Assembly: GCA_016194505.1 (NCBI GenBank)
Contig: JACQBK010000034.1
Coordinates: 1-35,243, forward strand
DNA length: 35,243 nt
Source of the DNA: Ignavibacteriales bacterium
GTDB lineage: Bacteria > Bacteroidota > Ignavibacteria > UBA10030
Direction: 5' to 3'
Under the pieces are notes generated by a model. That model saw only the letters and a list, made by a program, of their open reading frames with translations, did no database searches and was not told the origin of the DNA. Below are positions 1 through 35,243 of this stretch, in pieces (position 1 is the stretch's first letter; each line of letters starts with the position of its first letter). The position numbers were made by a program, and so were the translations under genes.

Positions 1-1436
1 CCGTTTCCCCCGAGACGTACATATTGCTCCCGCAGGCGGTGACGGGCGAACTCGATCAGATCTCTCCGCAGTGTATACCGCAGTGCCCACAATTCTTCAT
101 CGGTGGCAAGCTCATTGCTTTCCATGGTGTGCCAGAATTTTACATCCATCAATTTGCTTGTCCAATCGACACCGAGGCGTTTGTTCCAGAACTCGTGCGC
201 TTTCTGTGTTGCCCAGCTCGGCGTGTGGATGCCATTCGTAACGTAACCGATGGGTACATTCTGCACATCAACGGAAGAGTACAAATCTTTCCACATCTCT
301 CTGCTGACCTGACCGTGAAGCTCACTGACACCATTTGCCGCGCGGGACATTTTCAACGCGAGCACGGTCATTGTAAAATGTTCTTCCTGATCAGCAGGAT
401 TGACACGACCGTACGCCATCCACTGGTCGTGTGAGAGATTTGTGCCTGACCAAAATTTTCCGAACAAATGTTGCATAAGTTCCGAGCTAAATCTGTCATG
501 GCCCGCGGGGACCGGCGTGTGCGTGGTGAAGATGCACTGTGCCGCGACAGTCTTTTCTGCATCCGATTGATTGTTGCCGGATTTCAATTCCTGGCTCAGT
601 AGCTCAAGCGTGAGAAATGCGGAGTGCCCTTCGTTCATGTGATAGACGGAAGGCTGAATGCCCATCGAGCGGAGCAAGCGAGCACCGCCGATGCCGAGCA
701 CAATTTCCTGCCCGATGCGCGTGTCAATGTCGCCGCCGTACACGTGCGCGGTCAATCCCTGAAAATGTTGGTCGTTTTCAGGAAGATTAGTATCAAGCAA
801 ATAGAGTTCCACTCTTCCTACCCGCAATCGCCACGTTTGGAAATAAACGATACTATGACCCATTTCGACGGAGTTCAACAGCCGCCCGCCTTCTTGCAGT
901 GTTACAAGCTCCAAGGGCAAGGCTTCGGGATGATAGAGAGGGTATAACTCCTGTTGCCAGCCGTCTGGTCCTATTCGCTGCAGGAAATATCCTTGCTGGT
1001 AAAAAAGCCCAATACCTATAAAGGGAATACCGAGGTCGCTGGCTGATTTGGTATGGTCGCCGGAAAGCACCCCCAATCCGCCCGAATAGATAGGGAGAGA
1101 TTCGTGGATGCCGAACTCCGCGCTAAAATATGCCACCGGCCCGTTGAGTTGTGCCGCATGCTGGCTTGCCCACGTTTTTTCCTCGTTCATATAAGACTCA
1201 AATTCTTCAAGAGCATGCTTTACTTTTTTCGCTAGATCGGGGTCGTGAAGGCGGGCAGCGAGTTCTTGCGGCGAGAGTTCTTTAAGGACTTCAACGGCAT
1301 TGTGGTTCGTGCGCTCCCAAACGAAGGGAGAAAGTTCACGAAAGATTTCTTGGGCTTGAGGATTCCACGCCCACCAGAGGTTATTGGCAAGCGTATAAAG
1401 GCGTTCTGTAAGCGAGCGATGGATACCGTTTCTGAT
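1..1436 (-). CDS. glgP: Alpha-glucan (glycogen/maltodextrin) phosphorylase, N-terminal portion; truncated by left window edge
   Basis: Reverse-strand frame reads ...NGIHRSLTERLYTLANNLWWAWNPQAQEIF...GPVAYFSAEFGIHESLPIYSGGLGVLSGDH...VYHMNEGHSAF...FTTHTPVPAGHD...VTNGIHTPSW... Not in the ORF track because it is open at the edge and lacks an ATG at its N-terminus. Confidence 0.93.
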   Translation of the reverse strand, partial: MRNGIHRSLTERLYTLANNLWWAWNPQAQEIFRELSPFVWERTNHNAVEVLKELSPQELAARLHDPDLAKKVKHALEEFESYMNEEKTWASQHAAQLNGPVAYFSAEFGIHESLPIYSGGLGVLSGDHTKSASDLGIPFIGIGLFYQQGYFLQRIGPDGWQQELYPLYHPEALPLELVTLQEGGRLLNSVEMGHSIVYFQTWRLRVGRVELYLLDTNLPENDQHFQGLTAHVYGGDIDTRIGQEIVLGIGGARLLRSMGIQPSVYHMNEGHSAFLTLELLSQELKSGNNQSDAEKTVAAQCIFTTHTPVPAGHDRFSSELMQHLFGKFWSGTNLSHDQWMAYGRVNPADQEEHFTMTVLALKMSRAANGVSELHGQVSREMWKDLYSSVDVQNVPIGYVTNGIHTPSWATQKAHEFWNKRLGVDWTSKLMDVKFWHTMESNELATDEELWALRYTLRRDLIEFARHRLREQYVRLGGN

Positions 1437-1471
1437 GTTCTACTCCTGTAAATTGTTATTGCAATTACTTA

Positions 1472-1614
1472 ACAAGTTGTCTCAAACATGATTTCCTATA
1501 GATTTTTTCGTGAGGGTTAAAACCCCGACCTTTAGGTCGAGGTGGAACAATACCCAAAACGAACAAGGGCTTCAGCCCCGACCACTGACAAAGATAGGTT
1601 TTGAGACAACTTGT
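1472..1614. repeat. 143-bp MITE-like element with 15-bp perfect terminal inverted repeats (ACAAGTTGTCTCAAA / TTTGAGACAACTTGT) and internal hairpins
   Basis: Terminal repeats at 1472-1486 and 1600-1614; internal CGACC-TTTA-GGTCG (1526-1539) and GGGCT-TC-AGCCC (1567-1578). Confidence 0.75.
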
Positions 1615-1764
1615 AGATAAATTCAATCCAACATAACAATGCAAAAAATTTACTTGAAATTCCAGAGGAACAAGCATGGAAGAGGGTGGAAGAATTTTTG
1701 CGGAGAGGAGCTTGAAGTGGGGGGAAGGGGATAAAAATTTTGCTATGTTCGTAGGTTGTCGTGT

Positions 1765-4014
1765 TTATATTTTTTTCATCTTAAGTCTCAACGAATTTGA
1801 AACGACACTAACGGAACTGAATGCCATGGCTCCTGCGGCAATAATCGGATTAAGCATGCCCAACGCCGCCAACGGAATGCCGATAATGTTATAAATGAAC
1901 GCCCAAAAAAGATTTTGCCGGATGGTTCGGATTGTCGCTTTTGATAGCTTAATTGCCTGCACAACCCCCATGAGATCGGATCGCATCAGCGTTATGTCCG
2001 CGGTTTCCATTGCAATATCCGTTCCGGTTCCCATTGCGATGCCGACATCGGCTTGAGCAAGGGCTGGAGCATCGTTGATGCCATCACCGACCATTGCAAC
2101 AATGTTTCCTTCCGCTTGAAGTGCTTTTACGTGCGCCGTTTTATCTTGCGGCAACACCTCCCCTATAACGCTATCAATCACAACTTGCGTCGCAATTGCA
2201 TGAGCCGTTCGTTTGTTATCTCCCGTCAACATGATGGTCTTGATGTTCATGCGTTTGAGTTGTGCTATTGCATCGAGCGATGTTTCCTGAATCGTATCGG
2301 CGATTGCAACAAGTCCGGCAAGTTTCCCATTCATCGCAACAAAGATGGACGTTTTTCCTTGTTCAGAAAATTTTGCCGCGTTCGTTTCTGCTTCCGTTGT
2401 TGCTATTGAGTATTCCCGCATCAAATTTGTATTGCCAACAGCCATTGCATAGCCCTGGACGACCCCTGTAACGCCTATGCCGGTAAGAGATTGAAACGAC
2501 TCAACGTTTTCCAAGTGCAGACCAAGCTCTTTTGCTTTTTCGACAATGGCTTGCCCTAACGGATGCTCGGATTTGTGTTCCAGCGAAGCCGCTTGCTGAA
2601 GCAGTGTTTGCTCATTGACTCCGTTAAATGTCATGATATCGGTAACGGATGGCTTTCCCTTGGTGATCGTGCCCGTTTTATCGAAAACAACCGTGTCAAT
2701 CTTATGGGCGCGCTCTAAACTTTGGGCGTTTTTAATAAGCACTCCCATTGAGGCTCCGCGCCCTGTACCAACGATAATTGCTGTCGGTGTTGCAAGCCCC
2801 AATGCGCATGGGCACGCAATAATAAGAACAGCGATAAAATTCATCATTGCCGCAGTAAAACCAACGCCGCCCACGACATACCACAGCACGAATGTCGCAA
2901 CTGCAATCCCGATGACAATCGGGACGAAAACGGAAGCAATCGTATCTGCCAGCGCTTGAATAGGCGCTTTCGAGCCTTGTGCATCTTCTACTAACTTAAT
3001 GATATGCGCGATGACGGTGTCCTTCCCGACAGCAATTGCGCGAAACTCGATGCTGCCGTTTTTATTGATCGTACCGCCAACGACATTATTCCCAACGCTT
3101 TTCTCGACCGGCAAGCTTTCTCCGGTAATCATGGATTCATCAATTGTGGTGAATCCGTCGGTGATGACGCCGTCCACAGGGATTTTTTCGCCGGGTCGCA
3201 CGTGCACACTATCGTTCACAAGAACGGCATCAATGGGTATTTCCTGCTCAACACCGTTACGGATAACGTGCGCAGTTCGCGGCTGAAGGCCCATGAGTTT
3301 CTTAATCGCATCGGAAGTTTTGTGCTTCGCACGGGCTTCAAGCAGTCGCCCCATTAAAATGAGAGCAATGATAGTCGTTGTGGTATCGAAGTACAAATCA
3401 TTCATCGCTCCGGATAATCCCAGCCAGTGTGGGAAGAGTGTTACGACTGCGCTGTACGCGTACGCAACTCCCGTTCCGACAGCGACGAGGGTATTCATAT
3501 CCGCCGAAAAATGTTTGGCAAGCTGCCATGCTGTTTTGTAAAATCTCTTTCCTGAGATAAACACCACTGGCGTAGCCGCTATAAGAAGAAGCTTGTTGAC
3601 CTCATCCATTGAAAGAGGCGACCACTCCATAAACCATGAGGTCATGCTGACCATGCTGACAATCATAATCGGGATCGCAAGCACCATCGCGAAAATAAAT
3701 TCCTTCTTCAATTGCTTGTAGGCTTTTTCTTGATGGGATTCCTGCAAACTTTCCAAAGGTTTGGGACCTTCGGAAGGTTGAGATTTCTCTGGCGCAAGGA
3801 GCTTATAGCCAACTTCTTCTACCGCCGCTGAAAGTTTCGAAAGATCGGTTTTTTGTGGATCGAACGAAAGGGCGACGTTCTCCGTCGCAAGGTTGACGTT
3901 CGCCTCCCTTACGCCATCTACTTTCTTCAATGCCTTCTCAACGCGCAGAACACAGCTTGCGCATGTCATTCCCTCAACGGGGAGCGTTATAGTTTGTTGA
4001 GCGTTGTTGTCCAT
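1765..4014 (-). CDS. copA: Copper-translocating P1B-type ATPase
   Basis: N-terminal HMA domain with GMTCASC; TGES; CPC motif ([13 protein letters not shown]); [29 protein letters not shown]. Confidence 0.96.
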
Positions 4015-4016
4015 TG

Positions 4017-4226
4017 TTATGTTGTCGAAACAAGTTCGTAGCCCGCTTCCTCAATTGCGTGTGCCAGCGATTGTTGAGTGACGGTTGACTCGTCGTACTT
4101 CACGCGCGCTTTGCCGATTTGCACGTCTTCAACGGTCAATCCTGCGACTTTGCCAAGTTCTTTCTTGACGCTCATGACGCAATGACCACAGCTCATTCCT
4201 TCGATGGTGAGTTCTTGAGTTTTCAT
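4017..4226 (-). CDS. copZ: Heavy-metal-associated domain copper chaperone
   Basis: 69 aa, GMSCGHC motif; 2 bp upstream of copA; RBS-like AGAAAGGA upstream of the ATG. Confidence 0.9.
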
Positions 4227-4263
4227 GCGTGATTCCTTTCTGAAAAATAATTTCTGATTGCAC

Positions 4264-4321
4264 TATCAATATAACGTATTGATATGCAGAAGGAGTTACA
4301 TTTTAAGGAAAAAGAGTTACA
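4264..4321 (-). promoter_or_regulatory. Candidate copZ-copA control region: perfect inverted repeat TATCAATA-N5-TATTGATA plus two direct repeats TGTAACTC 21 bp apart
   Basis: Inverted repeat 4264-4284; GAGTTACA (plus strand) at 4293-4300 and 4314-4321, upstream of copZ. Confidence 0.6.
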
Positions 4322-4426
4322 AAGTTTTAAGGGCTATTTTGGCTTAAAAACAAGCGCCATGCTGGCTTATTCCAACATGGCGTTTAGAGTTTAACTTGAT
4401 TTAAATCTCCCCTAAAATAAAAACGG

Positions 4427-4517
4427 GACACAGAGAACACAGAGATCACAAAGGAAACAATTAAAAAAATATTTATTCTCTGTGTGCTTTGTGTCTTCTT
4501 TGTGCACCTCTGTGCTA
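4427..4517. repeat. Imperfect inverted repeat of CACAGAG/CACAAAG type
   Basis: CACAGAGAACACAGAGATCACAAAGG ... TTCTCTGTGTGCTTTGTGTCTTCTTTGTGCACCTCTGTG. Confidence 0.6.
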
Positions 4518-4574
4518 TGCTTTTATCTTTAAGCCTCGAGTGTTTTTGAGATGCTTATGAAAATAACGTGAATT

Positions 4575-5165
4575 TTACCTCACTTTATCCAGCGGCTTTC
4601 GGCTCTCGGTTTTGAGATGTTTAAAATGGCTGGGGGAAAATCCCGTTACCTGCTTAAATTGGTTGGAAAGGTGCGGAACACTGCTATACCCCATTTTATA
4701 GGCAATTTCACTCAACGTAAGCTCGTCATATTTCAATAATTCCTTCACCCGCTCGATCTTTTGGAGGATAATGAACTTCTCGATGGTGATTCCCTCCGTT
4801 GATGAAAACAGCGAGCTGAGGTAATGATATTCCAATCCGAGTTCCTTTGAGATGTATTCGGAATAATTGAGCTTTAATTCCTTCTCATCGTGGTTGTAGT
4901 GAACGAGCCGTATAATGGCGTTTTTTATCCGCTCGACGATTTGAGATTGTTTATTATCGAGCAGTTCGAAACCATTTGCTTCCAACGTTTCCCGAATTTT
5001 CTTAACGTCCAATTCACCCTTCGTCGCGGAGACAATTGCTTCTCCGAGCGTAACGCTTCGCATATCAAGTCCAAGATGTTGCAATTCTTCCCTCACGACC
5101 TTGATGCACCGGTCGCATACCATATTTTTAATATGTAAGGTCGTTGTTTTTTGAGAGGAGTTCAT
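4575..5165 (-). CDS. AraC-family HTH regulator with N-terminal HMA-like (CDRC) domain; putative metal-responsive regulator
   Basis: N-terminus TTTLHIKNMVCDRCIKVVREEL...; C-terminus LTLSEIAYKMGYSSVPHLSNQFKQVTGFSPSHFK is a canonical AraC HTH. Confidence 0.9.
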   Translation of the reverse strand: MNSSQKTTTLHIKNMVCDRCIKVVREELQHLGLDMRSVTLGEAIVSATKGELDVKKIRETLEANGFELLDNKQSQIVERIKNAIIRLVHYNHDEKELKLNYSEYISKELGLEYHYLSSLFSSTEGITIEKFIILQKIERVKELLKYDELTLSEIAYKMGYSSVPHLSNQFKQVTGFSPSHFKHLKTESRKPLDKVR

Positions 5166-5174
5166 CGTGCAGCC

Positions 5175-6422
5175 TTACCATCTTCTCGGAGCGTCTTTCA
5201 CACTGCGGACAGTGTCCCGCGCAATCAAAAGCTCTTCGTTGGTCGGAATGACGTAGAGTTTTACTTTGCTGCCGGCTTTGCTGATTTCGCCCTCTTTGCC
5301 GTGTTGGAGTTCGTTGTTGCGCTTTTCGTCAATCTCAACGCCTAACCATTCCAGCCCGGTACAAATTCGCTGGCGGATTGTCTTTGAGTTTTCGCCGATA
5401 CCGCCGGTAAAGATGATCGCGTCAGCGCCGTTCATCTCCGCAAGGTACGCGCCGATGTATTTTTTTACGCGTTGGCAAAAAATATCAATTGCCAACTTCG
5501 CCCGTCGGTCTTGGTGCTCGTGTTCCTCTTCGAGCAGATCGCGCATGTCGTTTGTCAAACCGGAAAGCCCAAGCAAGCCGGATTGTTTGTTGAGCACGGT
5601 GTCAATTTCGCTGATGGACATGCCTTCCTTATGCGCAAGGAACTCCAGCACCGAAGGGTCAATATCGCCGCCGCGTGTCCCCATCACGAGACCTTCCAGC
5701 GGCGTTAAGCCCATGGAGGTATCGAACGATTCTCCACGTTTAATCGCGCACGCCGAACAGCCGTTGCCGAGATGGAGCGTGATGACGTTTGTTTCTTCGC
5801 GGCCCTTCCCTGCAATTTTACGATAGCGATACGCGGCATAACGGTGCGAGGTGCCGTGGAATCCGTACTTGCGGATTTTATGCCGGCGATAGAGCTGATA
5901 GGGGATTGCGTACAGATACGATGTTTCCGGCATCGTAGAGTGGAACGATGTATCGAACACCGCAACTTGCGGAACACCGGGACCCATTAACTCCCGCGCG
6001 GCGTAAATGCCTTTGAGGTTTGCGGGGTTGTGCAACGGAGCGAGCTCGATTGTGTCTTCTATTCCTTTGATGACCTCTTCATCAATGATGACGGATTTGG
6101 TGAACTTCTCCGCGCCGTGAACAACGCGGTGACCGATGGCATGAATATCCGCAAGTGAGCGGATGCCGGGGATCTGCGCCTCTGCGGAGATAATCCACCG
6201 GACGACATAATCGAGCGCGGCACGGTGATCCCGCAGGGGCGCCGCTTGCTTGATTGACGGTTTTCCGTCCGCTTGAAGCGTAATGAGCGATTGGCTGCCG
6301 ATGCGCTCGATAAGACCCTTTGCTTTTTGCGTCTCGGTGTCTTTCTCGATAAGGTCGAGATCGGTTTCGATGATTTGGAATTTGAGCGATGAGCTGCCGC
6401 AATTCAGGACGAGTATATTCAT
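5175..6422 (-). CDS. ackA: Acetate kinase
   Basis: MNILVLNCGSSSLKFQ...; HRVVHGAEKFT; VAVFDTSFHSTMP; KYGFHGTSHRY; FTGGIGENS. Confidence 0.96.
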   Translation of the reverse strand: MNILVLNCGSSSLKFQIIETDLDLIEKDTETQKAKGLIERIGSQSLITLQADGKPSIKQAAPLRDHRAALDYVVRWIISAEAQIPGIRSLADIHAIGHRVVHGAEKFTKSVIIDEEVIKGIEDTIELAPLHNPANLKGIYAARELMGPGVPQVAVFDTSFHSTMPETSYLYAIPYQLYRRHKIRKYGFHGTSHRYAAYRYRKIAGKGREETNVITLHLGNGCSACAIKRGESFDTSMGLTPLEGLVMGTRGGDIDPSVLEFLAHKEGMSISEIDTVLNKQSGLLGLSGLTNDMRDLLEEEHEHQDRRAKLAIDIFCQRVKKYIGAYLAEMNGADAIIFTGGIGENSKTIRQRICTGLEWLGVEIDEKRNNELQHGKEGEISKAGSKVKLYVIPTNEELLIARDTVRSVKDAPRRW

Positions 6423-6539
6423 AGGATTATTTCGTTTTCAAGTCAAATAGGACACGGTAACAGCGGATAAGGCTGAAAAAGCGCCGACAAAATTTTATTG
6501 AGTTTTTATCCGCGTAGATCCGCATAATCCGCTTCTTCA

Positions 6540-6562
6540 GCCTGCCCGACACAGGCGGGCGT
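6540..6562. repeat. Dispersed GC-rich palindrome, family A variant
   Basis: GCCTGCCCGACACAGGCGGGCGT. Confidence 0.55.
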
Positions 6563-6666
6563 GCTATTCTATATAAAACGTACTGTTTTGTTACCCGAAA
6601 CTCAAGGCTATGTTCCTTCCGTTTTTCTCAATTTTAGCGTATCTTCTCAATGGTGATAATCACAAA

Positions 6667-7659
6667 ATGAAAAAATTCACACTCAAGCCGCTGCCGCACG
6701 ACAATTTGCATCTCGTTCATCCGCAGCGATTTACTATAGATTATAAGAATGACCTCAACCCCGCGCAGTATGAGGCGGTTACCTCGGTAAACGGTCCGCA
6801 CCTTATTATTGCGGGAGCGGGAACGGGCAAAACGCGCACGGTCGTGTATCGTGTTGCGTATCTTGTTGAATTGGGTGTGAAGCCCGAACATATTTTGCTC
6901 CTCACATTTACACGCAAAGCGGCACAGGATATGCTTCGCCGCGCGGCGTTGCTTCTCGATACGCGATGCGAGCAGGTTGCAGGTGGAACGTTCCACTCGT
7001 TTGCCAATAATATCTTACGCAAGTATGCAACGCTGATAGGGTTTGAGACGAATTTTACCATTCTGGATCAAGGCGATGCGGAGGATGTTATCAATCTTCT
7101 TCGCATGCGGCTGAAATACGATACGAAGGAAAAACGCTTTCCCCGCAAGGAAGCGCTCTACGATCTCTATAGCCGTTCGCTGAATACAGTGACGCCGATG
7201 AACCAAATCCTCGCGTACGATTATCCGCATTATCTTGAGCTTGAGGAGGATATTAAAAAGGTTCACGCCGCGTATGTAAGTTACAAAAAACAGCATAATC
7301 TTATGGATTATGACGATCTGCTGTTTAATCTTGGCGAGTTATTGAGGAAGAATGAGGCGATCCGTGCAACGCTTTCGGATCGGTATAAATACATTATGGT
7401 TGACGAGTATCAGGATACGAATAAAATTCAGGCGGAGATCGTCAAACTGCTTGCACTGAAACATGATAACATCATGGTGGTGGGGGATGATGCGCAGTCT
7501 ATTTATTCGTTCCGCGGCTCGACGATTAAGAATATATTGGACTTTCCGAAAGAATTTTCCAATTGTAAAATCGTGAAGTTGGAAGAAAACTTTAGAAGCA
7601 CCCAGCCGATTTTGAACTTGGCGAATGAGATATTGAAACGCGGTGCGCCGGTTAAATAG
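6667..7659 (+). pseudogene. UvrD/Rep/PcrA-type superfamily 1 helicase, N-terminal half (possibly disrupted gene or split subunit)
   Basis: LNPAQYEAV (Q motif), IAGAGTGKTRTVVYRVAYL (Walker A), MVDEYQDTN (Walker B), VGDDAQSIYSFRGS, KLEENFRSTQPILNLANEILKR, then TAG. Confidence 0.85.
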
Positions 7660-7709
7660 AAAGTGAAAAGTGAGAGGTAAGGGGTGAGAAGGGCAAAGCA
7701 AAAGACATT

Positions 7710-7823
7710 TTACCGCGGAGCGCGCCCGCCCGCCTCGGGCAGGCAGAGGTCGCGGAGAAGGACATTAAAACGTTGAAATTATTTTAAGTATCTTCTCTCT
7801 GTTCTCCGCGATCTCTGCGGTAA
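7710..7823. repeat. Inverted repeat with a nested family A palindrome in its left arm
   Basis: Left TTACCGCGGAG[CGCGCCCGCCCGCCTCGGGCAGGC]AGAGGTCGCGGAGAA (7710-7759); right TTCTCCGCGATCTCTGCGGTAA (7802-7823). Confidence 0.75.
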
Positions 7824-7878
7824 TATTTTTTTTGTTTTTTTCTTTGTGCCCTTGGTGTCGTTGTGGTTAAATTAAAAA

Positions 7879-8898
7879 ATGTACAATAAAGAACTTTACT
7901 CAAAAAAATCCGACGGAAATTTGCCCCAGCTTGTGATTGCGGAGAACGAAAACCTCCAATCTCGCTTTGTTGTGCAGAAGATTTTGGAACTACGGGAGCA
8001 GGGCATTCCCCTTGAAGAAATGGCGGTGTTGTTTCGGTCATCGTTTTTGTCATTCGATCTGGAAATTGAACTGACAAAGGCGAACATCCCATTTGTAAAG
8101 TTCGGTGGATTTAAGTTCATCGAGACATCCCATGTAAAAGATATGATCGCGTATCTGCGCGTGCTGGAAAATCCCCGCGATGTCGTTGCGTGGAACAGGA
8201 TTCTGCTGTTGATTGACGGGGTCGGTCCCCGCACCGCGGAAAAAGTGATCGAAGATATTTTAAAGAAAAGAGTAGCAACCACCGGAAACGGAACAGAAGC
8301 GGTTACAACAAAATTCTGGATGGATTACAACGCGTATCCGGAAAACGTTCAAAAAGTGTTCTCTATGTTGGGCGCAGTTGCGAAGCCGACCGTGGCTCCG
8401 GCGGAGAAAACATATCACATTCTTCAGTATTATGAGCCGATTTTGCGGGCGCGGTACGATGATCACTCCAAGCGGAAAAAAGACCTCGAGATGTTCCAAA
8501 ACATAACCGAGCGCTACAATGATGTCGGAACGTTATTAACCGATCTTGCGTTAGAGCCGCCGAACGAAAGCGTTTCCGATATCGAGTCGCCGGGGAAGGA
8601 AGAAGAATTTCTCACGCTCTCGACCATTCACAGCGCAAAAGGATTGGAGTGGAATGCGGTATTCGTTCTCTATGCGCTTGAGGGGAGATTTCCCACCAGC
8701 CGCGCCGCATCAAGCGACGACGAAATGGAAGAGGAACGACGGCTGATGTATGTCGCTTGTACGCGCGCGAAGGAACATCTTTTCATCACGTACCCCATCA
8801 ATATTTACGACCGTGAAAGCGGCATAATTTTAAGCAAGCCCTCGCGCTTTATTGCAGGCATTGAAGGAAAATTGTTGGAGCCGTGGGTGATTGAGTAA
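7879..8898 (+). pseudogene. UvrD/Rep/PcrA-type helicase, C-terminal half (continuation of 6667-7659)
   Basis: Same frame as 6667-7659; LYSKKSDGNLPQLVIAENENLQSRFVVQKI; LTLSTIHSAKGLEWNAVFV (motif V) and RRLMYVACTRAKEHL (motif VI). Confidence 0.85.
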
Positions 8899-8956
8899 TG
8901 GAGCAGAGGTGCAGGGGAGCAAAACACACTGTAGGAAATAATTAAGATAATAGAGA

Positions 8957-10018
8957 ATGGAAACTGTCATACTTTACTTAGACCGCAACGAAAACCTCTA
9001 CGGTCCCGCGCCGCAGTGTTACGAAGTATTAAAGAACCTTGGCGTAGAGGAGTTGAGTATGTATTCACGCGATTTTACCCGCGGCGTTAAAAGCAAGCTT
9101 TCGGAACGCTTGGCGGTTGAGTTAGGCATTCCCGAGAAACAAATTTTGTTGAGCGAAGGCAGTGAAGACATGCTCAAGCAGGTTGTGCATTGCTATCTTG
9201 GTCCCGGCGAAAAAATGCTCTGTCCAGCCCAATCGTGGTGGTATTATCAGTCCGTCGCTTCGGAAGTGGCGGGAGAGACGGTCACATATTCATTGAAGGA
9301 GGGTCGAGATTCCTTTTACTACGATGTGGACGAATTGATTGGCCTTTACAAGAAAGAATCCCCCCGCGTTGTGCTTATCGCATCTCCTAATAACCCAACG
9401 GGCAATTCATTCCCCGATGAAGATTTGAAAAAACTGACCGAGGCATTCCGTGAAAGCATCGTTGTGCTGGATGAAGCGTACTGGGGATTTTCAGAATCAT
9501 CCAACGAGCACATTGCGGAGTCAGTGAGCCGCTATCGTAATTTGCTGGTGCTAAGAACGTTCTCGAAGTACTACGCCCTCGCGGGTGCGCGCATTGCGTA
9601 TGCGGCGGTTGGCACAAGCTTCAGCAAGCTCACGAAATTTTCCTCTCGGTATCTCGGCTACAATCGTATTTCAGAAGAGCTTGCGCTTGCGGCGCTCGAT
9701 TCAAGGCAATACTATTCTGATATTGCAAAAGCCATGCTTGCGGACAGACAGCGCTATTATGATTTTTTTGACCGGCAAGAGGGATTTCATTGTTACCGTT
9801 CGAACGCAAATTTCATTCTTGTGAAAATTCCTGCTACGTTAAAACTCCCCATGCAGAAATTTTTAGCGGCGCGAGCTATCGCCGTCAAATTTTTTGCGGA
9901 GAAAGAATTTGAACATTGTGTGCGGATTACCTTAGGCACGGTCGAGCACAATCGCCGGTTGATTGATGCGCTCGGTGAATTCCTTACGACGAAAACCGCA
10001 CGGGGAATATCGGCATGA
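8957..10018 (+). CDS. HisC-like PLP-dependent class I/II aminotransferase
   Basis: LDRNENLYGPAP, ASPNNPTGNSF, VVLDEAYWGF, LRTFSKYYALAGARIAYA (catalytic Lys), VRITLGTVEHN. Confidence 0.9.
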   Translation: METVILYLDRNENLYGPAPQCYEVLKNLGVEELSMYSRDFTRGVKSKLSERLAVELGIPEKQILLSEGSEDMLKQVVHCYLGPGEKMLCPAQSWWYYQSVASEVAGETVTYSLKEGRDSFYYDVDELIGLYKKESPRVVLIASPNNPTGNSFPDEDLKKLTEAFRESIVVLDEAYWGFSESSNEHIAESVSRYRNLLVLRTFSKYYALAGARIAYAAVGTSFSKLTKFSSRYLGYNRISEELALAALDSRQYYSDIAKAMLADRQRYYDFFDRQEGFHCYRSNANFILVKIPATLKLPMQKFLAARAIAVKFFAEKEFEHCVRITLGTVEHNRRLIDALGEFLTTKTARGISA

Positions 10019-10779
10019 AATGCGTAATTCTCGCCGCAGGGGAGTCAACCCGTTTGCGCCCACTGACGAATGATACCCCTAAGTGTTTGCTGAATGTTGG
10101 CGGAAAGGCTATCCTCCATCGTACGCTAGAAAACGTATTCGCGACAGGAATTAAGGAAGTTGCAATAGTTGTTGGCTATAAAGCTGATGCCATTCGTGCT
10201 TTTGTGAAAGAAAAATTTCCTCAGCGCAGTATCCGATTTATTCTTAATCCAAACTTTGCCTCGACGAATAACGCCTATTCGCTTGTGCTGGCACGAAAAT
10301 TTTTTGTAGATGAGCAAGAGCCACAACCATCCAAAGAAAAATTTTTACTGCTGGATGGCGACATTGTTTTTTCGCCGAAATTGCTCCCTTTTTTAATAGA
10401 GCAAGAAGGAGAGAATAAAATCGCCGTGCGGGTTGAAGGTAACCACGATGATGAAGAAATCCGAGTAATGATAGACGAGGCGGGCAATATTACAATGATC
10501 GGCAAGGAAACTCCGCTGAGCAAAACGCACGGAGAATCTATCGGAATTGAAATATTCTCGTACATCACTGCTAAAAAATTATTTGAAGTGTTGGAAAATC
10601 GAGTCGACCATGGAAAAGGGCGCGCCGAATTTTATGAGCATGCTTTTCAAGAAATGATTGATAACGGCGCTGAATTACAAGCAATTGATACGAGCGCATT
10701 CCCCGCCGTCGAAATCGATACGCCGAAAGATTTGGAATTAGCCGAGCAGTTTGTTGCCACAGGAACCAAGTTTTCATAA
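10015..10779 (+). CDS. Nucleotidyltransferase family protein (sugar/choline/phosphonate-type NTP transferase, LicC/IPCT/PntC-like)
   Basis: MKCVILAAGESTRLRPLTNDTPKCLLNVGGKAILHRTL...NPNFASTNNAYSL...LDGDIVFSP...AVEIDTPKDLELAEQF; 4-nt ATGA overlap with the upstream gene. Confidence 0.9.
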   Translation: MKCVILAAGESTRLRPLTNDTPKCLLNVGGKAILHRTLENVFATGIKEVAIVVGYKADAIRAFVKEKFPQRSIRFILNPNFASTNNAYSLVLARKFFVDEQEPQPSKEKFLLLDGDIVFSPKLLPFLIEQEGENKIAVRVEGNHDDEEIRVMIDEAGNITMIGKETPLSKTHGESIGIEIFSYITAKKLFEVLENRVDHGKGRAEFYEHAFQEMIDNGAELQAIDTSAFPAVEIDTPKDLELAEQFVATGTKFS

Positions 10780-10789
10780 AATCTTACCA

Positions 10790-11635
10790 ATGTACAATTA
10801 CCGCAACTCTCTCAAATCCTCTGTCTCTGATGAGCTCATCAACACGTATCTTCTGCGTCCTCTTGCCGGACTTATTGTGTGGGGGTTGTATTATACGCCG
10901 ATCACCCCTAATCAAGTGACAATAGCTTCGACGCTGGTCGGAGTTCTTGCCGCGGTTTTTTACTTAGAGGGCAATGCGCAAGCTACCGCCATTGCCGGGC
11001 TCTGCATAACACTGAAAGATATACTCGACTCCGCCGACGGCCAACTTGCAAGAGCGAAACAGCAATATAGCCGCATTGGAAGATTTATTGATTCAATCGG
11101 AGATTTTGTCGTTGATGTTGCGGTGTTCGGCGCAATCGGTTGGGTATTGTACGCATCAAGCGGTGATGTCAGGATGTTGGTTTTGGCGCTGGTGGGGTTA
11201 GCCGGAATTTCGCTTCGGGTTTCGTACCACGTTTTTTACCAAGCATCCTTTCTCCACCTTGAAAGGAAGTACGAAAACAACCGTGTAACGGAAGAAGTTC
11301 GAGAAGAAGATAAAACGGGAGAGCTTATTGTTTTGCGGTTACAGAAAATTTTCCAGTTTATCTACGGCTGGCAGGATAGATTGATGCTGGCGGTTGACAT
11401 GTGGTGCCGGGGCGGTCGGAACGATGAGCAATTTCTCACGCGCTGGTATGCCGATGCAACAGGATTAAGGATTTCCGGATTGCTTGGCTTCGGAACAGAG
11501 TTGTTCCTGCTTATGGTTTGCTCCGTTTTGAACCGACTTGAGTTATATTTGTATCTCAATGTAATCCTCATGAACGGAATTTGGGTGGCGGGAATTCTCT
11601 ACAGGAAAACAGTGTTGAAGCGGAAAGTTTATTAA
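10790..11635 (+). CDS. CDP-alcohol phosphatidyltransferase family membrane protein
   Basis: Exact DxxDGxxARx8GxxxDxxxD signature: DSADGQLARAKQQYSRIGRFIDSIGD; multiple hydrophobic segments. Confidence 0.93.
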   Translation: MYNYRNSLKSSVSDELINTYLLRPLAGLIVWGLYYTPITPNQVTIASTLVGVLAAVFYLEGNAQATAIAGLCITLKDILDSADGQLARAKQQYSRIGRFIDSIGDFVVDVAVFGAIGWVLYASSGDVRMLVLALVGLAGISLRVSYHVFYQASFLHLERKYENNRVTEEVREEDKTGELIVLRLQKIFQFIYGWQDRLMLAVDMWCRGGRNDEQFLTRWYADATGLRISGLLGFGTELFLLMVCSVLNRLELYLYLNVILMNGIWVAGILYRKTVLKRKVY

Positions 11636-11638
11636 AAG

Positions 11639-12820
11639 TTACTTCTTCCGCTGTGCTTTTTTCAACTGTTTAAATCGTTTCAGCTTTCCTTTGATGGTGG
11701 CAACCAATGTTTCATCCGAGAAAGGCTTGGTGAGATAATCATCCACGCCGAGTTCTTTTCCCGTCCGGATGAGCACCTCGTCTGTTAATCCGCTGAGAAA
11801 CATAAAAGGTACTTCCGCAAGATGTTCAAGCTCGCGCACCTTTTCGTAAAAGCTGAACCCTCCCATAGTGGAAGTCTCAAGGTTAATATCGGAAACGATT
11901 AAATCGGGTGTTTCATCTTTCAAGTATTTGAAAGCCTCATCGGAGCTTGTAAATGCCCGCACTTGGAATCCGGCATCCTGCAATGTCTCGGTAACAACAC
12001 CTAGGAATTTTTGGTCATCGTCAATGATAACAAGTTGTGCCGGTCCCCGACCCACCCGAAGTTCCCCTAAGAGTTTCGCCTCGATCTGCTCACATTCCTC
12101 GGTGGTTAGCTGAAATTTTTTTCGGAGATCAGTGAGCATCGACGCCGCACCCGGCGTGATGGAACCCGTAGCCCACGCGCGTTTAAACGCCGAGAAGTAT
12201 GTTTCAAGCTTAACTTCTTTTTCGAGCGTTGCGTGCTCTGTTGCCGAAATATTCAGTTCTGCGCGGAGTCGTTTAAGAGAAGCTTCTTCATCGTCAGTCG
12301 CCACCCCGTCAGACCACACTTCTTTGAGGGTTTGTTTGTATGTAGTGAAGGCTTCGAATCTGCTCTTCTTGCTTGGAGGGGGCGGCTGTTGAGGCCCTTG
12401 TTGTTTCTCTTGTAGGTTATATGCATCCTGCTCTTTTCGGATGGTTTCTTCGAAGCGCTGCTTTTCTTGCTCCTCTTTTTTTCGTTGTTCTTCCTCGGTT
12501 TGTTTTTTGCGGCGTTCTTCTTCCTGCTTTTTCCACTCTTCTTCGAGTTTTTTTCGCTTTTCTTCGTCCCGTTTTCGCGCGGCTTCTTCAGCCTGTTTGC
12601 GCGTCTGCTCTTCGTGTTGATGGCGTTCGTGCTCTTGTTTGAGGAAATTGATTCGTTCTTCGTACGCGTGGATGTAGATATTTTTCGGGTCAATTTCTTT
12701 TGCCCGAATAATTTCCCTCATCGCATGATCTATCTCTCCCACCTTAAGGAGCTGGTCAACCCGCTTAAGGATTTCGCTTATGGTTTTCCGTATGTCGTCT
12801 CGCGGGGTAAGCTCAGACAT
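11639..12820 (-). CDS. Response-regulator (REC) protein with N-terminal TPR-like/charged coiled coil and two helical repeats
   Basis: C-terminus LVIIDDDQKFLGVVTETLQDAGFQV...PDLIVSDINLE...PFMFLSG...DDYLTKPFSDETL; highly charged EEERRKKQTEEEQRKKEE segment. Confidence 0.85.
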   Translation of the reverse strand: MSELTPRDDIRKTISEILKRVDQLLKVGEIDHAMREIIRAKEIDPKNIYIHAYEERINFLKQEHERHQHEEQTRKQAEEAARKRDEEKRKKLEEEWKKQEEERRKKQTEEEQRKKEEQEKQRFEETIRKEQDAYNLQEKQQGPQQPPPPSKKSRFEAFTTYKQTLKEVWSDGVATDDEEASLKRLRAELNISATEHATLEKEVKLETYFSAFKRAWATGSITPGAASMLTDLRKKFQLTTEECEQIEAKLLGELRVGRGPAQLVIIDDDQKFLGVVTETLQDAGFQVRAFTSSDEAFKYLKDETPDLIVSDINLETSTMGGFSFYEKVRELEHLAEVPFMFLSGLTDEVLIRTGKELGVDDYLTKPFSDETLVATIKGKLKRFKQLKKAQRKK

Positions 12821-12854
12821 AAAACGAGTACATGGTTAAAAATTTTTTCATTTC

Positions 12855-14399
12855 TTAGCGAGTTACAATATTGTTTGTTTTGTCGTCCATCAGAGCGATT
12901 TTTCCGGATTGCACCTTTACCATTGTGGAAAGGTCGCTTTCATTACCGAGCCGGTCAAGAGCCGTCAGAGCATAATAATTTTCACCCTCAAGCGGCGACT
13001 TGTCGGTAAATTCCAATGCGTTTCTTCCCGTAACGAATAAAAGCTGTTTTACATCATCGCGGGAGATAACAGGTATCTTGGAACGATAAATGTTAAACGT
13101 GAGAGGCTCATCGTTCGTCGCAGTCCAGCGAAGCACAACGTGTCCGTTGTGCGATGTTGCCTCGACCGTTGTGGGTGGAGCCGGCGGAATGCTGTCTTTC
13201 CACATCATGCGCGGTACGTTCGCCCAATACGGGAACTCTTCTGCGCCCAACGTTCCCCATGCCTGCGTCAATCCGTTTGCGGAAAAGAAAACGACGCCGG
13301 GCAATCCTTGCTTACGGATTTCCAAAATTTCGGCTTCAAGCTCCGACCAACCGAATTTTCTCTGAAGGGCTGTATATAATCCGGGGACAACGTGCCGATC
13401 GTACGCAACCCTGTCGTGCCATTGAGTAATGAGTGGAACGAATGGATGCGTGGGGTGTTCTCGTTGCCAATAGACCATCGGCACGATGAAATCAATTTTC
13501 CCGATTTCCATCCATCGGCGCGGGTCTTGGTACACTGCGTAGTACGATGTCCAGCCGCTTCCCATATATTTACCGATCACTGAGGCGGACATCTTTACCC
13601 ATGGTTTTTTCGCCGTGATGCTGTTGTACGCATCGAAGACAAACTGATTGACTTGTTCCCGCTGCCAATGATCCCACGAAATCTTATTGGGATTTGCTTC
13701 TGTGCTGTTGAAGCGCGCAACGCTGATGGAATCATGAGAGTAGCCTTTAGCCGGAGAGTTTTCCGGGTAACGGATGTAATCGAAATGGATGCCATCCACG
13801 TCATATTTTTCGACGATGTTCATAGCCACATTCACAATATGCTGCCTCACAGCGGGGATTCCAGCGCTTGCCCAAATGTATTCATTATTCGGCGGGTCAA
13901 CGCGCATTCGCTTGCCGCTTGAATCGCAAACGATCCATTCGGGATGTTCAAGAATGAGCGGCCTGGGTGTGGCTTCGGGCGGAAGTTTTCCCCCTCTCCA
14001 GATCGGAAAAGTATTCAGCCACACGTGAAGCTCGAGTCCAAGCCGGTGAGCTTCTTCGATTGCGAATTGAAGCGGGTCCCAACCAGGGTCTTGACCAAGC
14101 GTGCCGGTAAGGGCTTCCGCCCACGGTTCGTAATCGGAGCGGTAAAACGCATCAGCATTGCCCCGAACTTGGAAAAGAATCATGTTGAATTTTGCGGCGC
14201 GCGCTTTCTCAAAGACGGCACGAATTTTCTCTTTGCTCGCTTCCGGATTATTGCGCGTTTGTTCGTTGGCATATTCAAACCGTGACATCCAGACGCCGCG
14301 TGCCTCACGCTTGCCGGTGAACAACTCTTTACCGCAACTGAGAAAAAGCAGGGGTAAAAGGATGACAATAATGTTGAAATGTAATCTGTAGGTTTTCAT
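12855..14399 (-). CDS. Glycosyl hydrolase-like 10 (DUF187/GHL10, YddW-like) family lipoprotein
   Basis: Signal peptide with lipobox LLFLSCG; EARGVWMSRFEYA; FNMILFQVRGNADAFYRSDYEPWAEALTG; DGIHFDYIRYP. Confidence 0.88.
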   Translation of the reverse strand: MKTYRLHFNIIVILLPLLFLSCGKELFTGKREARGVWMSRFEYANEQTRNNPEASKEKIRAVFEKARAAKFNMILFQVRGNADAFYRSDYEPWAEALTGTLGQDPGWDPLQFAIEEAHRLGLELHVWLNTFPIWRGGKLPPEATPRPLILEHPEWIVCDSSGKRMRVDPPNNEYIWASAGIPAVRQHIVNVAMNIVEKYDVDGIHFDYIRYPENSPAKGYSHDSISVARFNSTEANPNKISWDHWQREQVNQFVFDAYNSITAKKPWVKMSASVIGKYMGSGWTSYYAVYQDPRRWMEIGKIDFIVPMVYWQREHPTHPFVPLITQWHDRVAYDRHVVPGLYTALQRKFGWSELEAEILEIRKQGLPGVVFFSANGLTQAWGTLGAEEFPYWANVPRMMWKDSIPPAPPTTVEATSHNGHVVLRWTATNDEPLTFNIYRSKIPVISRDDVKQLLFVTGRNALEFTDKSPLEGENYYALTALDRLGNESDLSTMVKVQSGKIALMDDKTNNIVTR

Positions 14400-14620
14400 T
14401 GAGTCACTCCTCGAAATTTCGTGAGAATAGTACGCAACCTTTGAGGCAAATGCAAGGAACGGTCGCCTGGAGAGAGCACCGTATTTCGTTTGCGTTATTG
14501 TTCATTATCTCTCAAGAGAAATAATAAGACCGATATTTTTCTACTAAAGGAATAACTTGATTTTCTTTAACTCGTTGTAGATATTGGTGCGATTCTTCCA
14601 TCAAGTATCGAATTGTAGTC

Positions 14621-15799
14621 ATGAAATCGAACGAGCGTATGAACACAGCGATGTGCTTGGCGGCGGCGGATCGCGTCCCCGTCATGTGCCAGCTTTCCCT
14701 TGGGCATTATTTTCTTCACTCGGGAATAAAGCCTCTTGATATTTGGTACACCTCGGAAGGCTTTGCGGAAGCGCTCATCAACCTATGCAACCGGTACCGC
14801 TTCGATGGCATCCTTATCAATCTTTCAGGACGAGACCCGCAGTACGAACGCTTTATCAATACGATTGAAACCGGAGAAACCGAGACTACCATCCGTTGGA
14901 ACAACGGGTGCTACACGGTGTTCCCGAACGACGACAATCCGTTCTATTATCAACCGGACGGAAGCCGGTATTTCCCGTCGTTTCAAGAAATAGAACCTGA
15001 GAAATTATATTACATTGACCCATGGGATTTAACGGCTGTTACGTATCCATACACATGGGGATTTGAAAACGAGCCGCGGCTATTGAATGATTATTTTCCA
15101 TCATTTCATTTTGATACAATAAAAATTGTAAAAGAAAAAGTCGGTGCCTATAGTTCGGTTCATGCGGAGGTATATTCCCCATGGTCACAATTTTTAGAAT
15201 TGCTTAATTATGAACATGGGCTGATGGCAATGATGGAAGATGCCGGTAAAACAAAAGCGTGCCTCGAGCGGCTTACGGAAGGAACCGTTGATCTTGCGAA
15301 CAGGCAAGCGGCGTGCGGTGTGGATGCCGTGTTGATTTCTTCCGCTTTTGCAGGCGCAGGGTTCATCTCCCCGAAGCATTACAAAGAATTTGTCCTGCCG
15401 TATGAGAAAAAACTGATACAGGGAATCAAAGAAAAGCATCCATCGCTTCCTGTCTATACGCACACGTGCGGCAGTATTGGTGACAGGTTAGAGCTTATGA
15501 TTGCAACCGGCACCAACGGAATAGATACCTTGGATCCGCCGCCGCTTGGGACGGTTGAATTGGAGGAAGCGAAACAGATACTCGCAGGCAAAACGTTTAT
15601 CAAGGGGAATATTGACCCCGTCAATACATTGCTTAATGGCGACCTCGAGACCGTGAAGAAGGATGTAGCATGGAGACTTCAAGTCGGTAAGCCCGGCGGG
15701 GGATATATTCTCAGCTCTGCTTGCTCTGTCGCGCCGCATACGCCGCCGGAGAATATAGAAATTCTCGCTCCACTTGCGGAAGAATATGGAAAATATTGA
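14621..15799 (+). CDS. Uroporphyrinogen decarboxylase (URO-D) family protein, probably a Zn-dependent methyltransferase type (HxC...C)
   Basis: RMNTAMCLAAADRVPVMCQL; VYTHTCGSIGDRLELMIATGTNGIDTLDPP; KTFIKGNIDPVNTLLNGD; ILSSACSVAPHTPPENI. Confidence 0.85.
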   Translation: MKSNERMNTAMCLAAADRVPVMCQLSLGHYFLHSGIKPLDIWYTSEGFAEALINLCNRYRFDGILINLSGRDPQYERFINTIETGETETTIRWNNGCYTVFPNDDNPFYYQPDGSRYFPSFQEIEPEKLYYIDPWDLTAVTYPYTWGFENEPRLLNDYFPSFHFDTIKIVKEKVGAYSSVHAEVYSPWSQFLELLNYEHGLMAMMEDAGKTKACLERLTEGTVDLANRQAACGVDAVLISSAFAGAGFISPKHYKEFVLPYEKKLIQGIKEKHPSLPVYTHTCGSIGDRLELMIATGTNGIDTLDPPPLGTVELEEAKQILAGKTFIKGNIDPVNTLLNGDLETVKKDVAWRLQVGKPGGGYILSSACSVAPHTPPENIEILAPLAEEYGKY

Positions 15800-15810
15800 A
15801 ATAGAGGCTG

Positions 15811-16138
15811 TCTCAAAAACTCTTTCCGTTGTGATGTCAGGGCTTGCGCCAAAGGCGCACGCGTGCGCCATCTGTTTGGCGCATCCCTGCCTGCGGCAGG
15901 CAGGCGCCTTCGGCGGAAAAGCCCTGAATGTTTTATGTTTTTCTGTCCCCGACCTGTCCCGCCATGCCTGCGGCAGGCAGGTTGTACGGTTCCGTTTTTT
16001 GGAATCCCGCCCTAAGAACGGAATCCAAAAAGCGGGAGATGCCGAAAAACGGCAAAGGTCGTGGTAAAATGCTCATTACAATTGTAAGGGGTTTTAACCC
16101 CCTTGAAAACGTCATTAGTACATCATTTTTGAGATGAC
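15811..16138. repeat. Repeat-rich intergenic block with TGTCTCAAAAA ... TTTTTGAGAT ends and several nested palindromes
   Basis: TCTCAAAAA at 15811-15819 and inverse TTTTTGAGA at 16126-16134; CCTGCCTGCGGCAGGCAGG 15886-15904; TGCCTGCGGCAGGCA 15965-15979. Confidence 0.55.
15844..15904 (+). repeat. ~61-bp multi-hairpin repeat, copy 1
   Basis: TTGCGCCAAAGGCGCACGCGTGCGCCATCTGTTTGGCGCATCCCTGCCTGCGGCAGGCAGG; inverted second copy at 28261-28322. Confidence 0.8.
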
Positions 16139-16195
16139 TTATAGTCGATTTTCAAAAAAATATCTCACGTCACGAGGTGATGGCTTTGCCACAAA

Positions 16196-16215
16196 CCTGC
16201 CTGCCGGCAGGCAGG
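16196..16215. repeat. Perfect 20-bp palindrome, family A
   Basis: CCTGCCTGCCGGCAGGCAGG. Confidence 0.85.
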
Positions 16216-16270
16216 GGCGCTAAGTCAAAAAAGAAGCTTTAAATGAAAATTTTTATCATTAAAGGTTTTT

Positions 16271-17092
16271 ATGACTCCTCAATCAAGCTTCAATCTTTCA
16301 AAAGAACATCCGATTTCCGCTGAGCAAAAGAAAGCCTATCAACAGGATGGGCATATCATTCTGCGCGGTGTTGCCTCATCTGAGGAAGTAGGATTTTTTC
16401 GCCCGTTGATTAGCGGAATTGTAGATGAAGTTGCACAATCGAAAGACCCGCAGGGAAGAATTACGGATTACAGTAAAATGTTCACGCAGGTTTCCAATGT
16501 CTGGCGGAAAAACAAGTTGGTGCACCAATTTATTTTAGCAAAGAGGTTCGCAAAAATCGCAGCGGATCTCATGGGAGTGAACGGCGTGCGCCTGTATCAC
16601 GATCAAGCGCTTATTAAAGAGCCGGGAGGCAAGCCCACGCCCTGGCATCAGGATTATTACTACTGGCCCCTGGCGACCGAGCATACGATCACTATGTGGA
16701 TGCCGTTGGTAGATGTATCGAGGGAAATGGGCTCGATGAGTTTCGCTGTCGGCTCGCATCGCAATACGTCATTTATGGAAATGCCGATTTCGGATACCTC
16801 GCAAGAATATTTTGAACGCATTATCGCTGAGCAACAATGTGCAACGCCAAGCTATGTGTTGAACGCCGGCGATGCCACGTTTCATTCCGGCATGACGCTT
16901 CACTCGGCGCACGGCAACGGCAGTGACCGCCGCCGCGAAGTTATTACCATCATCTATTATGCCGACGGCACGCGCATCATGGAGCCGAATAACGAGCATC
17001 GCAAAGTTGATATGCAGGTCTTTCATCCGGGACAGAAACCGGGTGAGCTTGCGGCGAGCGAATTGAATCCACTGCTGTATTCCAAACCTTAA
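16271..17092 (+). CDS. Phytanoyl-CoA dioxygenase (PhyH) family protein
   Basis: YQQDGHIILRGV; TPWHQDYYYWPLATEHTITMWMPLVDVSREMGSMSFAVGSH; GDATFHSGMTLHSAHGNGSDRRREVITIIYY. Confidence 0.88.
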   Translation: MTPQSSFNLSKEHPISAEQKKAYQQDGHIILRGVASSEEVGFFRPLISGIVDEVAQSKDPQGRITDYSKMFTQVSNVWRKNKLVHQFILAKRFAKIAADLMGVNGVRLYHDQALIKEPGGKPTPWHQDYYYWPLATEHTITMWMPLVDVSREMGSMSFAVGSHRNTSFMEMPISDTSQEYFERIIAEQQCATPSYVLNAGDATFHSGMTLHSAHGNGSDRRREVITIIYYADGTRIMEPNNEHRKVDMQVFHPGQKPGELAASELNPLLYSKP

Positions 17093-17105
17093 AAGGAAGT
17101 TTACG

Positions 17106-18044
17106 ATGAAGCGAACAGTTGTCGCAATAGTAGTTTTTCTCTCCACGATTTTTTTATTTGGCTCCTGCGCAAAAAAAGAAGAAAAGAAACAGGGCAAAGT
17201 GATTGGAGTTTCCTTGCTTGCCCGCGCACATATCTTTTACAGGGATTTGGAAGAAGGGCTGAAGCAAGAAGCCGCAAAAGAACACTACGAGCTTATCATC
17301 ACCTCAGCGGATTTTGATCTTGGCAAACAGATTGCCCAGATCGAAGATTTTGTTACCCGCAAGGTAGATGCGATTATCGTCTGTCCGGTGGATTCAAAAG
17401 GCATCGGACCCGGCATCAAAAAAGCGAACGAAGCGAACATTCCCGTCTTCACCGCTGATATTGCTGCCCACGAAGGGAACGTCGTCTCGCACATCGCATC
17501 CGATAACGTTGCTGGCGGAAGACTTGCGGGAGAATATCTCGGGAAAATTTTAAACGGAAAAGGTAGCGTTGCTATTATCAATCATCCCATGGTCACATCG
17601 GTGCTGGATAGGGTGCAGGGATTTAAAGATGCTTTGGCGAAATATCCCGGCATCACAATCGTGGCGGATGTGGGTGGAGATGGCGTGCGCGATAAAGCGA
17701 TGCAGGTCGCCGCAGATATTTTGCAGGCGCATCCGAAATTGGACGGCATCTTCGGCATTAACGACGACTCCGCTCTCGGCGCGCTGGATGCGGCACGACA
17801 ATTTAAGCGCACGAATCTTGTTATCATCGGCTACGATGCGACACCGCCCGCCGTTGATGCGATTACGAAAGGCTCATCGCTTAAAGCGGATGTTATCCAA
17901 TATCCGACAAAAATCGGCATAACGACAATTGCGAAGATAAAGGATCATTTTGCGGGAGTTCAAGTGCCTAAAGTCGTTCCGGTAGAAGTCGGCATCGTTG
18001 ATAAAGATGCGCTTGTGAAGAATAGCACCAACACAGACAAGTAA
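17106..18044 (+). CDS. Sugar ABC transporter substrate-binding lipoprotein (RbsB-like, periplasmic binding protein type 1)
   Basis: Lipobox LFGSC; VIGVSLLARAHIFYRDLEEGLKQEA; VDAIIVCPVDSKGI; GIFGINDDSALGALDA; VIIGYDATPPAVDAI. Confidence 0.9.
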   Translation: MKRTVVAIVVFLSTIFLFGSCAKKEEKKQGKVIGVSLLARAHIFYRDLEEGLKQEAAKEHYELIITSADFDLGKQIAQIEDFVTRKVDAIIVCPVDSKGIGPGIKKANEANIPVFTADIAAHEGNVVSHIASDNVAGGRLAGEYLGKILNGKGSVAIINHPMVTSVLDRVQGFKDALAKYPGITIVADVGGDGVRDKAMQVAADILQAHPKLDGIFGINDDSALGALDAARQFKRTNLVIIGYDATPPAVDAITKGSSLKADVIQYPTKIGITTIAKIKDHFAGVQVPKVVPVEVGIVDKDALVKNSTNTDK

Positions 18045-18070
18045 TTTTGTATTTATAAAGAAAAAAAAGC

Positions 18071-18245
18071 TGACCCCATCCCTGCCTGCCGACAGGCAGG
18101 CTAACCTTCCCCTGATCTCGCCAAAAAACGGCGAGACATCCCGCTTCCCAGGATTCCGCCCCAGCGGGATTCAAAAAGCGGAACAAAAAACGTGAGGGGA
18201 AGGAATTTTTTATCTCCCCCTTCAGGGGGAGACCAAGAGAGGGTC
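18071..18245. repeat. Composite nested inverted-repeat block between the rbsB-like and rbsC-like genes
   Basis: TGACCC...CCTTCCCCT / AGGGGAAGG...GGGTCA; nested CCTGCCTG-CCGA-CAGGCAGG (18081-18100); TCTCGCC-N7-GGCGAGA (18116-18136); TCTCCCCC-TTCA-GGGGGAGA (18213-18232). Confidence 0.7.
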
Positions 18246-18283
18246 AAGGAAATAGAAAGTCACTTTTTAAAAACAGCATTAGT

Positions 18284-19243
18284 ATGACGGAAACTTCGAA
18301 CAAACCATTTTTAGTAAAATTTGCACGAGACTACGGCATTGGCGTAGCGTTGGCTCTCGAGATTGTATTTTTTTCGCTTCTTTCTCCGTATTTTTTTACC
18401 GCGGATAATCTCCTCAATGTGTCCCTCCAAATTTCCATCACGGCGATCATTGCCGCCGGGATGACGTTTGTCATTTTAACGGCGGGGATTGATCTCTCGG
18501 TCGGATCAGTCGTTGCGCTTGTCGGTGTTATTGGAACGAGCTTGCTGAAAGTGGATTTTCCTTTGCCTTTTGCCTTCGCGCTGACAATTCTTGCCGGATT
18601 ACTCCTCGGATTGTGTTCAGGAACAGTTGCCGGATATTTTATTACGAAATTTTCCATCACGCCGTTTATCGTTACGCTCGCGCTCATGACGATTTGGCGC
18701 GGCGCGGCTTTTATGTACACCGAAGGCAGGCCAATTTGGGAGTTACCCGATGCGTTCAATTTTTTGGGGAGCGGAAGATTCGTTGGGATCCCCATCCCTA
18801 CTATTATCATGGTTATTGTATATCTGATAGCGTATGTTGTGCTCACGCGCATGCGATTTGGGAGATATGTGTATGCCGTCGGCGGCAACATTGAAGCGGC
18901 ACGGCTCGCCGGCGTGAAGACACACCGCGTGCTTATACAGGTGTATATGATTTGCGGAGCGCTCTCGGCATTGAGCGGATTGTTGCTTGCCTCGCGCATG
19001 AGTTCGGGACAGCCGAATGCCGGTGTAGGCTACGAGCTTGATGTTATTGCGGCAACGGTGGTCGGGGGAACGAGCCTTTCCGGCGGCAGAGGCTCTGTCG
19101 CGGGGACGTTCATCGGCTCGGTGCTTATCGGCGTGTTGCGCAACGGGCTGAATTTAATGAACGTCGGCTCGTATGTTCAGCAGGTGGTTGTTGGCGCAGT
19201 CATTTTATTGGCGGTGATGTTGGATCAATGGAGAAGGAAGTAA
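18284..19243 (+). CDS. Sugar ABC transporter permease (RbsC-like)
   Basis: ITAIIAAGMTFVILTAGIDLSVGSVVALVGV; YAVGGNIEAARLAGVKTHRVLIQVYMICGALSALSGLLLASRM; VIAATVVGGTSLSGGRGSVAGTFIGSVLIGVLRNGLNL. Confidence 0.93.
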   Translation: MTETSNKPFLVKFARDYGIGVALALEIVFFSLLSPYFFTADNLLNVSLQISITAIIAAGMTFVILTAGIDLSVGSVVALVGVIGTSLLKVDFPLPFAFALTILAGLLLGLCSGTVAGYFITKFSITPFIVTLALMTIWRGAAFMYTEGRPIWELPDAFNFLGSGRFVGIPIPTIIMVIVYLIAYVVLTRMRFGRYVYAVGGNIEAARLAGVKTHRVLIQVYMICGALSALSGLLLASRMSSGQPNAGVGYELDVIAATVVGGTSLSGGRGSVAGTFIGSVLIGVLRNGLNLMNVGSYVQQVVVGAVILLAVMLDQWRRK

Positions 19244-19248
19244 ATGTA

Positions 19249-19374
19249 GCCACGAAGACACTCCACCAGAAGGCGGACAAGTAAGGCACAAAGAAAAACA
19301 AATAGTCAAAGCAGAAATACTTCCGACGCTAATTTTTAAAATTGTTTCTTCGTATCTTCGAGCCTTCGTGGCAA
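19249..19374. repeat. Inverted repeat (GCCACGAAG...CTTCGTGGC) with a nested TCCRCC-N4-GGCGGA palindrome
   Basis: Left GCCACGAAGACAC[TCCACCAGAAGGCGGACAAGT]AAGGCACAAAG; right TTTCTTCGTATCTTCGAGCCTTCGTGGC. Confidence 0.7.
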
Positions 19375-19422
19375 GAATCGTCATGGCTTTTCAAATATCA
19401 CCCTACCCTCAAGGTGCATCTT

Positions 19423-22400
19423 ATGAACTCCCAAAAGATTTTCCAACTCATCTTAATTGCTTGCGCGTGTTTGTTGCTTCAGACGCATCAGCTTTTTCCC
19501 CAATCTAATGTTGATAAGCTCGTTAAAGCATTAGAAGAAATGACGCTTTCTTCGGTCAATGACTGGAAAGTGAGTCCCGATTTAAAAAGTTACTCGCCTC
19601 AAGGAGATCCGACTAAGCCAGGGTTCGATGACTCCAAATGGGAGCATCTCAAGCTCAATCAAAATGTTTACCCTGATTCTTGCTGGATACGGAAAGAAAT
19701 CACCCTGCCGGAGAACATGTTCGGCAACGTTGTAAGCGGGCCCATACGGCTCGTTCTTGCTGTGGACGATTATGGTTATATGTGGATTAACGGGGTAAGC
19801 AAAGGATATTTTCCATGGGATGGCGATTTTGAATTGACAAGAAACGCCAAGCCCGGAGAAAAAATCCTGATTGCGATTAAAGCAATTAACACGGGAGGAC
19901 CGTTGCGGCTTATTTCTGCCGAAATTCAATCCGAAGATGCAAAGTCCCACGTACAAAGTATCAAAAATTTTTCCCTCGGTCTTCTCGTTGGTCAAAAGTT
20001 GCTCAGCTTTGATACATACCAAACAAGCTCGAACAAGCGCGTTGATCCCGGCACTGATAAATCTGCAATGGATAAAGCGGAGAAAACGCGCCTTAACGAA
20101 TTGCTCCAATCGCTTGCCGCCCAACTTGATCTTAACTCATTGAGGGCAGGACATATGGAGCAATTCAATGCATCGCTGGAGAAAATCCGCGCTCAGCTCA
20201 AGCCCGTTGCAGATTATGTGAAACGATTTACACTTTACTTCGATGCCAATGCCCATATTGATGCCGCGTGGCTATGGCGAGATAAAGAGACGATCGAAGT
20301 CTGCAAAAATACATTCTCCTCCGTTATGAACATGATGGATGCGCGTCCCGATTTTACTTATACACAAAGCTCGGCGGCATATTACGATTGGATGGAAAAG
20401 CTATATCCGGATCTGTTCAAGCGAATCCAACAGCGAGTGAAGGATGGACGCTGGGAAGTGGCAGGCGGCATGTGGGTTGAGCCTGATTGCAATGTGCCAA
20501 GCGGCGAATCGTGGTCGCGCCATTTGTTGTACGCGAAACGGTACTTCAAAAATAAGCTGGGCGTGGATGTGAAAATCGGTTGGAACCCCGATTCGTTCGG
20601 TTACAATTGGAATATGCCGCAGTTCTATGTCAACGCGGGCATTGATGCTTTCATCACTCAAAAAATCGGGTGGAACGATACGAACGTTTTTCCGTATCGT
20701 CTCTTCTGGTGGGAGGGACCGGATGGCTCAAAAGTGTTGAGCTATTTCCCGTTCGATTACGTGAATGACGTAAAAAATTCCTTCCAGCTTGTGGATTGGC
20801 TGAGGCAATTTGAAGCGAACACCGGTTTCACGAAAATGATGATCCTGTTCGGCGTGGGCGATCATGGCGGCGGTCCATCGCTGGCAATGATGGAGCGCAT
20901 TGACCGCTTCAAGGCGTTGGATATTTTTCCCACAATAGAATTTGGCAACACGACCAAATATCTCGCGTGGTTAAAAAGTCAAAACCTCTCGAATGTTCCA
21001 ACATGGAAGGACGAGCTGTATCTCGAGTATCATCAGGGAACCTACACAACGCAGGCAAAGATGAAGGAAGAAAATCGCGCAAGCGAAGTCCTGCTGACCA
21101 ATGCGGAAAAGTTTTCATCGCTTGCGACCTTGTTCGGCGGCAGCTACAACGGCAACGATTTGGAAGAAGCGTGGCGGAACGTTCTGTTTAACCAGTTCCA
21201 TGATATACTGCCCGGCTCCAGTATCCGTGAAAATTATATTGATGCACACGAGAAATACGATGCAGTAAAAGCCATCGGAACATTTGAGCTTTCAAAATCT
21301 CTCAGTCATATTGCCCGGCAGGTGAATACTGCGGCAATCCGTAAGGGAACGCCGCTTGTGATTTTCAACCCTCTTTCATGGGAGCGTAGTGACGTTGTGA
21401 AGGTGGAGCTTCCTAAAGGAGATTTTGACGACTATGCCGTGTTTGATGTTCAGGGTAAGGAAGTGGCATCTCAGATACGTACGAAAGATCGCTACCAGCG
21501 TGAGATTTTTTTTCTTGCAGAGAAAATCCCATCCCTTGGGTATACAACATATCAACTCCGAAAACAAAAACCCGCAACGCAAAAAACGGGGATGACGGTT
21601 TCGTACACATCACTTGAGAATGGGTTCTTTAAGATTTCCATTGACCCGGAATCAGGCTGGCTGAAGAGCATTGTTGATAAGCGAAACAGCAAGGAAATTC
21701 TCAGCGGACAAGGGAACGAACTGCAGTTGCTGGCGGATTATCCAACCGCGTGGGATGCGTGGAATGTGGGCTTGACGGGAGTGAAATACCCTTCGCGTTT
21801 TCGCCGGATGGAAATTATTGAACAAGGATCTATCCGCGTTGTGCTAAGGCTGTATCGTGACTACCTTAAGCCGGGCACGAAAAAAGAATTCCCGACGGAA
21901 GATTTCCCAAGCTCATTTTTTACGCAAGATATCATTCTCTACAACGGCATTGACAGAATAGATTTTAAAACCAACGTGGATTGGTGGGAGGAAAAGACAT
22001 TTTTGAAAGTCGCGTTTCCGCTTGCAGTGAGCGATACGGTTGCGACGTATGAAATTCCCTACGGAACGATCCAACGCTCGACACAGCTTCGCGATAGCTG
22101 GGAGAAAGCAAAAGTCGAGGTGCCCGCGCATCGTTGGGCGGATGTTTCGCACAACGGATACGGTGTGAGCCTTTTGAATCGCTCGAAGTACGGCTACGAT
22201 ATTAAGGGCAACACGATTCGGCTGTCGCTGCTTCGTTCGTCCAAGTGGCCCGACCCTACGGCGGATCGAGGGAAGCATTCCATCGAGTACTCGCTCTATC
22301 CGCATACAGGAAACTGGAAAGACGCCAACACCGTCCAGCGTGGCTATGAATACAACTATCCGCTTGTCGTCACTGCGACTGATGCACATAAAGGGACATT

Positions 22401-22671
22401 GCCCGGGACGAAATCGTTTGTTGAGTTGAGTCCATCGAATTTGGTGCTAACGACGATCAAGAAAGCTGAAGATTCCAATGCATGGATCGTTCAATGGTAT
22501 GATGCCGAAGGCAAAGACACGGAAGGGACGCTTACGCTTCCGCGAACACCCAAAAAGGTTGTAACTTCTAACTTTTTGGAGGAAGATGGAACACCGTTGG
22601 AGCTGATGAAAAATTCCGTCAAGTTAAAAACGAAGAAGAATTCCGTGACGACATTGAAGGTGTACTACTAA
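19423..22671 (+). CDS. Alpha-mannosidase, glycoside hydrolase family 38, secreted
   Basis: Signal peptide; DANAHIDAAWLWRDKETIEVC; YTQSSAAYYDWME; GRWEVAGGMWVEPDCNVPSGES; GWNPDSFGYNWNMPQF; LFNQFHDILPGSSI. Confidence 0.94.
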   Translation: MNSQKIFQLILIACACLLLQTHQLFPQSNVDKLVKALEEMTLSSVNDWKVSPDLKSYSPQGDPTKPGFDDSKWEHLKLNQNVYPDSCWIRKEITLPENMFGNVVSGPIRLVLAVDDYGYMWINGVSKGYFPWDGDFELTRNAKPGEKILIAIKAINTGGPLRLISAEIQSEDAKSHVQSIKNFSLGLLVGQKLLSFDTYQTSSNKRVDPGTDKSAMDKAEKTRLNELLQSLAAQLDLNSLRAGHMEQFNASLEKIRAQLKPVADYVKRFTLYFDANAHIDAAWLWRDKETIEVCKNTFSSVMNMMDARPDFTYTQSSAAYYDWMEKLYPDLFKRIQQRVKDGRWEVAGGMWVEPDCNVPSGESWSRHLLYAKRYFKNKLGVDVKIGWNPDSFGYNWNMPQFYVNAGIDAFITQKIGWNDTNVFPYRLFWWEGPDGSKVLSYFPFDYVNDVKNSFQLVDWLRQFEANTGFTKMMILFGVGDHGGGPSLAMMERIDRFKALDIFPTIEFGNTTKYLAWLKSQNLSNVPTWKDELYLEYHQGTYTTQAKMKEENRASEVLLTNAEKFSSLATLFGGSYNGNDLEEAWRNVLFNQFHDILPGSSIRENYIDAHEKYDAVKAIGTFELSKSLSHIARQVNTAAIRKGTPLVIFNPLSWERSDVVKVELPKGDFDDYAVFDVQGKEVASQIRTKDRYQREIFFLAEKIPSLGYTTYQLRKQKPATQKTGMTVSYTSLENGFFKISIDPESGWLKSIVDKRNSKEILSGQGNELQLLADYPTAWDAWNVGLTGVKYPSRFRRMEIIEQGSIRVVLRLYRDYLKPGTKKEFPTEDFPSSFFTQDIILYNGIDRIDFKTNVDWWEEKTFLKVAFPLAVSDTVATYEIPYGTIQRSTQLRDSWEKAKVEVPAHRWADVSHNGYGVSLLNRSKYGYDIKGNTIRLSLLRSSKWPDPTADRGKHSIEYSLYPHTGNWKDANTVQRGYEYNYPLVVTATDAHKGTLPGTKSFVELSPSNLVLTTIKKAEDSNAWIVQWYDAEGKDTEGTLTLPRTPKKVVTSNFLEEDGTPLELMKNSVKLKTKKNSVTTLKVYY

Positions 22672-22830
22672 GAGGTGAGAAATAGCGCTGTTTCTAAAAG
22701 TTTTCGGTGTTTTTCACCGCCTCCGAAGGAGTTCCCTTGAGAAGAATTTGTAGAGTGCGCTGAATAACACTCAAACACCCCCTTGCGTTCCCCCACGGTT
22801 AAGCTTTTGGAGAATGACAAATTTATTTGC

Positions 22831-22889
22831 TTGACAGATAATTAATAAATTTATATCTTCAATTTGTGAATATTTCATACATTGAAATA
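22831..22889 (+). promoter_or_regulatory. Putative promoter (TTGACA-17-TATCTT) and MarR-type operator palindrome TATTTCA-N5-TGAAATA upstream of marR
   Basis: TTGACA 22831-22836, 17-nt spacer, TATCTT 22854-22859; inverted repeat 22871-22889; marR ATG at 22913. Confidence 0.55.
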
Positions 22890-22912
22890 CTATCAACTCA
22901 TGGATGTAGAGA

Positions 22913-23353
22913 ATGACCACCGAGAATAACGTAACTCGTGTTTTGGAGGCGTTTGATAAAATCAGCAGAGTTTTTGCTGACGTCTCGGGATTTGTCGGCG
23001 ATATTAGTTTAAGCAAACTTGAACTCCTGACAATAGAATTCATCTCTAAGCAAGAAAAAATTATTATGAGCAAACTGGCAGACAATTTACGCATTCGCTT
23101 TAACACGGCAACCAGTCTTGTTGATCGGCTTGTCCAAAAGAAGCTCGTTCAACGGGTGAGAGATAAACGCGATCGGAGGATCGTAATAGTCGGACTGACC
23201 GACAAGGGAAAAAAAACAGTTTTACTTTATCAAAAGCGGAGGGAAAAAGCCATGACTGAAATGATGGGTGTGCTCTCCGCCGAGGAGCAAAAGACCACCA
23301 TTTTCATTATGGAAAAGCTTATCAAGACGAAGACGAAAGGAGAGAAACTGTAA
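22913..23353 (+). CDS. MarR family transcriptional regulator
   Basis: LELLTIEFISKQEKIIMSKLADNLRIRFNTATSLVDRLVQKKLVQRVRDKRDRRIVIVGLTDKGKK: winged HTH with DKRDRR wing. Confidence 0.9.
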   Translation: MTTENNVTRVLEAFDKISRVFADVSGFVGDISLSKLELLTIEFISKQEKIIMSKLADNLRIRFNTATSLVDRLVQKKLVQRVRDKRDRRIVIVGLTDKGKKTVLLYQKRREKAMTEMMGVLSAEEQKTTIFIMEKLIKTKTKGEKL

Positions 23354-23400
23354 CCGGAGATGCACTTGTGATTTTGCGCCGGATTTTCAGATAAACAAAA

Positions 23401-23433
23401 CCGGGAAATAGTGCCGTTAACACTATTTCCCGG
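23401..23433 (-). terminator. Strong hairpin (13-bp perfect stem); T-rich tract only on the minus-strand side
   Basis: CCGGGAAATAGTG-CCGTTAA-CACTATTTCCCGG; minus-strand downstream sequence TTTTGTTTATC. Confidence 0.6.
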
Positions 23434-23580
23434 AACACACGCAAACAATAGGTGTCCGCGAAGACTGAACACTCACCTCCAAAGAGGAGAATGCCCTTTT
23501 GTTTGCTATATACAAGATACAAAAATAAGAGACAAACTCAATAACATGATGCTCAACTTATGTGTGTGGGGTATGCCGAT

Positions 23581-24462
23581 ATGAAATTTAAAACATGGAA
23601 AACTTTTGCTATGAGCCTCGTTCTTATCGTATTCATTGTTACAGTCTTGAGTAGCTGCTTTACAACACGAACTGTCACGACCTCTTCTTTCGTGCCTTCA
23701 TTCAGGGATCGAGAATATTCCATCATTTCCATTGGTCATGCGACTGCATTGATTCATTGTGATAGTGTCAACGTTCTCACAGACCCAAATTTTAATGATT
23801 GGGCAACGATTATTCATCGCTCAAGAGAGGCGGGATTAAAACTTGAAAATCTTCCTCCGATTGATGCAATTGTCATATCCCACGCGCATCGTGATCATTT
23901 GGATGAGTGGACATTGAAACAGTTTCCAAAAGATATTCTGGTGCTCATTTCAAAGGGGAATGGAAAGTATCCTCGAAGTTGGGGGTTCAAGAATGTCCGG
24001 GAAGTAGATGCTTGGGATAGCGTTGTGATCAGGGGTGTAACGATTGTTGCCACACCGGCGCAACACAGTGGATCGCGCAACCTGCCATCGGCTGATGAGC
24101 CAAAGGCATTAGGGTATATCGTAAAAGGTGAGAAGACAATTTATTTTGCAGGCGACACTGGCTTGTTTGATGGTTTTAAAGAAATTGGCGACCGTGCTGC
24201 AATTGACGTTGCACTTCTTCCTATTGGAGCGTATCGCCCCCGTTGGTATATGAAAGATCATCATATGAGTCCGGAAGATGCCGTCAAAGCTATGGCAATG
24301 CTTAAGGCGAGGAACATGATTCCTATACACTGGGGATCGTTCAGAATGGCGCTTGATGGTCTCGACGAGCCGAAGAATGTCCTGCTTGAACTGGTTAAGA
24401 ACGACAGCCTAAGGGAAAGGGTTCGTGTGTTAGAAAATGGTGAGAAATATCTGATGAAATAA
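23581..24462 (+). CDS. MBL-fold metallo-hydrolase lipoprotein (UlaG/NAPE-PLD-like)
   Basis: Lipobox VLSSC; ISHAHRDHLDEWT; IYFAGDTGLFDGFKEIGD; PIGAYRPRWYMKDHHMSPEDAVKAM; IPIHWGSF. Confidence 0.9.
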   Translation: MKFKTWKTFAMSLVLIVFIVTVLSSCFTTRTVTTSSFVPSFRDREYSIISIGHATALIHCDSVNVLTDPNFNDWATIIHRSREAGLKLENLPPIDAIVISHAHRDHLDEWTLKQFPKDILVLISKGNGKYPRSWGFKNVREVDAWDSVVIRGVTIVATPAQHSGSRNLPSADEPKALGYIVKGEKTIYFAGDTGLFDGFKEIGDRAAIDVALLPIGAYRPRWYMKDHHMSPEDAVKAMAMLKARNMIPIHWGSFRMALDGLDEPKNVLLELVKNDSLRERVRVLENGEKYLMK

Positions 24463-24472
24463 ATACTTGGAG

Positions 24473-24520
24473 ATAAAAACTAAAAAGAACTCTGTGGTGA
24501 CGGTGAAGGTGTATTTTTAA
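24473..24520 (+). pseudogene. Remnant resembling the C-terminal end of a second GH38 alpha-mannosidase
   Basis: Frame reads IKTKKNSVVTVKVYF*, compared with LKTKKNSVTTLKVYY* at the end of the GH38 gene (22671). Confidence 0.7.
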
Positions 24521-24564
24521 AAGTAATCTCAAGAACTTACAAGCATAACATAGAGACCACAGAG

Positions 24565-24641
24565 TCCCGAAGGGATTCCTTCGGAAAAAAACAAAAAAGG
24601 TTTTCCTTTGCGTCCTTGTCCCGAAGGGACTCCTTTGGAGG
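24565..24641. repeat. Two copies of a TCCCGAAGGGAYTCCTTYGGA(GG) palindromic repeat; related copy on the minus strand near 22719-22738
   Basis: TCCCGAAGGGATTCCTTCGGA 24565-24585; TCCCGAAGGGACTCCTTTGGAGG 24619-24641. Confidence 0.75.
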
Positions 24642-24695
24642 CGGTAAGATTTTTTGTTTCTCTTTACTTCGCCCCGGCTTTTGTACCTACAAGCT

Positions 24696-26942
24696 CTAAC
24701 TTCTCCACAAATACTGAAGCTTCAGGAAAAATTGCCGCACTGTTTGCTTGAAACCATACGGCTGGTCGAATTCCGTCATGCTGGATGTAAAGCCGGCATA
24801 GAAAATGGTAAAGGGATTAAGCTTATAGCTAAAAAGCGGATACAGGTCAATAATTCTATCAAACGAATTGTATTGGCCGATCATGCGTAAAAAGAATTCC
24901 GAAGTAAATTGATACGTGGCTGTTGTCCTCGCGATATAACCGTCATAGAACAATTCTTGGGTTGCCACGCTGGAAAGCCGGGCGCGGGCGTAGGAGAGAT
25001 CGAGCTGAAATCTGTTCGTCGGTCTCAACGTAATCCGGAGGTTTAGATTGTGCCCCGTGCCTAGCTCCGGTGAATCCTCGCGATTAATGAAATGACCGAA
25101 TTGTCCAAAAAAGTTTCCTGAAATGACGCGCGAAGGCTGCGAATTAACCTCGACGAGCAAACGCGGTAACCGGGGAAAATAAACGCCTTTAAAAAGCTCT
25201 TCATTGACGAGGAGCGTTCCGATAAAAATATTCGTCTGGCTTTTCATTTGCACACCGCCAGAGAGCACCAGCCAGCGTTCTTTTTTTATGCCGTCGTAGT
25301 TGAAATGCAGACCCGCCTCTACGTTGATATACGCACGATCGATGAAAGAGTTCGTCGGATAGACGGTGTACGATTGATCTAAGGTTAGAAAACGATTGTT
25401 CGTGCTTGTGACGAAACCCTGTTGAGCTTGAAACGTTGGTGAAGTTTCCCGATAGGAGATATTAAAGCTGTAATCGCGGGCATCCCGCCGTAAATCGGTT
25501 CTGAAGCTTGTGCCATTGTATGATTCCCCGTCAAAGGAAGCTGTTTTACCCGTGCTTCCAAATATTCTATTGCTTGAAAATACATTGAGGTCATTCAACT
25601 CTTTTGTATCTGAATAAAAAAACTCTCCGCGGAAATAATAATTACCAGCGAAGAAATAATTCCAATCAACGCCGCCAACGTAGTTGTGGGCATCGGAGCC
25701 ATTGCGTGTCGTGAGCATCCCGCCGAGGAACGATTCATTGCCAAGATCATAACGCATCCGGGCAATATTCGAGAAACTGGAGTGTTCCGAAGACTCGAAA
25801 TCGCTTTCCTCTTCTCCCGGAATAATATATGCCGTATTGCGATCTGCTGCCGCAAGATAAGAAATAGAAAGCGCTCCGGATTTCTCTGATACCTTTAACG
25901 CTCCAAGCGGATTATTAATTGTTCGGGAATAAAATATGTTTGTTCGGTTTTGGAACAAATCCGATCCCTCAAGAAAGAACGGACGTTTTTCCGGATAGAA
26001 CAGTGCAAAAGTGGTGTTGACGCTGATTTGTCCCGCGTCGGATTCGACCTGGCTAAAATCTGGATTCAAGACTCCTTCAATGAGCAAGCCGGGATCAGGC
26101 GAATATTTTACGCCGCCGCCAACACGCCCAATGACAGGATGATTTTCAAATCCCGAAGCAGGGTCTTCCTCATCGTTCAAGGAACCACTTGAGGAACCGA
26201 CAAAGTATGGAATAAATTCAATGGAGGTGGTCGTTTCGATATTTTTTATGCCCTTAAGATAAGCTCCTTGACAGGGCAAGCATGGATTATTTCTATCAAT
26301 GGGCGTTAAGGAAAAAATCGCTCTGCTTGCGCGCGGATAATTTCTTCCGAGCAAAACATTCCACGGCTGCTCGACGACGGAAGGGAATCTGAGGCTCTTG
26401 AAGGGAATTGCTATTTCCGTTGTCCAGCCGTGGTCGTTAATTGCGGCCGCCGAGTACCACACTGCGTCGAAGCTTGCATCTTCATTGTTGCCGCTTCGCA
26501 TGAGATCCGCTTGAATACCGAACGGGTTCACGAAGAACTCGTACGTCCGTTGTTTATCGCCATAGGTATCTAAAAAGACGATGATAAAATCATCTTCAAA
26601 AATTTTATCTCTATCGGAAACGTTCGCGCGGATTTCTGAGGACCTTGTATCTTCGCATACAAAACCGAAATAAATGTATTCGGCGCTATAAAGGATTTTT
26701 GCGGTGGTCTTTTGCGGAGCAGGCGTATTTTCACCCGGCTGGATCTCGTAGTTGATTTCGATCGGTTGCGCCCGCATCCACCGGGCGTCATCAAGCTTGC
26801 CGGTAAGCTTGATATTGCTATCAATCCGTACGGCATAGACGCTCGGCTGATCAGTCCCCTGTGCGTTTGATAAACTTGCAACGAACATGAGGCCGACGAG
26901 GGTTTTCAGTGATCTCATAAGGTTTGGTAAAGTAAGGATCAA
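24696..26942 (-). CDS. DUF5916/CBM9-like domain outer-membrane beta-barrel protein
   Basis: VYAVRIDSNIKLTGKLDDARWMRAQPI; FVNPFGIQADLMRSGNNEDASFDAVWYSAAAINDHGWTTEIAIPFKSLRFP; NPDFSQVESDAGQISVNTTFALFYPEKRPFFLEGSDLF. Confidence 0.85.
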   Translation of the reverse strand: MILTLPNLMRSLKTLVGLMFVASLSNAQGTDQPSVYAVRIDSNIKLTGKLDDARWMRAQPIEINYEIQPGENTPAPQKTTAKILYSAEYIYFGFVCEDTRSSEIRANVSDRDKIFEDDFIIVFLDTYGDKQRTYEFFVNPFGIQADLMRSGNNEDASFDAVWYSAAAINDHGWTTEIAIPFKSLRFPSVVEQPWNVLLGRNYPRASRAIFSLTPIDRNNPCLPCQGAYLKGIKNIETTTSIEFIPYFVGSSSGSLNDEEDPASGFENHPVIGRVGGGVKYSPDPGLLIEGVLNPDFSQVESDAGQISVNTTFALFYPEKRPFFLEGSDLFQNRTNIFYSRTINNPLGALKVSEKSGALSISYLAAADRNTAYIIPGEEESDFESSEHSSFSNIARMRYDLGNESFLGGMLTTRNGSDAHNYVGGVDWNYFFAGNYYFRGEFFYSDTKELNDLNVFSSNRIFGSTGKTASFDGESYNGTSFRTDLRRDARDYSFNISYRETSPTFQAQQGFVTSTNNRFLTLDQSYTVYPTNSFIDRAYINVEAGLHFNYDGIKKERWLVLSGGVQMKSQTNIFIGTLLVNEELFKGVYFPRLPRLLVEVNSQPSRVISGNFFGQFGHFINREDSPELGTGHNLNLRITLRPTNRFQLDLSYARARLSSVATQELFYDGYIARTTATYQFTSEFFLRMIGQYNSFDRIIDLYPLFSYKLNPFTIFYAGFTSSMTEFDQPYGFKQTVRQFFLKLQYLWRS

Positions 26943-27206
26943 ACCGACGCAACAACAAAAGGAGGTGGTCGTGTTACAGATAACATAAAGAGTTTGACTT
27001 CAAAGCAGAACGCAAGGTTTCAAGGAACCCATTTTCGATAGAGCTTTTTTCCGGGAGCGTGGAGAGACTCTATAAGTATACCGCTTGAACAAGTAAAATG
27101 TTTCATTGGTAAAGCGGTTATTGTGGGGCAATTCATCTACATTCGGAAGAGAGGAATCTCTCCGCGGGTTTGGCAAAGACGTGATTTTTCCTTACTTTCT
27201 TACCAT

Positions 27207-28160
27207 ATGAATACTCAAAATGTTGTTATTGGCGTTGATCTTGGCGGCACTACTATTAAAGCCGGCGTTGTTTCAGAAAGTGGAACCATTCTATACCAAA
27301 ATAAGTTTCCGTCGAAAGCGGATGTCAGTCCCTCTGAAGTTATCAAGCAAATCCATGCGTCGGTGCAAGATGCGCTCACGCATGCGAATGGTTCAACCGT
27401 AAGGGGTATTGGTATCGGTGCGCCGGGTATGGTGGATGATAATGGAGTTGTCAAAGCTCCCCCGAATTTCGCTCATTGGGATGAAGTTCCCCTTAAATAC
27501 GAGATAGCAAAATTAGTTGGTGGTTTGCCTGTCGGTGTGGAGAACGATGCGAACGCTGCAGCGATTGCGGAATCGAAGTTTGGCGCGGGAGTTCAGTTTC
27601 CTAATTTTCTTTTCGTTATTTGGGGAACGGGTGTTGGCGGCGGCATCATCCTCAATCATAAAATTTTTCGTGGACCCACGGGCGGCGCAGGTGAAATAGG
27701 CCACATCTCCATTGACTACAACGGTCCCCAATGTAATTGTGGGAGTGTTGGGTGCGTTGAAGCGTATGTCGGTCAGCGGTATCTTTCCCAGCGCACAGCG
27801 GAGAGGCTTAAGTCGCATCCCGAATCGAAAATTTTAACTCTTGTTGGCGGCGACTCATCCAAAATCGAGCCGTTTTATATTGCTCAAGCCGCACACGACG
27901 GGGATGCGATTGCAAAAGAAATTTTGGTCGAGGCAGGCTCGCTTCTCGGTGTTGCGCTTGCGGCAGTGATGAATGTAATGGATTTACGGATCAGCATTAT
28001 CGGCGGCGGCATATCCGCCTCCGGTGATTTTGTCATGCAGGCTGTGAAAAAGTCAGTACAGAAGTATGTACTAAAGCCGTTGAAGAAAGATGTAGAAGTA
28101 ATCCCTGCAAAACTTGGCAACAATGCCGGGATGCTTGGAGCAGCAGGATTGGTGCTGTGA
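27207..28160 (+). CDS. ROK family sugar kinase (glucokinase-like)
   Basis: VVIGVDLGGTTIKAGVVS; GIGAPGMVD; VENDANAAAIAESKFGAG; ROK zinc motif CNCGSVGCVEAY; GGGISASG. Confidence 0.92.
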   Translation: MNTQNVVIGVDLGGTTIKAGVVSESGTILYQNKFPSKADVSPSEVIKQIHASVQDALTHANGSTVRGIGIGAPGMVDDNGVVKAPPNFAHWDEVPLKYEIAKLVGGLPVGVENDANAAAIAESKFGAGVQFPNFLFVIWGTGVGGGIILNHKIFRGPTGGAGEIGHISIDYNGPQCNCGSVGCVEAYVGQRYLSQRTAERLKSHPESKILTLVGGDSSKIEPFYIAQAAHDGDAIAKEILVEAGSLLGVALAAVMNVMDLRISIIGGGISASGDFVMQAVKKSVQKYVLKPLKKDVEVIPAKLGNNAGMLGAAGLVL

Positions 28161-28198
28161 AGATTTTTTGTTCCACAAGGGCACGAAGATAAATTTGA

Positions 28199-28229
28199 TG
28201 TAGGGGCGTATTGCGATACGCCCCCTACA
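28199..28229. repeat. Palindrome TGTAGGGGCGTAT-TGCG-ATACGCCCCCTACA (one bulged C)
   Basis: Direct reading; lies just after the ROK gene. Confidence 0.8.
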
Positions 28230-28260
28230 AAAAATGGATGTTTTTATTTTCCTTTGCACC

Positions 28261-28322
28261 CCTGCCTGCCGCAAGCAGGGATGCGCCAAACAGCGCGGCG
28301 CACTCGTGCACCTCTGGCGCAC
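28261..28322 (-). repeat. ~62-bp multi-hairpin repeat, copy 2 (inverted relative to 15844-15904)
   Basis: Reverse complement CGTGCGCCAGAGGTGCACGAGTGCGCCGCGCTGTTTGGCGCATCCCTGCTTGCGGCAGGCAGG. Confidence 0.8.
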
Positions 28323-28369
28323 GTTGTGTCTTTGTGGCAAAAACTTAGGAAGCATCATAGAGAATATGG

Positions 28370-31043
28370 AGTGAGTTATCAATTGAGGGAACAGACGCTA
28401 ACTTTTTCTGTGAGGCTGGCAGTAGTTCTTTTTCTGGGCGTGCCTTTCGTGGTATATTCCCAGAATAAAGATTCCCTTTCTTTATCCGCCCCGCTGTCCG
28501 TAGTTCGTAAGGATACATCCTCTCTTCCCGCTGACACGCTCTCATCAAAAAATGATTCGATACAGACTTCACGCTCAGGCGTTGATACCCTTGTCGTGTA
28601 CACGGCGAAGGATTCGATTGTTTATTCCATGCGCACGCGCTTTATGAATCTCTACGGAAAAAGCGAGTTGAATTACCGCAGAATGGGGCTGAAAGCCGAG
28701 CGCGTTAATGTCAATTGGGATAACGCCACGCTTTTTGCGGAAGGCATTAAAGATACTGCCGATAAAGCAGGCAAGAAGATTGTCGGCTCGCCGATCATGA
28801 GCGATGCAGGAGAAGACTATAAAGGCTCGCACATTGGATATAATTTCCGAACCCAAAAAGGGAAAATCAATTTGGGCAATACGGAAATCGAGCAAGGATA
28901 TTACTACGGCGAAGCAATCAAAAAGATTGACAAGGATATTTTGTTTGTCGAAAATGGCCGCTATACCACGTGCGATGCCGAGCATCCGCATTACTATTTC
29001 TTTAGTCCCAAAATGAAGGTCATCGTGCGGGATCATATTGTGGCAGAGCCGATTTACTTCTACGTAGCGGATGTTCCGTTGTTCGCACTGCCGTTCGGAG
29101 CGTTTCCGAACAAGGCGGGAAGGCGGTCGGGCATTATTGCTCCTGCCTACGGTGAAGATTTTCGAAAAGGTCAATTCCTCAGCCATATCGGATACTATTG
29201 GGCGATCAGCGATTATATGGATGCTTCCACGGCGTTCGATTTATATACGAGGGGAGGATGGGTGAACCGGTCGTTGTTTCGATACGGTCTTCGCTATGAT
29301 TTTACCGGTTCCGTTTCGATGAATGTTACAAGTCTTCACGATGGCGAGCCGAGCGATCCCGCGCGAACCGAACAACGAGATTATAATATCAACATAAGCC
29401 ACAATCAGACAATAAATCCAACGACGCGTCTCGATGTTAATTTCACGTTTGCGACGGGGAGTTATTTTCACAACGTCAGCTCGAATTTGAATGAAATCCT
29501 TCGCCAAAATATTGTCTCGAACGCGACGCTTTCAAAAACTTGGGAAGAGGGCAACCGTAGCCTCACGATGAGCGCGTATCGCGATCAAAACCTTGTGACA
29601 GGCAATGTGGAGGAGCGCATCCCATCAATCTCGTTTTCACAAGGGCAGTTCTTTCCCTTCCGCCGGCAGACTCCGAAATTGCGTGGCTTAAGCAGTGAAG
29701 GGGACTCAGAGTTGCATTGGTATGAAATGATTGGTGTTACCTATAGCGGAGACGCGCGGAGCAACAGGTCGAAGCGCAACGAAGTTATCAAAAGCATCGT
29801 CAATCCCTTACAAGATAGTACGACGATTACCACCATACAAGAGCGCTATGGGGTCAAACATAACGTGCAAATTTCTGCATCGCCGAAAGCCGGCTATTTT
29901 AATATCTCACCGTCTGTCAGTTATCAAGAGCTGTGGTACACAAAAAGCATCGAGCAGGATAGCAATGGAACGCGCGATGTAAAGGGTCTTCGCGCCGTGC
30001 GCACGTTCTCGACCGGTGTTTCTGCTTCTACAAGATTTTTCGGAATCTTCCAGCCGCAGGTGTTCGGCATTACGGGCATTCGCCAAACGGTGACGCCCTC
30101 GTTATCGTTTAATTACACGCCGGATTTTTCCGACCCGAAGTACGGCTATTACGGAACATACATTGATAAAGGCGGCAGAACCGTGAAATACAGTTTCTTC
30201 GAGAGGGAAATTTACGGTGGCGCGCAAGCGGGACTGCAAGAGAATCTTAGCCTCAGCATCGGAAGCTTATTTGAGATGAAATACAAATCCACGGATACCT
30301 CCCAGCAAGAGCAAAAAATACAATTGCTGAATATCGGCGGAGGTGTTTCCTACAATTTTGCGGCGGATAGTTTGAAACTCTCCCCGTTGAGCCTCTCCTA
30401 TCGCACGGATATTGGACGATACTTAAGCATCAGTGCCGGCACGACACACGATTTTTATGTGTTCGATCCGGTTGCTAAAACGCGTGTCAATCGTTTTCTG
30501 TTTTCAGACAGGAAAAAACTTGCAGACCTTACAAGTGTTTCGTTCAACTTATCCACGACACTAAGCGGCGAAAAGAAAGCTCCCACGGGAAATGCTTCCA
30601 CGCCTCAACATGTTCAAGCCGAACAGGATCGCGTGTCGGGACAAGTCGGTCCGCCCGCCCAGCAACAGACATATCAGGGACTCTTCGAGGAACAGACTCC
30701 TGATTTCAATATCCCATGGAATCTTGCCCTCAGCTACAGTTTTTCCCAGACCCAGTATAATCCTGAACAAAAATTTGTAAGCTCCAGCCTGAACGCTACC
30801 ATTTCCTTTAACCTTACCGATAAGTGGCGGTTCTCCACAAGCGGAAGTTATGATTTTACTCGGAAAGAATTTGCCGCGCCAAGCGTGAACATTTACCGCG
30901 ATTTGCACTGCTGGGAGATGAATGTAACGTGGTTCCCGATGGGATTTTATCGCGGCTACCGTTTCGAGCTACGCATCAAAGCGCCGCAGCTGCAGGATAT
31001 TAAGATTACAAAGCAGGGAAGCGAACGAGGAACGTATTATTGA
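28370..31043 (+). CDS. LPS-assembly protein LptD-like (OstA) outer-membrane protein; start approximate, probably a GTG downstream of the ORF-track ATG
   Basis: OstA-like SIVYSMRTRFMNLYGKSELNYRRMGLKAERVNVNW; ADVPLFALPFGAFPNKAGRRSGIIAPAYGEDFRKGQFL; beta-barrel-like C-terminus. The ORF-track N-terminus (MHPCLPQAGMRQ...) is repeat DNA. Confidence 0.82.
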
Positions 31044-31155
31044 GATTGGTTAATAGTGAGGGGTGAATTGGTGAGTTGTTAATTAGTTAATGGTTAATTA
31101 GTTGATCGAGTGCGTCCGCGAAAAGTATAGCCTATCCGTGATAGGGATTTTTAAT

Positions 31156-31280
31156 TAATTAGTCACCCTGAGCGCAACGATCCCACTCGAAGAGTGGGAG
31201 AGTGAAGTCGAAGGGTTTGATATGTCATAGAGGATGCTTGAGTCTTCGACTTCGTTCGCTCAAAGCGCTCACTGCGCTCA
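31156..31280. repeat. Imperfect inverted repeat (CTGAGCGCAACGA...GTCGAAG / CTTCGACTTCGTTCGCTC...) with nested TCCCACTC-GAA-GAGTGGGA
   Basis: AGTCACCCTGAGCGCAACGA[TCCCACTCGAAGAGTGGGAG]AGTGAAGTCGAAGGG ... GTCTTCGACTTCGTTCGCTCAAAGCGCTCACTGCGCTCAGACTGAC. Confidence 0.65.
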
Positions 31281-31348
31281 GACTGACGGATTTTTTAAGT
31301 TTTTGAGATAGCTGGTATTCATAATAAAATGCAAAAGGAGGTTTTGCT

Positions 31349-31762
31349 ATGGCGACAAAGAAAATAGAAAATGCTAACTTAGCTTCTGAATTCTATGTTG
31401 CATCGCAACTCTTTAGGCTTGGATATATAGTTACTATTACATTAGGCAATACTAAAGAAATTGACCTAATTGTCGCTCATCCTGATGGTAGGGTAATTAC
31501 AATAGATGTAAAGGGTTTAAAGAATACTACCAATTGGCCGTTGAATCCAAAGCTTAAAAGCCGAAAGCATTTTTTTATACTTCTATCTTATCGAAATAAT
31601 TTTAGTGACATTCATACTCAGCCAGATGTATATGTTATTCCTTCAATGGATGTGCATAAAATACTTTCATCTTGGAGCGGAAGACCTGACATAAAGTGTG
31701 TTGGTTATAATCGGGTAAAGGATGGTAAATATAAAAATGCTTGGGATTTGCTATTTAAATAA
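31349..31762 (+). CDS. Orphan PD-(D/E)XK nuclease-like protein
   Basis: NLASEFYVASQLFRLGYIVTITLGNTKEIDLIVAHPDGRVITIDVKGLKN: E...D...DVK pattern; RBS-like AAAGGAGG upstream of the ATG. Confidence 0.65.
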   Translation: MATKKIENANLASEFYVASQLFRLGYIVTITLGNTKEIDLIVAHPDGRVITIDVKGLKNTTNWPLNPKLKSRKHFFILLSYRNNFSDIHTQPDVYVIPSMDVHKILSSWSGRPDIKCVGYNRVKDGKYKNAWDLLFK

Positions 31763-31841
31763 TAGTAAGAGGTAATTATCAACAAGCACGGTAATTCTAA
31801 TTTAATTGCGGTAAGAACCGTGCCGACCCAGAAAACAAAAA

Positions 31842-31891
31842 ACCTTCCGAAGGTTTCCGCCAATGGCAGACGAGTTTCACCTTCGGAAGGT
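31842..31891 (-). terminator. Putative clpX rho-independent terminator with an enlarged loop
   Basis: ACCTTCCGAAGGT ... ACCTTCGGAAGGT, 13-bp arms; minus-strand 3' side is TTTTTTGTTTTC. Confidence 0.65.
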
Positions 31892-31934
31892 CACCAGTCC
31901 AACTTACCAATTAACCATTTAACAAATTAACCAG

Positions 31935-33194
31935 TTACGCAGATTTCCTTTCCTCGTACAGATAAATCGGCTCTTTTGATTTGAGGATGGTATCTCGTGT
32001 AATGATACACTTCGAGATGTTTTGCCGCGAGGGGAGATGATACATGATATCCAGCATAGTTGATTCGATAATGGAGCGGAGCGCTCGTGCGCCGGTGCCG
32101 CGTTCCATCGCCTTGGTTACGATGGTATCCAACGCCTCGTCGTCAAACTCCAGCTCGACACCCTCCATCATAAACAACTTCTTGTATTGCTTCACAAGCG
32201 CATTGCGAGGTTCGGTTAAAATATTATGCAGAGCTTTTTCGTCCAACGAGTGAAGCGTCGCAACAACCGGCAAACGTCCGACGAATTCCGGAATTAAACC
32301 GTACTTCAACAAATCGTCCGGCTCGATTTTGGATAAATAGTTATCTCGTGATTTACTTTTCTTTCCTTTGACATCAGCCCCAAAGCCCACAGGGTTTTGG
32401 CTTATGCGGCGCTCGATGATTTTTTCCAAACCCTCAAACGCGCCGCCGCAGATGAACAAAATATTTTTCGTGTTGATGTTGATAAGGCTTTGTTCGGGAT
32501 GTTTGCGTCCGCCTTTAGGAGGAACGCCCGCGACGGTTCCTTCCAGAATTTTCAATAAAGCCTGTTGAACGCCTTCGCCTGAAACGTCGCGCGTAATCGA
32601 AGCGCTGTCGCTCTTACGGGTGATTTTGTCGATCTCATCAATATAAACGATGCCTCGCTCCGCTTTTTCAACATTGTACTCCGCATTTTGCAGTAAGTAC
32701 ACAAGGATCGTCTCCACATCATCGCCTACATAGCCGGCTTCTGTCAGTGTCGTAGCATCGGCAATGGCGAACGGAACGTCAAGAATGCGTGCAAGTGTTT
32801 GCGCCAGCAATGTTTTTCCCGTGCCCGTAGGACCTATCAAAAGAATATTGCTTTTTTCGATCTCCACTTCATCCAGGTTGTGGAGATGGTCGTTTGAGTC
32901 AATCCGTTTATAGTGGTTGTAGACGGCGACGGCGAGTGTTCGCTTTGCGTACTCCTGACCGATAACATATTCATCGAGCGCCTTTTTGATTTCCGTCGGC
33001 GAGAGCGTTCCGCGGCTTGAGTGCTTCTTCGCGCTGATCGCCGCCATGTTATTGCGAATGATGTCAACGGAGCTGGATACGCACAGATCGCAGATGTACA
33101 CATCCGGTCCGGCTATGATACTGCTGACTTCATCGGAAGAACGACCGCAAAATGAACAGGTAATTTTTTCGCCTTGTTTTGGTTTTTGTGTCAT
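31935..33194 (-). CDS. clpX: ATP-dependent Clp protease ATP-binding subunit
   Basis: [11 protein letters not shown]...CDLC zinc finger; [62 protein letters not shown]. Confidence 0.98.
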
Positions 33195-33242
33195 ACAATA
33201 CTCGAGAGAAGAGAGAATCAGCGTTGTGTCAACGCCAGCGAG

Positions 33243-33875
33243 TTATTTTTCCTTCTTAGGCTCAGCCTCGCGCTTCATCAGGATGTTATCAATCAATCCG
33301 TATTCTTTTGCTTCGGCGGAGGACATGTACCGATCGCGGTCGGTATCTTTCTCCAAATCTTGGAAGACTTTGCCCGTGTGATGGGCGAGTATCTCGTTAA
33401 TCCGTCTTTTTGTTTTGATAATTTCTTCAGCCTGAATGCTAATATCGCTTGCTGTGCCTTGCACGCCGCCCCATGGCTGGTGAATCATGATACGCGCATT
33501 GGGGAGAGCCGTCCGTTTTCCTTTTGTTCCGCCTGCGAGCAACACGGCGCCCATGCTTGCCGCCATGCCGATGCAGATGGTAGAAATATCTGGGCGAATA
33601 TACTGCATGGTATCGTAAATCGCAAGACCCGACGTAACACTGCCGCCCGGACTATTGATATAGACGTTGATGTCTTTATCCGGGTCTTCCGATTCGAGAA
33701 ACAGAAGCTGAGCGATGACCAGGCTAGCGATGGTATCGTCAACCGCAGTTCCGATAAACACGATACGCTCTTTTAAAAGGCGGGAGTAAATATCGTACGC
33801 CCGCTCGCCGCGTCCGGTTTGTTCTACAACCATAGGTACAAGTTGGTTGTACACTTCAAATTTGCGAGAATCCAT
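33243..33875 (-). CDS. clpP: ATP-dependent Clp protease proteolytic subunit
   Basis: [78 protein letters not shown]. Confidence 0.98.
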
Positions 33876-33877
33876 TG

Positions 33878-35167
33878 TTATCCTTTCGAGATAGTGTTCG
33901 GCAATGTTTTATCATCAAGTTCTTTAATCGTAGAGCTGCCGATAAGGAAGTCCATCAATTTATCACCCACGATGCGGTCTTTCGCTTGATCCGATGATTT
34001 ATAATACGTGATTAATCGTTCCTTATCAATTCCAATTTTTGGCGCTTCGCGCTCTGCCAGGGTTGTGAGGTCATCATCGCTGGCGGTCATATTCTCAGCG
34101 GTAATAATTTCTTCACGAAGCAATGCCCACTTGGATTGGAAGATAGCATACGGCCTGTTTTCCTGATAGAATTTCTCAACGTCAAAATCGTGCGGAAGTT
34201 TCTTGTCAGGATATTGATTTTTGATTTCTTCCACCAAGCCCTCCAAAACGCTCCTAATGAGCGATTCGGGCACCTGGAACTCATGGAGACGAATAACTTC
34301 GCTTACTATTGCATTAATTTTCGAGCGGCGGTTTTTTTCTTTCCAGTATGTCTCCAAGTCCTCCTCAACGCTCGTTTTGAGTTCCGCCACCGTTTTCATT
34401 TTATCTTTTGTCACTTTCGCGACAAAATCATCGTTCAGCTCCGGCAACACCAATTTTTCGACTTTGGTAATTTTTGCTTTAACATCAACCTTGTGGGTGT
34501 GGTCGCCGTGTTGATGTTCGAATTGTATTCTGTGCTCACCGCCGCGCTCCGCGGATTTCAGCGCGTCTTTAAACGGCTGCTCAAGTTGCGGGTCGGCAAG
34601 GTAGAAACGTGCATCGTCCGTCTTTTTGCCGATGATAGGGAATCCCGAAGGGTCAACCTCTTGCAGTGTTGCGGAAACGATGTGCTCTTCGTCCGTTACG
34701 CGCTCAACTTCTTCCGTTGTGCTGTTCATTTTACGAAGACGGAGAATTTCATCTTCCAGCTCTTGTTCATCCGGCGTATGGATCACCGCTTCGACGGTTA
34801 AGTCCTTGTATTGTTTCAACTCGATTGTCGGGCGGACGTCGTATTGGATTTTGCACCGGAAACGTTCTCCACGCTTGTAATTCATGTCAACGAGGGAAGG
34901 CTCGCCGATAGGCTTCAAATCTTTTTCCACGACAACCTGCCGAAAAAGTTCACTTGCGACCTTATCGAGTGAGTCCTGCTCGATCATCTCGCCATAGAGT
35001 TTTTTTACGAGGTCGAGAGGAGCTTTCCCTTTGCGGAATCCCTTGATTTCAATTTTCGGGAGGTACTCTTTATAAGCTTGTTCAAAATGAGGCTGAAGCT
35101 CTACCGGGTTCGCAGTAATTTCTATTTCTTTTGATACTTCGGATAAGGTATTGACGGTAACTTCCAA
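33878..35167 (-). CDS. tig: Trigger factor
   Basis: [46 protein letters not shown]; 2 bp upstream of clpP. Confidence 0.93.
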
Positions 35168-35210
35168 AATGTAGCTCCTTATGGTAATATGAAAATTTGA
35201 GGTGTCTTAA

Positions 35211-35243
35211 TTTGTAGAGCGAAATGTCATTTCGCTCTACAAA
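35211..35243. repeat. Perfect palindrome with 16-bp arms ending at the window edge
   Basis: TTTGTAGAGCGAAATG-T-CATTTCGCTCTACAAA, upstream of tig. Confidence 0.85.

Follow-up and report, generated by a model that had tools for sequence, protein, structure and literature searches.

What do a HisC-like aminotransferase, a nucleotidyltransferase and a CDP-alcohol phosphotransferase accomplish together when their genes are packed into a single transcriptional direction? The three genes occupy positions 8957-11635 of the forward strand of a 35,243-nucleotide stretch of Ignavibacteriales DNA (assembly GCA_016194505.1, contig JACQBK010000034.1), referred to here as the window. Based on Pfam (Aminotran_1_2, 4.9e-41), the HisC model and an AF2 model, the first gene (AT; 8957-10018) encodes a HisC-like fold-type-I PLP enzyme of 353 aa. 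Profile searches and Pfam (NTP_transferase, 8.2e-16) identify the product of the second (NT; 10015-10779) as a LicC/PntC-type nucleotidyltransferase of 254 aa. Pfam (CDP-OH_P_transf, 4.9e-12), the tree and the fold identify the third (CAP; 10790-11635) as a membrane CDP-alcohol phosphotransferase of 281 aa when read from its ATG. The AT stop and the NT start overlap in an ATGA at 10015-10018, and a gap of 10 nt separates the NT stop from the CAP ATG. A TTG at 10751 would give a longer CAP overlapping NT; the ATG at 10790 agrees with the alignment of the family and is the probable start.

Each gene carries the catalytic motif of its family. The TFSK motif of AT (residues 201-204) ends in the catalytic Lys204 (codon at 9566-9568), which is invariant in 21 aligned relatives. 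NT contains the TNNAYSL motif (residues 84-90; 10264-10284) that is typical of the LicC/PntC group and identical in LicC, and its sequence and alignment place a EIDTPKDLELAE motif at residues 233-244 (10711-10746). The DxxDGxxARx8GxxxDxxxD motif of CAP (residues 80-105; 11027-11104) is complete, reading D80-x2-D83-G84-x2-A87-R88-x8-G97-x3-D101-x3-D105, and invariant in 22 aligned rows. The gene packing and the three motifs bear out what an earlier note had read from the letters of the window, and their combination is well beyond chance.

We propose, and consider it probable, that the trio is a cassette that makes a phospho-amino-alcohol, links it to CDP and passes it on to an alcohol; this is a general scheme tied to no single substrate. 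From the observed gene structure, families, motifs, linkage and co-occurrence we infer each of the three reactions together with the substrate and the acceptor. AT would draw on a central metabolite to form a small phosphorylated amino-alcohol, NT would convert it with CTP into a CDP-amino-alcohol and PPi, and CAP would pass the phospho-amino-alcohol to an alcohol acceptor, yielding a phosphodiester and CMP. The acceptor would most simply be a lipid, for example diacylglycerol or ceramide.

The earlier note had made its reading depend on the trio recurring in relatives, and it does recur. Among 151 genomes (150 relatives and the window genome), the AT subfamily was detected in 56 (E <= 1e-50) and NT in 61 (E <= 1e-22). 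NT is present in 56 of the 56 AT genomes and AT is missing from only five NT genomes, a co-occurrence with a Fisher p of about 5e-36 that is calculated over related and hence non-independent genomes. The five AT-less genomes retain NT-CAP. At 80 named AT loci from GTDB genomes, AT, NT and CAP are contiguous on one strand in 58; AT is paired with CAP2 in 8, and has neither NT nor CAP adjacent to it in the other 14. At three of these 14 loci CAP2 and NT lie no more than 3 kb away, with genes for a DUF192 protein and a polyphosphate kinase in between. The genomes with NT-CAP and no AT, and the 14 loci with AT by itself, weigh against the proposed cassette. The AT-NT-CAP order is contiguous in families f1, f5 and f6, with CAP2-AT-NT-CAP1 and AT-CAP2-NT as variants, and CAP relatives are present in the window's family and order. 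Genome G009 encodes a natural NT-CAP fusion in one open frame of 558 aa.

The identity of AT bears directly on whether its neighbours are meaningful. HisC is the named family that scores best for AT, and the nearest folds to its AF2 model (pLDDT 89.7) are HisC and, further down, CobD, which would suit a reading in which AT is the HisC of a dispersed histidine pathway and its neighbours are incidental. The scores argue otherwise. AT reaches 226.6 bits on the HisC model TIGR01141, below the equivalog cut-off of 276.55, and 131.5 bits on the CobD (threonine-phosphate decarboxylase) model TIGR01140, for which the cut-off is 290.55. Its relatives score 189.6-252 bits on the HisC model, against 290-378 bits for other genes in those genomes. 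Many AT genomes contain such a second gene above the HisC cut-off, often directly adjoining HisD (G009 contig 14, G025 contig 257 and G029 contig 230 are examples); for genomes carrying a second HisC, the assignment of AT to the histidine pathway is refuted. Using HisD alone among the his genes as the marker of the pathway, we did not detect it in 13 of the 45 AT genomes examined, including the window genome. Completeness is estimated at 97-100% for some of the HisD-less genomes; the figure for the window assembly is 90.6%. In some Ignavibacteria AT is located apart from NT and CAP, in a block whose gene sizes had suggested a his operon. This was rejected by Pfam, which identified radical-SAM/UPF0004 (MiaB-like), histidine-phosphatase, ABC, enoyl-CoA hydratase and DUF192 proteins.

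Residue conservation is consistent with the scores. The AT subfamily has invariant residues where the HisCs of the same family differ: R10 (Ala in HisC), W94-W95-Y96 (Tyr-Gly-Met), L233-G234 (Tyr-Asn) and K311 (Arg). Common to both are Y36, the PLP lysine K204, R212 and R323; we take the retained Tyr and Arg to be phosphate-binding participants, as in known HisC structures. Since the phosphate-region Tyr and Arg are kept and the substrate-region residues are changed, the natural reading is that the substrate of AT is phosphorylated and is not HisC's own. HisC and CobD share with AT the fold, the PLP lysine and the set of phosphate-region residues, but AT falls below both model cut-offs and lies in neither a his nor a cobalamin context. 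CobD above the TIGR01140 cut-off was found in none of 41 genomes searched. Judged by these comparisons AT is a distinct subfamily and not a histidine-pathway HisC, the outcome that the earlier note's reading needed, and we regard the dispersed-pathway explanation as very improbable.

The kinship of NT points to the kind of compound that is activated. In a profile search its best relatives were LicC (2e-30) and PntC (3.4e-28), followed by inositol-1-P cytidylyltransferase (3e-17), with sugar-1-P enzymes also far weaker; a search with the single sequence ranked the relatives in the same way. By this measure NT is nearer to the LicC/PntC cytidylyltransferases than to sugar-1-P or inositol-1-P nucleotidyltransferases. 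LicC is a CTP:phosphocholine cytidylyltransferase and PntC an aminoethylphosphonate cytidylyltransferase (PMC6697681), so that in both systems a member of the NT family activates a small amine-bearing phospho-compound with a cytidylyl group. Glu104 and Glu196 of PntC are placed to contact the substrate amine, and their equivalents in LicC are Asp105 and Asp192 (PMC6697681). The aligned residues of NT are D114, within the D114-G-D116 segment (10354-10362), and E208 (10636-10638). Both acids are kept in 23 of 23 trio NTs (alignment A2) and are absent from its two unrelated NT paralogues. The conservation of both amine-contacting acids supports an amine-bearing phospho-compound as the probable substrate of NT. 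D116 is likely a metal ligand, and a preference for CTP is predicted from the relatives.

Given this kinship to PntC, and the more remote one to inositol-1-P cytidylyltransferase, the trio could belong to a phosphonate or inositol-lipid pathway with its first enzyme encoded elsewhere in the genome. A precedent for such an arrangement exists in Bacteroides and Prevotella, where an alternative inositol-lipid cluster places an NTP transferase, a CDP-alcohol phosphatidyltransferase and a HAD hydrolase near inositol-P synthase, the roles of the NTP transferase and CDP-alcohol enzymes being proposed and unconfirmed in that paper (PMC9246714). The cluster resembles the trio in that a LicC-like NTP transferase and a CDP-alcohol phosphatidyltransferase adjoin the gene for a phospho-headgroup maker. 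However, the maker there is inositol-P synthase and here a HisC-like PLP enzyme, and the trio lacks a HAD hydrolase as a conserved neighbour. PntC clusters contain PEP mutase, and the aminotransferase fused to PntC in Treponema is a class V enzyme acting on AEP (PMC6697681), unlike the HisC-like AT. LicC phosphocholine systems differ as well, since genes for choline uptake or a choline kinase were not observed next to the three genes. The earlier note had seen no PEP mutase or inositol-P synthase nearby, and this observation extends to the whole window assembly, in which PF01658 (inositol-P synthase) had no match and the PEP mutase model gave a weak match below its cut-off. Across 42 AT genomes, PEP mutase exceeds the cut-off in one and inositol-P synthase in two. 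With the starting enzymes nearly absent genome-wide, an inositol or phosphonate origin is largely refuted, and we give it almost no credence.

The AF2 model of CAP (pLDDT 89.2) is all-helical and sets the catalytic motif in a membrane helix bundle, as in the PF01066 superfamily. In the CAP tree, whose deeper joins are weak and on long branches, the window CAP falls in a supported clade (96/97) with the CAP2 group adjoining it. The PssA-like genes of these genomes, which lie next to PSD, and their PgsA-like genes fall outside this clade, the window's own copies included; the grouping with housekeeping PgsA/PssA that the earlier note had named as damaging to its proposal was thus not found. By both sequence and fold, the solved proteins nearest to CAP are AF2299 and the IPCT-DIPPS fusion, followed by phosphatidylinositol-phosphate synthases; the eukaryotic choline/ethanolamine phosphotransferases CEPT1 and CHPT1 are more distant. 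The archaeal IPCT-DIPPS (4mnd) and AF2299 (4o6m) also exemplify a partnership between a cytidylyltransferase and a CDP-alcohol phosphotransferase, and the fusion of the former parallels the NT-CAP fusion of G009. They differ in having an inositol headgroup, and CAP is about 17-20% identical to both.

PssA, PgsA and phosphatidylinositol-phosphate synthases use CDP-diacylglycerol as donor. CAP could do the same, with its tie to NT and AT merely loose. The f3 genomes, which hold a CAP2-CAP1 pair and have no detected NT or AT, would agree with this, as would the presence of phosphatidylinositol-phosphate synthases among the fold relatives. The natural NT-CAP fusion, the tight linkage and the closer resemblance to AF2299 and IPCT-DIPPS make such a donor improbable for the trio. 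In the f3 genomes, where NT and AT were not detected, CAP may use another donor, a point against the general scheme.

A CDP-amino-alcohol could also be made by the trio and its headgroup then transferred by CAP to an alcohol that is soluble or part of a glycan. The product would in that case be a compatible solute comparable to di-myo-inositol phosphate, or a surface decoration. DIPPS, one of the nearest folds together with AF2299, couples CDP-inositol with inositol-1-P. LicC and PntC, for their part, feed surface decorations (PMC6697681). Most CDP-alcohol phosphotransferases, however, act on lipid substrates, and the trio has neither phosphatase nor glycan genes as conserved neighbours. We consider a non-lipid product unlikely.

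The earlier note's view of the operon as a route through an amino-alcohol phosphate gains support from the linkage, the distinction between AT and HisC, the separate CAP clade and the kinship of NT to amine-headgroup enzymes, with the reactions predicted from these relationships. Candidates for the first reaction come from two PLP enzymes of Campylobacter jejuni: Cj1437 converts DHAP to (S)-serinol-P and Cj1436 converts phosphoserine to ethanolamine-P (PMC11800397). Compared by their described reactions, these enzymes are makers of phospho-amino-alcohols, as proposed for AT. The products of both are joined to a capsule sugar by amidation and CDP activation is not described (PMC11800397), in contrast to the CDP activation proposed for the trio. 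Starting from DHAP to give serinol-P, or from O-phosphoserine to give ethanolamine-P, AT would need no extra gene. As the HisC model fits AT better than the CobD model does, we lean towards transamination, and DHAP transamination to serinol-P is our tentative first candidate. Decarboxylation of O-phosphoserine to ethanolamine-P is a weaker candidate, and formation of another phospho-amino-alcohol is equally so.

The ethanolamine option can be extended to a bacterial Kennedy-type route, in which AT would decarboxylate O-phospho-L-serine, NT would form CDP-ethanolamine, and CAP would produce either PE as a second pool or ceramide phosphoethanolamine. The route is one particular case of the general CDP-amino-alcohol scheme. 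Phosphoserine is a general metabolite, its decarboxylation by a PLP enzyme is precedented by Cj1436 (PMC11800397), and CobD, an O-phosphothreonine decarboxylase, is among the fold neighbours of AT. Ethanolamine-P from elsewhere could also account for the genomes that keep NT-CAP and have no AT. We nevertheless judge the Kennedy-type route rather unlikely, given the preference of AT for the HisC model and the presence of PSD in 144 of the 150 relatives. The distribution of PSD indicates that standard PE synthesis is independent of the cassette, and replacement of PE as the main function of the trio was rejected on the same count.

Taken at its most specific, our proposal is that the trio makes a membrane lipid whose headgroup (e.g. 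phosphoserinol) is undescribed as CDP-activated in bacterial lipids, by a three-enzyme de novo route from DHAP, and does so across Ignavibacteria, Bacteroidia, Calditrichota and Aminicenantes-type bacteria. As a joint claim we consider this possible and on balance doubtful. The trio, CDP-serinol and phosphatidylserinol were undescribed in the literature searched, in which coverage of subscription papers and preprints was thin and which yielded no lipid data for cultured Ignavibacteria. Each single step is precedented: the NT and CAP pairing (PMC9246714) and the cytidylyl logic of LicC and PntC are already known, and it is a HisC-like PLP enzyme as the first enzyme that is undescribed in that literature. 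If the scheme is correct, such an enzyme would be a new entry point to the sequence of headgroup phosphate, CTP activation and CDP-alcohol phosphotransfer, and an amino-phospholipid or phosphodiester that has gone unrecognised is predicted in varied, mostly uncultured bacteria. The scheme would also assign a specific function to the AT subfamily, members of which, being close to HisC in sequence, may be misannotated as histidinol-phosphate aminotransferases.

Carriers among the named GTDB loci include Ignavibacteria/Ignavibacteriales, Bacteroidetes/Bacteroidales, Calditrichia, Aminicenantes and Acidobacteriota MAGs. The AT subfamily was found in 12 of 297 genomes of an even phylum sample, every one in the window's own class, and its distribution is thus patchy and not universal. 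One contig with an AT locus belongs to a Methanoregulaceae MAG and may be contamination. The conserved neighbours c2, c5, c16 and c19 of families f3 and f6 appear housekeeping-like by eye (e.g. Rho, phosphofructokinase) and offer no clue to function, and matches to PHROGs were to families of unknown function only. A gene for a LysE-type transporter adjoins the trio at 19 of the 80 loci.

Upstream of the aminotransferase-nucleotidyltransferase-CDP-alcohol phosphotransferase (AT-NT-CAP) trio, a single UvrD/Rep-type helicase is spread over two plus-strand genes, one encoding the N-terminal half (6610-7659, PF00580) and the other the C-terminal half (7879-8898, PF13361). At every relative locus in which both halves were detected, all from families f1 and f3, they occupy distinct neighbouring frames on one strand; the two-gene helicase is therefore a conserved split and not a frameshift.

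The spacer separating the two helicase genes also contains a short repeat, rich in GC and with GCCTGCCTGC/GGCAGGCAG as its core, which is present several times in the window (7657-7878, 15872-15904, 16205-16235 and 28241-28293).

A gene for a LysE-type transporter (PF01810, approximately 270 aa) lies immediately 5' or 3' of the trio, on the same strand, in 19 of the 80 named AT loci (L097, L106, L108, L109, L111, L114, L147 and others). Downstream of the trio in three MAGs (L097, L108 and L109) are a second, distant NT-like gene, a TetR regulator, a gene with no Pfam match and an additional CAP gene, which together possibly represent a second headgroup cluster.

Genomes of family f3 carry a tandem pair of CAP genes, CAP2-CAP1 (L047, L048, L049, L050, L052, L063 and L064), and neither NT nor AT was found in these genomes at the thresholds applied (E <= 1e-22 and E <= 1e-50, respectively). 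Some Ignavibacteria possess AT without NT or CAP, within a constant gene block (L103, L107, L112, L116, L118, L120, L126, L135 and L139). Its partners there, identified by a Pfam check on the corresponding block of L125, are MiaB-like, histidine-phosphatase, ABC, enoyl-CoA hydratase and DUF192 genes.
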